From: Bradyrhizobium sp. Ash2021
Lineage (GTDB): Bacteria; Pseudomonadota; Alphaproteobacteria; Rhizobiales; Xanthobacteraceae
Assembly: GCF_031202265.1 (NCBI RefSeq)
Contig: NZ_CP100604.1
Coordinates: 6,864,501-6,928,500 of the forward strand
Reading direction: 5' to 3'
DNA length: 64,000 nt
The notes below the pieces were generated by a model. That model was not told where the DNA came from and made no database searches. It was given only the letters and a program-made list of their open reading frames with translations. Position 1 is the stretch's first letter; every line of letters begins with the position of its first letter. Shown here piece after piece: positions 1 to 64,000 of this stretch. A program made the position numbers and the translations under genes.

Positions 1-16
1 CCAGGGAAAACTTGCC

Positions 17-892
17 GTGGCTCTCAGCGATCGTATCCCCTATCAAGCACAAATCGACCGGCCGAAGCTGACGCTTCCGGGTGGCAAGAAGCTCGCGGTA
101 TGGGTCATCCTCAATGTCGAGGAATGGCGGATCGAGAACGCGATGCCACGCACGGTGTTGAGCCCGCCGATGGGCCAGCCACTGTTGCCTGACGTACCGA
201 ACTGGTCATGGCACGAATACGGCATGCGCGCCGGTTTCTGGCGTCAGTTCAAGGCGTTGACCGACCGCAAGATGCCGGTGACGCTGGCGCTGAACGCCAA
301 TGTCTGCAACACCTACCCGCGTGTAGCATCTGCCGCGCTCGAAGCCGGCTTCGAATTCATGGGCCATGGGTTTGTGCAGGGCCCGATGCACAAGCTCGAC
401 AACCAGGCCGACGCGATCAAGCGATCGGTCGAGACCATCGCGAACTTTTCAGGCAAACCGCCGCGCTCATGGGAAAGCCCCGGCCTGACCGAGACCGCGG
501 AAACCCTCGATCTCCTGCGCCTCAACGGTATCGAATATCTCGCGGACTGGGTGATCGACGATCTGCCGCAGGATATTGGGACACCCCACGGCACCATCAC
601 CACGATCCCCTATTCGGTCGAGACCAACGATATCGTCATCCATGCGCTGCAGCATCTGCCGTCCGAGCAATTCCTCAAGCGCTGCACTGATCAATTCGAC
701 CGGCTGTATCTCGAAGGCGCGTCGAACGCACGAATCATGGCGATTTCGATTCACCCGTATATTACCGGCGTGCCACATCGCATCAAATACCTGGAAGCCC
801 TGCTCGACCACGTCATCGGCCATGACGGCGTGGCGCTGATGACCGCAAGCGAAATCGGCGACTGGTATCGTAGGGAGATGGGGAGGAAATAG
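17..892 (+). CDS. Polysaccharide deacetylase family protein (PuuE/allantoinase-like)
   Basis: The 291-residue product has the NodB-like TIM-barrel pattern of the PuuE/allantoinase-like branch of carbohydrate esterase family 4: an early LNVEEW strand (about residues 32-37), a central GHGFVQGP segment (about 116-123), and the run SPGLTETAETLDLLRLNGIEY followed by ADWVIDD that marks the metal-site half of this branch. Such enzymes hydrolyse C-N bonds in ureides or amides and are usually cytoplasmic; no signal peptide is visible. The first start is a GTG at 17, but the frame stays open to the window edge, so the true start may lie upstream. It converges on the TetR gene at 902-1588, with only 9 bp between the two stops. 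Family call is good; substrate is unknown. Confidence 0.8.
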   Translation: MALSDRIPYQAQIDRPKLTLPGGKKLAVWVILNVEEWRIENAMPRTVLSPPMGQPLLPDVPNWSWHEYGMRAGFWRQFKALTDRKMPVTLALNANVCNTYPRVASAALEAGFEFMGHGFVQGPMHKLDNQADAIKRSVETIANFSGKPPRSWESPGLTETAETLDLLRLNGIEYLADWVIDDLPQDIGTPHGTITTIPYSVETNDIVIHALQHLPSEQFLKRCTDQFDRLYLEGASNARIMAISIHPYITGVPHRIKYLEALLDHVIGHDGVALMTASEIGDWYRREMGRK

Positions 893-901
893 CGTACCGG
901 T

Positions 902-1588
902 CTATCCAACCACCTTCACTGGGGTGCGCCGGATGTAGGCCGAGGCCTCGGAAATCCGCTCAAAGCCGGCCAGAAAAACATCCAGCGCGTGACTGATCAT
1001 CTGTTCCTTGTCTTCAAGCACGGGAGATTCATAGATATATTTGCGAACGCCGTAATAGAAGATTCCGCCGTGAAGCACCCAGGCCAGTTCGATCTCCGCC
1101 GCCGTTGGCTTGTTTTGCACGGCAAGTCCCACTTCATGGCGGCATTCCCTGATGATGCGGGTCAATATCTTGTCCTTGACCATGCCGACATACCAACGGT
1201 TGATGTCGAGGCCCTTCAAGCCCGAATAGAGATAGATGCGCAGCCATTTTCGGGTGAAGATCGCATCGGTATAGGCGCCATAGAACTCCCGCAACCGATC
1301 GCGGAGCGGCCGCGAGCGATCGCATAACAGCTTCTCCCAGCCGGTCTCGAGCGGATCGAGATAGACGGTGCGGTAAACTTCCTTGATCAGATCATCCTTG
1401 CTCGGAAAGTAGCGATAGAGCAGCGGTTGTGTCACGCCCAGCCTTCGTGCCAGCGCGCGAGTGCCGCCGCCAAACCCCTCTTCCGAGAAAAACTCGGTTG
1501 CCTTTGCCACGAACTCCTTGCGGCGATCATCCGGCGAAAGTCGCCTCTGCCTGACGTCCGCATGTTTGGGCGAGACCTTCCTGATCAT
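902..1588 (-). CDS. TetR family transcriptional regulator
   Basis: The product is 228 residues. An N-terminal helix-turn-helix is clear around residues 40-70 (LARRLGVTQPLLYRYFPSKD), followed by an all-helical ligand domain, the standard TetR architecture. Its ATG overlaps the stop of the flavin reductase by 4 bp (ATGA), so it is the last gene of the long minus-strand operon that begins at leuC near 9411. That position suggests it senses the substrate or a product of the pathway and controls the operon. No operator was recognised. The N-terminus (about 30 residues before the HTH) is basic. Confidence 0.88.
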   Translation of the reverse strand: MIRKVSPKHADVRQRRLSPDDRRKEFVAKATEFFSEEGFGGGTRALARRLGVTQPLLYRYFPSKDDLIKEVYRTVYLDPLETGWEKLLCDRSRPLRDRLREFYGAYTDAIFTRKWLRIYLYSGLKGLDINRWYVGMVKDKILTRIIRECRHEVGLAVQNKPTAAEIELAWVLHGGIFYYGVRKYIYESPVLEDKEQMISHALDVFLAGFERISEASAYIRRTPVKVVG

Positions 1589-2139
1589 GGGGATTTGATG
1601 CCGTCGCCGGTGAGAAATCGACCGAAGCCGCCGCGCGCAAACAATAACGGCTCCTGTCGATTATAAGCATAAGCCTCAACGGCACCCAGAAATATAATGT
1701 GGTCGCCACCGTAATACCTGTTGGCAGCGCGACACTGGAAATTGGCAACGCTGTCCGCAAGGACCGGCGCGTTGCCAAGCCCTGGTGTCCAACTCACGCC
1801 GGCAAATTTGTCATCCGACGATTTTGCAAATTGCGACGCCAGCGCCTGCTGAGACGCGCCGAGAACATTGACCGTGAAGTGGCTGGCGTTCTGGAAGATG
1901 GACAAGCCTTGCGAAAACATGCCGAGGCTCCACAGCACCAACGGCGGATTGAGCGACACGGAGGCAAACGAATTGCATGTCACCCCGTAAGGCTTTCCGT
2001 CAGCCGCCATCGCCGTAACGATGGTAACGCCGGTCGCGAAAGTGCCCAGCGCGTTGCGGAAATCGCGAGGATCGATTGCCGAGTTGTCGCTGGCGAATTC
2101 ATTGGCTGGATCGGCCGGATGTTTCGGTGCGTCAGACAT
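1585..2139 (-). CDS. Flavin reductase family protein (small component of a two-component monooxygenase)
   Basis: The 184-residue product matches NAD(P)H:flavin oxidoreductases of the HpaC/HsaB type: FRNALGTFATGVTIVT near residue 26, then GVTCNSFASVSLNPPLVL and a C-terminal HIIFLGAVEAY. These proteins reduce free FMN or FAD and hand it to a partner oxygenase. The partner is surely the gene immediately upstream (2149-3375), whose stop lies 9 bp before this start. The start at 2139 follows a GAGG-like ribosome site. The gene overlaps the TetR gene by 4 bp. Confidence 0.9.
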   Translation of the reverse strand: MSDAPKHPADPANEFASDNSAIDPRDFRNALGTFATGVTIVTAMAADGKPYGVTCNSFASVSLNPPLVLWSLGMFSQGLSIFQNASHFTVNVLGASQQALASQFAKSSDDKFAGVSWTPGLGNAPVLADSVANFQCRAANRYYGGDHIIFLGAVEAYAYNRQEPLLFARGGFGRFLTGDGIKSP

Positions 2140-2148
2140 CCGCCGACC

Positions 2149-3375
2149 TCAAAGCGTCAAGTTTTCGGACGGCAGGCCAAGCGCCACGCGTCCATAATTG
2201 GTCCCCGCCGCGTCGAAATTGAACGCGAGGTGTGAATTCACCGCATGCGCATCGCGAAACTGCCGCTGCAGCGCACCCGACGTAAACAGGCTCCGTGCGC
2301 CACTCGCCGTAAACAGCAGCGACACCGCATCAGTGCAGAGATTGACCGAAAACGCACCGTCACGACGTAGCCTCGTCTTGGCGGCGATATCGGGAACATG
2401 GCCCCGCTTTGCATCCGCCATCGCCTCGATGCAGTTTGTACGCATGATGAGACGCGCTGCATCTATCTTGGCAGAGGCCTCGGCGATCTTGATCTGGGTG
2501 CTCTGCATGTCGCCGACCTTGGCGCGACTATAGGTCGAAGCGCGATGTCGAGCGATTTCGACATAGTCATCCAGACACGCTTGTGCGTTGCCAAGACCCA
2601 CCCCGGACAGCACATAGGGAAACAACGAAAAAACCGGTAGAGCATAAAGCGCGTTCGGATTCACGGAACTACCCGGCGTCGGTCCGCCGGTCAGATCGCC
2701 GACCGCAATCGTCATCCGATCGGCAACAAATGCATCCACAACTCTGACATCGTTCGACCCCGTTCCCCGCAACCCCGTCGCGTTCCAGGTGTCGTTGATC
2801 TTGTAGTCGCTCTTGTTGAGCAGGAAAATCCGGTACTCGACGCCGTCAGCTTCATCTTCGGACCACACTACGCTGGCGAGCATATTCCATTCGCAGGACT
2901 CCACACCTGACGAAAACGGCCAATGGCCGTTCAGCGTATATCCACCTTCGACTTTCGTGGCCCGACCAGCCGCGAAGATAAAGGAGGACGCAATCAATGC
3001 GTCGGCGTCCTTGCTCCAGACCGCATCCTGCGCATGCCGATCGAACATTCCCAGCATCCAGTGATGGCTTGCGAGATTGGCAAAATTCCATGCCACGGAA
3101 GCATCGGCCTGCCCGAGCGCATTGGCGCAGTCGACCAACGCCACATAATCGAGCTCGGACCCGCCAACGCGTTTGGGCTGCACGATTCGGAACAAACCGG
3201 CATCGTGCAAATCGCGTTCAGTTTCTGGCGGCAGGCGCCGCAGGTCTTCGGTCTTGGACGCGCGCTCGCGCAATTTCGGGATCAGCGCCTCGGCACGCGC
3301 GACCATGGCAACATAGGTGTCTGTGCCCGGTCCCGCGGACATGCTTGCATCTGGCCTGCGGCCGTCCCCTGCCAT
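2149..3375 (-). CDS. Acyl-CoA dehydrogenase-fold flavin-dependent monooxygenase, oxygenase component
   Basis: The 408-residue product has the acyl-CoA dehydrogenase fold used by group D flavin monooxygenases (HsaA, C2-HpaH, DszC type). Visible are the N-terminal helical part (RRLPPETERDLHDAGLFRIV), the middle part with LNGHWPFSSGVESCEWN, and a C-terminal helical part that lacks the usual catalytic glutamate signature of true dehydrogenases. With reduced flavin from the adjacent reductase it would hydroxylate or desulfonate an organic substrate. The start at 3375 is preceded by GAGGAAACACC, a better ribosome site than the internal ATG at 3342. The neighbouring Tau/Ssu-like ABC importer makes a sulfonate, nitrile or aromatic substrate plausible, but this is inference. 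Confidence 0.82.
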   Translation of the reverse strand: MAGDGRRPDASMSAGPGTDTYVAMVARAEALIPKLRERASKTEDLRRLPPETERDLHDAGLFRIVQPKRVGGSELDYVALVDCANALGQADASVAWNFANLASHHWMLGMFDRHAQDAVWSKDADALIASSFIFAAGRATKVEGGYTLNGHWPFSSGVESCEWNMLASVVWSEDEADGVEYRIFLLNKSDYKINDTWNATGLRGTGSNDVRVVDAFVADRMTIAVGDLTGGPTPGSSVNPNALYALPVFSLFPYVLSGVGLGNAQACLDDYVEIARHRASTYSRAKVGDMQSTQIKIAEASAKIDAARLIMRTNCIEAMADAKRGHVPDIAAKTRLRRDGAFSVNLCTDAVSLLFTASGARSLFTSGALQRQFRDAHAVNSHLAFNFDAAGTNYGRVALGLPSENLTL

Positions 3376-3480
3376 TGGTGTTTCCTCGCTCGGCCCGGTC
3401 GTTGCGATCCGGATGTGGCCGACACTATCCCATCAGTCTATCGCCTGGTCACCAATGATCAAGGCATGCCGGAAACATGG

Positions 3481-4356
3481 TTACTCCGCCATATTGTGCT
3501 GCTGCCAGCGCAACAGATATGCCTGCAGCCGCCAGATCATCGCCGATAGCGCAACGCCGACCAACATCAGCACGATGACGGCGACCATCATGCCGGAGGC
3601 TTCCGCCCGTGCTTCGGACTCGATGATAAGGCGTCCGATACCGCGTTCCGCACCGATGAACTCACCGACAATGACGCCTATCAGCGCAAAGGATATCGCC
3701 GGAGACAGCGAGGCAAAAACCCAGGCCATGGTCGATGGAATCACCACCGTGCGGGTAATCTGCCATTCGCTGGCTCCCAATAGGCGCGCGGCGTTTATGT
3801 AGCCTTCGTCAATCGAGCGCGCCCCCTCGAAGGTGTTGAAGAACACCAGAAACACCACCACGATCCACGATGTCACGACCTTCGACGTGTCACCTATTCC
3901 GAACGCCAATACGATAATCGGCGCCAACGCGATGCGAGGAATCGAATTAACCGCAGTGATAAAGGGCTGAAAGATGTCGCTGAGCCGGTCCGAGCGCCCC
4001 AGCAGCAATCCCGCTGCAAAGCCCGACGACACGCCAAAGACAAACCCGAAAAAGGTGTTCTTCAGCGTAATGGCGGTCGCGATCCAGAGGTTGTTCTCGT
4101 TTCGCGCCATGCATTTGGCGAAGTCGCCGTTGAGCCAGCCGTTGAACATGCCCAGCTTGGACTTGAGGCAGCTCAGAATCAGGAAATGCTCGAAAATCTC
4201 CGATGGCTTCGACACAAAATAGGGATCGAGCAGGTCCGGAACCAGCGATGGAAATCTGGCATGCAGATCGTAGCCCCACTGCCATATCGACAGCACGGCA
4301 ATGCAGATCGATATCTGCCATGCCAACGTGTTGGCGCGGTGTCGCGGCATCCTCAT
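3481..4356 (-). CDS. ABC transporter permease (TauC/SsuC-like)
   Basis: The 291-residue product is an inner-membrane permease of the BPD_transp_1 family. It has a first membrane helix near residue 11, a long periplasmic loop (about residues 30-95), five further hydrophobic segments, and the EAA-type cytoplasmic loop (GASEWQITRTVVIPSTMAWV, about 192-211) that contacts the ATPase. The extended first loop is longer than in classical TauC. The start overlaps the ATPase stop by 4 bp (ATGA). It works with the ATPase and binding protein just upstream in the operon. The substrate class cannot be read from the permease. Confidence 0.88.
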   Translation of the reverse strand: MRMPRHRANTLAWQISICIAVLSIWQWGYDLHARFPSLVPDLLDPYFVSKPSEIFEHFLILSCLKSKLGMFNGWLNGDFAKCMARNENNLWIATAITLKNTFFGFVFGVSSGFAAGLLLGRSDRLSDIFQPFITAVNSIPRIALAPIIVLAFGIGDTSKVVTSWIVVVFLVFFNTFEGARSIDEGYINAARLLGASEWQITRTVVIPSTMAWVFASLSPAISFALIGVIVGEFIGAERGIGRLIIESEARAEASGMMVAVIVLMLVGVALSAMIWRLQAYLLRWQQHNMAE

Positions 4357-5186
4357 GGGCTACGCCCCTTGACGAACTCCTCGCCGAGCGAATGCCAGAT
4401 GTGCTGGAACAATTCGGCGTAACGAGGCGTCTCACGCACCCTCACCGCGTCGCGCGGCCGCGCGAAATCCACATCGAACGTGTCCTTGATCCGGCCGGGA
4501 CGCGCCGAGAACAGGATGATGCGGTCGGCTAGCGTCAGGGCTTCACCGAGGTCGTGCGTCACGAACAAGACGGTTTGCTGCTCGCGGTCCCAGATCCGCA
4601 GCAACACCTCATGCATATCGATCGTGGTATGAGTATCGAGCGCACCGAACGGTTCGTCCATCAGCAGGATCTGCGGCTCTACCACCAAGGTTCGCATCAG
4701 TGCCGCGCGCTGGCGCATGCCGCCCGAGAGGGTTGAAGGGTACGCCTGCTCGAAACCCTCTAAGCCCGCCTGTGCGACACAGGCGGCGACACGCTCCTTG
4801 CGCTCGGCGTCAGCGACGCCGGCAAGTTGCAACCCGTAGCCGATATTGTCGGCAACGGTGCGCCACGGAAACAGCGTATCGCGCTGGAACACGTAACCGA
4901 CATTGGGCGTCGCCTTGCCGGCAACGACCGGTTTGCCATCAATCAGGATCTCGCCGCTGCTCGGCCTTACCAGCGTCGCGATCATATTGAGGATCGTGCT
5001 CTTGCCGGAGCCGGACGGGCCCAGCAACGCAACAAATTCGCCGCGCCGGACACTGAATGAAACATCGCGGACCGCCTCGATCGCGTTTCCCGCGAGCTGA
5101 AACGATTTGCTCAAGCCCCTGACATCGATGCGTTCGGCATCGGTAGACCGAGCAACGGACGTCGGAGACAGCGTCGGTATATTCAA
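4353..5186 (-). CDS. ABC transporter ATP-binding protein (TauB/SsuB-like)
   Basis: The 277-residue ATPase carries every nucleotide-binding element: Walker A GPSGSGKST (about residues 56-64), the Q-loop in VGYVFQRDTLFPW, the signature LSGGMRQRAAL (about 149), Walker B ILLMDEPFGALD (about 174) and the switch histidine in LFVTHDLGEA. The QRDTLFPWRTV and PFGALD wording is typical of nitrate/sulfonate/taurine importers. It overlaps both neighbours by 4 bp, so the three transporter subunits are translationally coupled. Confidence 0.92.
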   Translation of the reverse strand: MNIPTLSPTSVARSTDAERIDVRGLSKSFQLAGNAIEAVRDVSFSVRRGEFVALLGPSGSGKSTILNMIATLVRPSSGEILIDGKPVVAGKATPNVGYVFQRDTLFPWRTVADNIGYGLQLAGVADAERKERVAACVAQAGLEGFEQAYPSTLSGGMRQRAALMRTLVVEPQILLMDEPFGALDTHTTIDMHEVLLRIWDREQQTVLFVTHDLGEALTLADRIILFSARPGRIKDTFDVDFARPRDAVRVRETPRYAELFQHIWHSLGEEFVKGRSP

Positions 5187-6229
5187 GCGGGATATGCCTT
5201 TCGCGCCGCCTCGATGAAAGTCGGGCTGACGACTTCGGCAATCGTGAGCGGCTTGATCCCGGTCATTTCCCGGAACCAGACTTTTTGGCCGCGGGCGAAG
5301 CCCGCCGCATCGATGCTCGCCTCATAGTCAGCGACCTTTTGCAGCGCCGTGATTTCGAGGATATTGGCGGCGCGTGAAGTACTGCCAACATAAGGCTCGA
5401 TCGCGTCGTAGATTTGCTCGGGCGTGTGTGTCTTGATCCATTGTGTCGCCCGCCAGATCGCCGTGACAAAGGCCTGCATCTTGGCCGGATCTTTGTCGAT
5501 CGTCGATTGAAGAGTGAAATGTGATGTCACCGGAACCTTGCCGCCGATATATTTATTCCAGATCGTTTCGTCCGTTCCATCAAACAACAGAGTGCCCCAG
5601 CCCTGTTTCCTGGAATCGTTCAACAGCGACAGCGAACTCACGAGCACATCGACCTGCTTGGTCTTTAATGAACCCAGCATGGTGTCGACATTGCCGGTCC
5701 CGATCCATGTCACCATCTGATCGAGCCCCATCGTCTCCATGTAATAGGACGCCCAGACGTGGTTGGTGCCACCCAATGACGAAACCGAAACAATCGGCTT
5801 GCGTCCGTCCGGCCGTTTCCAGGTTGTCAACGCTTCGAGTGAATTGATACCCTGATCGAACAAATCCTTGCGAATAATGAACATCACCGAACTCGAACGG
5901 GTATCGACCGGCATCAGGACGCGCCCCGCACGACCGTGATTGCTGAGCTGCATTGGATGGGTAATATCGCCGATGCCGAGGTCACCTTGTGACGATGCAA
6001 TGATCTCACGCGTCTTGACGCCGCTGCCGCCCTGTACCAGTTTGCAGTCGAGGCCGGCTTCCTTGAAGTATCCGACCCGATCCGCGATGAAGTGCGTCTG
6101 GTACACGGGGACCGCGACGGGATAGATCGCGCGACCGATCTTGTCTTCCGCTCTCGCCCTCCCCGCGGCCAGGGCGAAACCGCCGCCCGCGATAATCGTC
6201 AGTGCCGAACGCCTTGCAACATAGGCCAT
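5183..6229 (-). CDS. ABC transporter substrate-binding protein (NMT1/THI5/SsuA-like)
   Basis: The 348-residue product begins with MAYVARRSALTIIAGGG, an N-terminal signal with a twin-arginine-like start, cleaved near ALAAGRARA. The mature part has the two-lobed type II binding-protein pattern, with GYFKEAGLDCKLVQGGSG and a SLGGTNHVWASYYM segment as in NMT1/THI5-like proteins. It would capture the substrate in the periplasm for the adjacent permease and ATPase. Its ATG shares one base with the TAA of leuB (TAATG), tying the importer to the leuCDB genes in one transcript. Confidence 0.87.
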   Translation of the reverse strand: MAYVARRSALTIIAGGGFALAAGRARAEDKIGRAIYPVAVPVYQTHFIADRVGYFKEAGLDCKLVQGGSGVKTREIIASSQGDLGIGDITHPMQLSNHGRAGRVLMPVDTRSSSVMFIIRKDLFDQGINSLEALTTWKRPDGRKPIVSVSSLGGTNHVWASYYMETMGLDQMVTWIGTGNVDTMLGSLKTKQVDVLVSSLSLLNDSRKQGWGTLLFDGTDETIWNKYIGGKVPVTSHFTLQSTIDKDPAKMQAFVTAIWRATQWIKTHTPEQIYDAIEPYVGSTSRAANILEITALQKVADYEASIDAAGFARGQKVWFREMTGIKPLTIAEVVSPTFIEAARKAYPA

Positions 6230-7368
6230 TATGCGTTCTCCCTCTCCCTGCCGGCGACCTTCTCAAGCGCGCTTAGCACCGCGTCTCCCATTTGGACTGT
6301 CGAGAGTTTCTTCGCACCCGGCTCGGCGATATCGGCGGTTCGTGCGCCGGCGGCCAAGGCCGCGTCTACCGCCTTCTCAAGCAAATCCGCATCCTCGGGC
6401 CGATTCAGCGTCATGCGGAGCATCATTGCGACACTCAAGATCGAGCCGAGCGGATTGGCGATGCCTTTGCCTGCAATATCGGGCGCGCTGCCGTGAACCG
6501 GTTCATACAACGCCTTGCGTCGGCCGAATTTGTCCACTGGACCAAGCGAAGCCGACGGCAGCATGCCGAGCGAGCCAGACGCCATCGCGGCGCAATCGGA
6601 CAGGATGTCGCCGAAGATATTGCCGGTCACCATCACGTCGAACTGTGCGGGTTCGCGAACGATCTGCATAGCTGCGTTGTCGACATACAGATGGGTGAGC
6701 TCCACGTCGGAAAATTCTTCTCTATGCAAAGCGATAACTTCTTCACGCCATACCACACTGGTTTCAAGCACATTAGCCTTGTCCACCGAACAGACCTTGT
6801 TCCTGCGTGTACGCGCCAGTTCGAATGCCGACCGCGCCACGCGGCGAATTTGGTTGGTGGTGTATTGCTCGGTGTTGAAACCGCGCCGTTGCCCGTCGGC
6901 GAGCGTCTCGATGCCGCGCGGCTCTCCGAAATAGATGCCGCTGGTCAGTTCGCGAATGATGACAAAATCGACGCCTTTCAGCACATGCGCCTTGAGGGGC
7001 GCGGAATCCGATAGTGCCGGATTGGCAACGATGGGCCGCAAATTGGCGTAAAGATCGTATTTGCTTCGGAGCCCAAGCAAGCTGCCCGCCTTGCGCGCCG
7101 CCGCCGGCACCTCCTTGGTTTCGGGGCCACCGGTCGCGCCCCATACGATGGCGTCGGCCTCTTCCATCGCTTCGACAGTATCGTCCGGCAGCACCTTTCC
7201 GGTCGCCAGGTATGGGATGATGCCGTATTGCGCTTCGCGCATCGTCATGGGCACGCCACGTTTGGCGGTAAACCAGTTGAGAACCCGGTGCGACTGCGCC
7301 GTCACTTCGGGGCCGATGCCCTCGCCGCCGACTACGGCAACCTTGACCATGTTGGAGCGATTATTCAT
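6229..7368 (-). CDS. leuB: 3-isopropylmalate dehydrogenase paralogue
   Basis: The 379-residue protein has the full IPMDH pattern: DLYANLRPI (substrate arginines), RELTSGIYFGEPRG (about residues 134-147), DKANVLETSVVWREEV (catalytic lysine and aspartate region), VDNAAMQIV, VTGNIFGDILSD (Mg-binding aspartates) and LYEPVHGSAPDIAGKG. It oxidatively decarboxylates 3-isopropylmalate-like 2-hydroxy acids with NAD. The start at 7368 follows AAGGA seven bases upstream and overlaps the leuD stop by 4 bp. It sits between leuD and an ABC binding protein rather than in a leucine locus, and leuA is absent from the window, so a catabolic paralogue is possible. The residues visible do not separate that from the housekeeping enzyme. 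Confidence 0.88.
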   Translation of the reverse strand: MNNRSNMVKVAVVGGEGIGPEVTAQSHRVLNWFTAKRGVPMTMREAQYGIIPYLATGKVLPDDTVEAMEEADAIVWGATGGPETKEVPAAARKAGSLLGLRSKYDLYANLRPIVANPALSDSAPLKAHVLKGVDFVIIRELTSGIYFGEPRGIETLADGQRRGFNTEQYTTNQIRRVARSAFELARTRRNKVCSVDKANVLETSVVWREEVIALHREEFSDVELTHLYVDNAAMQIVREPAQFDVMVTGNIFGDILSDCAAMASGSLGMLPSASLGPVDKFGRRKALYEPVHGSAPDIAGKGIANPLGSILSVAMMLRMTLNRPEDADLLEKAVDAALAAGARTADIAEPGAKKLSTVQMGDAVLSALEKVAGRERENA

Positions 7369-8000
7369 GCCGATTTCCTTGTAAAATGGATCCATGGCCG
7401 CGCCTCGCGGTCGGAGGCCTGGAAGGCCCGGATTTCGTCGTCACGCTGCAGCGTTAACGCAACTTCATCGAGCCCTCGTAAGAGGCCCTCGCGACGACGC
7501 GGATCGATCTCGAAACTGTGCTTCTTGCCCGTTGGCGAAGTAATCGTCTGCCCCTCGAGATCGATGCCAATCCGCCCTGCGCCTTGGGTGATCTCTATTT
7601 CCGCGGCAAGGCCGTCGACAATCTCCTTGTCGACGACGATCGGGAGAATTCCGTTCTGGAAGCAGTTCGCAAAAAAAATGTCGCCGAATCCTGACCCGAT
7701 GATGGCACGAATGCCCATCTCCTGCAGCGACCATACGGCACCCTCACGAGAAGAGCCGCAGCCAAAATTCGGACCCGTGACGAGGATTTCAGCTCGTCGA
7801 TAAGGTTCGCGATTCAGGATGAATTCAGGATTTTCCGAACCATCGGGCAGATAACGGAGCGCGCCAAAGGCCCATTTGCCCAGCGTCCCGCGGACGGAAT
7901 TTCCAACCAGCCGCTCGATGCGGATGATAACGTCGGTGTCGATATTGCCGCGCATGATCGGTGCGGCGATCGCGGTCAGTTTGTTGAATGGCTTCGACAT
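7365..8000 (-). CDS. leuD: 3-isopropylmalate dehydratase small subunit paralogue
   Basis: The 211-residue product is the swivelling domain of isopropylmalate isomerase. It has IAAPIMRGNIDTDVIIR near the start, the substrate loop GPNFGCGSSREGAVW (about residues 74-88), GSGFGDIFFANCFQNGILP and a C-terminal DEIRAF helix. With the large subunit it moves a hydroxyl between the 2 and 3 positions of an alkylmalate. The start is the ATG at 8000, placed directly after the leuC stop (8002), and the 3' end overlaps leuB. The open frame extends upstream through leuC, but that part is a shadow. Confidence 0.88.
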   Translation of the reverse strand: MSKPFNKLTAIAAPIMRGNIDTDVIIRIERLVGNSVRGTLGKWAFGALRYLPDGSENPEFILNREPYRRAEILVTGPNFGCGSSREGAVWSLQEMGIRAIIGSGFGDIFFANCFQNGILPIVVDKEIVDGLAAEIEITQGAGRIGIDLEGQTITSPTGKKHSFEIDPRRREGLLRGLDEVALTLQRDDEIRAFQASDREARPWIHFTRKSA

Positions 8001-8001
8001 C

Positions 8002-9411
8002 TCAACGCTCCATCGTCCGCACATCGGCAATGGCACCGGCGATTGCGGCGGCCGCGGCCATCGCCGGGCTCGCCAGATGGGTCCGGGCCCGGGGTCCCTG
8101 ACGACCGACAAAGTTGCGATTGGAAGTGGAGACCGAGCGCAGCCCGGGCGCAACGGTTTCGCCATTGGCGGCCAGACACATCGAGCATCCGGGCTCGCGC
8201 CATTCGAAGCCGGCATCGGTGAACAGCTTGTCGAGCCCTTCGGCGACCGCATCGCGCTTGACCGTCTCCGAGCCAGGCACGATCCAGGCCCGCACGCCCG
8301 CGGCAACCTTGCGGCCACGCGCGACTTCAGCTGCGGCGCGGAGATCGCTTAGGCGGCTATTGGTGCAGGAGCCGATGAAGACCCAGTCCACCGGTGTACC
8401 GGCGATGGCGGCACCCGGCTTCAAGCCCATATAATCCAGCGCGGTCTCGACCGCAGCGCGACGCGCAGGATCGTCAATTCCCTCGGGATCAGGAATGCGG
8501 CCATCGACCCCGATGACATGTTCCGGGCTAATGCCCCAGGTCACTTGCGGGACGATCTTCGTGACATCGATCACGACTTCCTTGTCGAAACCGGCGTCGG
8601 GGTCGCTCGGGAGCTCGCGCCACGCCTTGACGGCCCGCCCCCACATCTCGCCTTGGGGCGCATAGAGGCGCCCGCGCAGATACTCAAAGGTCTTCTCGTC
8701 CGGTGCCACCATGCCCATCTTGGCACCAAGTTCGATCGACAAATTGCAGATGGTAAGCCGCCCTTCGACCGGCATTTCGCACATGGCATTCCCGGCATAT
8801 TCGACGGCATATCCGGTGCCGCCCGCAGCGCCGACCTGGCCGATCAGCGCGAGGATCAGATCCTTGGCCGTGACGCCGAGCGACAGCTTGCCTTCGAACC
8901 TCACGCGCATGGTTTTTGGGCGGCGCTGGATCAGTGCCTGAGTGGCCAGCACATGCGTCAACTCGCTTGAGCCGATGCCGAAGGCCAGCGCTCCCAGGCC
9001 GCCATGGGTGCAGGTATGACTGTCGCCGCACACGATCAGGCAACCCGGCAGGCTCAGACCAAGTTCAGGCCCGATGACATGAACGATCCCCTGCCCGGGC
9101 TCGTCGATATCGAACATCTGGATGCCGCTGGCAGACGTTTCCACCCGCAAGGCTGCCAGCAATTCCTGCCCGATCTTGATCGTACCCGCGCGTCCGCGCG
9201 CCGTCGAAATCGCATGATCCGGCGTTGCGAACGTTAGTTCCGCATTGTGAACGGAAAGGCCGCGACTTTTGAGATCAAGGAGCCCCCGCGACCCGCCCAG
9301 GTCGTGCAGCAGATGACGGTCAACATGGAGAAGATCAGTATCATCGCCAAGTCGCGCGATGACATGCTGATCCCATATCTTGGCCAACATGGTACGGCCG
9401 GAGCTTGCCAA
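8002..9411 (-). CDS. leuC: 3-isopropylmalate dehydratase large subunit paralogue
   Basis: The product of about 469 residues is an aconitase-superfamily large subunit. It has KIWDQHVI at the N-terminus, CGDSHTCTHGGLGALAFGIG (about residues 135-154) and the iron-sulfur cysteines in FIGSCTNSRLSDL and EPGCSMCLAAN. I place the start at a TTG (9411): AAAGGGAGG lies 6 bases upstream, and the resulting N-terminus ending in GRTMLAKIW has normal family length. An ATG at 9390 is the alternative but lacks a ribosome site. It is the first gene of the operon that continues through leuD, leuB, the importer, the monooxygenase pair and TetR. Confidence 0.88.
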   Translation of the reverse strand: MASSGRTMLAKIWDQHVIARLGDDTDLLHVDRHLLHDLGGSRGLLDLKSRGLSVHNAELTFATPDHAISTARGRAGTIKIGQELLAALRVETSASGIQMFDIDEPGQGIVHVIGPELGLSLPGCLIVCGDSHTCTHGGLGALAFGIGSSELTHVLATQALIQRRPKTMRVRFEGKLSLGVTAKDLILALIGQVGAAGGTGYAVEYAGNAMCEMPVEGRLTICNLSIELGAKMGMVAPDEKTFEYLRGRLYAPQGEMWGRAVKAWRELPSDPDAGFDKEVVIDVTKIVPQVTWGISPEHVIGVDGRIPDPEGIDDPARRAAVETALDYMGLKPGAAIAGTPVDWVFIGSCTNSRLSDLRAAAEVARGRKVAAGVRAWIVPGSETVKRDAVAEGLDKLFTDAGFEWREPGCSMCLAANGETVAPGLRSVSTSNRNFVGRQGPRARTHLASPAMAAAAAIAGAIADVRTMER

Positions 9412-9838
9412 GGCACGCCTCCCTTTGTTTTGACCCGGCAACCTTGGCCGCCCGGTCGCCGTTTTGTACGGCTTGTTGTTCAGGCATCAGCCCGCGCGCA
9501 TCAAAGCATAATCGCCCGTACCTCGGCTAGGGTCGAAGGTGAAAGAGGCTGCTTGACCGGGCACGGACGCCGGCAGCCCTTGCCCCCGCCATGGACCCTG
9601 ACCCGCCTCTGGCCGACACAATCCGATACCGGCTCCGCGCCGATGGCCGGATATGCCGGAACAGCATGAAACAGCTGTTCATGGCGCTGGTAACGCCATC
9701 GGCCATGCCGGTCCCCATAAACGAAAAAACGCCCGGCGGCCGTCAGGCCACCGGGCGAATTAAGGGATATCGGAGCACGCGGAACTTCCGTGCCTGATCC
9801 AGGAGTTCGTAGCTAGCGTGCTTGCTTCTGTTCAGCCC
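9412..9838. other. Intergenic region upstream of the leuCDB operon
   Basis: This 427-bp stretch carries the leuC ribosome site at its left edge and the terminator of the acetyltransferase gene at 9724-9757. Short open frames on both strands cross the hairpin and show no recognisable protein pattern, so I call no gene here. The promoter of the leuC operon should lie between about 9430 and 9700; I could not pick convincing -35/-10 boxes. Confidence 0.5.
9724..9757 (-). terminator. Rho-independent terminator of the acetyltransferase gene
   Basis: On the minus strand a GC-rich stem (CGCCCGG pairing with CCGGGCG, extended by a GGCC/GGCC inner stem around a short loop) is followed directly by six T. 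It lies about 80 bp past the stop of the gene at 9839-10267. Confidence 0.85.
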
Positions 9839-10267
9839 TCACCGGATAGCTTTGCGCCAATACAGCGTGTTCGGCCACGCCCAGGGATTTCGCGGCCGAT
9901 ATAGAAGATAGCCGGCGCGGATAAAGTTGTTGGCCGATGCCAGATTATCGGTCGTGTCGGAGACGACCGAGCTCCATCCATTCAATCGCCCACGCGCTTC
10001 CACGGCGCGCATCAAGCGCAATTGAAGCCGGTTTCCAGAATGCCTTTTCAATACGCCGACGCGGCAGAAATAGCCGGCATTACAAACGTGGGTCGAGGGA
10101 ATGATACCCGCAAAGGCGACCGGCCCAGTCTCGTGAAGGGCGAGCCACCAATGCCCGTGATCGAATTCGGGAACGGGCGCGCCGTCAAAGAATGTCAACC
10201 GATGAAGTTCGGCTAGCGTCTCTGAAATGTCGTCGTCCTGCCCGTCGACCTCGCGAATCCGGTACAT
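9839..10267 (-). CDS. GNAT family N-acetyltransferase
   Basis: The 142-residue product begins MYRIREVDGQDDDISE and shows the GNAT core: a beta strand VAFAGIIPSTH, then CRVGVLKRHSGNRLQLRLMR, where VGVLKRHSGNRLQ occupies the place of the acetyl-CoA pyrophosphate loop (R/Q-x-x-G-x-G/A), and a final SANNFIRAGYLLYRP. The loop reads R-H-S-G-N-R, a tolerable variant. The open frame extends 51 codons upstream, but the ATG at 10267 matches the family start. The target is unknown. It lies beside a second, truncated acetyltransferase gene on the other strand. Confidence 0.72.
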   Translation of the reverse strand: MYRIREVDGQDDDISETLAELHRLTFFDGAPVPEFDHGHWWLALHETGPVAFAGIIPSTHVCNAGYFCRVGVLKRHSGNRLQLRLMRAVEARGRLNGWSSVVSDTTDNLASANNFIRAGYLLYRPRNPWAWPNTLYWRKAIR

Positions 10268-10330
10268 CGGTGACGCCCTAAACCTGAAATTTGTGTTGCC
10301 GGCCGATGGCGTTTGGTACACGATTTGCCG

Positions 10331-10504
10331 ATGAACGTTCGCGATGCCACCCCGGAAGATGGTCTCGCTGCCTGCGAAGTCATGAGGCGGTCGATCGCGG
10401 AGCTGTGCGTCGCCGACCACAGGAATGACCCGGTAATTCTTGGAAGGTGGCTGAGTAACAAAACGCCGGAGATGTTCCGATCATCGATCAGGCCGGCTAC
10501 CTGA
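10331..10504 (+). pseudogene. Truncated GNAT acetyltransferase, N-terminal fragment
   Basis: The 57 codons MNVRDATPEDGLAACEVMRR... read like the N-terminal third of a GNAT acetyltransferase: first strand, alpha-1 with SIAELCVADH, then ILGRWLSNKTPEMF. The frame then stops with no acetyl-CoA-binding core downstream. The break falls at the edge of the prophage remnant, whose last gene ends at 10497, so integration or excision may have removed the rest. The fragment lies divergent from the complete acetyltransferase at 9839-10267. It could instead be a small protein in its own right, but its likeness to a domain start makes decay more likely. Confidence 0.6.
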
Positions 10505-10676
10505 GGCACCGCCTCGCTTTCTCGATTTCCTTCTCTGAAATGCCCTTGGCGCGCGCCCATGCTTCAACGGCTGCTTCGCCGTATTGGGCCACCGCCTTCC
10601 TGACAGCCCAGCAAGGGATGGCGTGCGCGGGGCATGACGCCAACAGCGCTACGACCAACACAACGACACGGATCAT
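10497..10676 (-). CDS. Small exported protein, prophage remnant
   Basis: The 59-residue product is MIRVVVLVVALLASCPAHA (signal peptide, AHA cleavage site) followed by a mature part of about 40 residues with two cysteines (IPCWAVRK... and ...KARRCLR), which could form one disulfide. The ATG overlaps the stop of the preceding holin-like frame (ATGA). This coupling and the intact signal peptide support a real gene. I do not recognise the family; phage lysis accessory proteins and inhibitors often look like this. Confidence 0.6.
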   Translation of the reverse strand: MIRVVVLVVALLASCPAHAIPCWAVRKAVAQYGEAAVEAWARAKGISEKEIEKARRCLR

Positions 10677-11085
10677 TTACCGAGAGTCGCCTTGACGCCA
10701 AGCCAGACCGCGCCGACGAAGCCCGTGACGATCACGGTAATAACCGCCTTGAAAGTGTAGCTCTGCATGCCGCGAAAGATAATGACGCCGTCCCCCTTGT
10801 TTCGATCTTGTCGCTGAACGGCTTGAAACCATTCGCGATCCCGAGCGAGGCGATCTTGCTTTCGATCAGGCATTTTGAAGATTGCGCCAGCGTCCGCTGC
10901 GCCTCGCGGATGCAGACCGCGAGAGTACCGCGTTCGGCTTGGCAAGTTTCCACCAGAAGCTCTCCGAAGAAATGGGATTTTCCGGAACCTCGACCGCCGT
11001 GCGCAGCCTTGTATCGCGCGGGCTTGAGCAGCGGCTCGAAAACTTTAGCGGTCTGGATTTTCAGGATGGACAATGACACGCTCAA
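10673..11085 (-). pseudogene. Phage terminase large subunit fragment, frameshifted and fused to a membrane peptide
   Basis: The first frame (from about 11085, TTG or GTG start) reads ILKIQTAKVFEPLLKPARYKA then a Walker A motif HGGRGSGKSHFF, as in Terminase_3/6 large subunits, and runs to FSDKIE. There a run of five G shifts the frame, and the terminase wording resumes in the next frame as GDGVIIFRGMQSYT. After T the sequence jumps to FKAVITVIVTGFVGAVWLGV, a single membrane helix typical of a small holin-like phage protein, ending at 10673. So about 80% of the ATPase/nuclease is gone. The 31-codon frame MQSYTFKAV...LGK (start 10768) could still be translated. Confidence 0.75.
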
Positions 11086-11293
11086 TTCGATGGATCAGTT
11101 CAAGCGCGCCGTCGTCACCGCTTTCCAGCGGTTGCGTCGCCTTGCCCCAGCCTCGGTCCAGAATGGCATTGGCCGCCGTAACGCGCGCGGCCGCGGTCGC
11201 ATCCTTGCTGCGCATGATCCGGACCAGCACGTTGATTGCCGTCCTGGTGTGGCTACGCGCCAGCGAGCGAATTTCAGTGATGGTTTTCGCCAT
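11045..11293 (-). CDS. Phage-type small protein upstream of terminase (TerS-like)
   Basis: The 82-residue helical product MAKTITEIRSLARSHT...AANAILDRGWGKATQPLE resembles the short helix-turn-helix proteins that precede terminase large subunits in alphaproteobacterial prophages and may act as small terminase subunits. It overlaps the terminase fragment. It appears intact, but the machinery it would serve is not. Confidence 0.6.
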   Translation of the reverse strand: MAKTITEIRSLARSHTRTAINVLVRIMRSKDATAAARVTAANAILDRGWGKATQPLESGDDGALELIHRIERVIVHPENPDR

Positions 11294-11461
11294 TTACTTC
11301 TCGTGCCAGTCCGGCTGGATATATTCGCACGGCGCCGTATCGTCCGCGCGATCCATGGTGGGATCGTCAGGCAGGGCCGAGCGAAACACGATGGTCGGAA
11401 AATCGGTCTGCTCGCGCCCATGCTTGGGGCGCGGGATGAACTGGATGATCTCCGCCGTCAT
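11294..11461 (-). CDS. Conserved small prophage protein
   Basis: The 55-residue product MTAEIIQFIPRPKHGREQTDFP... contains no domain I can name; I remember similar MTAEIIQF proteins from Bradyrhizobium prophages. The ATG at 11461 overlaps the stop of the upstream peptide gene by 4 bp, so I prefer it to the ATG at 11476. Its stop directly abuts the start of the next gene (11293). Confidence 0.55.
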   Translation of the reverse strand: MTAEIIQFIPRPKHGREQTDFPTIVFRSALPDDPTMDRADDTAPCEYIQPDWHEK

Positions 11462-11529
11462 GCGAGTGCCTCCCATGACGCGATGGCGATCAGGCCGGCC
11501 AACGCGAGCGATATCAGATATGCGGTCAT
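11458..11529 (-). CDS. 23-residue single-helix membrane peptide
   Basis: Reading from the ATG at 11529 gives MTAYLISLALAGLIAIASWE plus ALA and stop: essentially one membrane-spanning helix. The ATGA overlap with the following gene indicates translational coupling. It is the first recognisable gene of the prophage remnant. Function is unknown. Confidence 0.45.
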   Translation of the reverse strand: MTAYLISLALAGLIAIASWEALA

Positions 11530-11782
11530 CGGATTCCCCTCTGAATTAATGTGCGGCAGACCGCTCGCGTGCGATCGTTTGGGGCGCGAACCTTATCCCT
11601 GCGGGGCCGCGTGCGGACGTGAACTCCAGGTCCACGCCGCGCACCGGCACGTTCGCGCGTGCCGGCTAATCGGTGTTCAAGTGGAAGGCTCGGACGACGG
11701 CGCGCAGACGACGCTCAGGCGACGGGCATGGGAGATGTGGCGTCGTGACGTGCGGCCGCCGTCCGATTCGAAAATTCCAATG

Positions 11783-11871
11783 AAAAAGCCCGCGGCGGAT
11801 TTCTCCGCGCGGGCTTCAGATGTTTTGCGATGATGACGGTATGCCCGTGATTTGCCCGACGTGTCAAATCT
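11783..11871. repeat. Composite hairpin repeat, copy A
   Basis: A run of A leads into an inverted repeat (AGCCCGCG at 11787-11794 with CGCGGGCT at 11808-11815), followed 11 bp later by a tail reading GATGATGACGGTATGCCCGT then GATTTGCCCGACGTGTCAA. Read on the minus strand the hairpin plus T-run looks like a rho-independent terminator. Copies B and C share the tail. Confidence 0.75.
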
Positions 11872-11958
11872 TTTTCGAAGGCGTCAACAAACTACGGAAA
11901 ATGCGACGAAACAGGTTCGATAATTTGAAACTGTCTCTTCCGATAGGACCCCGACAAA

Positions 11959-12046
11959 TAAAAAGCCCGCTGCCGATCTCTCGGCCCGGGCTGTATGATA
12001 TCGGCGATCATGTCGGTGTGCCCCTGATTTGCCCGACAAGTCAAGT
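11959..12046. repeat. Composite hairpin repeat, copy B
   Basis: It has the same architecture as copy A: A-run, inverted repeat with AGCCC at 11964 pairing with GGGCT ending at 11992, then 11 bp, then GATCATGTCGGTGTGCCCCT and GATTTGCCCGACAAGTCAAG. Hairpin sequences differ from copy A while the pairing is kept, so the structure rather than the sequence seems conserved. Confidence 0.72.
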
Positions 12047-12141
12047 GGACATTTCCGGTTCGTCGCGCGGACATCGAAACAAGAATTGTTGGTCGCTTGG
12101 CAGCGGAGCCATCGGCCCGTCGGATCGCAAGGAGGCCGTTG

Positions 12142-12327
12142 ATGTATTTCGCTGCTGTCGTGCTCGCGGTTTTATCAGGTCTGTTCTATGCCGCCAGCCA
12201 TCACGAGATCGGCTCATTCGGTATCACGATGTGCCAATATGGCAGCCCGTTTTGCGACAATCCTCTTCTCGTGTTCGTTGGCGCCTGTCTTGCCGCGCTT
12301 TGGGGCGCATTCGTCAGCGTGCGCTGA
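12142..12327 (+). CDS. Small two-helix membrane protein
   Basis: The 61-residue product starts MYFAAVVLAVLSGLFYAAS (helix 1), has a short loop with two cysteines (MCQYGSPFCDNP) and ends LLVFVGACLAALWGAFVSVR (helix 2). AAGGAGG lies 6 bp before the ATG at 12142, so this start is much better than the upstream in-frame ATG at 12097. I remember similar proteins of unknown function in Bradyrhizobium. The paired loop cysteines could form a periplasmic disulfide or bind a metal. Confidence 0.7.
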   Translation: MYFAAVVLAVLSGLFYAASHHEIGSFGITMCQYGSPFCDNPLLVFVGACLAALWGAFVSVR

Positions 12328-12352
12328 AGCGCTCCCGAGCCCCGAAACTTTC

Positions 12353-12395
12353 GCGATGATGGCGTTATGCCCGTGATTTGCCCGACGTGTCAAAC
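12353..12395. repeat. Tail of the composite repeat, copy C (no hairpin)
   Basis: GCGATGATGGCGTTATGCCC then GTGATTTGCCCGACGTGTCA matches the tails of copies A and B almost base for base, but the hairpin in front is missing or replaced. Confidence 0.7.
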
Positions 12396-12457
12396 GCCGG
12401 CGTACGGATTCCCCCGCAGCTTGGCTTTGAAGGATTTCTTTCGAATAATTCCGCTCC

Positions 12458-12682
12458 ATGTTGGCGGAGCGCGCAATCGATACCGCGACCGACGTATCGC
12501 GAACGATCACCGAAATGTCTGCTGGGCCTCAGGCTGCGGTCGATCGTCCGAGTGAAACGATCGTAACGGCGCGGCGACCGGGAAAACCGCTTGCCACCAT
12601 AAGCGCGATCACGCGGGAAGCGCCGCTGGCGAGCCTGTTCGTCGCCTTTCTGTTCGGCGTCGCGGTAGCGCGCCGGCGCTAA
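12458..12682 (+). CDS. Small C-tail-anchored protein, function unknown
   Basis: The 74-residue product MLAERAIDTATDVSRTITEM... has a soluble N-terminal part rich in alanine and threonine and a C-terminal membrane helix LASLFVAFLFGVAVARRR with a basic end. This layout recalls the ElaB/YqjD/DUF883 group of tail-anchored inner-membrane proteins, but the helical coiled region is shorter. The ribosome site is poor. It converges on the phasin gene, with 12 bp between the stops. Confidence 0.5.
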   Translation: MLAERAIDTATDVSRTITEMSAGPQAAVDRPSETIVTARRPGKPLATISAITREAPLASLFVAFLFGVAVARRR

Positions 12683-12694
12683 CGATCGCGTTCG

Positions 12695-13048
12695 TCAGAA
12701 CTTGCCCTTTGTTGCGTCCTTGGCGGCCGACATGACGTCGCCCGTGATCTGTCGCATATGTTCGCCGGCGTTGGTGAACTGGCTGCGCAAAAATTCCGAC
12801 TGGATCCGCATTGCTTCCTGCAGGTCCGTCGCGTGGACCAGCTTTCGAGCATGCTCGAACGCTGCCTTCATATTCTGTTCGGTGAACGAGAGCGCCTGCC
12901 TGGAAATCTCGGTTCCCGGGCCCGGCATCGACGTCATCGATTTGCCGGCGGCGTCGAAAAACATGCCAAACGCCTTTTCCGCCTGATCAATGGTCTTTTC
13001 GGCCAGATCGCGCAGTTCCGCCGGAACTTCAATTTTCGGTTCAATCAT
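12695..13048 (-). CDS. Phasin family protein
   Basis: The 117-residue helical product MIEPKIEVPAELRDLAEKTI... has the phasin core (DQAEKAFGMFFDAAGKSM, SFTEQNMKAAFEHARKLV, MRIQSEFLRSQF). Phasins coat polyhydroxyalkanoate granules. The start at 13048 follows GGAGAAAG; an upstream extension of the open frame has no ribosome site. No PHA synthase or depolymerase lies nearby. Confidence 0.85.
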   Translation of the reverse strand: MIEPKIEVPAELRDLAEKTIDQAEKAFGMFFDAAGKSMTSMPGPGTEISRQALSFTEQNMKAAFEHARKLVHATDLQEAMRIQSEFLRSQFTNAGEHMRQITGDVMSAAKDATKGKF

Positions 13049-13307
13049 GATCGCTTTCTCCAATGTCGTGCCGGACGTTAGCATACATCCGGACGGCGTC
13101 TGTGCAGTATTGGCCGATGCGACCGGTCCGGGGAAGCCTCCGGCCGGCCTCCGTCGACCCCTCACAAGGGAATTATTTCCTTGGCATTGCCATACTCATA
13201 CGGAAGCCGCGCCCGATTCCAATGATGTCAGCAATATGGCATACTGATTCGCGGCTTGGGCCGATAGTCTGTGGCGTTGCGTCTCTTTTGGAGACATTGG
13301 GGATACG

Positions 13308-13493
13308 ATGCTGCAAACATTCCGGCCGACACCGACATGCACGCGCTTTCAAACCAGTATAGAAATGCCCTGCATGAAATGCGGCGCGCAGATGAGACTG
13401 GCCCTGATCGAGCCGCGCGATCAAAGCTATGATGTGCTGACCTACCGATGCACTCCCTGCAATTCCGGTGAGAGCTTCCTGAAGGCACGCTAG
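13308..13493 (+). CDS. Small zinc-ribbon-like protein
   Basis: The 61-residue product has two CxxC knuckles 24 residues apart (PCMKCGAQ at about residues 21-28 and RCTPCNSG at about 47-54), the spacing of a small zinc ribbon. An internal ATG at 13365 would give a 42-residue version starting directly at MPCMKCG. The first 19 residues look unstructured. Function is unknown. It is single, with no partner genes. Confidence 0.55.
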   Translation: MLQTFRPTPTCTRFQTSIEMPCMKCGAQMRLALIEPRDQSYDVLTYRCTPCNSGESFLKAR

Positions 13494-13522
13494 ATCGGAT
13501 TTTCCGATCACCGACGCCGATA

Positions 13523-13726
13523 TTATCCGTTCAGTACGGCCGTTCCCGCCTGCGTCAGCACAGGCCCCTCATCGCGCAGCTCAATCAGACCGAGGTCGGT
13601 CAGAACGCGCAAATCCTCGATGCTGACAGGCGACATTTTCAGCCGGCGGGCCTGAATGTCGCGCAGTGTCCAGCGAAGATCGATAGCTCTTTCGAGGCTT
13701 AATTCAGTGAAGGGATTGTCCACCAT
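13523..13726 (-). CDS. Conserved small protein, winged-helix-like
   Basis: The 67-residue product MVDNPFTELSLERAIDLRWT... ends DLRVLTDLGLIELRDEGPVL with TQAGTAVLNG, the pattern of a winged-helix half (recognition-type helix followed by a two-strand wing). It is too short for a standard regulator. It lies tail-to-tail with the zinc-ribbon gene, 29 bp apart. Confidence 0.5.
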   Translation of the reverse strand: MVDNPFTELSLERAIDLRWTLRDIQARRLKMSPVSIEDLRVLTDLGLIELRDEGPVLTQAGTAVLNG

Positions 13727-13918
13727 TCGCTTCGACTAGTGGGGCATTTCGCTCAGATTTTGTCTTCGCGGCGGCGGAATTTTGCAAGCGCCGGATCATG
13801 CGAAGTTGTCACCGGGTTCCTTCAAACCGATACCAGGGACTGCAGCGAAGACCGGACATCGGCGGCTTCAATGCATGAGGCCGTCCGACCAAGCCGGTTG
13901 GCTCTGAAGTCGCCGTCC

Positions 13919-15052
13919 TCAATAGCGATACGGTTCGATATCGAGCAGCGGGAAGGCACTGAAGACGCTCGGCAGGTTGGTCGGGGTCGCCGCGTGCAGA
14001 TAGGACTTGTTAAGTTCGGCAAAGCTGGTGACTCCCAGCAGTCCCAGGCACCGGAGCACTTCATCCTCGAGCAATTCCAGCATTCGCACGATGCCGGCTT
14101 CGCCCGCCGCGGCAAGCGCCCAGCATTGCAGTCGGCCGATGCCGACCAGATCCGCGCCGGATGCGATCGCTTTCACGATGTCGGTGCCGCGGCAGACCGA
14201 GCCGTCGACCATGATCTTGGCGCGGCCTGCGACTGCCCGAACGATCTCAGGCAGCACATGCATCGAGCCGCGGCCGTGGTCGAGCTGACGTCCGCCGTGG
14301 TTCGACACATAGATCCAGTCCACCCCATGGTCGAGCGCGATGGCCGCGTCCTCTGCGGTGGCGATCCCCTTGAGCACCAGCGGGATCTTATACTTGTCCT
14401 TGATCAGTTTCACGGTGCGCCACTCCAGCCCCTTCTGGAAGTCGCCGCCGGTGGCGCGAATGCGGCTTTCGCGGACGTACCGCTTGGCGATGTCGCGCTC
14501 CCGCCGGCTGTAATGGGCGGTGTCGACGGTCAGACAGAACGCCGTATAGCCGTTGGCGATGGAGCGGCTGACCACGTCTTCGACGAAGGCATCATCGCCG
14601 CGGACATAGAGCTGATAGATGCGCAACGCATCGGGCGCGGCATTTGCGGTATCCTCAAGCCCCGGCTCGGACACCGAACTCAGCATATGCGCGGCGCCGA
14701 ACCTGCCGGCTCCGCGCGCGACGGCCGCGCCGGCGCCGGGATCGAAAATCTCAAGCGCGCCAACCGGTGCGATCATCACCGGCAAGCGCAATTTGCGGCC
14801 GAACAGGTTCGCCGACGCGTCGACCTGGGCAACATTGCGCAGCACGCGCGGCCGGAACGCAATTTCGTCGAGCGCCATGCGGTTGCGGCGCATGGTGGTC
14901 TCGGTCTCCGAGGCGCCGACGATGTAATCCCATGCGTTCTGGTTCAGCCGGGCACGGGCTTTCCGCACGAATTCGTGGAGATTCTGGAATTCTTCGCCGC
15001 TGGCGCCGAGTTCGATGTTTCTCGCGGGCCGGATGGGGGTCCCGTCATTCAT
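13919..15052 (-). CDS. FMN-dependent alpha-hydroxy-acid oxidase/dehydrogenase
   Basis: The 377-residue product belongs to the lactate/glycolate/mandelate oxidase family. Signature elements are an N-terminal AWDYIVGASETETTMRRN, PVMIAPVG, the FMN-loop region YQLYVRGDD, LVLKGIATAEDA (FMN lysine), the catalytic histidine in SNHGGRQLDHGRG (about residue 256) and MVDGSVCRGTDIVKA. It oxidises an L-2-hydroxy acid to the keto acid. The start at 15052 follows GGGAGAGAAGCACC; the upstream ATG at 15079 has none. It is not obviously linked to its neighbours. Confidence 0.88.
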   Translation of the reverse strand: MNDGTPIRPARNIELGASGEEFQNLHEFVRKARARLNQNAWDYIVGASETETTMRRNRMALDEIAFRPRVLRNVAQVDASANLFGRKLRLPVMIAPVGALEIFDPGAGAAVARGAGRFGAAHMLSSVSEPGLEDTANAAPDALRIYQLYVRGDDAFVEDVVSRSIANGYTAFCLTVDTAHYSRRERDIAKRYVRESRIRATGGDFQKGLEWRTVKLIKDKYKIPLVLKGIATAEDAAIALDHGVDWIYVSNHGGRQLDHGRGSMHVLPEIVRAVAGRAKIMVDGSVCRGTDIVKAIASGADLVGIGRLQCWALAAAGEAGIVRMLELLEDEVLRCLGLLGVTSFAELNKSYLHAATPTNLPSVFSAFPLLDIEPYRY

Positions 15053-15148
15053 GGTGCTTCTCTCCCGTTTTGGCGGCACATTAGCCGCAGATAAACGGGA
15101 AAAGCTACCGCCTTGAACGGGTGAATCCGGCGCAGAAACGGAGGGCTG

Positions 15149-15277
15149 CTATTCGCCAGCGAGGTGCATCGGCGCGGCGTGGAAAATTCCCTCGCCCGAG
15201 ACCTGGGAAGCGATCAGGAATGCCGCCATGACGGCCGGGACGCTGATGAATCTCAGGAATTGATCAATCGAAAGCAT
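15149..15277 (-). CDS. 42-residue protein with hydrophobic N-terminal segment
   Basis: The frame MLSIDQFLRFISVPAVMAAF then LIASQVSGEGIFHAAPMHLAGE ends at 15149. It has one hydrophobic segment (about residues 8-24) and a short polar tail with two histidines. GGGGA sits about 8 bp before the ATG. It lies 33 bp after a second short hydrophobic frame of the same orientation, suggesting a two-peptide transcript. Not recognised as any family. Confidence 0.42.
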   Translation of the reverse strand: MLSIDQFLRFISVPAVMAAFLIASQVSGEGIFHAAPMHLAGE

Positions 15278-15310
15278 TGCTGTCGTCCCCAAGGCGCTTC
15301 AGAGGCGAAT

Positions 15311-15421
15311 TTAATTCGTCCCTTGCGTCATCTGCTGATCGCCCAAGAAAAGCTGGTCGGTATAGGCCGCCCCGGAAATCGTAAGCAGCGCGAGAAGCGA
15401 AATGACGGCCAGCATTTTCAT
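15311..15421 (-). CDS. 36-residue putative exported peptide
   Basis: MKMLAVISLLALLTISGAAY reads as a signal peptide; the remaining TDQLFLGDQQMTQGTN would be a mature peptide of about 16 residues. The ribosome site is weak. It shares orientation with, and lies just upstream of, the 42-residue frame at 15149. Support is the signal-peptide pattern only. Confidence 0.4.
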   Translation of the reverse strand: MKMLAVISLLALLTISGAAYTDQLFLGDQQMTQGTN

Positions 15422-15527
15422 GAGGCCAGCGTCGGGTTCGATTGCGGCCAAAAAGGCCTGAGCTTGGCGCATTTTCCGGACCAACACAGGGGAACTTCGT
15501 GGCCGCGGGCGCGGCGCCCCCTACCGT

Positions 15528-16547
15528 TCAGCCGCCCGAAAAGCGATTTCGGTACTCTGTGGGCGATACGCCGAGGTGCCGCAGGAACGCCCGCCGCATG
15601 CGCTCGTCGTCGCCGAAGCCGGCGCGTTTGGCCACCTCCACCACACCGCCGATTTGCCTGCTTTCCAGCAACAACCGCGCAGTTTCGACACGCAACGCCT
15701 CGACGCCGCTCGCCGGCGTCATGCCGGTACGGCTGGCGTAAGTGCGGGCGAAGGTCCGGGGCGTCATCCCGGCCTTTTCAGCGAGCGTCTCGACCTTGAG
15801 ATCGCTTGCGATGTTTTCGATGATCCAGGCGTGCAGTGCACTAAAACGCCCTTCGACGTCGGAGGCCTGCGCCGCGAGCACGGTAGAAAACTGGCTCTGA
15901 CCGCCAGGCCGCTTCAGAAAAACCACCAGTCTGCGCGCGACGTCGAGCGCGGTGGTATGGCCGAAATCCTCCTCGATCATGGCCAGCGCCAGGTCGATGC
16001 CGGCGCTGACACCGGCCGATGACCAGACCCGTCCGTCCTTGACGAAGATCGCATTCGGCTCGACGCGGATGTTGGGGAAGCTGTCCTGCAGTCTCGGGCA
16101 ATAGCGCCAATGGGTCGCGGCGCGCTTTCCATCCAGCACGCCGGTCCAGGCCAGCGCGAAAGCCCCGAGGCATACCGAGGCGACGCGGCGTGCCTTGGGC
16201 AGCGTCTGCGCAATCCACTTCATCAACTGGGCGTCTTTGCGCATTTCCCAGATGCCGGGGCCGCCCGGGATCACCAGCGTATCGACCTGGTGCGGCCGGA
16301 CGCTGTCGATCGGCGCGGTGTCCACCATCATGCCGACGTCTGTCGGCACCAGCCCGCCCGAGGTCGAGAGATATGACAGCGAATAGCCGGGGCCGGGTAG
16401 TTCGATCGCCTGCAACTCGGCGAACACCTGCGCCGGCCCGGAGATATCGAGCAGGGTTACTCCGGGGAAGGCGACGATCGCGATGCACCGCGTCAGCGTT
16501 TCTTCGCGCGGGTCGGGACGGCGGGATTTGGCAGATTTCGAGGGCAT
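15528..16547 (-). CDS. GlxA family transcriptional regulator (DJ-1/PfpI domain plus AraC HTH)
   Basis: The 339-residue product has an N-terminal DJ-1/PfpI-like domain (IAIVAFPGVTLLDISGPAQV at about 21-40, DTLVIPGGPGIWEM, and a nucleophile-elbow-like VASVCLGAFALA with cysteine) and a C-terminal AraC-type double HTH (LAEKAGMTPRTFARTYASRT, ARLLLESRQIGGVVEVAKRA, FLRHLGVSPTEYRNRF). The start at 16547 follows AAAGGA. It is divergent from the cluster at 16611-19714, with about 60 bp between the starts, so it most likely regulates that cluster. The ligand is unknown. Confidence 0.85.
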   Translation of the reverse strand: MPSKSAKSRRPDPREETLTRCIAIVAFPGVTLLDISGPAQVFAELQAIELPGPGYSLSYLSTSGGLVPTDVGMMVDTAPIDSVRPHQVDTLVIPGGPGIWEMRKDAQLMKWIAQTLPKARRVASVCLGAFALAWTGVLDGKRAATHWRYCPRLQDSFPNIRVEPNAIFVKDGRVWSSAGVSAGIDLALAMIEEDFGHTTALDVARRLVVFLKRPGGQSQFSTVLAAQASDVEGRFSALHAWIIENIASDLKVETLAEKAGMTPRTFARTYASRTGMTPASGVEALRVETARLLLESRQIGGVVEVAKRAGFGDDERMRRAFLRHLGVSPTEYRNRFSGG

Positions 16548-16610
16548 ATTGTCCTTTAAGCCATTCGAGCCTCGCCTGTATAGCTCACGATGGGTAACTG
16601 GAGTTCGGCC

Positions 16611-17324
16611 ATGTTGCGGAATCTGGGCAGCCAATGTCGGGCGATCACCTCGCCCTGGACGGATTGCGCAGTCTACAGTTTCCCTGACGCGTCACGCATC
16701 GCCGCCTCCGACCGGCAGCCGCTGATGGACGCCATGAACGGCATCATCGCCGTCAATTGGAAGGCGACGGAGCCGCACTGGACCGCAGCCTCCTCCCCAT
16801 TCGACAGCAAGTACAGCCTCATACTGGTCTACGACGGCTCCGGCCTGGTGGCGTTTTCAGTCTATCGCGTGCTGCAGATTTCGGGCGGGCTTGCGGTCTA
16901 CCGCAGCGGTACGGAGGTGCTTCCCGCCCACCAGGGCCGCGGCTTTTACGGTTTCTTTACCTCCGAAGTGCTGAAATGCTCCGGAGCCGCCCAGAAAGGC
17001 GACTGTAGCGTGCTCTACGGATGGCGGACACGAAATCCCATCGTATGGGCGGCTAACGCCAAGATCTGCGAAAAGGTGACACCCTCGCTGCTTGGCGACG
17101 CGCAGGATCCCGCATTGCAAGCGGCCTGCGTCGAATTGTGCTCGTCGCTTTATCCGGGCAAGCCACTCGAAGTGCCCGGCATGATCATGCGGGGCGCCTA
17201 TGGCCATATCGAGCATCATCGGCAGACCTACTATGGCACGGCGTCGCTGGTCGATGCCGCGATGTCCCGCATGATTCCAAATTCAGCGGATGCCCTGTTC
17301 TCGGTCGGCTATGCGAGGGTGTGA
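16611..17324 (+). CDS. Putative acetyltransferase-like protein of the YqcI/YcgG cluster
   Basis: The 237-residue product shows a GNAT-like core in its middle: strands YSLILVYDGSGLVAFSVYR, then VYRSGTEVLPAHQGRGFYGF, where QGRGFYG fits the acetyl-CoA loop Q/R-x-x-G-x-G/A, and a later GWRTRNPIVWAANAKI helix. The C-terminal 70 residues (from CVELCSSLYPGKPLEV) match nothing I know. The start at 16611 follows GGAG; an ATG at 16590 is the alternative. The stop overlaps the next start (TGATG), so it is coupled to the MFS gene. The fold assignment is tentative; it may transfer an acyl group onto the cluster product. Confidence 0.55.
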   Translation: MLRNLGSQCRAITSPWTDCAVYSFPDASRIAASDRQPLMDAMNGIIAVNWKATEPHWTAASSPFDSKYSLILVYDGSGLVAFSVYRVLQISGGLAVYRSGTEVLPAHQGRGFYGFFTSEVLKCSGAAQKGDCSVLYGWRTRNPIVWAANAKICEKVTPSLLGDAQDPALQAACVELCSSLYPGKPLEVPGMIMRGAYGHIEHHRQTYYGTASLVDAAMSRMIPNSADALFSVGYARV

Positions 17325-18616
17325 TGTCGATGCTTGGACAACAAGCCGTGTTCGCTCCGACCTCCCGGTTCGCTGATCGTGCCTATCTGGCCTGGGGGAC
17401 GGTGGCCACCGCTTACGCGATCGCATTCCTGCAACGGGTATCGCCGCAATCGGTCAGCCTCAACTTCATGCACGACTTCAGCACCGACGCCGCGGGCGTC
17501 GCGATGCTCGCCTCCAGTTATTTCTGGGGCTACACCTTGATGCAGATTCCGGCGGGCCTTCTGGTCGACCGCTATGGCGTCAAGCGGGTGGTGCTGTGCA
17601 GCATGGCGGCATCTTCGCTGGGGAGTGCCGCATTTGCGCTGGCGCCGAACCTGCTGGACGTTTTTGCGGCCCGCCTCATCGTCGCCTGCGGAGACGCGCT
17701 CGTCTTCACCGCGCTGTTGAAGCTTGTCGCACTGAGCTTCACCGACGAGCGGTTCGGGGTTATGTCTGGCATCTCGCAGGTGTCGGGCTACGTCGGCGGC
17801 GTCCTCGCGACAACGCCGCTCGCGGCGGCGGTGACGGGTTTTGGCTGGCGCGCCTGTTTCCTGTTCATCGCCGGCGTTGGTCTGGCCAACCTTGCTTTCG
17901 CCAAGGTCACGCTGAAACCTGATCCGGCGCCGCGCAGCAACAAGACGCTGAAAAGCGTTGTCGTCGCTGCCCGGCAATCCCTGTCGCATATCGCGAACTG
18001 GGGCTGCGCCATGACCTTTGCGTCCCACTTCGCGGTTGTGACGACGTTGTCCGGCGTCTGGGGCATTCCGATGGTGGCGCATTTCTTCAATATCTCTCCG
18101 ACGGCGGCAGGAACTCCCCTGCTCGCCTTCATGATCGGCAATGCGGTCGGCTCGATCTTTCTTGGCCACGCCGCCGACCGTGCGGCGGCTGCACTCGACG
18201 GCGCGCTGATCCGCATCTGTTCGCTGCGGATGATCCTGATTGCGATGCTGCTGCCACCGGTCGCGCATGCGTTCGGCCTCGTCTATGTCACCATCGTGTT
18301 CACCGCACTCGGGCTTGTCGCCGGCGGGACGGTACCGCTCGTGCTGAAATGCACCAAGAAGCTTTACACCGCGGACCTCATCGGCGTTGGCGCGTCGGTA
18401 AATACGACAGCGGCGGGAATTTTCGCAGGCATCTCGCAGCCTGTCATCGGGTTCGCCATGGTTGCCGCCAGCCGATTTGCTGCAACCGACGCAACCCAAG
18501 GTCCAGCGGCAATCGGCGACGCCGGCTATGGCATCCTGATCGGAATTCTGCTGCTGATGTCGCTGCCGGGTATCGCCGGACCGTTATTGATGAGAGGCAA
18601 ATTGATAATTCGTTAG
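17324..18616 (+). CDS. Major facilitator superfamily transporter
   Basis: The 430-residue product has about twelve membrane segments and the MFS loop 2-3 motif GLLVDRYGVKRVVL (about residues 81-94). The second half repeats the pattern with GHAADRAAAALDG. The first helix starts AWGTVATAYAIAFLQRVSPQ, typical of the nitrate/sugar-phosphate-like MFS branch. I chose the ATG at 17324, which shares a base with the preceding stop; the longer open frame upstream is a shadow of that gene. It would import the precursor or export the product of the cluster. Confidence 0.88.
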   Translation: MSMLGQQAVFAPTSRFADRAYLAWGTVATAYAIAFLQRVSPQSVSLNFMHDFSTDAAGVAMLASSYFWGYTLMQIPAGLLVDRYGVKRVVLCSMAASSLGSAAFALAPNLLDVFAARLIVACGDALVFTALLKLVALSFTDERFGVMSGISQVSGYVGGVLATTPLAAAVTGFGWRACFLFIAGVGLANLAFAKVTLKPDPAPRSNKTLKSVVVAARQSLSHIANWGCAMTFASHFAVVTTLSGVWGIPMVAHFFNISPTAAGTPLLAFMIGNAVGSIFLGHAADRAAAALDGALIRICSLRMILIAMLLPPVAHAFGLVYVTIVFTALGLVAGGTVPLVLKCTKKLYTADLIGVGASVNTTAAGIFAGISQPVIGFAMVAASRFAATDATQGPAAIGDAGYGILIGILLLMSLPGIAGPLLMRGKLIIR

Positions 18617-18641
18617 TCACGTTAAACTTACAGGGGGCATT

Positions 18642-19397
18642 ATGGAGCGCTTGTTTTTAAGAAAAGGGGACGTTGCTTCGACGTATCCAGTGAGCAGCTG
18701 GCAATGCGTGATGTTCTCTGAATTCGAAGCGCAGATGAGCAGCGAGGCGCGGCCCTTTCCCTGTGTTTTCGGCGTTGCCGGCCATCGCCAGGACCAGTTG
18801 CGCTATTTGTTCCTTGACCCCTATGACGTCGAAGTGCTCGGCGTTCAACTCGCGCAATATGTTTCCGAATCCAGATCATATGGACCCAACACATCGCTGA
18901 TCGTGTTTACAAGGCCACGCCCGGTGCAGACGCTCGACGCCTATTATCGCAAGATGTGGCTGACGCTCGACCAGCTGGCGCGACTCGACAAGAGCCCGTG
19001 GCCCGAGGAGATTCCCGAACAGATCGATCATCCGATGTGGGAGTTCTCGTTCGCAGGGGAGCCGATCTTCGTCGTCTGCACGACGCCCGCACATGTGATG
19101 CGGCAGAGCCGCCGATCAAGCGCTTTCATGCTTACCTTCCAGCCACGATGGGTGTTTGAGAAGATTCTTGGAACCGAGAAGGCTGCCAATGCCGCGTTCG
19201 CGGAAGTGCGCAAACGGCTAATTCCCTACGACAGCGCGAGTCCCTCGCCGCACCTCGGACGTTACGGCGCGACCGACGGACGCGAGTACCAGCAATACTT
19301 CCTGCATGACGACAATCAGGTGGCGGGCGGCTGTCCTTTTGCCAAGCTCGCACAAACGAAGACGGCTCACATCGAAAACAAGGAGCAAGCGGCATGA
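18642..19397 (+). CDS. YqcI/YcgG family protein, putative heme-dependent N-oxygenase
   Basis: The 251-residue product carries family landmarks of YqcI/YcgG (PF08892): FPCVFGVAGHRQDQLRY near residue 38, a central WPEEIPEQIDHPMWEFSFAG, PIFVVCTTPAHVMRQSRR, and a C-terminal REYQQYFLHDD followed by GGCPFAKL. From memory, members such as GntA of guanitoxin biosynthesis are heme-dependent N-hydroxylases of amine or guanidine substrates, so this may N-hydroxylate an amino-acid-derived amine. AGGGGG precedes the ATG; the stop overlaps the cupin start by 4 bp. The exact substrate is not readable. Family assignment is good, function is inferred. Confidence 0.8.
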   Translation: MERLFLRKGDVASTYPVSSWQCVMFSEFEAQMSSEARPFPCVFGVAGHRQDQLRYLFLDPYDVEVLGVQLAQYVSESRSYGPNTSLIVFTRPRPVQTLDAYYRKMWLTLDQLARLDKSPWPEEIPEQIDHPMWEFSFAGEPIFVVCTTPAHVMRQSRRSSAFMLTFQPRWVFEKILGTEKAANAAFAEVRKRLIPYDSASPSPHLGRYGATDGREYQQYFLHDDNQVAGGCPFAKLAQTKTAHIENKEQAA

Positions 19398-19714
19398 CCC
19401 AGATCATCGAAGGTCACAAGACCGAATTTGCCATCGATCCCGCAATCCTGAACCTGCTCCCGGAGCAGGGCAGTATCGAATTGCAGCACGACGCTGCGGG
19501 CAAGGTACACCGCTTCCACACCCATCCCGTGGACGAGATCCTGGTGATCATCAGCGGCAGGCTGAACTTCATGTGGGACGGCGGCCAGCGCATCGTCGGC
19601 GCCGGCGACACCATCCTGCTGCCCGCCGGTACGCTTCACCAATCCGAAGCGCTGGAGGGCGGCGCGGTCTATGCGATCGCGACGCGCCCGCCCGCCAATC
19701 CAATCAGCAACTGA
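19394..19714 (+). CDS. Small single-domain cupin
   Basis: The 106-residue product has cupin motif 1 as HRFHTHPVDEILVIISGRL (two histidines and a glutamate as metal ligands, about residues 38-56) and motif 2 as GDTILLPAGTLHQSEAL (third histidine). It starts inside the ATGA overlap with the YqcI/YcgG gene. Such stand-alone cupins act as metal-dependent isomerases, oxygenases or sensors. Strict coupling to a putative N-oxygenase suggests it processes or binds the N-oxidised product. No signal peptide is seen. Confidence 0.82.
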   Translation: MTQIIEGHKTEFAIDPAILNLLPEQGSIELQHDAAGKVHRFHTHPVDEILVIISGRLNFMWDGGQRIVGAGDTILLPAGTLHQSEALEGGAVYAIATRPPANPISN

Positions 19715-19745
19715 AACGAGGACGCTTAAGAGGCAAACGATGTTT

Positions 19746-19931
19746 TCAAGACAATGAGGGATCGCTCGGCGACGGGTCAGTCGCCAAACGTTCGACCAGT
19801 TCAATGATTTCGGAACGCTGGTCGGGCGCAAGTTTGAGGAAAGCCTTCAACAGCCGCAGGCTTTCCACGGTTTCGCTCGATGGAGCTCCGAGTTTCTTCT
19901 GCAGCTCTGCAACATATGTGGGATTTTTCAT
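19746..19931 (-). CDS. Conserved small helical protein
   Basis: The 61-residue product MKNPTYVAELQKKLGAPSSE... continues TVESLRLLKAFLKLAPDQRS, a compact all-helical pattern. The start at 19931 follows AAGGTG. I recall similar proteins in Bradyrhizobium without known function. It converges on the cupin gene. Its start lies only 25 bp from the divergent gene at 19957, so the two leaders must overlap. Confidence 0.55.
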   Translation of the reverse strand: MKNPTYVAELQKKLGAPSSETVESLRLLKAFLKLAPDQRSEIIELVERLATDPSPSDPSLS

Positions 19932-19956
19932 CTCGCACCTTAGGTGAGGAACAGGA

Positions 19957-20142
19957 ATGGCATACCCAGGTAAACGTGAGGGCTTGGCCCAGAGAGTCGA
20001 TACCGCAGCGCAGGAGGCCGAACGTCTCGGCCTGACGACAGCTACCTTGATACTTCGTATGGCTCGCCTCGAGATTGACCGGGCGGAACCCGACGAAGTT
20101 GAAAGTATGCCAAGGAACAACCTGCGCAGCAAGCCGAACTGA
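19957..20142 (+). CDS. Small helical protein, function unknown
   Basis: The 61-residue product MAYPGKREGLAQRVDTAAQE then AERLGLTTATLILRMARLEI is predicted helical, with an acidic middle and a basic tail. A purine-rich GAGGAACAGGA precedes the ATG. It is head-to-head with the gene ending at 19746. No domain is recognised. Confidence 0.48.
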   Translation: MAYPGKREGLAQRVDTAAQEAERLGLTTATLILRMARLEIDRAEPDEVESMPRNNLRSKPN

Positions 20143-20407
20143 ACGGCCGAAACGGCCCGATTTGGCTCTCTGAACAACGGTTTGCGGTATTAGCGTAACA
20201 TCCCGGGATGGTCTGAAAGGCCCATACCCGGCGGTGTGCGTCCGCTATCGGGCGGGTGTTCGCAATTGCAGGGAGGTCGGCGCGATCGTTTCCCGCAAGG
20301 CGCGGCCCGTTGACAGGCTCGGGGATCACCGGCGAATGGCGCGGAAGCTTCCATCGGAAGGATGGCGACGGATTGCGCTTGCGCTAGTCAACCCAGCCAG
20401 CCTCCCG

Positions 20408-21670
20408 TCAACCGGTATTCCCGCTCTTTCCGAATGCACCCGCCTCGGCCAACGCCGCAATCCGGCGGTCATCGTAACCGAGCGTCTTGCGCAGCACGTC
20501 TTTCGTATGCTCGCCGAGTAGTGGCGCTGCAATGGGATCGATAGTGGGCGTCAAGCTCATATTGAGCGGCGTCTCGATGTTGGGAACGGCGCCCGCGGTC
20601 GGATGCGGGATCTGGCTGAGGCGATGACGATCGCGCACCTCCGGCGCGTTGAAGCCCTCCTCAACGGTGCGCAGATAGCCAACCGGTATGTTGGCCTTCT
20701 TCATCTTCGCCATCCAGTTCTCGAGCTTGTCGCCGGCAAGGACCCCGGCAATGATGGCTCGCAACTTTTCCCTGTTGGCCGTCCGGTTCTTCCGGTGAGC
20801 AAATTCGGGATCGGTGACGAGATCGGGCCGTGCCAGCACCTCGGTGACCAGCCGGCGATACAACCGGTCGTTGGCGCAAGCCATGTAGAGGGGTCCGTCG
20901 GACGCCTGATAGACGCCGACGGTGGGCGAGCCGTTAGGCGAGTTGCCAAAGCGGCCCGGGTTCGCGCCGCTGATCAGATAGGCCATGCCATAGAAGCCGG
21001 TCATCGCCACGGCGATGTCGATCAGCGCGACCTCGACGTGCTGGCCGCGGCCGAGCCGGTCGCGGGCCAGTAGCGCAAGCAGGATGGCGTTGCAGGCCGA
21101 CATTCCCGTCGCCATGTCGACGATCGGCGGGCCGGTCCGCACCGGCTCCCCGTCGGGAAAACCATTCAGCGACATGAAGCCGCTTTCAGCCTGTGTGACC
21201 GGATCGAACCCTGGACGCAGGGCGTATGCGCCCTTACGGCCATAGGCCGAGATCGAGCAATACACGAGGCGCGGATTGGTCGGCGCGACCGTCGCATAGT
21301 CGAGGCCGAATTTCTTCATCACGCCGCCGGAGAAATTCTCCACCACAACATCGGCTTTCGCAATGAGCTCACGCGCGACCTCCAGCGCCGCCGGGTTGGT
21401 GAAGTCCAGCGCAATGCCGCGCTTGTTGCGATTGAGACTGAGATAAGCCGCGCTCTCGCCGCCGATTTCGGCATGTTCGTAGGCGCGTGTGTCGTCGCCA
21501 CCGTCCGGGTTTTCGATCTTGATGACCTCGGCGCCGAAATCCGCGAGCGTTTGCGTGCATGCGGGACCAGCAACGACGCGGGTGAAATCCACGACCAGCA
21601 GACCATCGAGGGCAGTCGGTTCGCCCTTTGCGCGCGGCGTGCGCTCCGGCAATTGCGGTCTGGCAGTCAT
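20408..21670 (-). CDS. CoA-transferase family III (CaiB/BaiF)
   Basis: The 420-residue product has the class III CoA-transferase pattern: LLVVDFTRVVAGPACTQTLA, FGAEVIKIENPDGGDDTR, LSLNRNKRGIALDF, VVVENFSGGVMKKFGL, and the catalytic aspartate in RPGFDPVTQAESGFMS (about residue 170). It moves CoA from a donor thioester to a carboxylic acid. It stands alone, with no acyl-CoA enzymes beside it, so substrate clues are missing. It is distinct from the second family III gene at 44041-45258. Confidence 0.88.
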   Translation of the reverse strand: MTARPQLPERTPRAKGEPTALDGLLVVDFTRVVAGPACTQTLADFGAEVIKIENPDGGDDTRAYEHAEIGGESAAYLSLNRNKRGIALDFTNPAALEVARELIAKADVVVENFSGGVMKKFGLDYATVAPTNPRLVYCSISAYGRKGAYALRPGFDPVTQAESGFMSLNGFPDGEPVRTGPPIVDMATGMSACNAILLALLARDRLGRGQHVEVALIDIAVAMTGFYGMAYLISGANPGRFGNSPNGSPTVGVYQASDGPLYMACANDRLYRRLVTEVLARPDLVTDPEFAHRKNRTANREKLRAIIAGVLAGDKLENWMAKMKKANIPVGYLRTVEEGFNAPEVRDRHRLSQIPHPTAGAVPNIETPLNMSLTPTIDPIAAPLLGEHTKDVLRKTLGYDDRRIAALAEAGAFGKSGNTG

Positions 21671-21983
21671 GTCAGGCGCTTCCCTTGGTTATTTTGTCAG
21701 GCGGAACTGATCGCCCTTGCCGCAAAATGCGGCTTCGGAAGCCTTTTACCGGAACCCTGCAGGTAACGCCAAACCCGGATTTTGCAGGGCCGGAGCTGCC
21801 GCTGACATAGCTCTTCCCTCCGGGAGCTGGCGCGGAGGCCTGGTTCTCGGGCACTTCGAAGGCTCAGTCCCACAAGACCGCCGCCCGATCCTGGTCCTAC
21901 CCAGAGATCGAGCGGCGGAGATTGATCGGTCAGCCCGTGGCGAATGGTCTTGGCTGCGTTGTTGTTGTCGGAAACTGATTTCC
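21671..21983. other. Gene-free 313-bp intergenic stretch
   Basis: It lies between the CoA-transferase start and the GFA gene stop. It should hold the promoter of the CoA-transferase. A 60-codon minus-strand frame ends just before that gene but shows no family pattern and no ribosome site, so I leave it out. Confidence 0.4.
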
Positions 21984-22406
21984 CTACTCGGCGATCATTT
22001 CACCTGAGCCACCCAACTCCGCGGGAAAGTCTTTCAGCTTGGGCAGACCGTCCCGCATCGGGAGCATCGTCTCGGCATAATTGACGTGAACGCCGGGCGT
22101 GAAGGCAAGCGTCGGAATTGTCGTGGCGAAGACGTCAACGAGTCCGAGCGTCGGATGATTGGTCATCAAATGCCCACCGCATTTTGTGCAATATTTGCGC
22201 TGGCTCATCGCTGTCTTCTCGAACGTCGCGACGTGGTGCGAGCCCGAGGTGATCCGCACCGCCTCCGGCTTCCACAAGGCGAAGGCGTTGACCGGTCCGC
22301 CCGACCACGAACGGCAGGAGCCGCAATGGCAGTAACCCATGCCTTCCGGCGCTCCCGTGACCTGCACTTCGACCGCGCCGCAAAAGCAAGTTCCAGTATG
22401 TTTCAT
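21984..22406 (-). CDS. GFA (glutathione-dependent formaldehyde-activating-like) family protein
   Basis: The 140-residue product carries the GFA/CENP-V zinc pattern: GTCFCGAVEVQV (CxC), GYCHCGSCRSWSG (CxCxxC) and KYCTKCGGHLMT (CxxC). It ends LKDFPAELGGSGE. The fold binds structural and catalytic zinc; most members have no proven activity, and the formaldehyde role rests on few cases. The ATG at 22406 is preferred over an upstream TTG. It follows the MddA-like gene by 33 bp and is probably co-transcribed, which fits one-carbon or thiol chemistry. Confidence 0.85.
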   Translation of the reverse strand: MKHTGTCFCGAVEVQVTGAPEGMGYCHCGSCRSWSGGPVNAFALWKPEAVRITSGSHHVATFEKTAMSQRKYCTKCGGHLMTNHPTLGLVDVFATTIPTLAFTPGVHVNYAETMLPMRDGLPKLKDFPAELGGSGEMIAE

Positions 22407-22439
22407 GGTATATGTCTCCAACAGACAATTAGGGATTGG

Positions 22440-23216
22440 TCAGATCGTCCTGCGCCAGGGCACCAGCATCGATACCTGCTGTCTGTAGCGGCGATATTCG
22501 TCGCCGAACATGTCGACGAGATCGCGCTCTTCCAGCAGAATGCCGACGAAGATGTAGGCCGTCGTCACCGCCGCGAACAGCAGGTGCCCGGTGCTCATGG
22601 TCGGCGCGGCCCAGAACGCGATGATGAAGCCGAGATAAATCGGGTGCCGCACAAAATTGTAGAAAAGCGGCGTCCGGAAGATCGGCACGGGCGTTTTCCG
22701 GCCAACGAGATTATTGGCAACCTGATGTAATCCGAACAGCTCGAAATGATTGATCAGGAAGGTGCTGGTGAACACGATCACCCAGCCGAGGAATGACAAT
22801 CCAGTGAGCGCCGTGGCAATTGCGGGCTCTTCGACGTGCCAGACGACGGCCGGCAGCGGACGCCACTGCCAGAACAGCAAAAGCAGCGTCAGGCTGGCGA
22901 GAAGCACATAAGTGCTGCGCTCTACGGATTTGGGAATAAATCGCGTCCACCATTGTTTAAACTGTTTGCGCGCCATGACGCTGTGCTGAACGGCGAACAA
23001 CGACATGAGCGCGAGATTGACGGCGATCACCTCAAGAGCCGGCGATTCTGCGCCAGTATCGATGGTTTTCGGCACGACAAGCCCCTCCGCGAAGCCAATG
23101 GCATACAGAATCGTGACCAGAAATGTGATGTAGGACACAGCGCCGAACAGAAATGCAGTGAATCGTAGTATCCGATTTCCCGGCACGGCCGGGCTAATAA
23201 CTCGGGTTTCGGTCAT
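22440..23216 (-). CDS. mddA: Methanethiol S-methyltransferase (MddA-like), NnrU/isoprenylcysteine methyltransferase fold
   Basis: The 258-residue membrane protein has about six hydrophobic segments, an early FAVQHSVMARKQFKQWWTRF, and the SAM-binding C-terminal half FRTPLFYNFVRHPIYLGFII followed by EERDLVDMFGDEYRRYRQ, as in MddA. MddA methylates methanethiol to dimethyl sulfide, and Bradyrhizobium diazoefficiens MddA is among the characterised enzymes as I recall. Other NnrU-like methyltransferases share the fold, so the exact thiol is not certain. It is divergent from the CadC-like regulator at 23336. Confidence 0.72.
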   Translation of the reverse strand: MTETRVISPAVPGNRILRFTAFLFGAVSYITFLVTILYAIGFAEGLVVPKTIDTGAESPALEVIAVNLALMSLFAVQHSVMARKQFKQWWTRFIPKSVERSTYVLLASLTLLLLFWQWRPLPAVVWHVEEPAIATALTGLSFLGWVIVFTSTFLINHFELFGLHQVANNLVGRKTPVPIFRTPLFYNFVRHPIYLGFIIAFWAAPTMSTGHLLFAAVTTAYIFVGILLEERDLVDMFGDEYRRYRQQVSMLVPWRRTI

Positions 23217-23335
23217 AAAATTGACTCCGCCAGGGGCAATGGGATCGCAACCTCAATTTGTGCAGAATGCCTGAGACGCGCCGACAAGACTTTGCCCAGT
23301 GCTTGATCTCTCCCTGAGACCGACTTGATTGTTTC

Positions 23336-24928
23336 TTGAGAAAAGATGCGATAACGCACGTGAAATTTAACTTTGAAGATCATGTTCTCGACACCGCCCT
23401 TCGCGAGTTGCACCGTGGCGGCGAGCTTGTTGCGATGCAACCGCAGGTATTCGACCTGCTGGTTCATCTGTTGAGGCACCGCGACCACGTCGTCAGCAGG
23501 GATGATTTGATCGAGTTGGTATGGGGCGGCCGGATCGTGTCGGACTCGACGCTTGACAGCCGCATCAACGCCGCCCGAAACGCGATCGGCGATAACGGCA
23601 AGGAACAGAAGCTGATTCGGACCATTCCGCGAAAGGGACTTCGTTTCGTTGGCTCCGTGAACGGCCAACCGGACGGCGATCAGCCGGCTGCCATGTCACC
23701 GGAACACGTCAACGAACGACTGCGTCCGCCGTTGCAATTGCCGGATCGGCCGGCAATCGCCGTGCTGCCGTTTGATAATATGAGCGGCGACCAGGAGCAG
23801 GAGTATTTTTCCGACGGAATCAGCGAGGACATCATTACGGCGCTGTCGAAATTGCGCTGGTTCTTCGTGATCTCCCGCAACTCCTCGTTCACCTACAAGG
23901 GCAAGGCGGTGCACATGAAACAGGTCGCTGCGGAGCTTGGCGTTCGCTACGTCGTCGAGGGCAGCGTGAGAAGGAGCGGCGACCGCGTGCGCATCACCGC
24001 GCAGCTCAACGACACCGCGACCGGCAGCCACATCTGGGCGGAACGTTACGACCGCGACCTCGTCGACGTATTCGCGGTGCAGGATGAGATTACAGATGCC
24101 ATCGTCACGGCGATCGAGCCGCAGATCTACGTTGCGGAGAATTTTCGCAGCCGGCGTAAACCGCCCAACAGCGTTGACGCGTGGGACCTGGTGATGCGGG
24201 CGCTGTCGCATCACTGGCGGGTGACGCGGTGCGACAGCGCGGCGGCTCAGGTCTTGCTGGAAAAGGCGATTGCGATCGATCCGAACTACGGCCAGGCGCT
24301 GGCCCTGTTCGCCACCAATCACATGTTCGGCGTCCATCTCGGCTGGGTGGATATTGCAACGGCGGCGCCTGTCGCCGAGCATGCCGCACTTGCGGCGATC
24401 GCCGCCGACAGCGAGGATTCGTGGGCACATACCGCACTCGGCAGCGTCTATTTTTCAACACGCCGTCTCGACGACTCGCTGGCCGAGTTCGAACTGGCGC
24501 TGCAGCTCAACCCAAACTTTTCGCTGGCTCAGGGTTACTACGGCCTGGCGCTGTCGTATTCCGGGCGCTGGCAGGACGCCTATGTGGCGACCCAACGCGC
24601 CATCCGTCTCAGCCCGCGTGACCCCTCGTCCGCGATTTATTATGGCGTCGCCGCTTATGCCCAGTTCGTCGGGAGGAACTATTCCGAAGCGATCGCGCTG
24701 GCGCGTGAAGCGACCCGTCAACGCGGCGATCTCACCGGCGCCTACCGAGTGCTGACAGTCGCAGCCGGCATGGCCGGTCAGATCGACGTCGCCAAGGCCG
24801 CACTCCAGGAGTTACGCCGGACGCAACCCAATATCTCGCTTGCCTGGATCTCGAACCAGTTGCCATGGAAGCTCGACTCCGACCGCGAGCATTATCTGGA
24901 AGGCTTTCGCCGCGCCGGGCTGGATTAG
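23336..24928 (+). CDS. CadC-like winged-helix regulator with TolB/cyclase-associated and TPR regions
   Basis: The 530-residue product begins with an OmpR-type winged helix (VKFNFEDHVLDTALREL, QVFDLLVHLLRHRDHVVSRD, LIRTIPRKGLRFVG, to about residue 105). It continues with the conserved region PAIAVLPFDNMSGDQEQEYF and SDGISEDIITALSKL that accompanies many rhizobial class III adenylate cyclases and CadC-like proteins. From about residue 290 come several TPR-like helices (SVYFSTRRLDDSLAEFELAL and so on). No membrane helix is visible. A GTG a few codons in (23360) is an alternative start. It is divergent from mddA-GFA and may regulate them. Confidence 0.82.
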   Translation: MRKDAITHVKFNFEDHVLDTALRELHRGGELVAMQPQVFDLLVHLLRHRDHVVSRDDLIELVWGGRIVSDSTLDSRINAARNAIGDNGKEQKLIRTIPRKGLRFVGSVNGQPDGDQPAAMSPEHVNERLRPPLQLPDRPAIAVLPFDNMSGDQEQEYFSDGISEDIITALSKLRWFFVISRNSSFTYKGKAVHMKQVAAELGVRYVVEGSVRRSGDRVRITAQLNDTATGSHIWAERYDRDLVDVFAVQDEITDAIVTAIEPQIYVAENFRSRRKPPNSVDAWDLVMRALSHHWRVTRCDSAAAQVLLEKAIAIDPNYGQALALFATNHMFGVHLGWVDIATAAPVAEHAALAAIAADSEDSWAHTALGSVYFSTRRLDDSLAEFELALQLNPNFSLAQGYYGLALSYSGRWQDAYVATQRAIRLSPRDPSSAIYYGVAAYAQFVGRNYSEAIALAREATRQRGDLTGAYRVLTVAAGMAGQIDVAKAALQELRRTQPNISLAWISNQLPWKLDSDREHYLEGFRRAGLD

Positions 24929-24946
24929 GTCCGCGGCTGATCTGCC

Positions 24947-25999
24947 TCATGGCTGCTTTTCCCAGAACGACAACAGCCCCTGCGAAGCAGAGCCGCCGAT
25001 CACGCAGGGAATACCGACCGCCACCTGCCCCAGCGCCGCAGCCGAGACGCAACCGAGCGCAACCGCGCCGACGCCGACCTGGCCCCAGAAGTCGAGGTTG
25101 CGCCTGGAGTCCGAGCCCTTGGTCTTGAGTTCGTCCACCGCGGCAAGCGCATCCTTGCGGAGTGCCGCGATTTGCACGGTGTCTGCCGCCTCCACTACCT
25201 CGCCGAGCGGCGCCTTGACCGGCGCCGGTTGTCTGGCAAGTTCGCTGCGGAGAAATTCGCGCAAACCGGCGTCGCGGATCGCGTAGCTCGCCAGCGTGTA
25301 GCGCGCCATGGCTCCGATCGTCAGCTTGTCGACGGTGTCGCGGCTCTTGCTCCACGGCAGCATTTGCATGATGCGCTGGATCGGAACATGCGAGCCGGTC
25401 GCGAAATAATACCCCCATAACGTATCCAGCAGGTCCTGATTGCCCGCAAACGTCAGCGTCGTGTTCAGCTTCCTATCCTCCTTGGCGAAGGGATTGCGCG
25501 TGAACGCGCCGCGCAGCCTGTCGAGCATGCCGGGCTTTGCTTCTTCCAATGGGATGTCGGTCAAGGTCGGCAGCTTGCCCGCGAGATAGCTGTCGATCAT
25601 CACGTGTCGCGCCGGCATTCGCGGCGCGACCCTGCGCAGTATATTCCTCCAGTCGGGCAATCCCGAATAGGCGATGGCGCGGACGACGACCCATTCGTCT
25701 TCCGGAGGGACCGGAAAGAAACCGGCGATGAGCTGCTCGGCCTTTTCGGGGTTCGAGCCGATAGCGCCGGCGATAAAACCCAGATAGATACCGGCGTTCT
25801 CCGGCTCCTTGAAACTCTGTGAATGAAACAGCACGCGCACGGCTGCGGGGACATGCGCGTAGTCGGGTTTAGCCCGGTAATTGTAGATCCATTGCTGAAC
25901 CACGCCGAGCGAAGCGCGCGGATCGATATCCGGTGTCTTCTCCGCATAGGCGGACTGGATCAGCATGAGCGAGGCGGCAACGAGGGCTGCATAACGCAT
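24947..25999 (-). CDS. Exported protein of unknown function with C-terminal hydrophobic region
   Basis: The 350-residue product starts MRYAALVAASLMLIQSAYAE, a clear Sec signal peptide. The mature part is helical and describes windows such as GVVQQWIYNYRAKPDYAHVP and WRNILRRVAPRMPARHVMID. Near the C-terminus a glycine/alanine-rich stretch GVGAVALGCVSAAALGQVAV suggests a membrane insertion or a hairpin. AGGAG precedes the ATG at 25999. It stops 18 bp from the regulator's stop and is head-to-head with the BamA paralogue, so an envelope role is plausible. No known family recognised. Confidence 0.6.
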   Translation of the reverse strand: MRYAALVAASLMLIQSAYAEKTPDIDPRASLGVVQQWIYNYRAKPDYAHVPAAVRVLFHSQSFKEPENAGIYLGFIAGAIGSNPEKAEQLIAGFFPVPPEDEWVVVRAIAYSGLPDWRNILRRVAPRMPARHVMIDSYLAGKLPTLTDIPLEEAKPGMLDRLRGAFTRNPFAKEDRKLNTTLTFAGNQDLLDTLWGYYFATGSHVPIQRIMQMLPWSKSRDTVDKLTIGAMARYTLASYAIRDAGLREFLRSELARQPAPVKAPLGEVVEAADTVQIAALRKDALAAVDELKTKGSDSRRNLDFWGQVGVGAVALGCVSAAALGQVAVGIPCVIGGSASQGLLSFWEKQP

Positions 26000-26238
26000 G
26001 TGATGCTCCTGGCGAGCGTTGGCGCATGCAACGGTCACAGCGCGAACGTCTCGGTCTCCTTGATCCCCGAAGCATGAAGCGGCCATTGCGACAATTCTGA
26101 GAACGCGCAGGTTAAGTTAAGGCGTTGAAATTGTGGCGGCCAGCACGAATCCAGCCCGCAACTCACCTTACGTGAGACATTGTTTTGCCCCGCGCGAGCA
26201 ATTCGATCAGGGACGGTCAGGTGGGAGACCGGCAGGAC

Positions 26239-28596
26239 GTGAAGGTCAAACGCATCACGCAATATTGGCGATCATCGCGGCCGCACGTTGCCAGCTGGTG
26301 GCTTGCCGCCGCGCTCGGGCTGATAGCTGTGACGCCTGCCGCGGCCGAGAGCGCGCCGCCCTCGCATGAGGCCATCGTCGTGGAGGGCAATCGCCGCGTC
26401 GAAGCCGATACCGTGCGTTCCTATATTCATGCTGCGCCTGACGGACGATTCGACGACGCCGCGCGCGACGCGGCCCTGAAGGCACTGGTCGCAACGGGCC
26501 TGTTTGAGAAGGTTTGGCTCGAGCGCGCCGGCGAACGGCTGGTCGTGCATCTGACCGAGGCGCCCGTGCTCGATCGCGTCGCATTCGAAGGCAACAAGAA
26601 AGTTAAGGACACCGAGCTTGCCGCCGCCGTCGAATCCAAGCCGCGTGGCTCACTGCAGCGCGCCGCGGTGCAGGCTGATGTCGGCCGCATCATCGAGGCC
26701 TACCGCCATGCCGGACGTGACGACGTCAGCGTGGTGCCGGAGGTCATCGACCGCGGCAACGGCCGCGTCGATCTCGTCTACGCGATTACTGAGGGCGGCA
26801 AAACGACGGTGCGGCGGATCAACTTCACGGGCAATCGGGCTTTCGGCAATCGCCAGCTCAACGCCGTGATCAAGACCTCTGCCACCAATATGCTGAGCTT
26901 CCTCACCGGCGGCGACGTCTACGACCCCGACCGCATCGCGCAGGACCAGGAACAGTTGCGGCTATATTATCGCGGCAAGGGCTACGCCGACGCCATCGTG
27001 CCAACTGTCGGGGCCGAATACGATCCCGCAGCCAGGGGATTTACGCTGACGTTTGTTATCGACGAAGGCCCACTTTATCATTTCGGCGATGTCAGCGTCG
27101 TCAGCAATATTCCGGAGCTGGATTCCGGCAAACTTCAGCGGCTGCCCGTTGCCCGCTCTGCCGCGGTGTTCGACGGCAACGCACTGGACAAGACCACCGA
27201 AGTTCTCGCGATCGAAATGGCGAAGCTCGGCTATCCCTTTGCCCAAGCGGTACCTCACATCACGCGGGACGCCGCCGCGCAACGTATCGATGTCGCGTTC
27301 GTGATCGACCAGGGACCACGGACCTATGTCGAGCGTATCGAGATCCACGGCAACAGCCGCACGCGCGACTACGTGATACGGCGTGAATTCGACATTTCTG
27401 AAGGCGATCCCTACAACAAGACCCTGATCGATCGGGCCGAGCGGCGCCTGAAGAATCTGAACTATTTCAAAACGGTCAAGATCTCGAACAGACCCGGCTC
27501 GGCGCCGGATCGAATCGTGCTCGATGTCGAGGCCGCCGACCAGTCGACCGGCGACTTCAACATTGCGGGCGGTTACTCGACCACCGATGGCGCGCTCATC
27601 GAGGTCAAAGCCGGCGACCGCAACTTTTATGGCACCGGAAAAGACGTCCAGGCCTCCGTGACCTATGGTCAGTATGCGCGCGGGATCGATCTGAAGGCGT
27701 CGGAACCGTATTTTCTTGGTACCAGGGTTTCGGCCGGAATCGAACTATTCGGCCGGCAGAGCGACGTGACCAGCTATCAGTCCTATAACAGCACCACCTA
27801 CGGCGGGGCACTGCAGTTCGGCACGCCTATCACGGAACAACTCGACGTGCTGTGGCGCTACTCAATCTACAATCAGAATATCACGCTTGGCACGACCACC
27901 TCAGGCTTGCCGCCATCACTGGCGATCCAGCAGGCTGCAGCGAACGGACCCGCGTGGGTCTCGGCGGTCGGCAGCACCGCGACCTACAGCACGCTCGACA
28001 ACCCAAAGAGCCCGACCGACGGCATTAAATCGCAGCTCAGCCAGGATCTCGCCGGCCTCGGCGGTGACGTCAAATTCCTGCGGACCACCGAGGACGTACG
28101 CTATTACCATTCGCTTAACAGCGATCTGGTCGGCATGGTCCGCGCACAAGGTGGCTACGTCACCGGATGGGGTGGACAGCAGGTGCCGCTGATGAACAGC
28201 TTCTTCGGCGGTCCGACCATGGTGCGTGGATTTGCGACCAACGGTTTTGGCCCGCGCGATCTCACGCCCGGTACCACCATGGATAATGTCGGCGGCAACA
28301 TGTACTGGGCAACGACCGCCGAGCTGCAGAGTTCGATTCCCGGCGTGCCCGACGAATATGGCCTCAAGGCATCGGCCTTCGTCGATGCCGGCAGCGTCTT
28401 CGGCTATGGCGGCCCGACCAGTTTTGGGAGCTCTTCGCTTCAGGTCGCCAACAAGAATGTCGTACGCTCGTCGGTCGGTTCCGGCCTGACCTGGGCCTCG
28501 CCGTTCGGCGCGCTCACGGTCGACTACGCGGTGCCGATCACAAAGGCGGCTTATGACGTGGTGCAGCCGTTCCGCTTCAGCGCCGGAGGTTTTTGA
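26239..28596 (+). CDS. BamA-family outer-membrane assembly protein (paralogue)
   Basis: The product of about 785 residues has a signal peptide (WWLAAALGLIAVTPAAAES) and five POTRA-like repeats, seen as recurring strand pairs HEAIVVEGNRRVEAD, VLDRVAFEGNKKVKD, TTVRRINFTGNRAFGN, YHFGDVSVVSNIPEL and TYVERIEIHGNSRTRD. A 16-strand barrel follows, with the L6 motif MVRGFATNGFGP, ending in a terminal phenylalanine. Five POTRAs favour BamA over TamA. It lacks the lpxD/fabZ neighbours of the housekeeping bamA, so I read it as an extra copy. Start choice: GTG 26239; TTG 26185 would extend the N-terminus oddly. Confidence 0.85.
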   Translation: MKVKRITQYWRSSRPHVASWWLAAALGLIAVTPAAAESAPPSHEAIVVEGNRRVEADTVRSYIHAAPDGRFDDAARDAALKALVATGLFEKVWLERAGERLVVHLTEAPVLDRVAFEGNKKVKDTELAAAVESKPRGSLQRAAVQADVGRIIEAYRHAGRDDVSVVPEVIDRGNGRVDLVYAITEGGKTTVRRINFTGNRAFGNRQLNAVIKTSATNMLSFLTGGDVYDPDRIAQDQEQLRLYYRGKGYADAIVPTVGAEYDPAARGFTLTFVIDEGPLYHFGDVSVVSNIPELDSGKLQRLPVARSAAVFDGNALDKTTEVLAIEMAKLGYPFAQAVPHITRDAAAQRIDVAFVIDQGPRTYVERIEIHGNSRTRDYVIRREFDISEGDPYNKTLIDRAERRLKNLNYFKTVKISNRPGSAPDRIVLDVEAADQSTGDFNIAGGYSTTDGALIEVKAGDRNFYGTGKDVQASVTYGQYARGIDLKASEPYFLGTRVSAGIELFGRQSDVTSYQSYNSTTYGGALQFGTPITEQLDVLWRYSIYNQNITLGTTTSGLPPSLAIQQAAANGPAWVSAVGSTATYSTLDNPKSPTDGIKSQLSQDLAGLGGDVKFLRTTEDVRYYHSLNSDLVGMVRAQGGYVTGWGGQQVPLMNSFFGGPTMVRGFATNGFGPRDLTPGTTMDNVGGNMYWATTAELQSSIPGVPDEYGLKASAFVDAGSVFGYGGPTSFGSSSLQVANKNVVRSSVGSGLTWASPFGALTVDYAVPITKAAYDVVQPFRFSAGGF

Positions 28597-29152
28597 CGGC
28601 GATGGGATTGGCTGTCGCAAATCCATAGATCAGCGCCAGCCGGTCGAGGCATTCCTTGAGACGTCGCGCGAAATAGTCGTGCCACCGCTTGGTGCGCAAT
28701 CCCCGATGCTGCCCGATCTGTTCCATGGTCATGCCCTGGACCAGCACGTCGTGCACCAGCGCCGAACCGTCGGCGCCAAGCTCGCGCTCGGCGCGGTTCA
28801 GCCGCAGCACCGCCTTGCGCTGGCCTTCGGTAATCGGCTCGCGCGCCTGCCCGCCATCGACATATTCTCTAGTCGGATCGACCGCGCGCGGGCCGCGCTC
28901 GGCCTTCTCCCAATCGTCTTGAAAGGCCCGCCCGCCCTGGTATTGCGCCTCGTCGATCTGACGGTGCGAATGCAGGCGGCCCAACGGATCGTTACGGATG
29001 GAGCGCAACACGACGATCTTCGCGCCCGGCTCCAGCGCCAGCGGGTTGTCGACCTCGACGGTCGCGACTTCGGCGTTGCGGGGCAGATCGCGCGAGCGGC
29101 GGTCGTGCGCCCGTGCCGGGTCATGTGGCTTCTTTCGTTTGGCTCGTGGCAT
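28577..29152 (-). CDS. HTH-domain protein of the GcrA-S24 locus
   Basis: The 191-residue product has a basic, disordered start (MPRAKRKKPHDPARAHDRRS), a middle part with LALEPGAKIVVLRSIRNDPL, and a C-terminal sigma-region-4-like helix-turn-helix VLVQGMTMEQIGQHRGLRTK followed by WHDYFARRLKECLDRL. AAAGGAGG lies 9 bp before the ATG. It is downstream of and probably co-transcribed with the GcrA-family gene (44 bp gap). Its 3' end overlaps the end of the bamA paralogue by 20 bp. Likely a transcription regulator; family not named. Confidence 0.65.
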   Translation of the reverse strand: MPRAKRKKPHDPARAHDRRSRDLPRNAEVATVEVDNPLALEPGAKIVVLRSIRNDPLGRLHSHRQIDEAQYQGGRAFQDDWEKAERGPRAVDPTREYVDGGQAREPITEGQRKAVLRLNRAERELGADGSALVHDVLVQGMTMEQIGQHRGLRTKRWHDYFARRLKECLDRLALIYGFATANPIAVKNLRR

Positions 29153-29196
29153 GTCTCATGGCCTCCTTTGTGAATCTGGGCGCGATGGATCGTCCT

Positions 29197-29730
29197 TCAG
29201 GCCGCTTCGATGACCTTCAGCGCAGCCGTGCTCGCGGGGCGTTCCAGGGCAGCATCGGGGTTGCGGCTCAGGTGAAAATGCGGCGTGCAATAGCTGGAGC
29301 CTGGCCGCCTTGGGTGGCCGCAGAAGGTAATGGCTTCGCCCTCGGCATCACCACCGTACGGGTATCGGCAATCACGGCGCTCCAGTTCGACCAGCGATAA
29401 ATGGCGCGGCTCGATCTCGACGCAACGCAGATTAAGCGGCTCTGCCTCTTCGAATACCGGAGGCGACCAGTGGAACTTGGACAGCCTGGGTTCAGCGGGG
29501 CGAAGTTCGCCAAGCCTGCTCAGCCGTGGCTTCGCCTGAGGTAGCGATTCCGGCCGGACTGGCCGGCCGAGCCCCATCCGCTTGGCGCGGCCGAGCGTGG
29601 CATTACGTGAATATTTGGTTTTGAATTTCGAGTTGATCGCTTTGGCGATTTCCGAAAAGGTCATGCCTCGGGCAAAAAGTTCCCGCAGCGCGTCCGAGTG
29701 CTCGGGCGCCCAGTTTGTCGCTTCCATCAT
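29197..29730 (-). CDS. GcrA family cell-cycle regulator
   Basis: The 177-residue product has the GcrA N-terminal DNA-binding part (WAPEHSDALRELFARGMTFS then EIAKAINSKFKTKYSRNATL, GRAKRMGLGRP) and the C-terminal sigma-contact part LSLVELERRDCRYPYG with ITFCGHPRRPGSSYCTPHFH. GcrA works as a coactivator with sigma-70 at CcrM-methylated promoters. This copy is larger than the canonical spacing needs and sits beside a phage-type repressor, so it is probably an accessory homologue rather than the cell-cycle master gene. Tandem ATG codons at 29730 and 29727 make the exact start ambiguous. Confidence 0.85.
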   Translation of the reverse strand: MMEATNWAPEHSDALRELFARGMTFSEIAKAINSKFKTKYSRNATLGRAKRMGLGRPVRPESLPQAKPRLSRLGELRPAEPRLSKFHWSPPVFEEAEPLNLRCVEIEPRHLSLVELERRDCRYPYGGDAEGEAITFCGHPRRPGSSYCTPHFHLSRNPDAALERPASTAALKVIEAA

Positions 29731-29769
29731 TCCTGCCTGCTTTCCTGGCGTCGCCCGACGCCTCCACAA

Positions 29770-29819
29770 TTTCGGATATTCCGAAACAAAAGTCAAGCTT
29801 GATTTCGGATAATCGGAAT
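29770..29819. promoter_or_regulatory. Paired operators between gcrA-like gene and S24 repressor
   Basis: Two 17-bp palindromes lie 33 bp apart: TTTCGGATATTCCGAAA (29770-29786, perfect 7-3-7) and TTTCGGATAATCGGAAT (29803-29819, imperfect). The first covers the region downstream of a minus-strand TTGACT (29796-29791) facing the gcrA-like gene; the second lies inside the -35/-10 spacer of the S24 promoter. Related sites occur before the gene at 30667. Confidence 0.75.
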
Positions 29820-29828
29820 TGCTATCAT
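29799..29828 (+). promoter_or_regulatory. Promoter of the S24 repressor gene
   Basis: TTGATT (29799-29804), 18 bp, TATCAT (29823-29828) fit a sigma-70 promoter about 27 bp before the start codon. Operator 2 fills the spacer, as expected for autorepression. Confidence 0.65.
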
Positions 29829-29854
29829 TCCCGGCATCCGTGAAAGGAAAGGCC

Positions 29855-30493
29855 ATGCTGGACGTCAGATTGATCGAGCGGGGACTGGAGAAGCCGGGCA
29901 AGACCAAAGGCGGTCTGGCGACGGCGATGGGCGTTCGCCCGGGTGCGGTTTCGGAAATCCTGTCCGGGATACGACTGATCAAGGCATCCGAGATCGCACC
30001 CATCATGGAGTACCTCGAACTGAATTCGGTGCCGATCATGGGCCGCGTCGGCGCAGGCGCGTCGATCGAGCCGGAACATGAACAGGTGCCGCCGGAAGGC
30101 CTGGGCGAGGTTGAACTGCCCTTCCCGATTGCCGAAGAGATCATCGCCTTCGAGGTGGCGGGCGATTCCATGCTGCCAAAATACGAAAATGGCGATGTTA
30201 TCGTGGTCTATCGCGAGCAGCGTCATCCATTGTCGAGCTTCTACGGCGAAGAAGCCGCGGTACGCCTGAAAACCGGGGAGCGTTACCTGAAGACGATCGA
30301 GCGCGGAAAGTCGTCGACGCTGGTCAACCTCACGAGCTTCAATGCCAAGCCAATCAGCGGGGTAAAGCTGGAGTGGATCGGCGAGATTTGCGTCACCCTG
30401 CCCAGGGGTCAGATCGAGCGCTTGCGGACCAAGGCGACGGCCCGAACGCGCAAGGCGGCCAAGGCGCAGGGCGGGCGCGCACCTGAGAAATAA
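29855..30493 (+). CDS. S24 family autocleaving repressor (LexA/CI-like)
   Basis: The 212-residue product has an N-terminal Xre-like HTH (KTKGGLATAMGVRPGAVSEI LSG region, about residues 15-40) and a C-terminal S24 peptidase domain. The catalytic serine is in FEVAGDSMLPKYENGDVI (about residue 107) and the lysine in AAVRLKTGERYLK (about 144). A likely self-cleavage site is the AG pair in GRVGAGASIE (about residue 67). The tail is basic. AAAGGA precedes the ATG at 29855. It would repress its own promoter, the divergent gcrA-HTH pair and the downstream gene, and release them after RecA-stimulated cleavage; that last step is inferred from the family. Confidence 0.87.
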   Translation: MLDVRLIERGLEKPGKTKGGLATAMGVRPGAVSEILSGIRLIKASEIAPIMEYLELNSVPIMGRVGAGASIEPEHEQVPPEGLGEVELPFPIAEEIIAFEVAGDSMLPKYENGDVIVVYREQRHPLSSFYGEEAAVRLKTGERYLKTIERGKSSTLVNLTSFNAKPISGVKLEWIGEICVTLPRGQIERLRTKATARTRKAAKAQGGRAPEK

Positions 30494-30567
30494 GGATCCT
30501 TTCCGCGATAGTTACCGGAGCCTGATTCGACCGGCCGCCCAGAGTAATATCAGCCGCTCCAGGATAA

Positions 30568-30620
30568 TTTCTGTTTTTCCGAATTTTTTGCTTGACCTAT
30601 TTCTGATTTTCAGAAATAAT
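30568..30620 (+). promoter_or_regulatory. Promoter with paired S24-type operators before the 102-residue gene
   Basis: TTGACC (30592-30597), 17 bp, AATAAT (30615-30620) form a sigma-70-like promoter. Two palindromes flank or fill it: TTTCTGTTTTTCCGAAT (30568-30584, imperfect) and TTTCTGATTTTCAGAAA (30600-30616, perfect 7-3-7), 32 bp apart. They match the sites before the S24 gene in arm length, spacer and pair spacing. Confidence 0.72.
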
Positions 30621-30666
30621 GCCGTCATTCGATTCCAACGCCCGGGATGTGCTTCGGCTCGCAAAC

Positions 30667-30975
30667 ATGCAGTATTTCGTCGTGATGATCGACTATGGCC
30701 GGCGCGGCCGCGAAGCCATTGTCGATCCCGAAATCACCCGGCGCGAGGTCATCTCGCGCATTGTGTCCGGCGAATACAAGAACATCAGTTTCATCCACGA
30801 AGTCGCCGATTCCTCGGTCGAGGATGTCACCGCCGATATTCTGGCCGAGGCCGCAGTTCCCGAGATCGGCGCAACGGGCGCAGATCTGCAGGCCGGCCAT
30901 TTCGATCACGCCCGCGACCTGCGCAAACATGAGCCGGCAGACGGGCCAATGTTCTCGCAGGCGATCACGTCCTGA
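30667..30975 (+). CDS. Small protein under S24-type control, function unknown
   Basis: The 102-residue product starts MQYFVVMIDYGRRGREAIVD, continues PEITRREVISRIVSGEYKNI and has an acidic helical C-terminal half. The open frame extends to an ATG at 30619, but that ATG lies inside the promoter -10 region, so the start at 30667 is right. I remember similar proteins near prophage loci in Bradyrhizobium without a known role. Its promoter carries the same operators as the repressor gene, so it belongs to the damage-responsive or phage-like switch. Confidence 0.65.
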   Translation: MQYFVVMIDYGRRGREAIVDPEITRREVISRIVSGEYKNISFIHEVADSSVEDVTADILAEAAVPEIGATGADLQAGHFDHARDLRKHEPADGPMFSQAITS

Positions 30976-31115
30976 TTTCGAAAACGTGATCGCCGGCAGT
31001 TTCAATCCGCCAGCGCGCCAATTAGATATTCTTCACGCAAAGTCTACTCGGATCGCGCGTATCGTCACGCTAGAATGGCGATTCGTTGCTCCGGGCTTGT
31101 GAAGTTTCACTCTCA

Positions 31116-32270
31116 ATGAACCAATGTATGAAGACTGAGATCGCGGCACGCGATGGCGATCTCCGGATCCTGCTGCTGCTTGGCATCGCGAACTGGTTTC
31201 TGTTTGTGGATCACGTTCCGCACAACGCGGTCAGCTCGCTGACCTTGCGGAATTTTGGATTTAGCGGCGCAACCGACCTGTTCGTATTCGTCGGCGGCTA
31301 TGCCGCGGCGATCATCTACGCGAAAAAAATGGTGGAACGCGGCTCTGTGGTGGGGGCGACCCGCATCTTCAAACGGCTATGGCAGCTTTACGCGGCCTAT
31401 GTCGTCCTGTTCGTGATCTATGTCGACCTGATCGGCTATGTCGCGGCACAGACCGCGGCACCCGACATCATCGCCGAATTCAACATTGCGGGATTCATTG
31501 ACCACCCGATCCGCACCTTGATTCGCGGCCTGCTGCTACAGGCCACACCGCTCAATCTAGACGTCTTGCAGCTGTTCATCGTGCTCATGGCTTTCCTCCC
31601 GATCGTCTTGATCGGCATGCTGCGCTGGCCGACCGTGACGCTGGCCGGATCGGCCGCGCTGTATGTCACGGCGCGCATATTTGACCGGAACCTATTGTCG
31701 TTTCCGGAGGGAGACTGGGTCTTCAATCCGCTTAGCTGGCAATTGCTGTTTGTGTTGGGTGCCTGGTTTGCGCTGAGCGGTGCCAGGCAGGCCCGCTTGA
31801 TCCGATCGATGCAGGGGCTTCCGGCACTGCGCATTGCGGCACTGCTCTATCTCTTGTTCGCGCTCGTGATCACCTCTGCCGGGAAGCTGCCCGCGTTGGC
31901 GGAAATGGTCCCGGATTCCCTGCTCAGTGCATTCCTGCCCAACGACAGGGAGAACCTGGCGCCTTACAGGGTGCTGCATCTGCTCGCCATGGCCTTCCTC
32001 TTTACGCTGGCGGTGCCGAGAGGCTGGCGCGGATTTCGGTGGCCGGTCCTGCAGCCGCTCATCAAATGCGGCGAAGAATGGCTGGCGGTGTTCTGCGCCG
32101 GCGTCTTTCTGTCGTTCGCCGCGCATTTTATCCTGATCACCGGGCCGAATTCACTCGCCATGCAGGTTCTCGTCAGCGCCGCCGGAATTTTGATGATGAC
32201 CGCCGTCGCTTACTACGTGTCGTGGTCCCGGCGGCAGGACTATAAATCCGCGCTTGGCGCGCGATCCTGA
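31116..32270 (+). CDS. opgC: OpgC-type membrane acyltransferase
   Basis: The product of about 384 residues has ten or so membrane segments and the OpgC start pattern DLRILLLLGIANWFLFVDHV, then SLTLRNFGFSGATDLFVFVGGYAAAI and PLSWQLLFVLGAWFAL. OpgC proteins add succinyl groups to osmoregulated periplasmic glucans at the inner membrane. Rhizobial genomes carry many such proteins, and the substrate of any one is uncertain. The ATG at 31116 or 31128 may start translation; neither has a strong ribosome site. There is no opgGH nearby. Confidence 0.8.
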   Translation: MNQCMKTEIAARDGDLRILLLLGIANWFLFVDHVPHNAVSSLTLRNFGFSGATDLFVFVGGYAAAIIYAKKMVERGSVVGATRIFKRLWQLYAAYVVLFVIYVDLIGYVAAQTAAPDIIAEFNIAGFIDHPIRTLIRGLLLQATPLNLDVLQLFIVLMAFLPIVLIGMLRWPTVTLAGSAALYVTARIFDRNLLSFPEGDWVFNPLSWQLLFVLGAWFALSGARQARLIRSMQGLPALRIAALLYLLFALVITSAGKLPALAEMVPDSLLSAFLPNDRENLAPYRVLHLLAMAFLFTLAVPRGWRGFRWPVLQPLIKCGEEWLAVFCAGVFLSFAAHFILITGPNSLAMQVLVSAAGILMMTAVAYYVSWSRRQDYKSALGARS

Positions 32271-32461
32271 CGGCCGAATGTCCGCGGTTCTCCGGCGGCA
32301 CAGCAACCGCCCGCGGCCAGCGCTGGTCGATCAATTTCTTGGCGACAGCGGATTTGTGCTGACCAAATTTTCGGCTGTCCAAAACGGCATTGCGAGCTAA
32401 GCTGCCGGCAGGCAGCCCGACCCTTCGCTGTCATCCTCGTAGATCTGATATCGGAGACTCC

Positions 32462-33916
32462 ATGCCCCTCCTCATCCGCGGTGGCACGGTAGTAAACCAC
32501 GATCTATCCCGTCGCGCGGACGTTCTCGTCGACGGCGAGACGATCCTGGCTATCGGTACCTCGATTGATCCGCCCAGGGGCGTAGAGCTGATCGATGCCG
32601 GCGGCTGCTATGTGATGCCGGGCGGCATCGATCCGCATACCCATCTTGAATTGCCGTTCATGGGCAGCGTGTCGGCCGACGACTTCGAGTGGGGAACGAA
32701 GGCCGCGCTTGCCGGCGGCACAACGATGGTGGTCGATTTCTGCATTCCCGACCCTGGGCAATCCATGCTCGCGGCATATCAGGACTGGCGGCGAAAATCC
32801 GAAAAGGCCGCCGCCGACTATGGTTTCCACATGGCGGTGACGTCGTGGTCGAAGCAGGTGTTCGACGAGATGGAGATTGTCGTCAAGACATACGGCATCA
32901 ACACCTTCAAGCACTTCATGGCCTACAAGGGCGCGCTGATGGTCAATGACGACGAGCTCTACAACTCGTTTGCACGCTGCGCCCATCTTGGCGCCATCCC
33001 GCTGGTCCATGCCGAAAATGGCGACGTCGTGGCCCGGATGCAGGAAGCGGTCCTAGCACGCGGCATTCTCGGCCCCGAGGGCCACGCCTATTCGCGTCCG
33101 CCGGAGGTCGAGGGCGAGGCGACCAACCGTGCCATCATGATCGCCGATATGACCGGCGCGCCGCTCTATGTCGTGCACACGAGCTGCCGCGAGGCGCATG
33201 AGGCGATCGCGCGAGCCCGCGCCAGCGGCAAACGCGTTTACGGCGAGCCGCTGATCCAACATCTGTTGCTCGACGCGACCGAATATGAAAACAGGGATTG
33301 GGATCATGCGGCCCGGCGCGTGATGTCGCCGCCATTTCGGGACAAGGTGCATCAGGACAGCCTGTGGGCCGGGCTGCAATCCGGTTCGCTTCAGGTGGTC
33401 GCGACCGACCACTGCGCGTTCACAACAGAGCAAAAGCGGGTCGGCACCGGCGATTTTCGCAAGATTCCCAACGGGACCGGCGGCCTCGAAGACCGCATGC
33501 CGGTGCTCTGGACTGCCGGCGTCAACACCGGCCGGTTGACGAAAGAAGAATTCGTCGCAGTGACGTCATCGAATATCGCCCGCATCCTCAATATCTACCC
33601 ACGAAAGGGTGCGGTCGCGGTCGGTTCGGACGCCGACATCGTCGTGTGGGATCCGACGGCGAGCAAGACCATCAGCGCCAAGGGTCAGCTCAGCCGCATC
33701 GACTATAACGTGTTCGAGGGTTACGCCTGCACGGGCGCGCCTGTTGCCACGTTGTCGCGCGGCAAGATCGCCTGGAAAGACGGCGACCTGCGTGCGGACA
33801 AGGGTGACGGCCGCTATATCGAGCGGCCGCCGTTTTCGCCGATTCACGTCGCCAATTCGACCTGGAAGTTGCAAACCGCGACCAACGCGGTGCGGCGCTC
33901 CGGCATAACGCCTTAG
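32462..33916 (+). CDS. hydA: Dihydropyrimidinase (D-hydantoinase family)
   Basis: The 484-residue amidohydrolase has all metal-site elements: DPHTHLELPF (HxH, about residues 60-69), the carbamylated lysine in HFMAYKGALMV (about 153), LVHAENGDVV and VVHTSCREAH (single histidines) and the aspartate in VATDHCAFT (about 318). It opens dihydrouracil/dihydrothymine or 5-substituted hydantoins. The start at 32462 is the family start; the open frame extends 24 codons upstream. There are no other reductive pyrimidine genes next to it. Confidence 0.9.
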   Translation: MPLLIRGGTVVNHDLSRRADVLVDGETILAIGTSIDPPRGVELIDAGGCYVMPGGIDPHTHLELPFMGSVSADDFEWGTKAALAGGTTMVVDFCIPDPGQSMLAAYQDWRRKSEKAAADYGFHMAVTSWSKQVFDEMEIVVKTYGINTFKHFMAYKGALMVNDDELYNSFARCAHLGAIPLVHAENGDVVARMQEAVLARGILGPEGHAYSRPPEVEGEATNRAIMIADMTGAPLYVVHTSCREAHEAIARARASGKRVYGEPLIQHLLLDATEYENRDWDHAARRVMSPPFRDKVHQDSLWAGLQSGSLQVVATDHCAFTTEQKRVGTGDFRKIPNGTGGLEDRMPVLWTAGVNTGRLTKEEFVAVTSSNIARILNIYPRKGAVAVGSDADIVVWDPTASKTISAKGQLSRIDYNVFEGYACTGAPVATLSRGKIAWKDGDLRADKGDGRYIERPPFSPIHVANSTWKLQTATNAVRRSGITP

Positions 33917-33928
33917 GCGTTGAGTTTC

Positions 33929-34957
33929 TCAAACCGCCTGCGCCACGCGTTCCCGCACTGCCGGCAGCACCTCACGGGCAAAGATGCCGGCAGAATGCAA
34001 CACCTCCTCATGCCTGAGATCGCCGAAGGAAAATTGGCTGATGAAATAATTCGCCCCCGCTTCCTCCGTCATCGTTCTCACCTGCGCGCGGATGGTGCCC
34101 GGTGATCCCGCGATCGCGCCGCCGTTCTGCACGACCGTATCGAAATCTTCGGGTATTCGGGCATAGCGTGGCTGGGTGCCATGCTTTTTCCAAAGCTTCA
34201 TGAAGCTGGCGTAAAACACCGGCCAGGCACGGCGGCCGAGTTCCGTCGCTTCGCGATCGGTGTCGGCCGCAACGACGAAACGGTTGATCCCAAGCAACGG
34301 CAATTCATCCAGGGAATTTCCGGCTGCCGCCCATTCAGCGCGATAGCGGTCGGTGATCTCGCGCACACGCTGCAGCGGCCCGCCGCAGACGACATTGATC
34401 CGGTGTTGTGCTGGCCATGCCGCTCCCTCCGGCACCGGGACCGCGTACCACACCGGCGGATGCGGAAGCTGCGCCGGCTTCATGTCAATCGGCACATTTT
34501 CAAATACGTAATGCTTGCCTTTGAAATTCACTTCGGCCTGCGTCAGCGCCTGCATGACGACGGTATAGGCCTCGACATACATCGCCTGTGCCTGGTCCGG
34601 GTCGACGCCAAAATATTGCAGTTCATGCGGCGACGCGCCGCGGCCGATACCGACCTCGACGCGGCCGCCACTCAGATGGTCGAGCATGCAGATTTCTTCG
34701 GCGAGCCGCAGCGGATGATGCGCGGGCAGCACATAGACCAGCGCACCCAAACGAAGGTGTTCGGTGCGCTGTGCGACCGCCGCCAGGAACACGCTCGGCG
34801 ACGGCGTCAGATTGAGCGGCGTCGAGTGATGTTCGCTCATGTGGTAGGTGCGAAATCCCGCCCGGTCGTAGAATTCGATCAGTTGCAGCCGGCGTTCGTA
34901 TTGTTCGCCGAGCGGGTACGGCCCGTGGTCGTTCTGATCGAATATCCCGAACTGCAT
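33929..34957 (-). CDS. LLM class flavin-dependent oxidoreductase
   Basis: The 342-residue product is a bacterial luciferase-like TIM barrel: MQFGIFDQNDHGPYPLGEQY, a middle EHHSTPLNLTPSPSVFLAAV, LAEEICMLDHLSGGRVEVGI and GRGASPHELQYFGVD. It uses reduced FMN from a separate reductase; no reductase is adjacent. The substrate is unknown. The start at 34957 is the conserved MQFG; the extension upstream to 34990 lacks support. It converges on the dihydropyrimidinase gene, stops 12 bp apart. Confidence 0.87.
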   Translation of the reverse strand: MQFGIFDQNDHGPYPLGEQYERRLQLIEFYDRAGFRTYHMSEHHSTPLNLTPSPSVFLAAVAQRTEHLRLGALVYVLPAHHPLRLAEEICMLDHLSGGRVEVGIGRGASPHELQYFGVDPDQAQAMYVEAYTVVMQALTQAEVNFKGKHYVFENVPIDMKPAQLPHPPVWYAVPVPEGAAWPAQHRINVVCGGPLQRVREITDRYRAEWAAAGNSLDELPLLGINRFVVAADTDREATELGRRAWPVFYASFMKLWKKHGTQPRYARIPEDFDTVVQNGGAIAGSPGTIRAQVRTMTEEAGANYFISQFSFGDLRHEEVLHSAGIFAREVLPAVRERVAQAV

Positions 34958-35109
34958 TGTACCACCCCATCGACGTCTTTTACGGGCCACGCTGACATAA
35001 GCGGCGGCCGGTGCGTCGTCGGATGGTTTTACATCGACAAGTCTCGATCTACCAGCATCGAGATCAGGCCGCCTTGCCCGCCTCCATCGGCCGCCTGGTG
35101 TCCCCCTCC

Positions 35110-36414
35110 CTAGTCCACCGGAAAAGCACGATTCAGCCGCGCCTCGCTGTCGTGCAGCATCGCAGGATCAAGCTTTCCCCGGCCGAACGCGTCCGAGGCG
35201 CAGGCAAAGATACGATAGAACTGCGCGCCGTCGTAAGCGACCAGCAGCAGATCCACCCCGGCGTTGAGCGCCTCCACCACCGCCGTGCAGACGTTGTGTT
35301 GATAGATCGCGCCCATCACCAGATCGTCGGTGATGACGACGCCCTGATAATTCCATTTCCTGCGAATGATCCCGTCGACCACAGCCTTCGAATGCGACGC
35401 CGCCCGATCCGGATCGATTGTCGTCAGCGTGACATGCCCGACCATCAGTTGCGCTTTTGAAGCCGCCAGAACCTCCCTGAAGGGACGCCAGTCGGAGGCT
35501 TCAAGCTCCTCTACCGGCGTATCGAGATCGGCGTTGAAGTGATGCGTGTCAGTACGAACGCGTCCCAATCCCGGAAAATGCTTCACGGTGGCGCCGACGC
35601 CGGACGCTTCAAGACCGCGAATATAGGCCCGCGCGATTTCGCTGACCGTGGCCGGATCGCTTGAAATGGACCGATAGCCGATCAGCGTATTGAAGTCGAA
35701 GCGATTGCGTTTCAGTTCCGGGCGAAGGTCCAGCACCGGCGCAAAATTGAGCGTGACGCCGAGCGAAGCCAGCCCCTCGCCGTGAATCCGCCCGAACTCC
35801 GTTGCCTTCTCGGCGCGAATATCAGGCGGGAGATTCGCCAGGGTCGATAGCGCCGGCAAACTGGCCAAGGGCGGCGACAGATGCGAAACGATGCCACCTT
35901 CCTGGTCGGCCGCGACCGTCAACGGCGGCAGGCCCGCGGCGCGCCGCTTGTCTTGAAGCGCGGCGATTTCAGCTTTAAGCGTCTCCGCCGTCTTCCCGTT
36001 AGCGTTATGTTTGGTGATGTAAATACCGGCGATCAGGCCCTTCTCGGCCAACGTCGCCACCTCGTCGAACGACGAATAGCCCACGAGGAAATGCTTTCCG
36101 AGGCTGCGCGCCTGCGCGGTATCGGTTTGCAGCACGTTTCGCTTGCGAACCTCGAAGAAAACATGCGCGCCCAGCATCGCCAATGACGGCAAACACCACA
36201 TCAGGACGAGCAGTTTTCCTGCGATCCTTCGCCTGCTCCAGTAGCCGCGACGGATCAAGACAGCGAAAGCAGCCAGACTCGTCACGGTGAGAACGACGTT
36301 TCCGGAGCCTCGTAGCGCGATCAAATAGGGATCGTTCTTGTTGGCTGCGGCGAAAACGAAAACCAGTCCGGCGAACCAGACCAGGATGACGCCGACACGT
36401 CTGAGGATTTGCAT
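35110..36414 (-). CDS. Membrane-anchored GH3 beta-N-acetylhexosaminidase-like protein
   Basis: After three N-terminal hydrophobic segments (VGVILVWFAGLVFVFAA, VVLTVTSLAAFAVLI, LLVLMWCLPSLAMLGAHVFF) the rest is a NagZ-like glycoside hydrolase 3 domain: TVAADQEGGIVSHL, the acid/base loop KHFPGLGRVRTDTHH and the nucleophile in GVVITDDLVMGAI. NagZ releases GlcNAc from muropeptides in the cytosol. The membrane anchor here is unusual and suggests periplasmic action on cell-wall or glucan material. Start uncertain: ATG 36414 precedes helix 1 directly; a GTG at 36495 and an ATG at 36474 are in frame. Confidence 0.78.
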   Translation of the reverse strand: MQILRRVGVILVWFAGLVFVFAAANKNDPYLIALRGSGNVVLTVTSLAAFAVLIRRGYWSRRRIAGKLLVLMWCLPSLAMLGAHVFFEVRKRNVLQTDTAQARSLGKHFLVGYSSFDEVATLAEKGLIAGIYITKHNANGKTAETLKAEIAALQDKRRAAGLPPLTVAADQEGGIVSHLSPPLASLPALSTLANLPPDIRAEKATEFGRIHGEGLASLGVTLNFAPVLDLRPELKRNRFDFNTLIGYRSISSDPATVSEIARAYIRGLEASGVGATVKHFPGLGRVRTDTHHFNADLDTPVEELEASDWRPFREVLAASKAQLMVGHVTLTTIDPDRAASHSKAVVDGIIRRKWNYQGVVITDDLVMGAIYQHNVCTAVVEALNAGVDLLLVAYDGAQFYRIFACASDAFGRGKLDPAMLHDSEARLNRAFPVD

Positions 36415-36706
36415 GAAGGTGACGGTGCTTCCGTGTGACCGGGCGGGACCATCGCCCGTATCAAACTTGCCCATCCGGCGCGAGCGCGTAACCACGTCTG
36501 CACAGAATCTGCATGAAAATCCTGAACTCTTGCAGACAGCCTTCCAGTCAATTGCACAATGCCAATCGATAGTTCGTCCTGCAAACCAGGAATGCGGTCA
36601 TCGAATGCCTGTTCCTTCACGATTAGCCAATGACGGGTGGTGGCTCTGCGACAACCCTTCGTTCGCATTGGTTCACAATATTCCCCTCCCGATAGATAGC
36701 GCGAAA

Positions 36707-38194
36707 ATGACGAGCTTCTCCACGGCGGAGTCCGACGTCCGGTCCGCTCAAGAAGACATCTTCCCGGTTAAACTGACGATCGCCCTCTGTCTGACCGCCC
36801 TGGCCGACGGGCTGTTCTACGGCGAGAAAATTGGAATATCGGCCGTCGTTTTTGCGTTAGCTGTGACCTGCGGATCGCTGCTCGCCAATTTCTCTCGCTT
36901 GAACGAAAAGCAGACGTTGTTGGCCGGTGTCCTCGTCATCGCCGGCCTTGTACCTGCCGTCGAGGAATTCAACGCCGTCTCGCTGTGTTTGATTGTGCTG
37001 GCGCTCGGGGTTGGCCTCCTGCTGACAACCGGCCGCGAACAGGTTGGTCTGGCAGACCGGGCCGCGGCCCTATGTGACCTGCTTCTGATCGGTCCATTCC
37101 GGTTTTTCCGGGACGCCATCGGCATGTTCAATCTCCCGGCGCTGACGACCGGTCTCACCGTATGGTTCATTCCGCTGTTTTTCGGAAGCATCTTTGCAGC
37201 CCTGCTCGTCTCGGCGAATCCATTACTGGAGAAATGGATCAACCTGATGAATCCGGGCAACGCCGCGTCTTATGTCAATTTCGGAAGAGTGCTGTTCTGG
37301 GCCGTGGCGCTATCGGTCGTTTGGCCGTTCATTCATGTCTGGTGGCGCAAGAAAGCCGAGGTTATGGAAACTCCGGCCGAAGCCATCGAGCACGAACACG
37401 AAAGGCTGTCCGATTTTTCCGGCTTCCTCGGTGTTGCGACCATCCTGCGTTCGCTGATCCTGTTTAATTTGCTGTTTGCGGTCCAGACCCTTCTCGACGC
37501 GATCTTTCTTTGGGGAAATGCGGCGTTGCCCGCCGATATCACCTACGCGGCCTATGCGCATCGCGGCGCCTATCCCTTGATCCTTACGGCGCTGCTGGCA
37601 GCAGGCTTCGTCCTGGTGGCGATGAGACCGGGCGGTCCGGCCGAACGATCGAAGGTGATCCGGCCGCTGGTCTATCTGTGGGTGGCGCAGAACGTCCTGC
37701 TGATGGCTTCCTCCATACTTCGCCTTGGCCTCTATGTGCAGATTTACTTGCTGACCTATTGGCGCGTCGCGGCGTTCATCTGGATGCTGCTGGTCGCACT
37801 GGGGCTTCTACTCATTGTTGCCCGTATCATCCTGCACAGATCCAACGATTGGCTGATCCGTGCGAACCTCATCGCCCTGACGGCAACGCTCTACATCTGC
37901 TCATTGATCAATTTCGCCGCCATTATTGCCGACTACGATGTCAGCCATGGCCACGAAGCGTCCGGCCAGGGCGTCCAGATCGACATGAACTATCTGGTTC
38001 AGCTTGGGCCCCAGGCGTTACCGGCCATCGATAGGGCGATTCAGCTTCGCGGCGCCGACCCTAATCTTGTTTCCCGCCGTAATTGTCTTGTAGAACAACA
38101 ACGTAGGGAAATGGCTTCCTGGCATTCCTGGGGTTTTCGGCGCTGGCGGCTGCAGCGCTTCCTCGACGACCACCGGAAGACCCCGGCAAGCTGA
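36707..38194 (+). CDS. DUF4173-like multi-spanning membrane protein
   Basis: The product of about 495 residues has a dozen or so hydrophobic segments and a cytoplasmic-looking loop (VWWRKKAEVMETPAEAIEHE). It fits DUF4173, which in rhizobia often precedes a response regulator and histidine kinase, as here (23 bp to the regulator). The C-terminal part WRLQRFLDDHRKTPAS is basic. The long open frame upstream (to 36338) crosses the divergent promoter region and is not coding. Its role is unknown; it may be the target or the sensor partner of the two-component system. Confidence 0.7.
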   Translation: MTSFSTAESDVRSAQEDIFPVKLTIALCLTALADGLFYGEKIGISAVVFALAVTCGSLLANFSRLNEKQTLLAGVLVIAGLVPAVEEFNAVSLCLIVLALGVGLLLTTGREQVGLADRAAALCDLLLIGPFRFFRDAIGMFNLPALTTGLTVWFIPLFFGSIFAALLVSANPLLEKWINLMNPGNAASYVNFGRVLFWAVALSVVWPFIHVWWRKKAEVMETPAEAIEHEHERLSDFSGFLGVATILRSLILFNLLFAVQTLLDAIFLWGNAALPADITYAAYAHRGAYPLILTALLAAGFVLVAMRPGGPAERSKVIRPLVYLWVAQNVLLMASSILRLGLYVQIYLLTYWRVAAFIWMLLVALGLLLIVARIILHRSNDWLIRANLIALTATLYICSLINFAAIIADYDVSHGHEASGQGVQIDMNYLVQLGPQALPAIDRAIQLRGADPNLVSRRNCLVEQQRREMASWHSWGFRRWRLQRFLDDHRKTPAS

Positions 38195-38217
38195 CGACTT
38201 TCGGCCCGGAGAGACGT

Positions 38218-38850
38218 TTGACGCACCGCATCCTCATCGTTGACGACGACCTGCACATTCGCGAGGTGATCCGTGTCGCCCTCAAGAAGGCCGGCATGAC
38301 CACATTCGAGGCGCGCGACGGCAAGGAAGCCTTGACCCGCTTCGCTGCCGACAGGCCGGATCTCATCATTCTGGATATCGGCATGCCCGAATTCGACGGA
38401 TTGGACGTCTGCCGCGAGGTCCGAAAATCCTCCGACGTTCCGATCCTGTTTCTTTCGGCCCGCGACGATGAAATCGACCGCGTGCTCGGCCTCGAGATCG
38501 GCGGCGACGACTACGTCACCAAGCCTTTCAGCCCGCGTGAGCTCGTCGCGCGGGTAAACGTCATCTTGCGCCGCATGGCCGCTCGCGGACCGGATGCGAA
38601 GACGACGTCGGCGGCGCTTTCGCAAGGCAGGCTATCCGTCGATCCGGAGCAGCACGTCGCGGCGTTCTCGGGCACGCCGCTTCGCCTGACGGCCATCGAA
38701 TTCGGAATCCTGAGGGCATTTCTGACAAGGCCGACCGCGGTTTTCAATCGCGAGCAGATCATGACGGCGGCCTATCACTTCAATATCCAGGTTTCGGACC
38801 GCACCATCGACAGCCATATTCGCAATATCCGCGCCAAGCTGCCGCCGTGA
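38218..38850 (+). CDS. OmpR-type response regulator with C-terminal frameshift
   Basis: The receiver domain is complete (ILIVDDDLHIREV, phosphoacceptor aspartate in LIILDIGMPEFDG at about residue 58, KPFSPRELVARV), and the winged helix runs to FNIQVSDRTIDSHIRNIRAK. Then the frame ends with LPP and stop. In the next frame the expected tail follows at once (VNCDNVIETIHGVGFKLGR) and would stop at 38919-38921, overlapping the kinase ATG as ATGA. One base is therefore missing near 38840 relative to a normal gene. TTG start at 38218 with GGAGAG upstream. If the shift is real, DNA binding is probably lost; a sequencing error is equally possible. Confidence 0.82.
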   Translation: MTHRILIVDDDLHIREVIRVALKKAGMTTFEARDGKEALTRFAADRPDLIILDIGMPEFDGLDVCREVRKSSDVPILFLSARDDEIDRVLGLEIGGDDYVTKPFSPRELVARVNVILRRMAARGPDAKTTSAALSQGRLSVDPEQHVAAFSGTPLRLTAIEFGILRAFLTRPTAVFNREQIMTAAYHFNIQVSDRTIDSHIRNIRAKLPP

Positions 38851-38917
38851 ACTGCGACAACGTGATCGAGACGATCCACGGTGTCGGCTTCAAGCTCGGG
38901 CGATGCGAGCCACAGGC

Positions 38918-40507
38918 ATGATGAAACCGAGGAACGAAAAATGGCGACCGTCGCTGGGCCTGGTCATTTTTGCCGTGCTGGCATCGGTGGCCGCGCTGCC
39001 TCTGGTCGGACTTTTCTTTTTCCGCCTCTATGACAACCAGCTTATTCACCAGACCCAGGCCGAGTTGATCGCTCAAAGCCGGGTGCTGGCAGCGGTCTTC
39101 GCACGCGAAGTGGAAAGCCGCCTCGACGCCGGGATCGTTCTCGGCGCTGAAACTCCGCTGGGGGCACGCCGTGATCCGGAAGAGCAGGTCACCCCGATCC
39201 GGCCTGCGCTCGATCTGGCCGGCAATGACCTGCTGCGACGACGGCCTGATGCGCTTGCCGCCAGCGCGCCGGCCGATCCGGCCTACGTCGAGATCGGCGC
39301 ACGGCTGATGCCGATCATTCTGGAGACGCAGAAGGTCACGCTCGCCGGATTTCGGATTCTCGATCCGCGCGGCGTCGTAATTGCCGGGCGGCAGGAAATG
39401 GGGCAATCGCTCGCCCATATCGAGGAAGTCGCAACCGCGCTGCAGGGACAGTATCGCGCGGCATTGCGGATCCGGGTTCCGGACAAGCCCCCTCCCCCGA
39501 TCTATTCCATCAGCCGTGGCGTCGGCGTTCACGTATTTTCGGCGATGCCCGTGATCGTCAACAACCGGGTTGCCGGCGTCATCTACACATCGCGAACACC
39601 GAGCAATATCTTCGATCATCTTTATCAGGAGCGCGGCAAGTTCATCCTGGCAGGTTTGGCCGTCATTTTCGCGACCATCATCATCGGCCTGGTCTTTTCC
39701 CGGACCATCACCCAGCCGATGCGCGAACTGATCGATCGCGCCGCGCGTATCAGCCGCGGCGATGGCGATGCGTTTCAGCCACTCGCGCATTACGGTACGC
39801 GCGAATTTGCGCAATTGTCGCAAAGCTTCCTGGACATGGCGGAGCAATTGTCGCGACGGTCGGATTATATTGCGATCTTCTCGTCGCACCTCACCCACGA
39901 ATTGAAATCGCCGCTGACGTCGATCAAGGGCGCGGCCGAGCTCCTGCTCGACTCGCTGCAGAGCAAGTCCGACAATCTCACGCGGATGGAACAGAAGAAC
40001 TTCGTGTCGAACATTCTGGGCGACACCGAGCGCCTGGAGGCGATGACTCAGCGGCTGCGCGAGTTGGCCCGCGCCGAAACCGCTCCGCAAAACGAGCACA
40101 CTGAACTAGGGCTGGTAGTCGGGGGGCTGAAAAGCCGGTTCCCGACGCGCGCCATCGACGCAAACGGCTGCCTCGAACGTTCGATCGGCATGTCCAGCGA
40201 AACGGCCCTGATCGTCCTGTCACATCTGACCGACAATGCAATCCGTCACAATGCGAAACATGTGCGGCTGGAAGCGGTCGGTGAGGATACGACGGTCAGG
40301 ATGACCGTGAGCAATGACGGCGACCCGATTTCCGAACCAAACCGGGAAAAGATATTCGACGCCTTTTTCACGACGCGCCGCGATACCGGCGGCACGGGAA
40401 TGGGGCTCGCGATCGTGCAAGCCGTCATGACCAGCCACGGCGGATGGATCCGGCTGCTGCCGTCGGACAAGGGCGTTGCGTTCGAGCTCCAGTTTCCGGT
40501 CGGCTGA
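38918..40507 (+). CDS. HAMP-domain sensor histidine kinase
   Basis: The 529-residue product has helix 1 (LVIFAVLASVAALPLVGLFF), a periplasmic sensor of about 200 residues, helix 2 (FILAGLAVIFATIIIGLVFS), a HAMP domain (RTITQPMRELIDRAARISRG), the H-box SSHLTHELKSPLTSIKG (phosphorylated histidine at about residue 328) and an ATPase with N-box DNAIRHNAKHV and G-boxes NDGDPISEP and GGTGMGLAIVQAV. Its ATG overlaps the intended stop of the response regulator, so the two were coupled. The signal is unknown; the partner is the regulator at 38218. Confidence 0.9.
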   Translation: MMKPRNEKWRPSLGLVIFAVLASVAALPLVGLFFFRLYDNQLIHQTQAELIAQSRVLAAVFAREVESRLDAGIVLGAETPLGARRDPEEQVTPIRPALDLAGNDLLRRRPDALAASAPADPAYVEIGARLMPIILETQKVTLAGFRILDPRGVVIAGRQEMGQSLAHIEEVATALQGQYRAALRIRVPDKPPPPIYSISRGVGVHVFSAMPVIVNNRVAGVIYTSRTPSNIFDHLYQERGKFILAGLAVIFATIIIGLVFSRTITQPMRELIDRAARISRGDGDAFQPLAHYGTREFAQLSQSFLDMAEQLSRRSDYIAIFSSHLTHELKSPLTSIKGAAELLLDSLQSKSDNLTRMEQKNFVSNILGDTERLEAMTQRLRELARAETAPQNEHTELGLVVGGLKSRFPTRAIDANGCLERSIGMSSETALIVLSHLTDNAIRHNAKHVRLEAVGEDTTVRMTVSNDGDPISEPNREKIFDAFFTTRRDTGGTGMGLAIVQAVMTSHGGWIRLLPSDKGVAFELQFPVG

Positions 40508-40519
40508 GATTCTATAGCC

Positions 40520-41752
40520 CTAGACCCGCTCGATGATGATTGCCGGCGCCATGCCGCCGGCGGCGCACATCGTCACCAGACCGCGCCTGAGATCGCGCCG
40601 CTCCAGCTCGTCGAGCAGCGTGCCGATCAGGATCGAGCCGGTCGCGCCGATCGGATGACCGAGCGCGATCGAGCCGCCATTGACGTTGACCTTGTCGCGG
40701 TCGAGCTTGAGATCCCGGATAAACTTTTCGGCCACAACCGCAAACGCCTCGTTGATCTCGAACAGGTCGATATCGTCGAGCGTGAGGCCTGCCTTGGCCA
40801 GCACCTTGCGCGCCGCCGGCACCGGTGCGTTCAACATCAGAGTCGGCGAATCCCCCATGTTCGCCATCGCGACGACGCGGGCACGCGGCTTCAAGCCGTG
40901 CGCCTTGGCGTAACTCGGTGAAGCCAGCAGGATTGCCGCCGAGCCGTCGACGACGCCGGAGGAGTTACCGGCATGATGCACGAAGTTGATATCGAGACCG
41001 GGATGCTTTTCCAGAATCAGATTGCGATAGGTCGTGCCCTTGTCGTCGAGCGGATAGTCCGCCACCGCGGTGAACGCGGGCTTCAGTCCAGCAAGTCCCT
41101 CGAGCGTGGTCTGCGGGCGCGGATATTCCTCGCGATCGAGCGCAAGGCTGCCATCCTCGCGGTGAACCGGAACAAGGCTCTTGTCGAAATGACCGCCCTT
41201 GATGGCGGCGGCTGCGCGCCTCTGGCTTTCAAGGCCCAGTGCATCGACGTCCTGCCGCGTGATGCCCTCCAGCGTCGCAACGGCATCCGCGCAGACGCCC
41301 TGATGCGACTGCGGGTGACGGGCGCGCAGGCGAAGATTGCCGGCGTCCATCATGAACGGCCCCTCGCCGCGGCGGCCTTCCATCGACATCATCTCGGTCC
41401 CGCCGGCGATCACGAGGTCCTCCGAGCCCGACATGATCGAGTTGGCCGCCATGTTGACGCTGGTAATGCCGGAACCACAAAACCGATCCAGCGTGACGCC
41501 GCTGGCGCGCACGTCATAGCCGGCATCGAGCGCCGTCATCCGGCCGAGGTCGCCGCTCTGCGGACCGCGCTGGGAACTGGTACCCCAGATGACGTCGTCG
41601 ACGTCGGCAGTATTGATACCGGTTCGATCGGCGAGCGCGCGCAATACCGCGGCCCCGACTTGCTGCGGATGGATGCCCGAGAGTGCGCCCTTGCCCGCCT
41701 TGCCTATGCCTCGCGGCGTCCTGCATGCGTCGATGATCAGCGCGTCTACCAT
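40520..41752 (-). CDS. Acetyl-CoA C-acyltransferase (thiolase)
   Basis: The 410-residue product is a type I/II thiolase with the nucleophile cysteine in DRFCGSGITSVNMA (about residue 91), the histidine in LGHPIGATGSI (about 361) and the second cysteine in VTMCAAGGMAP (about 391). It cleaves or forms beta-ketoacyl-CoA. GAGGA precedes the start. It is downstream of the CitE-like gene by about 200 bp with a repeat in between, so it may have its own transcript, but direction and context place it in the catabolic island. It converges on the kinase gene. Confidence 0.92.
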   Translation of the reverse strand: MVDALIIDACRTPRGIGKAGKGALSGIHPQQVGAAVLRALADRTGINTADVDDVIWGTSSQRGPQSGDLGRMTALDAGYDVRASGVTLDRFCGSGITSVNMAANSIMSGSEDLVIAGGTEMMSMEGRRGEGPFMMDAGNLRLRARHPQSHQGVCADAVATLEGITRQDVDALGLESQRRAAAAIKGGHFDKSLVPVHREDGSLALDREEYPRPQTTLEGLAGLKPAFTAVADYPLDDKGTTYRNLILEKHPGLDINFVHHAGNSSGVVDGSAAILLASPSYAKAHGLKPRARVVAMANMGDSPTLMLNAPVPAARKVLAKAGLTLDDIDLFEINEAFAVVAEKFIRDLKLDRDKVNVNGGSIALGHPIGATGSILIGTLLDELERRDLRRGLVTMCAAGGMAPAIIIERV

Positions 41753-41876
41753 GGGGTTTTCCTCAGAGAATTTTGGTTGACCGTATTTGCCGACGATCGC
41801 GGCGCAAAGTCAATTCGCGGGGCAAGCGGCAGGCATTTGACGCGGGTCTGCGCTTCCCGGTAGTGGCATCAGCCAT

Positions 41877-41922
41877 GAAGCGAAATCCGGGGAACCAGAT
41901 GCCATGGACCGGAATCGCTTCG
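41877..41922. repeat. REP-like inverted repeat
   Basis: GAAGCGAAATCCGG (41877-41890) is nearly the reverse complement of CCGGAATCGCTTC (41909-41921). The element fills the gap between the thiolase and CitE-like genes. I remember similar 'gcttcgc...atccggg' elements scattered in Bradyrhizobium genomes. Confidence 0.5.
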
Positions 41923-41949
41923 CTCATCCGGGCTACAAGATTATCAAAC

Positions 41950-42807
41950 CTACCGCCCGCGCAATGCGAGAATCTTCTCCGCCGCCCGCAGATGCGGCTT
42001 GTCGATCATCTTGCCGTCGATCTTCACCACGCCGGAAGTCGGATTGTCGTTGAACGCCTTGACGATCCTCTCTGACCACGCAATCTCCTCATCCGTCGGC
42101 ATGAAGGCGGCGTTGACGACGTCGACATGTTTTGGATGGATCACCGCCTTGGCCAGAAAGCCATCCTGACGCGCCGCGATCGAATCTTCCCGTAAGCTTT
42201 CGAGGTCATTGATGTCGGTGGCGATGGTGTCGATGGCGACGACGCCGGCGGCGGTCGCGGCGATCAGGCAGAGATCGCGGGCAAGTACGAACGGACTGTG
42301 AAAGCGCCCGTTGGTGCGGTTCCGCGATGCGCCGAGCGATGCGGCGAGGTCTTCCGCGCCCCACATCATGCCCCACAGCCGCGGGCTCATATTCTCGAAG
42401 TCGAGCAGTTTGAGCACCGCGCGCGCCGTCTCGGTTGCGACGGTGACGATCCGCGTCGTGCCGGCCTCAATATCGGAAGCGGCCTCGAACGCATCGAGAT
42501 ACAGAGAGAGGCGATTGACATCGGCGGCGCCCGCGCATTTCGGCAGCACGACGCCATCGGGCCGGCCGGGTATGACCGCCGCAAGGTCGCCAAGCGTCAT
42601 GCCGGTGTCGAGCGCGTTGACGCGGATATAGATTTTCTGGCTCGGATTGCGGGCATCGAGCATCTCGCGCACCGTGCGCCGCGCATCTACCTTCTCGTCC
42701 GGCGCGATCGAGTCCTCGAGATCGAGGATCAAGGCATCGGCCGCGGTCTTCTTGGCGTTTTCGAACTTCCGGAGGCTGTCGCCGGGAACGAACAGGAACG
42801 AGCGCAT
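41950..42807 (-). CDS. CitE-type CoA ester lyase (HpcH/HpaI family)
   Basis: The 285-residue product has the CitE-like barrel: MRSFLFVPGDSLRKFENAKK, ALILDLEDSIAPDEK, IYIRVNALDTGM, DGVVLPKCAGAADV, the metal ligands in VATETARAVL and WGAEDLAASLG, and KAVIHPKHVDVVNAAF. Such enzymes cleave citramalyl-, malyl- or beta-methylmalyl-CoA to a keto acid and an acyl-CoA. The ATG at 42807 starts the family pattern. It lies 5 bp downstream of the MaoC gene. With the CoA-transferase and MaoC it resembles itaconate/mesaconate-type routes. Confidence 0.88.
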   Translation of the reverse strand: MRSFLFVPGDSLRKFENAKKTAADALILDLEDSIAPDEKVDARRTVREMLDARNPSQKIYIRVNALDTGMTLGDLAAVIPGRPDGVVLPKCAGAADVNRLSLYLDAFEAASDIEAGTTRIVTVATETARAVLKLLDFENMSPRLWGMMWGAEDLAASLGASRNRTNGRFHSPFVLARDLCLIAATAAGVVAIDTIATDINDLESLREDSIAARQDGFLAKAVIHPKHVDVVNAAFMPTDEEIAWSERIVKAFNDNPTSGVVKIDGKMIDKPHLRAAEKILALRGR

Positions 42808-42812
42808 CGGCT

Positions 42813-43268
42813 TTAAGCCTTCGGTTTGCAATGCATCAGGCCGGTCCGGCGGCAGCTCGCAACCACCTCCCCGCGCTGGTTGGTCATGGTGTGCTCGAAC
42901 TCGACCAGGCCCTGCGTCGGCCGCGACTTGCTGGCGCGCTTCGAGATGATTTTGGTGTGCGCCTTCAGCGTATCACCGTGGAACACGGGCTTTGGGAATT
43001 TGACGTCGGTCATGCCGAGATTGCCGACGGTGGTTCCCAGCGTCGTATCATAGACGCTCATGCCGATCATGATGCCAAGCGTATAAAGGCTGTTGAACAG
43101 CCGCTGGCCGTACTCGGTCTTCTCGGAGAAGTGCGCGTCGATATGCAGCGGCTGCGGATTCATCGTCAGCAGGCTGAACATCGTGTTATCCATTTCAGTG
43201 ACCGTCCTGGAGAATTCATGATGAAACTCCCGACCGACCTCGAACTCCTCAAAATATAACCCAGCCAT
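42813..43268 (-). CDS. MaoC family (R)-hydratase
   Basis: The 151-residue hot-dog protein MAGLYFEEFEVGREFHHEFS... has the catalytic pattern in MNPQPLHIDAHFSEKTEYGQ (aspartate and histidine at about 49-51) and VKFPKPVFHGDTLKAHT. It hydrates an enoyl-CoA, possibly a mesaconyl- or itaconyl-like thioester given its neighbours. Its ATG shares a base with the stop of the enoyl-CoA hydratase gene (TGATG); the open frame upstream is a shadow. Single-domain length is shorter than the two-domain mesaconyl-CoA hydratases. Confidence 0.85.
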   Translation of the reverse strand: MAGLYFEEFEVGREFHHEFSRTVTEMDNTMFSLLTMNPQPLHIDAHFSEKTEYGQRLFNSLYTLGIMIGMSVYDTTLGTTVGNLGMTDVKFPKPVFHGDTLKAHTKIISKRASKSRPTQGLVEFEHTMTNQRGEVVASCRRTGLMHCKPKA

Positions 43269-44044
43269 CACCGTCCCTTGTAGTTGGGCGTCCGCTTCTC
43301 GACGAACGCGTTCAAGCCTTCCTGGCAATCTTCCGTGGTCGCGACAAGCGCGAAACTTTCGGCCGCATTCTCGACCGACCGCCGAAAATCGGCATCGACT
43401 GCGCGCATGAAGGCATCACGGCCGATCTTCATGACAATAGGCGACTTGGCGGCGAGCCGCCGCGCAATCTCGCGGGCACGATCCAGTGCGGTTCCCTTCG
43501 GCACGACCTCGCTGAGCAGTCCCATGCGGAACGCGGTCGCGGCATCGAAGGGCTCGCCCAGAAACAGCGGGCCAAAAGCCTGATGCTTACCGACCAGCCG
43601 TGGCAGTTGCACGAAATGGATTGCCGGAATAAGCCCGACATCGATCTCGGGATAACCGAAGGTCGAGGCATCACCGGCGATGATCATGTCGCAGGAAATG
43701 GCAATCGTCATGCCGCCGGCCCGCACCGCGCCGTCGATCGCCGCGATGGTCGGCTTGCCCATCCGGTATTGGGTATCGTTCAGCGCAAAATACAGCCGCT
43801 CGAGGAATTTCTTGGTTTCGATGCCCGGTTTACCGCGCACGATGTCGAGATCAAGCCCGGCGCAAAACACCTTGTGTGCGCTGCCGATGATGACGGCGCG
43901 CACGGTCTCGTCATCCCTCGCTTTTGCCAGCGCCGCCAGCAGCGCATCGATCAGCGCCATGCTGAGCGCATTGACCGGTGCGCGATCGAGCATGATCTCC
44001 GCAATGTTGTCGGAGACAGAATAGCGAACAAGTTCCGTACTCAT
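43268..44044 (-). CDS. Enoyl-CoA hydratase/isomerase family protein
   Basis: The 258-residue crotonase-fold product has the CoA-binding strand PVNALSMALIDALLAAL, the oxyanion loop KVFCAGLDLDIVRG (about residues 57-70) and the second oxyanion segment AIDGAVRAGGMTIAISCDM. The two usual catalytic glutamates are not both evident (STFGYPEIDVGLIPA keeps one), so it may be an isomerase or a lyase rather than a plain hydratase. It overlaps the CoA-transferase by 4 bp and the MaoC gene by 1 bp, inside one transcript. Confidence 0.87.
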   Translation of the reverse strand: MSTELVRYSVSDNIAEIMLDRAPVNALSMALIDALLAALAKARDDETVRAVIIGSAHKVFCAGLDLDIVRGKPGIETKKFLERLYFALNDTQYRMGKPTIAAIDGAVRAGGMTIAISCDMIIAGDASTFGYPEIDVGLIPAIHFVQLPRLVGKHQAFGPLFLGEPFDAATAFRMGLLSEVVPKGTALDRAREIARRLAAKSPIVMKIGRDAFMRAVDADFRRSVENAAESFALVATTEDCQEGLNAFVEKRTPNYKGR

Positions 44045-45258
44045 GATGCCGCGCCTCCCTTGGCCTGACGCACGGCGCCAGTCTTGACCAGATCATTGAT
44101 TGCACCGCGCTCGAAACCAGCTTCCATGAGTACCGCATAACTATCCTGTCCGACATCCGGCGCGGGACATAGCCTGTCTTCGGAAAGGCTCGCAATGCCC
44201 GGCGTCCGCGGGGCATAGACCGGGCCGACGCCGGGCGTATCCTGGCAAACTGCGCCCTTGGTCGCTTCGACGTGGATATTGCGGAGCCACTCGCCGGGAT
44301 TGAGGATGCGTTCGGCAATGATGTCTGCCGCATGCAACCGCGCCAGCCACGCTTCTGTCGACTGCGTCAGGAAGATTTCCCGCATCTGCGGGATCAGCGC
44401 ATCAGCTGTGTCGGCTCGCCCGGCAAAATCGGCAAACCGCGGATCGCTGGCAAGGTCGTCGCGATCGATGGCCGCGCAAAGGCGCTTGTATTGCGGCTCG
44501 TTCACCAGCGTCACCATCATCCAGCCATCGCTGGTTTGATAGGAGCCCGCCGGTACGTTGAGGGCGCGCGGCGCGCCGCCCTCAAGAATATGCTCGGCGA
44601 CCTTGTGGCCGAGAAGCGCAGCGGTCGATTGCGAAAGATTGACGTCGATCCAGCGGCCGGTGCCCACGGTCGCGCGGGCAAACAGCGTGGTGGCGATGGC
44701 CTGGAAGGCGTAGACGCCGGTGACGACGTCGGAGATCGTCGTGCCGACCCGGTGCGGGGTTTTGTCGTTGCCGACATTGATCGACACCAGACCGGAAAAC
44801 GCCTGTGCGACGGAATCCGAACCCGGGCGTTTTGAATACGGCCCGCTCTGCCCGAAGCCGCTGACCGAGAGATAGATCAGCCCGGGGTTCTCGCGCGCGA
44901 GGTCTTCGTAGCCGATGCCCAGCCGGGCGGCGACGCCGGGCCGAAAACCCTCGATCAGGACATCGCAATCCCTCGCCAGCATTTCGGCGACGGCGACGCC
45001 GTCCTTATGCTTCATATCGAGGCACAGGCTGCGCTTGCCGCGATTGTAGACCGCCGACAGCGTCGTGTGGCTGCCGTACGTCGTCCCGAGATACCGCGAC
45101 CAGTCGCCCTCGGGCGGCTCGACCTTGATCACATCGGCCCCGTAAACACCGAGCAGCATCGCGCAATAGGGCGATGCGATGCCCTGCCCGAAATCGAGCA
45201 CGCGCAGGCCGCGATAGGGCGCGTCGTGTGTCGGCGATAGCTTCCGTTCAACTGGCAT
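44041..45258 (-). CDS. CoA-transferase family III (CaiB/BaiF), catabolic island
   Basis: The 405-residue product begins with RGLRVLDFGQGIASPYCAML and GADVIKVEPPEGDWSR, and has CDVLIEGFRPGVAARLGIGY and the catalytic aspartate in RPGSDSVAQAFSGLVS. It activates a carboxylic acid by CoA transfer. GGGAGAG lies just before the ATG. It follows the Liv genes by 28 bp and overlaps the crotonase gene, so uptake and activation are encoded together. Ict of the Pseudomonas itaconate operon is also a family III transferase as I recall, which supports a dicarboxylate hypothesis. Confidence 0.9.
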   Translation of the reverse strand: MPVERKLSPTHDAPYRGLRVLDFGQGIASPYCAMLLGVYGADVIKVEPPEGDWSRYLGTTYGSHTTLSAVYNRGKRSLCLDMKHKDGVAVAEMLARDCDVLIEGFRPGVAARLGIGYEDLARENPGLIYLSVSGFGQSGPYSKRPGSDSVAQAFSGLVSINVGNDKTPHRVGTTISDVVTGVYAFQAIATTLFARATVGTGRWIDVNLSQSTAALLGHKVAEHILEGGAPRALNVPAGSYQTSDGWMMVTLVNEPQYKRLCAAIDRDDLASDPRFADFAGRADTADALIPQMREIFLTQSTEAWLARLHAADIIAERILNPGEWLRNIHVEATKGAVCQDTPGVGPVYAPRTPGIASLSEDRLCPAPDVGQDSYAVLMEAGFERGAINDLVKTGAVRQAKGGAAS

Positions 45259-45286
45259 TTACTCTCCCGGACCGGCTGGCTGAAAA

Positions 45287-46003
45287 CTACAGCGCAAGAT
45301 AGCGCTGACGAATGTTGTCGTTGGCCTTCAGCTCTTCGATCCCGGATGTGTAGACGATCTGGCCTTTGTCGATAACCGTCGCGTGGCTCGCAAGGCCAAG
45401 GCAAAAATGCATGTTCTGCTCGGCGATCAGCACCGTGGCGCCGGTGCCGCGGAGCTGCCGCAGCAATTCGCCGATCCGCTGCACGATGATCGGCGCCAGC
45501 CCCTCGCTCGGCTCGTCCAGCAACAACAGCACCGGATTGCCCATCAGCGTGCGCGCGATCGCCAGCATCTGCTGTTCGCCGCCGGACAGCCTTCCCGCGA
45601 TCCGGTATCGCAGCGGCTCCAGCAACGGAAACACGTCATAAATGCGCCGGATCGACCATTCGTCCTGCCCGTCCGGACCTTTCTTCTGGCCGATGACCAG
45701 ATTGTCCTCCAGCGTGTGTTCGGGAAAGATCTGACGGTCCTCCGGCACAAAGCCGAGGCCGGCCCGGGCGATATGATGCGGTTTCAGCCCGGACACCACG
45801 CGGCCGCGCAAGGTAACCTTGCCGCGGCGCGCCGGCGCCAGGCCCATGATGGCCTTCATGGTGGTCGACTTGCCGGCACCGTTGCGTCCGAGCAGCGCCA
45901 TGGTCTCGCCCTGCCGCACGGAGAGGCCGACCCCGAACAGGATCTGGCTGGTGCCGTAATAGACGTCGAGGTCCTCGACCTGCACGACCGGCTGCGCGCT
46001 CAT
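45287..46003 (-). CDS. livF: Branched-chain amino acid-type ABC transporter ATPase
   Basis: The 238-residue ATPase has Walker A LGRNGAGKSTTMKAI, the signature LSGGEQQMLAIAR, Walker B LLLLDEPSEGLAPIIV and the ALAEQ-type H-loop VLIAEQNMHF, the set typical of LivF. It pairs with LivG. Its ATG overlaps the livG stop by 4 bp; the open frame further upstream is a shadow. The SBP decides the substrate, which need not be an amino acid in this family. Confidence 0.92.
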   Translation of the reverse strand: MSAQPVVQVEDLDVYYGTSQILFGVGLSVRQGETMALLGRNGAGKSTTMKAIMGLAPARRGKVTLRGRVVSGLKPHHIARAGLGFVPEDRQIFPEHTLEDNLVIGQKKGPDGQDEWSIRRIYDVFPLLEPLRYRIAGRLSGGEQQMLAIARTLMGNPVLLLLDEPSEGLAPIIVQRIGELLRQLRGTGATVLIAEQNMHFCLGLASHATVIDKGQIVYTSGIEELKANDNIRQRYLAL

Positions 46004-46758
46004 ATCGCTGCCTCGGCGGGATTTTCGGTGCCGAGATAGGCTTTTATGACGGCCTCGTTGCGCCGGATCGCATCGGGCGTACCGGTGGCGAGAATCCGGC
46101 CGTAGCACAGCACGACGATCGCGGGCGCGATCTTGAACACGATATCCATGTCGTGCTCGATGAACACGACGGTGATCTTCTGCGTCTCCCAGAGCTCCCT
46201 CACCTTGTCGATCATGCGCCAGCGCTCTTCGGTCCCCATGCCCGCGGTCGGCTCATCCAGCAGCAGCACCTTGGGCTCGAGCACCAAAGCGAGCGCGATA
46301 TCGAGCAGTTTCTGGTCACCGTGCGACAGCGTCGCTGCGGTGCGGTTGCGCTTGCTGGCAAGACCAAGCAATTCCATCGCGTGTTCGGCGCGGTCGCGGG
46401 TCTCGGCGAGCGGAAAGCGCCGGTGCAGCACGCTCGCGCGGCGCTGATCGGCACAGACCGCCGCCAGCATCGTCTCATGCACCGTAAGCGACGGAAAAAT
46501 GTTCGCCACCTGGAATGCCCGGCCGATGCCGTGGCGGACGATATCGGGCGGCGTCCGCCCCGCCATATCGACACCGTTGAGCAGGATCTGGCCGAAATCC
46601 GGTTTCAGCGCACCGGTGATCAAATTGAAGAACGTGCTCTTGCCCGCGCCGTTGGGGCCGATCACGGCGGTCAGCGAACCCTCGGCAAAGTCGAGCGTGA
46701 CGTTATCGGTCGCCTTGACGCCGCCGAACGATTTTGAAAGCCTGCGTATCTCCAGCAT
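46000..46758 (-). CDS. livG: Branched-chain amino acid-type ABC transporter ATPase
   Basis: The 252-residue ATPase has Walker A IGPNGAGKSTFFNLI, signature LSHGDQKLLDIALAL, Walker B VLLLDEPTAGMG and H-loop VVFIEHDMDIVF, plus the C-terminal extension VIKAYLGTENPAEAA characteristic of LivG. It starts 2 bp after the livM stop. Confidence 0.92.
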   Translation of the reverse strand: MLEIRRLSKSFGGVKATDNVTLDFAEGSLTAVIGPNGAGKSTFFNLITGALKPDFGQILLNGVDMAGRTPPDIVRHGIGRAFQVANIFPSLTVHETMLAAVCADQRRASVLHRRFPLAETRDRAEHAMELLGLASKRNRTAATLSHGDQKLLDIALALVLEPKVLLLDEPTAGMGTEERWRMIDKVRELWETQKITVVFIEHDMDIVFKIAPAIVVLCYGRILATGTPDAIRRNEAVIKAYLGTENPAEAAI

Positions 46759-46760
46759 GG

Positions 46761-47792
46761 CTAGCTACGCTCCTCCGCACTGTCGCGGCGCTGCACGTAC
46801 CATTCGACCACAAAGTCCATCAGGCCCTTGCGCAGGCCGATGGCGAAGAACAGGATCACAATGCCGAGCACGATGCCGTAATACTCGGTCAGGCGCGTGA
46901 CGGTATCATTGAGGATCAGCAGCAAAACGGTGCCTGCCATCGGGCCCAGGAACGTCGTGACGCCGCCGAGCATGTTGATGAAGATGCCCTCGCCCGAAAT
47001 CGTCCAGTAGGCGAATTCGGGATAGGCGCCCGATACGAACAGCGCCATGACGATGCCGCCGGTGGATGCAAACAGTGCGGCGAGAACGAAGATCGTGAGC
47101 TTGGCGCGCCAGACGTCGATGCCGATAAAACTCGCACGGTTCGCGTTGTCGCGGATCATGCGCAAGGTGTAGCCGAACGGTGATTGCGCGATCTGGCGCA
47201 TCAACAGCAGCCCGATCACCAGCAGCGCGCAGCTTGTGACATACAGATGCACGTGGTTCGACAGATCGATGCCGAGGAAGACCGGACGTGGAATGCCCCC
47301 GCGCAGGCCCTGATCGCCGCCGGTCAGCGACGCCCAGGACAGGATCGTCGAGTGGATCAGCATCTGGAACGCCAGCGTCACGAAGGCAAAGTAGATTTCC
47401 TTCAGCCGCACGCAGATCGCCCCGATCACGGTCGCAATGACGGCCGTGATGACGAGCGTTGCGACAAAGGCGATCGGGACCGGCACGCCTGTGCGCTGCA
47501 TGATCAACCCAAAACCATAGGCGCCGAGACCGAAGAACATGCCGTGCCCGAACGAAATCATGCCGGTGTAGCCGACCAGAAGATTGAGCGAGGTCGCGAA
47601 CAGACCGAACGCGGAGCAACGAATCACAAAATCCAGCAGCGCCTTGCTGCCGAAGAACAGCGGCAGGCTGGCGAGCACGCCAAAAGCCGCGAACGCAATC
47701 AAGATATCGAGGTAGCGCGAGCGCTGCGACCTGGCTTCGACGCGCGCAACGCTGAGGGCCTCGCCGGTCCGTCCGGCCTGCAGCTCGCTCAT
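46761..47792 (-). CDS. livM: Branched-chain amino acid-type ABC transporter permease
   Basis: The 343-residue permease has about nine membrane helices and the LivM landmarks LVGYTGMISFGHGMFFGLGA (about 71-90), TGGDQGLRGGIPRP and the coupling helix RMIRDNANRASFIGIDVWRA. An N-terminal soluble stretch of about 28 residues precedes helix 1. It overlaps the livH stop by 4 bp. Confidence 0.92.
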   Translation of the reverse strand: MSELQAGRTGEALSVARVEARSQRSRYLDILIAFAAFGVLASLPLFFGSKALLDFVIRCSAFGLFATSLNLLVGYTGMISFGHGMFFGLGAYGFGLIMQRTGVPVPIAFVATLVITAVIATVIGAICVRLKEIYFAFVTLAFQMLIHSTILSWASLTGGDQGLRGGIPRPVFLGIDLSNHVHLYVTSCALLVIGLLLMRQIAQSPFGYTLRMIRDNANRASFIGIDVWRAKLTIFVLAALFASTGGIVMALFVSGAYPEFAYWTISGEGIFINMLGGVTTFLGPMAGTVLLLILNDTVTRLTEYYGIVLGIVILFFAIGLRKGLMDFVVEWYVQRRDSAEERS

Positions 47793-48691
47793 GCGACCTC
47801 CTTGCCGAACAGGCCGGTGGGCCGGATCACCAGCACGACCACCATGAACAGATACATCAGGCCTTCCGTGAACAAGGGAAAGCCGAGCGATCCGAAGGAG
47901 CGGATCATGCCGATCAGCAGCGCGCCGATCAGCGCGCCCAGGATCGAGCCCATGCCACCGATCACGGTGACGATGAAGGACTCGATCAACACCGAGAATC
48001 CCATGCCCGGTGTCAATGAACGCACGGGTGCCGCGAGCGCGCCGGCAAGGCCCGCCAGCATGCCGCCAAGCGCAAACACGCCGCCATAGATCAGGCCGGT
48101 ATTGATGCCGAGCGCCGACACCATGCCCGGATTATGCGCCGCCGCCCGGATCACCTTGCCGAGCCGGGTGCGGGCAAGCCCGAGCCCAAGGATCACGGCC
48201 ATCACCAGCGCTACGCCGATCAGCAGCAGATAATATGGCGGCACCACGCCGCCGGCGATGAGCAGCGGCATCACCTGAAAGGCTGCCGGCATCCCCATCG
48301 ACCTGAACTCCGGTCCCCACACCATCCGCACGACGTCGTCGAAGATCAGGACGAAGGCGTAGCAGACCAGAAGCTGCATCAATACGTCGGCGCCATAGAC
48401 CCGGCTCATGAACACGCGTTCGAAGATCAGGCCGAGGAGCGCGGTACCGCCGGCGCCACAAAACATCGCCAGCGCGAAGCTGCCCGACAGCTGGTAGGCC
48501 GTCATCGCGAAATAGGCGCCGAACATGTAGAACGCGCCGTGGCTGAAATTGACGACCTTGAGGACGCCGAAGATCAGGGTCAGCCCGACGGCGACGAGAA
48601 ACAGCAGCATACCGATGATGAAGCCACTGGTGGTTTGCGTCACCAGACAGGCGGAACTGGCGAGACAGCCGGTGAGCGCGTCGATATCCAA
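47789..48691 (-). CDS. livH: Branched-chain amino acid-type ABC transporter permease
   Basis: The 300-residue permease has LTLIFGVLKVVNFSHGAFYM (about 38-57), the coupling helix KVIRAAAHNPGMVSALGINT and PGMGFSVLIESFIVTVIGGM, all LivH-type. It lies 100 bp downstream of the binding-protein gene, with no terminator seen in between. Confidence 0.92.
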   Translation of the reverse strand: MDIDALTGCLASSACLVTQTTSGFIIGMLLFLVAVGLTLIFGVLKVVNFSHGAFYMFGAYFAMTAYQLSGSFALAMFCGAGGTALLGLIFERVFMSRVYGADVLMQLLVCYAFVLIFDDVVRMVWGPEFRSMGMPAAFQVMPLLIAGGVVPPYYLLLIGVALVMAVILGLGLARTRLGKVIRAAAHNPGMVSALGINTGLIYGGVFALGGMLAGLAGALAAPVRSLTPGMGFSVLIESFIVTVIGGMGSILGALIGALLIGMIRSFGSLGFPLFTEGLMYLFMVVVLVIRPTGLFGKEVA

Positions 48692-48791
48692 GGAACATAT
48701 CCGTTACGGCGTGGCCGGGCTTATCGGCTCGCGAGAAAATGTGCAGCGGTTGGCGGATGCAGCTCGCGCCACCCCCGCCTTCGCCGGACTG

Positions 48792-50051
48792 TCAGGCGTA
48801 GCCCTTGCTCTTCTTCCACTCGGCTTCGAGTTCGAGAATAGTCTTCCAGTCGCCGGGCTTGACGTCCGGCACGTAGGGCTCTTGCGGGATCGTCGTCCCC
48901 CAGCCGATCGCGTAGCCGATCAGGGTCTGATCCTCGGCCCGCATCGTCACGGTGCCATCGGCGCCGAACGGCGATTTGATGGTCAGCCCGCGCATCGCTT
49001 CCGCAATCTTCTTGCCGTCGGCAGAATTGGCTTTCTTCGACGCTTCGGCGATCAGCATGACCGCGGTGGCATTCTCCCACGACCAGTTGGTCGGGTACTC
49101 ATTGTATTTCGCCTTGTAGGCGTCGCCCCAGGCGGCGTTCTCTGCGGTCGCCGGATAGGTCTTGATATAGCGGTTCCCGGAATGAATGCCCTTCGGCAGG
49201 TTCTTCACCACCGTGAGCGCTGTGTAATCAGCCATGTTGACGGCGAACACTTCCATCTGGCTGAACATCGCGTAGATATTGGCCTGATCGATATAAGAGG
49301 TGAGATCGCCGCCCCACAGGCAGGTATAGAGCGCCTGCGGTTTCACCTGCAGTATCTTGGTGACGACTTCCGTGTAGTCCGGCTGAAACAGTTTCGGCCA
49401 GGACTCGCTGATAATTTCGACATCGGGTGCGAAGCGCTTGAGATACAGCGTGAACTCGCCGGTGGTATCGCGGCCGTAGGCGTAGTCGGGCGCGCAGGTC
49501 GCCCATTTCTTCAGGCCCTTGGTTTTCGCGATCTCCGCCGCGTAGCTGCCGCCGACGATCGAGTCGTGCACGCCCTGGCGCGCGGTGCGGAACGCATTGG
49601 GGATGTGCTGCTTCGGATCGGCGGTAAGTGCCGAGGTTTCCGAGTTAGTGTGAATGCAGAACACACCGAGATCGCGCGCGACTTCGTGCACGGCGAACGC
49701 GCCGGAGGATGCTTCGGCGTCGATCAGAAGCTCGCACCCGTCGGTGTTGACCAGTTCCCGGGCGACGCGCGCGGCTTCCTGCGGCGCTCCCTTGGAATCA
49801 CGGATCACCATGTCGATCTGTCGGCCGGCCAAGCCGCCCGCGGCGTTGACTTTCTCGACTTCCAGCATCACCGCGTTGCGCGATGAGGTTCCGAGTTGCG
49901 CCACGCGGCCGGACAGAATGGTCGGCATGCCGACCTTGATGGTTTTGGCTTCTGCGCGTGCCACCCATGGCGTCGCGAACGTCACTGCGCCGGTGCCCAT
50001 CAGTACAAGAGTCGAGCGGCGGCTAATGCCCGGTTTGCGGGTTCTCTGCAT
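48792..50051 (-). CDS. ABC transporter substrate-binding protein (LivJ/K-type)
   Basis: The 419-residue product starts MQRTRKPGISRRSTLVLMGT with a twin-arginine-like signal, cleaved near WVARAEA. The mature part is a type I periplasmic binding fold: KVGMPTILSGRVAQLGTSSR, GLAGRQIDMVIRDSKGAPQE, WATCAPDYAYGRDTTGEFTL. GGGAGGGGAAA just before the ATG at 50051 fixes the start. It is the first gene of the minus-strand arm of the island and faces the acyl-CoA ligase across the palindromic operator. Proteins of this type bind amino acids, aromatic acids, amides or short organic acids. Confidence 0.9.
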   Translation of the reverse strand: MQRTRKPGISRRSTLVLMGTGAVTFATPWVARAEAKTIKVGMPTILSGRVAQLGTSSRNAVMLEVEKVNAAGGLAGRQIDMVIRDSKGAPQEAARVARELVNTDGCELLIDAEASSGAFAVHEVARDLGVFCIHTNSETSALTADPKQHIPNAFRTARQGVHDSIVGGSYAAEIAKTKGLKKWATCAPDYAYGRDTTGEFTLYLKRFAPDVEIISESWPKLFQPDYTEVVTKILQVKPQALYTCLWGGDLTSYIDQANIYAMFSQMEVFAVNMADYTALTVVKNLPKGIHSGNRYIKTYPATAENAAWGDAYKAKYNEYPTNWSWENATAVMLIAEASKKANSADGKKIAEAMRGLTIKSPFGADGTVTMRAEDQTLIGYAIGWGTTIPQEPYVPDVKPGDWKTILELEAEWKKSKGYA

Positions 50052-50154
50052 TTTCCCCTCCCTGTGGTCGTATTCCCAGGAATCCCCTGGCGGAGATCGT
50101 TCCGTCTCCATGTCCACAATGTTTTCAGAGCAAGGGGGGTGACGTCAAGCCAAA

Positions 50155-50179
50155 GATGAATTACGAGTCATAATTCATC
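50155..50179. promoter_or_regulatory. Palindromic operator between the two catabolic arms
   Basis: GATGAATTA (50155-50163), spacer CGAGTCA, TAATTCATC (50171-50179): a perfect 9-bp inverted repeat with a 7-bp centre, in the 169-bp gap between the divergent SBP and ligase genes. It is AT-rich against a GC-rich background. The TetR gene at 51714 is the natural candidate to bind it. Confidence 0.78.
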
Positions 50180-50220
50180 TAGGGTGAAACGAGGCCGAAA
50201 GCGGCCCTTTTGAGCGGCGA

Positions 50221-51717
50221 ATGATCAATCTTTCGAGCTTCATCAGGTTTCACGCCCGGCGGACCCCGGACCGCTGTGCGCTGAAATACCGTGGCGAAGA
50301 CATTTCATATGCCGGTTTCGACCAGCGGATCTGCAAGGTGGGTGGCTGGCTGGCGTCGCAAGGGATCGGCGCCGGCGACGTCGTTGCGGCCCTGATGAAA
50401 AACAGTGCCGCGTTCCTCGAACTCGTGTTCGCGACCAGCCACATCGGCGCGGTGTTTCTGCCGATCAATTATCGCCTCTCCGCTGACGAGGTCGGCTATA
50501 TCGTCGGCAATTCCGGCGCGCGCATTCTGATCGCAGACGAAGAACTCGCAGGTATCGCCGCAGGTGGCGTGCCCGTCGTGCTGCTCGACCAAGCCGCGCA
50601 ATCGAGCGCCACACGGCTGGCGCCGGATATCGCGCCGGCGCCGATACAGCCGCGGCAGCCGCGCGACCTGATGCGGTTGATGTACACGTCAGGCACCACG
50701 GATCGCCCCAAAGGCGTGATGCTCACTTACGAGAACATCTACTGGAAATCGGCCGATCAGACGCTGGTGCTGGGGCTGAACGCGGATACGCGATTGCTGG
50801 TGGTCGGTCCGCTCTACCATGTCGGCGCGCTCGATCTGCCGGGGATCGCGGTGCTCTGGCACGGCGGCATGCTCTCCATCCACCGCAATTTCGAACCGGA
50901 GCAGGCACTGGCCGCGATTGACGCGGAAAAGCTGAACGCCGCCTGGTTCGCCCCTGTGATGACCACGGCGATCCTCACCTGCCCTGCTCGTCAACGCTAT
51001 GACGTCTCCAGCCTGCGGTGGGCAATCGGCGGCGGCGAGAAGACGCCGGAGGTACGTATCCGCGCCTTCTCCGAATATTTTGGAAATGCCCGTTACATCG
51101 ACGCCTACGGACTGACGGAGACCTGCGGCGGCGATACCTTTATGGAGGCCGGCCGCGAGATCGAAAAGATCGGTTCGACCGGCCGCGCCATCGCCCATGT
51201 CGAGATCGAAATCCGCGACGAAGCGGGCAATCGCCTCGCACCGGGTGAAAACGGCGAGATCTGCCTGCGGGGACCGAAGGTCACGCAGGGTTACTGGAAC
51301 GATCCCGAGAAAACCGCCGCCGCCTTTTTCGGCGACTGGTTTCGCAGCGGCGACGTCGGCTATCTCGACCAGGACGGCTTCCTCTATCTCACCGACCGCA
51401 AGAAAGACATGATCATCTCCGGCGGAGAGAACATCGCCTCCTCCGAGGTCGAACGCGTCATCTACGAACTGCCGCAAGTCCGCGAAGTCGCCGTCATCGG
51501 CCTGCCGGATGAACGCTGGGGCGAAAAGCCGGTCGCGATCGTGGTGCTGGCGGAAAGCGCCACGTTGGAATTGCCCGATCTGACCGACCACTGCCGTGCA
51601 CGACTAGCCGGCTTTAAAATCCCGAAGCAGTTGATCATCCGCGACAGCCTGCCGCGCAACCCATCCGGCAAGGTGCTCAAGCGCGTGCTGCGCGCCGAAC
51701 TGGAGGCCCACGCATGA
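50221..51717 (+). CDS. Acyl-CoA synthetase (AMP-forming)
   Basis: The 498-residue ANL-superfamily ligase has the P-loop MYTSGTTDRPKGVML (about residues 158-172), YGLTETCGGD, the hinge and A8 region GDVGYLDQDGFLYLTDRKKD with MIISGGENI, and the A10 lysine in NPSGKVLKRVLR. It activates a carboxylic acid with ATP and CoA. Chain-length or aromatic specificity is not readable. It overlaps the TetR gene by 4 bp and starts the plus-strand arm of the island. Confidence 0.92.
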   Translation: MINLSSFIRFHARRTPDRCALKYRGEDISYAGFDQRICKVGGWLASQGIGAGDVVAALMKNSAAFLELVFATSHIGAVFLPINYRLSADEVGYIVGNSGARILIADEELAGIAAGGVPVVLLDQAAQSSATRLAPDIAPAPIQPRQPRDLMRLMYTSGTTDRPKGVMLTYENIYWKSADQTLVLGLNADTRLLVVGPLYHVGALDLPGIAVLWHGGMLSIHRNFEPEQALAAIDAEKLNAAWFAPVMTTAILTCPARQRYDVSSLRWAIGGGEKTPEVRIRAFSEYFGNARYIDAYGLTETCGGDTFMEAGREIEKIGSTGRAIAHVEIEIRDEAGNRLAPGENGEICLRGPKVTQGYWNDPEKTAAAFFGDWFRSGDVGYLDQDGFLYLTDRKKDMIISGGENIASSEVERVIYELPQVREVAVIGLPDERWGEKPVAIVVLAESATLELPDLTDHCRARLAGFKIPKQLIIRDSLPRNPSGKVLKRVLRAELEAHA

Positions 51718-52370
51718 CGCAAACTTCGCAAGCATCCGGCAAGGTCACAAAGCTCAACCGCGTCGAGCGCAACGCATGGACCAAGCGCAAGATATTCGAC
51801 GCCGCAACCAAGGTCGTCGGCAAATATGGTTATGCCGAAGCCTCCGTCGCCCGCATCACGGATGCTGCCGGTGTCGCCCAGGGCACGTTCTACAACCATT
51901 TCGAAAACCGCCAGGAACTGCTCGACCAATTACTGCCGACGATCGGCATCGACATGGTGCGCTTCATCCGCGAACGCACCGGTACGCCGCAAACCGCGCG
52001 GCAGGAAATCGAACGGTTCGGCGCGTTCTTCGATTTCATCCGCGAGGTACCGGAATTCCTGCGCATTCTCAACGAGGCCGAATTCTTTGCGCCAGTCGGC
52101 TACCAGAAGCATTTCGATAACATTTCGACCGCCTATGTCCGCATTCTGAAGCGCGCGCGGCTTGCCGGCACCATCGAGGGCTACAGCGACGAGGAGTTCG
52201 AAGCGGTCGTTCAAATGTTGATGGGCGCGCGCGGTTATCTCAGCCGGCGCTACTCCTATTCCGACGGCGCGGTCACCGCCGTGCCCGGTCACGTCATCAC
52301 GGCCTATCAAAAGCTGATTATCCGTGGGCTGTTCAATGTGCCCGACAACGGAAACGGCCATGACCGCTGA
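51714..52370 (+). CDS. TetR family regulator of the catabolic island
   Basis: The 218-residue product has an N-terminal HTH (VARITDAAGVAQGTFYNHFE, about 46-65) and a helical ligand domain. It is coupled to the ligase by an ATGA overlap and overlaps the SDR by 11 bp. Regulators of this sort in CoA pathways usually sense an acyl-CoA and bind short AT-rich palindromes, matching the site at 50155-50179. Confidence 0.9.
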   Translation: MTQTSQASGKVTKLNRVERNAWTKRKIFDAATKVVGKYGYAEASVARITDAAGVAQGTFYNHFENRQELLDQLLPTIGIDMVRFIRERTGTPQTARQEIERFGAFFDFIREVPEFLRILNEAEFFAPVGYQKHFDNISTAYVRILKRARLAGTIEGYSDEEFEAVVQMLMGARGYLSRRYSYSDGAVTAVPGHVITAYQKLIIRGLFNVPDNGNGHDR

Positions 52371-53133
52371 CGGCGTTGTCCTCGTCACCGGCGGTTGCCG
52401 CGGCATCGGTGCCGCGACTGCAACGCTTCTGGCCGATCAAGGCCGGCGCGTGGTGATATCGGATATCGCGCCCGAGCCGCCTGCGGGAACGCGGACGATC
52501 CTTTGGCCCGCCCCGTTCGATGTCGCCAGCGAAAGCGCCGTGGTCAGCGGCATCGCCGATATCGAGGCCGCGCACGGCCCGATCACGGGCCTCGTCAATG
52601 CCGCCGGCGTATTCGGCAAGATGCATCCGGTCGAACGCGTGCGGATGGACCAATGGGATCGTGAGGTCAATGTCGATCTGCGCGGCACGTTTTTGGTCGC
52701 CCGCAGCGTCGGCGTGCGGATGGCGCAGCGGCGGCATGGCGCCATCGTCAATGTCGCGTCCATCGCCGGCATGACGTCCGGCCCGATCCACGCCTACACC
52801 GCCGCCAAAGCCGGCGTCATTCAGATCACGCAGACGCTCGCGGCCGAATGGGGCCGCGTCGGCGTGCGCGTCAACGCCGTTTCACCGGGATTTACCCGCA
52901 CCGTCGCACTCGAGGCCGGCATCGCTTCGGGCGCACTGAACAAGGATCTGCTTGCACACCCCACGGCGATGAACCGGCTGGTCGAGCCGGTCGAGGTGGC
53001 GCAGGCGATCGCCTGGCTGCTTTCGCCGATGAGCAGCGGCGTGACCGGCATCAATCTGCCGGTCGATGCCGGATTTATCGCTGGCACCACATGGGCAGCC
53101 TATGGCGGCTTGCCGGAAGCACCGGAAGCGTAG
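52360..53133 (+). CDS. Short-chain dehydrogenase/reductase
   Basis: The 257-residue product is a classical SDR: VVLVTGGCRGIGAATATLLA (cofactor loop TGGxxGIG), LVNAAGVFGKM, the serine in NVASIAGMTS, YxxxK as AYTAAKAGVI and SPGFTRTVALEAG. An acidic residue at the end of strand 2 (VVISDIAPE) favours NAD. The start at 52360 lies within the end of the TetR gene. It could oxidise an alcohol to the ketone used by the following monooxygenase. Confidence 0.9.
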   Translation: MTADGVVLVTGGCRGIGAATATLLADQGRRVVISDIAPEPPAGTRTILWPAPFDVASESAVVSGIADIEAAHGPITGLVNAAGVFGKMHPVERVRMDQWDREVNVDLRGTFLVARSVGVRMAQRRHGAIVNVASIAGMTSGPIHAYTAAKAGVIQITQTLAAEWGRVGVRVNAVSPGFTRTVALEAGIASGALNKDLLAHPTAMNRLVEPVEVAQAIAWLLSPMSSGVTGINLPVDAGFIAGTTWAAYGGLPEAPEA

Positions 53134-53142
53134 AGGAAAAAT

Positions 53143-55053
53143 ATGAACATCGAGGTACCGCGCAAGAAGCTCGATCTGTCGTCGGCGATCGCCGAAGGCG
53201 ATATCCGCGTCCTGCTAATGGTGCTGGTGCACATGACCGGTGACGCGCGCTGGCTGGAGCCGCCCTACAGGCCCCGGCGCGATGTCCGCCTGATCCCCGA
53301 TCCCCAGGCCGGTTTGCCGCCGAAAATCCAGGACCAAATCCGCGCCGCGGTGCTGAACCTGTTTTCGAAAGGTGAACCCAAGCCCGTCATTACTGATCCC
53401 GGCAACGAATTGATGCTGAGAATGATGAACGCAACGCTCGGCGAAAACGTCGCCCCGGAATATGCGCCGCTGATGCGCGAGGAAATGGATTTTATTCCGC
53501 GCGACGCGCGCTGGACCAGGCGTCCGCCCAATGAGGCGCTGGCGCAGCAGCATGTGCTGATCGTCGGCGCCGGCGTCTGCGCCATTGCGCTCGGCGTCGC
53601 GCTCGGCCGGCTCGGGATTCCCTACACCATTGTCGAGAAGAACGATGAGCTTGGCGGCACCTGGTACGTCAATCGCTACCCCGGCTGCGGCGTCGATACG
53701 CCGAACCATTCCTATTCCTTCTCGTTCGGTGCACGAAACCCGTGGACACGGTATTTCGCCCAACGACAGGAACTGCTCGATTACCTCAAAAAGGTCGCGC
53801 TCGAATACGACATCCGCAGCCACATCCGCCTCAACACGGAACTGATCGCCTCGCGCTGGGACGAAAACAAGCGACGCTGGATTTCGACGCTGAAGACCGG
53901 AGATGGCGAGGAGACGTTTGAATCGACCACGCTTGTCAGTGCGATCGGGCAGCTCAACGACCCCTCGCCTGCGCATTTCAAGGGCGAGGAAAATTTTCAG
54001 GGCACGATGCTGCACTCCGCGCTGTGGTCCGATGACATCCAGCTCGACGGCAAGCACGTTGCCGTCATCGGCACCGGTGCAACCGCGATGCAGCTGGTGC
54101 CGGCGATCGCCGATCGCGTCGCGTCGGTCACGGTCTATCAGCGCACCGCGCAATGGGCGCGGCCGGTCGCGGGCTATTCCGATCGGATCGCCGAGGGGGC
54201 GCAATGGCTGCTCGCGCATCTGCCGTTCTACGTGCAGTGGTACCGCTTCAACATGTTCTGGCGTTACGGCGACGGCTTGCTGCCGTTCCTGCGCAAGGAC
54301 CCGGACTGGCCGCACCCCGATCGCGCTGTCAACAAGGGCAACGACCGGCATCGCGAGGAACTGACCGATTTCATCCTGTCCGAACTGAGGGAGCGCCCCG
54401 ACCTGATCGAGAAATGCGTGCCGACCTATCCGCCCTATGGCAAGCGCATCCTGCTGGACAATAACTGGTTCAAGACGCTCACCAAGCCCAACGTCGAGTT
54501 GGTCACCGACAGGGTCGACCATTTCGCGCGCGATGGCATCGTTGGATCGGATGGGAAATTGCGGCCGGCCGACATCATCGTGATTTCCACGGGTTTTAAA
54601 GTCTCGGAAATGGCGGCGCGCCTCAACATTAGTGGACGCGACGGCAAGAATCTCAGGGCTGCCTGGGCCAACGACAATCCCACCGCCTATCTCGGCCTTA
54701 CCGTACCGGACTTTCCGAACCTCTTCCTGATGCTTGGTCCCAATTCCGGTCCGGCGCACGGCGGCAGCGTGATCTTTCAATCGGAGTGTCAGAGCCGCTA
54801 CATCTCAGCCTGCCTCGTCGAGATGATCGAGCATGGCATCGCCGCGATCGACGTTCGCCACGACGCGCACGATCAATACATCCGACAAGTGGACGCCGAG
54901 CATGAGCAGCTGATCTGGACGCATCCGGGCATGACGACCTACTACCGCAACAGTCAGGGCCGGGTTTTCTCGGCGATGCCGTGGCGGTTCGTGGACTACT
55001 GGAAAATGACCCACGATCCCGACTTCAGCCAGTATCGCCAGACCAAGGCCTGA
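53143..55053 (+). CDS. Baeyer-Villiger-type flavin monooxygenase with N-terminal extension
   Basis: The 636-residue product has an extension of about 120 residues, then FAD loop VLIVGAGVCAIALG, GGTWYVNRYPGCGVDTPN, the Baeyer-Villiger-like fingerprint FQGTMLHSALWSDD (F-x-G-x3-H-x3-W, with S in place of P/D), and NADPH loop VAVIGTGATAMQLVPAI. Length and extension match 4-hydroxyacetophenone monooxygenase (HAPMO, about 640 residues as I recall). It would turn a ketone into an ester or lactone. AGAGGAAA precedes the ATG. The substrate is inferred, not shown. Confidence 0.88.
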   Translation: MNIEVPRKKLDLSSAIAEGDIRVLLMVLVHMTGDARWLEPPYRPRRDVRLIPDPQAGLPPKIQDQIRAAVLNLFSKGEPKPVITDPGNELMLRMMNATLGENVAPEYAPLMREEMDFIPRDARWTRRPPNEALAQQHVLIVGAGVCAIALGVALGRLGIPYTIVEKNDELGGTWYVNRYPGCGVDTPNHSYSFSFGARNPWTRYFAQRQELLDYLKKVALEYDIRSHIRLNTELIASRWDENKRRWISTLKTGDGEETFESTTLVSAIGQLNDPSPAHFKGEENFQGTMLHSALWSDDIQLDGKHVAVIGTGATAMQLVPAIADRVASVTVYQRTAQWARPVAGYSDRIAEGAQWLLAHLPFYVQWYRFNMFWRYGDGLLPFLRKDPDWPHPDRAVNKGNDRHREELTDFILSELRERPDLIEKCVPTYPPYGKRILLDNNWFKTLTKPNVELVTDRVDHFARDGIVGSDGKLRPADIIVISTGFKVSEMAARLNISGRDGKNLRAAWANDNPTAYLGLTVPDFPNLFLMLGPNSGPAHGGSVIFQSECQSRYISACLVEMIEHGIAAIDVRHDAHDQYIRQVDAEHEQLIWTHPGMTTYYRNSQGRVFSAMPWRFVDYWKMTHDPDFSQYRQTKA

Positions 55054-55682
55054 CCTCGATCGGTCGCATGTTTCGCGTGTGGATAGTGAGGCCGGCGGTG
55101 GAACTCAAGCGGGTTCCGTCCGACTTAACTTGACACCCGACGATATCTGCCGCAGCATTTCGACGCTGCGCCCATCGGGGTAGCGGAGCATCTGGCTCCT
55201 CGCTTCGCGGGTATTGGCGCCCGATCATATGATCGAACGGCAGGCAGCGGACGCGGACAGTTTTCCGTGGGGACCACACTTGGAGAGGAGCATGACGCCA
55301 CCGGCTCAGGCCAGTGACCTTGCTCAGCGGCAAGGTCTCGGCGCATAGAGGTGAACAGCAGCTGCTCGCCCCACTGCGTCGCCAACAATCTAAACATCAT
55401 ATCCACGGGATCGGAACGCAAAGGCCACGCGGTATTCGATCTTGAAAATGAGCTGATGTCTATCAGAAATCCTTCGCCTAAAACGAAGATGTAGGGCCCC
55501 GCGATGCTTGAATGCACCGGGGCCCATTCGTTTGGCGCAAGTTCTACTGACTTCAAATCTTCTGATTCCAAATCTGCTGACACCGGGTCAGTCGACCGCT
55601 CTCCCACATCAATGATAGCGCCCGCAGATTGCATCCCTGGTCCGGATCGGGAAGGATCGTTCGATCGGAACGAGGACCGGCG
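55054..55682. other. 629-bp region without a supported gene
   Basis: Open frames here on the minus strand run antisense into the isomerase gene and have no family pattern. I see a 12-bp palindrome GATCATATGATC near 55227 and an 8-bp-arm inverted repeat (GGGCCCCG ... CGGGGCCC) at about 55495-55526 without a T-run. The region may be a decayed gene or an insertion scar. Confidence 0.4.
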
Positions 55683-56312
55683 ATGGCCAAACCGCGCGTG
55701 CGCATCTACACCGACTACAAGAGTCCTTATGCGTTTGTGGCCAACAAGCGGCTGTTCGAGCTGGAGGAAAAATACGGCGTCGAACTGGAATGGCTGCCCT
55801 ATACGCTGCGGGTCGCCGAATTCATGGGAACGGTCGAAGAGCGGACGCCGCATTTCTGGCGCAAGGTGCGTTACGCCTATATGGACGCGCGGCGCTATGC
55901 CAACGCCCAGGGCCTCACCATGAAAGGCCCGCGGCGCATTTATGACGCCTTCTATTCCAGCGCCGGCATGCTGTTCGCGCAACGTCATGGCTTGTTCCGG
56001 CCCTACCATGACACGGTGTTCCGCCGCTTCTGGAGCCACGACCTCGAAATCGACGAGCTCAGTGATATTTCGGGCGTGATCGCTTCGGTCGGCGGCTCGG
56101 CGAGCGAGTTCGAGGCTTACGTCCACGGCCCGGCGCGGGCCGAACATGACCGCATTATCGACGAGGCGGAGACGCTCGGCGTATTCGGCGTGCCGACCAT
56201 GGTGTTCAACGGCGAATTGTTCTGGGGCGGTGACCGCATCGACATGCTGATCGAGCGCATCAAAAACCCGGAATCCATCGCGACCGCGCTGGGTAGCCGG
56301 CATCGGGCATGA
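55683..56312 (+). CDS. 2-hydroxychromene-2-carboxylate isomerase/DsbA-fold oxidoreductase
   Basis: The 209-residue product has the thioredoxin-like DsbA fold with a serine-proline site, YTDYKSPYAFVANKRLFELE, in place of CxxC, as in GSH-dependent HCCA isomerases and kappa GSTs. The cis-proline region is FGVPTMVFNGELFWGGDRID. The helical insert lies between. It is 630 bp after the monooxygenase and same-stranded; whether it belongs to the island is unclear. Confidence 0.85.
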   Translation: MAKPRVRIYTDYKSPYAFVANKRLFELEEKYGVELEWLPYTLRVAEFMGTVEERTPHFWRKVRYAYMDARRYANAQGLTMKGPRRIYDAFYSSAGMLFAQRHGLFRPYHDTVFRRFWSHDLEIDELSDISGVIASVGGSASEFEAYVHGPARAEHDRIIDEAETLGVFGVPTMVFNGELFWGGDRIDMLIERIKNPESIATALGSRHRA

Positions 56313-56387
56313 GACGCCCGCCGCGTTTCGAATCTGTTTACCATCCTTGGCTACCCTGCGGGATGGTTGAAACGCCGGAACCGAGGC

Positions 56388-56660
56388 ATGTTCAGAGAAA
56401 GCCTCCCGATCGCCTATGACGCGCCTGCCGACCTGAAAAAGTGGCCTTCGCTCAGGAACGAGCGGGTCACCAGCAAGACGCCGTATCTCGTTTACAACGG
56501 CACGCTGGCGGACTGCATCAGGGAACTGCTGGCCAAGCCGATCAAGCAAATCTCGCTCTACGACATCTTCACGGAACGCCAGCCGGCGTTCGACCGCCCT
56601 GTCCTGTCGCCCGGCGACGCCGCCGAAATTGCGATGCGCAAGGATTTTCCAAAGGGCTGA
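56388..56660 (+). CDS. Conserved small protein, function unknown
   Basis: The 90-residue product MFRESLPIAYDAPADLKKWP... contains TPYLVYNGTLADCIRELLAK and SLYDIFTERQPAFDRPVLSP. It looks like a compact alpha/beta protein without signal or membrane segments. The ATG at 56388 is preferred to an upstream TTG. No family recognised. It converges on the GST-like gene with a hairpin repeat between them. Confidence 0.55.
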   Translation: MFRESLPIAYDAPADLKKWPSLRNERVTSKTPYLVYNGTLADCIRELLAKPIKQISLYDIFTERQPAFDRPVLSPGDAAEIAMRKDFPKG

Positions 56661-56681
56661 GCGGCCATAGACTTTTTTGAC

Positions 56682-56725
56682 GCGTTTTCTTCACGCGAAC
56701 CGGAGTCCACTTCGCTTGAAAACGC
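56682..56725. repeat. Inverted repeat, possible bidirectional terminator
   Basis: GCGTTTTC (56682-56689) pairs with GAAAACGC (56718-56725). It lies exactly between two convergent genes, and I remember the same 'acgcgttttcttcacgcgaaccgg' wording from many places in Bradyrhizobium genomes, so it is probably a dispersed repeat reused as a terminator. Confidence 0.55.
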
Positions 56726-56726
56726 T

Positions 56727-57737
56727 CTAGTTGGCATTCAAATGCGCCCAGCAGCCGGTACGCTCCAGCACAGCCTTTAGCGCCGCTCGGTCTTCCCCAT
56801 TGAGCGCGGCAAACTTGCCGCGAAGTTGCTGCAAGCATTTGACCTGATATTTGAACGGCGCGAGCGCATAAGTCAGGCCCCAGACGCTGATCTCCAGCCG
56901 ATCGACGCCCTTCGCAAAGGCTTCCGCATTGGCGACCAGGAACGGCAAATAGAGTTCGCCGGCAATTTGCAGCAACGCCTCGGCCATTCCACCAAGCGCA
57001 CGCTCGCGCGGATACCACTCGCCTTCAACGCCGGAGGCATCATCCAGCCGCCTTACCCAGTGATCGGTGAACGGCACCTTCGCGCGCATGATCCGCATCG
57101 GCGTCGGATCGGTCGCCATTTCGCTGAGCTGGCCGAACCAGGCGAAGTCCGCAAGCGACGGCCGGTTGCCGAACAGATAGTTGGTCATCCTGACATGCGG
57201 CTCGAATGCGGCCAGCATTCGCAGGTAGCTTTCCTCGAGCAGCGGCTTGTTTTCCGCCGTCGCACCAAGGATCACCATGCGCGAAATCTGCCGCTGGCGA
57301 AATTGCTCGATCTCTTCGGTGCTGCCGGTCGCAGCCTCCGACACCGACCACTCTTCGCCGGCCCAGCGCGAGACATAGGCCTGATCCTCCGGATCCCACC
57401 ACCGGTACAGAAATAGCGGTTTGACCGCCCATTCGTCGGCGAGGTCTTCCAGGAGATCGCAGACGAACGCGATCGCCTTGTCCCCGGGAATGACAGAGCG
57501 CTCCTGATGACGCGCTTCCAGATCGTAGGCCAGCGTCGTGGTCTCGCCACGGAACGTACCATCGGGATATTGCAGCACCGGGATCAGGTTCGGGCGCAGA
57601 TGCTCAGTCGCCTTCCGCAGCGCCTTGGTCATGATGATCCAGTCGAAGGGAATCCTTCGATAGCGCAACAGCGCGCGCAGTTTGATGGCGTAGGGCGACG
57701 CGGTCGATCCGATCAGGCGATAGCGTCCTTCGGTCAT
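56727..57737 (-). CDS. Glutathione S-transferase-like protein
   Basis: The 336-residue product begins with a thioredoxin-like GST N-domain (YRLIGSTASPYAIKLRALLR, PNLIPVLQYPDGTFRGETTT with the cis-proline and GET/S-like site) and a helical C-domain (NYLFGNRPSLADFAWFGQLS, the GST N-capping motif). It is about 100 residues longer than usual because of a C-terminal extension (DRLEISVWGLTYALAPFKYQ...). Alternative start GTG at 57749. It stands 20 bp downstream of the MlrC-type gene and is probably co-transcribed. Confidence 0.78.
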   Translation of the reverse strand: MTEGRYRLIGSTASPYAIKLRALLRYRRIPFDWIIMTKALRKATEHLRPNLIPVLQYPDGTFRGETTTLAYDLEARHQERSVIPGDKAIAFVCDLLEDLADEWAVKPLFLYRWWDPEDQAYVSRWAGEEWSVSEAATGSTEEIEQFRQRQISRMVILGATAENKPLLEESYLRMLAAFEPHVRMTNYLFGNRPSLADFAWFGQLSEMATDPTPMRIMRAKVPFTDHWVRRLDDASGVEGEWYPRERALGGMAEALLQIAGELYLPFLVANAEAFAKGVDRLEISVWGLTYALAPFKYQVKCLQQLRGKFAALNGEDRAALKAVLERTGCWAHLNAN

Positions 57738-57757
57738 TGCATTGCTCACTTGATGGG

Positions 57758-59245
57758 TCAGGCATGAAACGCCGGATCGCCGTAAGGATAATACTGCGCG
57801 AGATCGACATGCTCATACGGCAACTTGTCGAGGCGCGTCGTTCCGAGGAAGGGCTGCTCCGGCTCAACCAGCAGGATCGTCCTGGCAAAACCGTTGTCGT
57901 CAAAGCCGCGCCGGAAGTGAACCCGCGACTTGATCGCCATCACCTCGAACGCGCCGATGTCCAGCCCCAGCGCCTTCAGTGAAAACGGCTCCATGATCTG
58001 CATCAGATATGTCGTGAGGATCAGGACGTTGTTGCGGCCGAACCGGATGCAGACCCAGAACTGGCCATAGCCTTCGACCGCGTTCATGATCGTTCCCTGG
58101 ATGCGCACGGGATCGCCGGCGGATTCATCGGCGAGGCCACCTATCTCCATGTCAAAACTGTCACCGGCCTTGGCGCCCATCGCCTTGAGCGCGGCAGTGG
58201 CCTTGGCGTCGGCGATTGTCGCAATCAGCGTGTTGGAAAGATCCTGCGCCACGATCTCCCGAAGCAGCCAGGTCGCATTGCCGGAACGGTCGCTGTGATC
58301 GGCCAGAACGACCGGCGTGTTGCCGCTGGCCACGGCCTGCTTTGCCAGCGCGACGCCGCCCGGAATGGTGTGGATTTTCGTGGATGTTAGCAGCGCCTCG
58401 CGCTGCCGCCAGATCGCGTTCGAAAGATCGTGGCCGATACGTTCAGCGAGTTCAGGATTTCCGTTGGTCACGACCTGCACCGTCATGCCGACGTCGGGCA
58501 CATCGGCAAACGGAAAACCGAAGAAGACATTCACATACACATCCGGCTCGCGCGCCTCCCAAACCAACGCGCGCTGCACCAGATCCATCCACGGCGAGGC
58601 ACCGGTCCATTGCAGGACGGTGGGTGAGATGACGGGAACGCGGATGGTCACGTGCGCAGGCTTGTAGTCACCCCGGATCGCCCGCACCAGCGTGCGCGCC
58701 GCGCGCTCGCCCTGCAGGTATTCGTCGTAATGCGGGAAGTATTTCACCGTGAACGCCATATCGGCATGCTGCAAAAACGCTTCATCCTCGTTGCCGTGCA
58801 GGTCGAAGGTCGCGGCAATGAAGGCCTTCGGCCCGGCCGCTTCGCGAACCCGCCGCGCCAGTTCTGCCTCCGGCCTCGGCACGCCGCGCACCGCCATGGC
58901 ACCATGCAGGCAGAGATAGACGCCGCCGAACGGACCGTCAGCCTTGATGCCGGCAATCATCCTGCCGACGAAGGTCTCGAAGGCCTGTTCGGTGATCCAT
59001 CCCGATCCGGTGCCTGTCCTGGGCCACAGCGGCGATTCAATTCCGACCAGTTCGACGCCGTCGAACTCCCGCGCCAGCTTCACAAAGCCGCCCATATAGG
59101 ATTTCGGATACGATCCCAGCAACGCCTCGCCCCTGGCCGGCGACCCCGGATAGATGAAGTCGTCGAGGGTCGTGTCGTTCTTCAGGAACGTCACGGTTTC
59201 ATGGGAAAAATGCAGCACGGCGATACGGATGGAACGGTTGTTCAT
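57758..59245 (-). CDS. M81 family metallopeptidase (MlrC-like)
   Basis: The 495-residue product has the M81/MlrC pattern: RIAVLHFSHETVTFLKNDTT, GVYLCLHGAMAVRGVPRPEA, AATFDLHGNEDEAFLQHADM, YFPHYDEYLQGERAARTLV and VLADHSDRSGNATWLLREIV. MlrC hydrolyses linear microcystin fragments in microcystin degraders, but most homologues in soil bacteria have unknown amide or peptide substrates. It is divergent from the class II aldolase at 59449 and upstream of the GST-like gene. Confidence 0.88.
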   Translation of the reverse strand: MNNRSIRIAVLHFSHETVTFLKNDTTLDDFIYPGSPARGEALLGSYPKSYMGGFVKLAREFDGVELVGIESPLWPRTGTGSGWITEQAFETFVGRMIAGIKADGPFGGVYLCLHGAMAVRGVPRPEAELARRVREAAGPKAFIAATFDLHGNEDEAFLQHADMAFTVKYFPHYDEYLQGERAARTLVRAIRGDYKPAHVTIRVPVISPTVLQWTGASPWMDLVQRALVWEAREPDVYVNVFFGFPFADVPDVGMTVQVVTNGNPELAERIGHDLSNAIWRQREALLTSTKIHTIPGGVALAKQAVASGNTPVVLADHSDRSGNATWLLREIVAQDLSNTLIATIADAKATAALKAMGAKAGDSFDMEIGGLADESAGDPVRIQGTIMNAVEGYGQFWVCIRFGRNNVLILTTYLMQIMEPFSLKALGLDIGAFEVMAIKSRVHFRRGFDDNGFARTILLVEPEQPFLGTTRLDKLPYEHVDLAQYYPYGDPAFHA

Positions 59246-59448
59246 TGCGGCTCGGCCTTCGGTGGCTACCCTTTCCTCATACTGGCATCACAGCGGATTT
59301 GGCGCCAACGGCGCATTCGGATTTCGCCCGCCAGACCTGCAATTAAGCCTGCGGGCTTGCCTTGCGGCGCAGCGAATTTTGCCGCTATCCTGGCCGCCAA
59401 CGATCGGGCCCTGCCCGGCCCAATAACCCGCCCCAGTGGAGAAACGCC

Positions 59449-60243
59449 ATGAACCCTCCCGTCAGCGCTCCCGCCGTCAAGGTCGTCAAGTCGGTCCGCG
59501 AACAGGTGAGCCCCGAGGAATGGCAGGCACGGGTCGATCTCGCGGCCTGCTACCGCCTCACCGAGATCTACGGAATGACCGAGATGATCGCCAACCACAT
59601 CTCCTGCCGGGTGCCTGGAACGACGGATCAGTTCCTGATCAACCCCTACGGGATGCTTTACGAGGAGATCGACGCCTCCTGCCTGATCAAGGTCGACGTC
59701 GAGGGCAACACGCTGCTGAACGCGACCGACTATAACGTCAACCTCGCCGGCTTCGTCATTCACAGCGCCATTCATATGGCCAAGCACGATATGGATTGCG
59801 TGGCGCATACGCACACGCCGGCCGGCATGGCCGTCTCCGCGATGGAATGCGGCCTGCTGCCGCTGGCGCAGACCGCGATGCGGTTTCTTCACATCGCCTA
59901 TCATGATTTCGAAGGCATCGCCGACGATGTCGACGAGCGCGCGCGGCTGGTCAGGGACCTCGGCGACCACGAAGCCATGATCCTGCGCAACCACGGCCTG
60001 CTCGTCGTCGGCCGCACCGTGCCCGCGGCTTTCAATGTGCTGTGGCGCCTCGAACGCGCCTGCCAGGTGCAGGTCATGGCGTTGTCCTGCAACACCAAAC
60101 TGGCCTACCCGCCGCAAAGCGTGATGGAAGAGACCTACGACAAGATGCGATCGCGTCCCGACCGGCCCGCGCGCAACGGCGGCCTCGCCTGGCCGGCGCT
60201 GCTGCGCAAGCTCGATCGCACCGATCCGTCGTATCGGAACTGA
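59449..60243 (+). CDS. Class II aldolase/adducin family protein
   Basis: The 264-residue product has the aldolase II zinc pattern: MTEMIANHISCRVPGTTDQF, INPYGMLYEEI, the metal histidines in AHTHTPAGMAVSAM (HxH, about residues 125-127) and LRNHGLLVVGRTV. The acid residue usual in sugar-phosphate aldolases is not in its normal place, as in adducin-like or decarboxylase-like branches. GGAGAAACGCC precedes the ATG at 59449; the open frame extends further upstream without support. Confidence 0.87.
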   Translation: MNPPVSAPAVKVVKSVREQVSPEEWQARVDLAACYRLTEIYGMTEMIANHISCRVPGTTDQFLINPYGMLYEEIDASCLIKVDVEGNTLLNATDYNVNLAGFVIHSAIHMAKHDMDCVAHTHTPAGMAVSAMECGLLPLAQTAMRFLHIAYHDFEGIADDVDERARLVRDLGDHEAMILRNHGLLVVGRTVPAAFNVLWRLERACQVQVMALSCNTKLAYPPQSVMEETYDKMRSRPDRPARNGGLAWPALLRKLDRTDPSYRN

Positions 60244-60378
60244 GGTTCCGTCAGGTTCGACAGCCCTGATTAGCGGTGATGGCGGCAACGCTGTCACTCC
60301 CCATGCTCGCAGCTTTCGCACGATCTTTGGGCGCAAGCTGCCTGTAATTTGATCGCACACGCTGCCGGAAAATCGCCG

Positions 60379-61356
60379 ATGGTTGTCATCGGTGAGGCGA
60401 TCAGGTGCGTCCCGATGAAGACCTTCATTCGCGTTGTTGAATTGTGGGTGCCGGACCGGACGCGCACGCGACTCGAATTCGGCGGCAGTCTCTGCAGCGC
60501 GGAGTTTTCGGAGTTCAAGGCGATCAGTGAAAACGCGCTGTTTGCCTATGACGAGGGCCTGCCCGGCAAGGCGCGGGCCGCCGGCCATCCGGTCATTCTG
60601 ACGAAATTCGCCGACTCCTGTTTCAAGCGCACCGACGAGGCGATCGAAGCCGGATTGACCTGCGGCGTCGCGCTGCCGGTTTTTGCCGGCGAATTCCTGA
60701 TGGCCGTGATGGTGCTGTTTTGCGGCGACGACGAAAAGCAAATCGGCGCCATCGAGCTCTGGCACAATGATGCGGAAGTCTCTCACGAGATGGGCCTTGT
60801 CGACGGCTATTACGGCACCGCCGACATGTTCGAGTTCAATTCCCGGCACACCAAATTCCCGCGGGGATTTGGCCTGCCCGGCCGGACCTGGAAAGCCGGC
60901 ATGCTCTTGATCATCAAGGACCTGCACAATTCCAAGGGATTTTTGCGCTGGGAAGAGGCCTCCGAAATCGGAATCAATTGCGGCGTCGGCATCCCCTACA
61001 CGACAGGCAACGACCAGACCTGGGTCATGACGTTCCTGTCGGCACAGGCAACCCCAATCGCAAAGCGCTTTGAAATTTGGGTGCCGGATCGGGCGCGATC
61101 GGCGCTGGTGTTTCACTCCGGCGATTGCAGCAAGAACACCGATCTCGCATCGCTCTACGCTTCGCAGACGATCGGCAAGGGCGAAGGCAGCATCGGCGGT
61201 GCCTGGGCGACGGGGATGCCCGCCATCAATGAGCATCTGAAGATCGACGAATCGGTGGCGTCGTCGCTGGCCCGTGCGGCCGGCATGAATCAAATCGTCG
61301 TGCTGCCGGTGATCGAAAACGCTCTGCTCAAGGCAGTGCTCGCCTGGTATCTGTGA
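60379..61356 (+). CDS. Protein with three tandem GAF-like repeats
   Basis: The 325-residue product repeats one module three times. Each copy begins with a strand like VVELWVPDRTRTRLEF (about residue 19), AIELWHNDAEVSHEMG (about 134) and RFEIWVPDRARSALVF (about 235). Each then has a glycine loop (GLPGKARAAGHPVILT, GLPGRTWKAGMLLIIK, EGSIGGAWATGMPAIN) and ends with a strand like CGVALPVFAGEFLMAVMVLF. This fits GAF domains in series with no output domain. The ATG at 60379 follows GGAAAA. Possibly a small-molecule sensor; the partner is unknown. The upstream TTG start at 60349 is unlikely. Confidence 0.7.
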   Translation: MVVIGEAIRCVPMKTFIRVVELWVPDRTRTRLEFGGSLCSAEFSEFKAISENALFAYDEGLPGKARAAGHPVILTKFADSCFKRTDEAIEAGLTCGVALPVFAGEFLMAVMVLFCGDDEKQIGAIELWHNDAEVSHEMGLVDGYYGTADMFEFNSRHTKFPRGFGLPGRTWKAGMLLIIKDLHNSKGFLRWEEASEIGINCGVGIPYTTGNDQTWVMTFLSAQATPIAKRFEIWVPDRARSALVFHSGDCSKNTDLASLYASQTIGKGEGSIGGAWATGMPAINEHLKIDESVASSLARAAGMNQIVVLPVIENALLKAVLAWYL

Positions 61357-61443
61357 ATTGCAACGGATTCGATTTTTCAAAACAGCCACGACAACTCTAA
61401 CCGTCATTGCGAGCCACCGGATCGCGCGGCTCTCTCCCCGTCC

Positions 61444-61514
61444 TTGCGAGCGAAGCGAAGCAATCCATCCTTCCGCAAGCGGGGTGACAATGGATTGCTT
61501 CGCTTCGCTCGCAA
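61444..61514. repeat. 25-bp-arm inverted repeat (gcgaagcgaagcaatcc type)
   Basis: Two perfect 25-bp arms (61444-61468 and 61490-61514), containing GCGAGCGAAGCGAAGCAATC and its complement, flank a 21-bp centre. A shorter CGTCATTGCGAG copy sits at 61402-61413. I recall this element as very common between genes in Bradyrhizobium. Confidence 0.8.
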
Positions 61515-61629
61515 TGACGTGGTGAGATCATGATTCAATTTTCAAACCACAGATACGCGTCCGCCCTCTCGCGGCACAGTTTGCCCGAGCTTTGCTGGAG
61601 CCGGTCTGTCCCCCCTCAACAAGGAGGGT

Positions 61630-61736
61630 GCAGGGAATGCCGGGCGCACGCTGCACCCGCGGTCTCGTGTGCAAATTTGTGCGAAGAGCCGCACACGAGC
61701 ATACAGGTTCAGCGGAGGCACTCCGGCATTCCCTGC
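61630..61736. repeat. Nested inverted repeat (cagggaatgccgg type)
   Basis: Outer arms GCAGGGAATGCCGG (61630-61643) and CCGGCATTCCCTGC (61723-61736); inner arms CTCGTGTGC (61664-61672) and GCACACGAG (61691-61699). The nested layout suggests an RNA or DNA cruciform. I remember this wording from many Bradyrhizobium intergenic regions. Confidence 0.75.
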
Positions 61737-61980
61737 GCAAGGGAGAATAAGGACGCAGAAAGTCTCGACAAATCAATGCGGTACGACTGTTGTGTCCTCG
61801 CTTGTGTCCCCACGAGCTTTTCAGCGCGAAGGCCGGTCACTGTTGATATTATTTTTTGGTCCGCTCTGATGCCAGCGGGCGCAATGTCGGACGGGTCAGC
61901 ACGAACCGCTAGCAAGAGATGGTGTCGGGTGTCTTGCTAAACATCCTGATGACGGTCGGGGAGATCGGTCAGGCGGCGGG

Positions 61981-62451
61981 TCAGCATTCTTTGATGGTCC
62001 CGACCATCGGGAGACGCTCGTCATCGCGAATCCGTGCCGCCGCTTGTCGAAGCCGCGAAAGAGGGACTTGCTTCTGCCCCTTCCACGGCTCGCCGGGCAG
62101 GAACGTCCGCACATAGTGCTCCGGACAATTGTAGACGGCGCGGCCTGTGCCGCGATCAAAATCGAGTTCGAGGACGAGCAGATGGTCGGCATGCACCTCC
62201 GAGTAGCTGAACGCGATGTTTTTGGTGGAAGGGCCTTTGGCCTTGACCTGAATGGTCCGCTTTCCGTCGGGCGTGTAGCCGTCGAACCCGGCGTTTGAAC
62301 GAGCCTTGACGAGTTTCATGCCGTATTCCTCGACGGCGCAGGCCTCGCCCAAATCGCCGACCAAGTTGCCGTCGAACGAGAATTCGAGATTCAGTCCCTT
62401 GCGACGATGGTAGTCGCGAACCGCGATCCGGGCGTCGGTTAGCGGGCGCAC
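61981..62451 (-). CDS. PD-(D/E)XK-like standalone protein (DUF6998-like)
   Basis: The 156-residue product contains GDLGEACAVEEYGMKLVKAR then GFDGYTPDGKRTIQVKAKG, which together fit the restriction-endonuclease-like core: an early glutamate, an aspartate in GFDGY, then Q-x-K (IQVKAK) (about residues 32-73). The second half SYSEVHADHLLVLELDFDRG continues a mixed alpha/beta fold. The start is a GTG at 62451, the first possible start after an in-frame stop. A companion methylase or specificity gene is absent. It may be a nuclease or a non-cutting nucleic-acid binder. Confidence 0.6.
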   Translation of the reverse strand: MRPLTDARIAVRDYHRRKGLNLEFSFDGNLVGDLGEACAVEEYGMKLVKARSNAGFDGYTPDGKRTIQVKAKGPSTKNIAFSYSEVHADHLLVLELDFDRGTGRAVYNCPEHYVRTFLPGEPWKGQKQVPLSRLRQAAARIRDDERLPMVGTIKEC

Positions 62452-62599
62452 TTCGAGTGGAAGCTGGAATAAAGCGACGGTTTGGCACCCGGTCCGTCAC
62501 TTCCGCTCTACCCCTATCAACGGACATCGCGATTTATCATGAGCGCCTTATATCCGGGACGGCTTTGCAACGGCTGCCCGGGCCTTGCGAATGTACAAC

Positions 62600-64000
62600 T
62601 CAAGTTTCCAGCTGGTGAATGGTCTGGTTGGCGCGGCGAAGCCTTCTGCTCAGTTCGCGCCCAAGACCCGAAAGTAGCTTGATGGCGACAGCAGGCGCAT
62701 CCTTTGCAAGAGCGGCGAATTGCTGCTCGCTGAGAACGTAGCAAATAACGTCATCGTCGGCGACGACGGAAGCTGAGCGCGGTCCCGTATCGAGAATGGC
62801 GAGTTCGCCGAATATGGTGCCCGGAGCGAACGTTGCGAGACGAATATCCCCACCGTTGATCAGGTTGAGATAGGCACTGGTGCGGCCCTTGGTGACGATA
62901 AAAAGTTCGCTGCCCGGATCGCCTTCTCGGAAAATGACTTTCCCGCGGGGAAAGGTTTCACGCCGCGTGTGGTGTTCTATGGCTTCGAGTTCCGCGGAGG
63001 TCAAGGTTGAAAGCAGATCGACGCTGGCGAGCGGAATCTCGTTGCTCTTCGTATCCTTGGCGTCAGTTCGGATCAGCTCATCCTCGGCCCACTCCATGGC
63101 CCGATCGATGTCCTCGAACAGGCAACCGGCCCCCATCGCCTCAATAATACCGGCCTCAGAAAGACGTGCGGCAGTCTCGCTATTTTTGGCGAGCGCAAGC
63201 ACTAGGTGCTGATTTTTGCGAGCGAGTGAGACCTGAATGTCGGCCAATATTCGAGCGCCGGTCGCGTCGATTTCTGTCACACGCCGCAGGTCGAGGATGA
63301 TCGTACGAAGGCCGGCGGCGGACGCGCGCTCGATGTCGTCACTGAGCATTTCGGCGCTGCCGAAAAAGAGCACGCCCTGGAGCTCAAGTCCTAGAATATC
63401 TCCGCCCCGCTTCTCAAGTAACGCCGCCTCTTCCGGTGTCCGCGCCTTGCGTGAATGGATCTTGTCGCAGTTATACCGTCGGCGAATGTTTGAACGGCTC
63501 ATGCGCACGATGAAAAGCGCTATCGCGATGACAATCCCAAGGAAGACAGCGGTTACTATATTGATAATTACGGAGAGAGCGGTCACGACCGCTACCACCA
63601 ACAGATCGAGCAGCATCAAACCTCGGTGGCGCGATGCGCTCGTGCTTATGCGGCGAACGAGGTCAATCGACCAGGGGTCGATGTGCTGGACTGCGATGAC
63701 CATGATGGTGGCCGAAAGTACGACACGAGGTATGTAGCTTACGACCGGGGACAGCACGCTGCTCATCAGAAGCAAAACCGTCACGTTGATCAGGACCGAA
63801 AGCGATGTCTTTGCGCCAAAAGCACGGTTGGCAAGGCTCGGTCCGATGTTGATGCCGCTCGTGATTCCGCCGACACAGGCTGAGAGCACATTTCCGATAC
63901 CGAGCCGCATCAGCAGCCGGTTGCCGTCGGCTTTCTTCGCACCAGCCGGCGTGACAAGTTTGGCGCAAAGAAGCGCGTCGATTGCAGCTACAAGCGCAAG
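62600..64000 (-). CDS. SulP-family anion transporter with STAS and cyclic-nucleotide-binding domains, 5' end outside the window
   Basis: The frame is open to the window edge, so the N-terminal part of the transporter is missing. What is visible: the last SulP membrane helices (ALVAAIDALLCAKLV, RLGIGNVLSACVGGITSGIN, LLDLLVVAVVTALSVIINIV), a STAS domain (GVLFFGSAEMLSDDIERA, TIILDLRRVTEIDATGARIL) and a C-terminal cNMP-binding domain with the phosphate cassette FGELAILDTGPRSASVVA. Such fusions suggest anion uptake gated by a cyclic nucleotide. An ATG at 63910 is internal and should not be taken as the start. Confidence 0.85.
   Translation of the reverse strand, partial: LALVAAIDALLCAKLVTPAGAKKADGNRLLMRLGIGNVLSACVGGITSGINIGPSLANRAFGAKTSLSVLINVTVLLLMSSVLSPVVSYIPRVVLSATIMVIAVQHIDPWSIDLVRRISTSASRHRGLMLLDLLVVAVVTALSVIINIVTAVFLGIVIAIALFIVRMSRSNIRRRYNCDKIHSRKARTPEEAALLEKRGGDILGLELQGVLFFGSAEMLSDDIERASAAGLRTIILDLRRVTEIDATGARILADIQVSLARKNQHLVLALAKNSETAARLSEAGIIEAMGAGCLFEDIDRAMEWAEDELIRTDAKDTKSNEIPLASVDLLSTLTSAELEAIEHHTRRETFPRGKVIFREGDPGSELFIVTKGRTSAYLNLINGGDIRLATFAPGTIFGELAILDTGPRSASVVADDDVICYVLSEQQFAALAKDAPAVAIKLLSGLGRELSRRLRRANQTIHQLET

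Follow-up and report, generated by a model that had tools for sequence, protein, structure and literature searches.

A YqcI/YcgG-family protein and a small cupin form the conserved core of a gene cluster in Bradyrhizobium sp. Ash2021, and the accessory genes around this core differ by lineage. Judged from sequence, the two proteins are predicted to constitute a compact two-enzyme module for N–N-bond formation with lineage-specific tailoring, export and regulation, an assignment to which we give about an even chance. The cluster occupies positions 15528-19714 of the window, i.e. of the whole 64,000-nucleotide stretch of DNA that was analysed. A GlxA-type transcription regulator (15528..16547, minus strand; DJ-1/PfpI and AraC HTH domains, Pfam DJ-1_PfpI and HTH_18) is divergent from four plus-strand genes: a GNAT-fold protein, putatively an N-acyltransferase (gene 1; 16611..17324, alternative ATG at 16590), an MFS transporter (17324..18616; PF07690, 113 bits), the YqcI/YcgG protein, a predicted thiolate-heme guanidine N-oxygenase (18642..19397), and a mono-cupin of 106 aa, the mini-cupin (19394..19714; Cupin_2, 41 bits). 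The tight coupling of the quartet described in the first-pass annotation is seen in the TGATG overlap of gene 1 with the MFS gene and the ATGA overlap of the YqcI and cupin genes. Promoter and terminator scans of the locus gave no signal clearly exceeding shuffles, and the ORFs listed for 12.5-24 kb of the window include no NRPS-like one.

All four genes are present in 34/34 Bradyrhizobium close-orthologue loci examined; the quartet is kept in Gluconacetobacter at 48-60% identity, and one divergent genome carries the same four genes in a different order. The absence of such co-conservation, which had been named beforehand as an argument against a functional unit, is thus not what was found. 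A scan of genome contigs, in which 80 loci were chosen by profile, draws the boundaries of the unit more narrowly: both YqcI and cupin occur in 80/80 of these profile-selected loci, and the remaining partners fall into four classes, namely GNAT plus MFS (47 loci), an amino-acid permease (22), an ATP-grasp amino-acid ligase (7) and a LysE exporter accompanying a YqcI-cupin fusion (4/80). The proposal that the quartet acts as a unit therefore stands for YqcI and cupin, and GNAT and MFS, confined to 47/80 loci, were rejected as core members. The natural fusions join both domains in one polypeptide of 350-370 aa. The pair occurs in members of the Alpha-, Beta- and Gammaproteobacteria as well as in relatives of Bacillus, and about one quarter of the surveyed Bradyrhizobium genomes have it. 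An amino-acid permease and an Lrp-type regulator are among its neighbours; in Bacillus subtilis, ycgF (LysE), ycgG, ycgH (permease) and ycgI (cupin) presumably lie together.

The YqcI protein matches PF08892 with 220.3 bits (cut-off 27), and AglA structures are matched at E values of 3e-30 to 7e-30. AglA Cys44, the axial heme ligand (PMC12866846), corresponds to Cys41 (codon 18762..18764), which is present in the window protein and in 33/33 aligned clade relatives; loss of the heme ligand, another anticipated objection, is hence not seen at this predicted position. The AglA gate residues Phe152, Arg179 and Phe182 are matched by Phe143, Arg169 and Phe172, likewise in 33/33. The heme-carboxylate contacts Arg166 and Arg200 are present as Arg157 and Arg190, and Lys196 is replaced by Phe186 at a position that varies in other clades, too. 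The lysines that hold the phosphonate in AglA (196 and 225) are not kept. Glu215 was considered as a marker of free-arginine use and is weakened in this role, being common to 17/21 rows of another clade. Identity with GntA was rejected (NCBIfam NF041366, 55.6 bits against an equivalog cut-off of 145), and KinJ (PMC12154649) was set aside as belonging to a different heme family.

The mini-cupin has a structure model with a pLDDT of 89 and, across 34 rows, an invariant signature of P23, G26, E29, Q31, D33, H39, H42 and E48. Its predicted metal ligands are H42 (34/34), H44 (33/34) and H82 (33/34), encoded at 19517..19525 (His42-x-His44, equivalent to SznF His407/His409) and 19637..19639 (His82, equivalent to SznF His448); the three-histidine match is weak by itself because many cupins have such ligands. 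More telling may be Tyr93 (19670..19672), the equivalent of SznF Tyr459, which occurs in 34/34 mini-cupins, in 69/71 fused cupins and in MobE, whereas all 29 other cupins encoded in the genome lack it. According to PMC11705231, Tyr459 serves proton transfer in the N–N rearrangement of SznF, and the three histidines and the tyrosine are essential for N–N-bond formation. The mini-cupin aligns by profile with residues 405-461 of 6m9r and is ~22% identical to the SznF cupin; SznF appears in its lists of sequence and fold matches, tied with or ranked under other cupins. The heme-oxygenase-like diiron (HDO) domain is absent, the cupin being either stand-alone or joined to YqcI, and the protein is therefore not filed as a member of the SznF family.

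These observations could be combined in the following manner: The Cys-ligated heme enzyme YqcI would N-hydroxylate free L-arginine on its guanidine group at N-delta, with N-omega as a probable second site, as the family and residues of the enzyme suggest. The mini-cupin would then hold a metal via His42, His44 and His82 (plus Glu48), a role to which its residues, the fusions and precedent point, and catalyze a Tyr93-assisted oxidative rearrangement of the hydroxylated guanidine that joins N-delta to N-omega, as in the SznF cupin. With unmethylated arginine as the starting compound, the product would be a graminine-like N-nitroso-hydroxylamino acid. The order of events suggested initially, N-oxidation followed by metal-dependent rearrangement or N–N chemistry, thus gains residue-level support from the predicted cupin ligands and Tyr93. 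The Bradyrhizobium product may then be acylated by the GNAT protein and leave the cell through the MFS transporter, with a nitrogen compound as a possible signal for the GlxA-type regulator. Elsewhere, these roles may fall to an amino-acid permease, a LysE exporter or an ATP-grasp amino-acid ligase. In its most specific form, the proposal is that of a self-contained, NRPS-independent cassette that converts free L-arginine to graminine or a closely related compound, which leaves the cell as such or after acetylation or ligation; we consider this tentatively, at somewhat less than an even chance.

The mini-cupin is not the partner of every PF08892 gene, a generalization rejected by loci without it outside the clade. 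At an E value of 10, its profile matched in 0/22 loci from other proteobacteria (1.5-kb flanks; one of them, L175, matches the Pfam family and not the YqcI profile) and beside none of 8/8 distinct divergent YqcI genes (seven from six loci of the same genus, and MobF). In a Bacillus family, 19/30 YqcI-profile loci are without a mini-cupin match at E 0.01, and the profile is also unmatched in Haladaptatus and Priestia plasmid loci and in loci of Parageobacillus, Priestia filamentosa, Mesorhizobium and Nonomuraea. All these control loci inform on the mini-cupin family only, because the profile also fails on MobE, which adjoins a YqcI domain in L057, and because other cupins exist nearby. In Priestia filamentosa, an annotated cupin of a different kind lies ~650 bases off on the opposite strand; in Pantoea, a cupin with a weak profile match (18 bits, E 9e-5) is located ~1.4 kb from the YqcI gene, also on the opposite strand.

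Some YqcI genes without a mini-cupin are adjoined by LysE or an amino-acid permease, and some parts of the family may therefore stop at hydroxylated arginine. This would suit N-hydroxylation without N–N chemistry, in which the cupin hydrolyses or cleaves the N-hydroxyarginine (or N-hydroxyguanidine) made by YqcI, for example to hydroxyurea or hydroxyguanidine plus ornithine, and the product is exported as an antimetabolite or signal. The YqcI residues and family are in keeping with this reading, and the structural ties of the mini-cupin are unspecific; however, the Tyr459 equivalent is near-invariant here and missing from the genome's 29 other cupins, and three pathways are known in which YqcI enzymes are partnered by an SznF-related cupin protein, so that we regard cleavage as rather unlikely.

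Gene 1 has GNAT proteins as its top structural matches (Foldseek, VIA-align), with no Pfam or NCBIfam match at E 0.01 and no notable PDB sequence match; the MFS protein reaches the cut-off of no specific NCBIfam subfamily. The GlxA-type regulator, divergent from and adjoining the quartet in 47/80 loci of the contig scan, was considered as a possible arginine sensor in view of a presumed similarity to Pseudomonas ArgR; its PDB matches are general ThiJ/PfpI proteins and AdpA. ATP-grasp ligases upstream of YqcI in Bartonella and Xenorhabdus operons, the upstream position of gene 1 in Bradyrhizobium and the use by AglA of aminomethylphosphonate-linked, hardly of free, arginine would accord with another amine or guanidine (e.g. 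agmatine, an amino-acid amide or a dipeptide), the quartet then serving for tailoring or self-protection, with the GNAT protein acting first. Such a substrate appears improbable, as the phosphonate lysines of AglA are missing and the accessories vary around a constant YqcI-cupin pair, which fits a single common small substrate. Still less credible is a catabolic or detoxification module, in which the permease takes up a guanidino compound that YqcI oxidises and the cupin degrades: permease and Lrp-type neighbours are equally usual for uptake and export, but among the neighbours covered, LysE, MFS and GNAT or ligase genes are more commonly associated with export and tailoring, and the PF08892 members that PMC12866846 names as characterised are biosynthetic.

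If the N–N-bond module is real, NO-releasing N–N amino acids would be a common free product instead of a rare siderophore building block, their producers would include soil, plant-associated, marine and animal-associated bacteria, and graminine or its relative would be able to bind metal and, being photolabile, to donate NO. A reconstitution of the graminine-type cupin step with its heme partner was not found in the literature covered; the mini-cupin and the natural fusions are small test objects for this step. Genome mining could then use the pair as a simple marker, searching for PF08892 with a cupin behind it or fused to it that has the signature P-G-E-Q-D / H..H.H...E / H...Y.

Among known systems, AglA (argolaphos) belongs to the same family as the window YqcI and shares its heme cysteine and gate residues, but acts on phosphonate-linked arginine and has phosphonate-binding lysines that the window protein lacks, and a cupin step is not described for it in the literature covered. 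GntA (guanitoxin) is of the same Pfam family, and the window YqcI scores below the cut-off of the GntA model. In SznF/StzF (streptozotocin), cupin residues His407/His409/His448/Tyr459 match those of the mini-cupin, whereas its hydroxylation step relies on a diiron domain, not on heme, and has methylated arginine as substrate. GrbE/GrbD (gramibactin) and MobF/MobE (tistrellabactin) likewise combine a YqcI-type arginine hydroxylase with an SznF-related cupin protein, although within NRPS siderophore clusters, unlike the window pair; papers disagree on whether the resemblance of GrbD to SznF is limited to the cupin or extends to the diiron domain. MobE has 627 aa and aligns with SznF over ~420 residues, compared with 106 aa for the window cupin, and the window YqcI is ~34% identical to the MobF domain; Tistrella mobilis has both the MobF/MobE system (L057) and a window-type pair (L124). 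ChmN (chalkophomycin), likened here by description, is a heme arginine N-oxygenase yielding N-delta-hydroxy- and dihydroxyarginine. Its partner ChmM keeps three histidines in the cupin, as the mini-cupin does, but has, as an SznF homologue, a degenerate diiron domain and lies in an NRPS-PKS context; purified ChmM was inactive in vitro. YqcI-type GrbE and ChmN, together with SznF-related GrbD and ChmM, produce graminine or have been proposed to do so; the gramibactin and tistrellabactin papers showed graminine to be arginine-derived. The first-pass annotation knew of no described pathway with this gene set; GrbE/GrbD and ChmN/ChmM are precedents for the logic of the pair. YqcI and the mini-cupin are thus best read as a compact variant of the GrbE/GrbD and ChmN/ChmM logic.

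The GlxA-type regulator (minus strand) and the divergent plus-strand quartet occupy positions 15528-19714 of the window, which comes from a 9.7-Mb genome, and the coupled four-gene cluster with a divergent GlxA regulator described in the first-pass annotation is real. Read 5' to 3', the quartet begins with the gene of a GNAT-fold protein, joined to an MFS transporter gene by TGATG; 25 bases further on comes the YqcI/YcgG gene, and ATGA links this to the gene of a 106-aa cupin. The GNAT fold is that of a predicted model; Pfam, NCBIfam and PDB sequence searches found no sequence family for this first gene. The YqcI gene has a GC content of 0.577, compared with 0.616-0.655 for the remaining quartet genes and three neighbours, and its best named match is from Bradyrhizobium erythrophlei (99%). 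Small ORFs at 19746-19931 (minus strand; no Pfam match) and about 19958-20143 (plus strand) sit between the cupin and a CoA-transferase gene, and the translated sequence of this intergenic region is kept across many Bradyrhizobium loci.

Matches to the window YqcI (E 1e-10) occur in 67 of 265 genomes of the genus, 62 of them at 73-100% identity with the window's own counted. In the wider family 7 of 296 genomes matched, all from one genus, and in the class, at E 1e-6, 4 of 385, where the window's own genome is joined by three from a single other genus. The four genes lie on one strand in all 34 close-orthologue loci examined (the window's own and 33 others; the GNAT-fold gene was judged by its 3' end only, owing to flank length), and the same arrangement is found in a set of seven loci and in a set of nine longer ones, with overlap among all these sets. 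Gluconacetobacter asukensis retains the regulator and quartet in the same order at 48-60% identity, and L063, a locus from a divergent genome of the genus, has the order YqcI, cupin, GNAT-fold gene, MFS at 37-47%. Since the set persists despite divergence and gene reordering, the quartet is best read as a functional unit; the co-conservation on which the first-pass annotation had staked this idea holds in the close loci, in Gluconacetobacter and in the reordered locus. In L063, whose genome is one contig, the YqcI gene (6917-7853) is broken across two reading frames, an apparent frameshift due to decay or sequencing error.

A profile built from ten YqcI proteins, every one cupin-adjacent, was scanned against one genome per species and revealed 191 relatives, the best 80 of which were kept for neighbourhood analysis. 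The cupin neighbour that had been anticipated for YqcI was recovered in 80 of these 80, on the same strand immediately after YqcI or fused to it, a figure that holds for this clade and not for the whole YqcI family because the scan was seeded from cupin-linked proteins; the anticipated transporter context fared less well, as the regulator with the divergent GNAT-fold and MFS genes accompanies only 47 of the best 80. The core of the system is YqcI plus the cupin. Among the same best 80 of 191, an amino-acid permease is present in 22 loci (21 with an Lrp-type regulator), an ATP-grasp ligase in seven (four Bartonella, Xenorhabdus, Allorhizobium and a Rhodobacter MAG), where a second protein also recurs, and a LysE exporter in four Bacillus/Sutcliffiella loci. 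Pfam confirmed AA_permease_2, AsnC/Lrp, LysE and ATP-grasp on the examples scanned; the ligase from Xenorhabdus has a match to the structure of an L-amino-acid ligase (E 5e-40), and the second recurrent protein, without a Pfam match in the one example scanned, looks like a transporter. Annotated plasmids carry Lrp-YqcI-cupin-permease (Thioclava, strain SC52), YqcI-cupin-permease (Leisingera) and a YqcI-cupin fusion alongside permease and LysE (Rhodoferax). The Phycocomes cupin (L140, 2302-2616) has lost two of three predicted metal histidines (H44N and H82R equivalents), with YqcI and permease still there. On an Acetobacter pasteurianus plasmid (L188, 4102-6843), an IS1380 element separates two YqcI pieces, followed by an unannotated cupin of the same family.

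YqcI and cupin share one frame in all four Bacillus/Sutcliffiella loci of the best 80 of 191. One such fusion, searched against 5.8 billion proteins, gave 599 matches, 120 of them listed and 114 of these new; among the matches listed, 71 of the 114 new proteins contain both domains as judged by the YqcI and cupin profiles, 66 with linkers shorter than 20 residues, and proteins named Sutcliffiella, Paenibacillus, Undibacterium and Acetobacteraceae are included. Fused and adjacent states require a minimum of four changes on a 91-row tree in which support is weak for many branches. Pairwise distances on the YqcI and cupin trees are correlated (r 0.82, 33 pairs; r 0.74, 30 pairs, without the Bacillus group), in each case above all 5000 permutations, with r inflated by common species history. 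One 513-aa fusion (P0130) has cupin score over more than one stretch, and Phe replaces the conserved Tyr in the one stretch aligned.

The association has a boundary, which applies to this small-cupin family only, because its profile is blind to the SznF-like cupin of MobE. PF08892 genes occur in 22 of 398 genomes of the phylum (the window's own counted); at E 10 the profile gave no match in 22 other phylum PF08892 loci, nor beside eight distinct divergent YqcI genes (seven of the same genus and MobF of Tistrella). In 18 genomes from the family to which one Bacillus horikoshii genome belongs, 11 of 30 YqcI-profile loci have a fused cupin (333-347 bits), and 19 have no cupin match within 1.5-kb flanks (174-240 bits). 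Two plasmid YqcI loci, in Priestia filamentosa and Pantoea, have other cupins nearby. On a Mesorhizobium plasmid (L225, 1-9264), a divergent YqcI is accompanied by a gene related to argininosuccinate synthase and by genes for a 2OG-Fe dioxygenase, an amino-acid permease and a radical SAM protein; this is another arginine-flavoured cluster, without the small cupin. Actinobacterial YqcI proteins P0201, P0227 and P0230 bear an MbtH-like domain (PF03621), which points to NRPS pathways in that branch.

The only solved relatives that sequence searches found for the window YqcI are structures of AglA, reported as a Cys44-ligated heme enzyme that hydroxylates the arginine guanidine (PMC12866846). Cys41, Phe143, Arg157, Gln167, Arg169, Phe172, Arg190 and Gln218 align with AglA Cys44, Phe152, Arg166, Gln177, Arg179, Phe182, Arg200 and Gln228; all are constant in 33/33 clade rows except Arg190 (29/33), so that the predicted heme ligand, on which the first-pass proposal of a heme enzyme depended, is in place throughout. 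Lys196 and Lys225, described as gripping the phosphonate of AglA's special substrate (PMC12866846), are replaced by Phe186 and Glu215, the latter invariant (33/33). The AglA variant K225E reportedly gains N-delta hydroxylation of free arginine, its new Glu anchoring the amino group (PMC12866846). Glu215 thus agrees with free arginine as YqcI substrate, a weak argument since another clade shares this Glu in 17 of its 21 rows.

As the likeliest mechanism, YqcI would carry out a heme N-oxygenation of the arginine guanidine, after which the cupin would catalyse N-N bond formation and the product would be exported. The first step is probable; that both steps take place has about an even chance, and a graminine-like exported product is proposed more tentatively still. 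The first-pass guess at N-N chemistry is better founded than could be known from the window, but the pairing itself has precedent. GrbE (YqcI-type) and the SznF-related GrbD are reported to be both essential for the arginine-derived graminine (PMC9679993), MobF/MobE of Tistrella are described as their relatives (PMC10391617), and ChmN is reported to form hydroxyarginine and dihydroxyarginine and to be paired with ChmM, which showed no activity when purified (PMC10849742). A 2010 study observed that YqcI/YcgG proteins adjoin oxygenase-cupin proteins within NRPS operons, and its guess was that the cysteine serves as an anchor (PMC2922099); among open-licence PMC papers, none was found on a stand-alone or fused small-cupin partner of YqcI. 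As the window cupin lacks the diiron-type domain, it is not placed in the SznF protein family, and the system is regarded as a compact new version of a GrbE/GrbD-type system.
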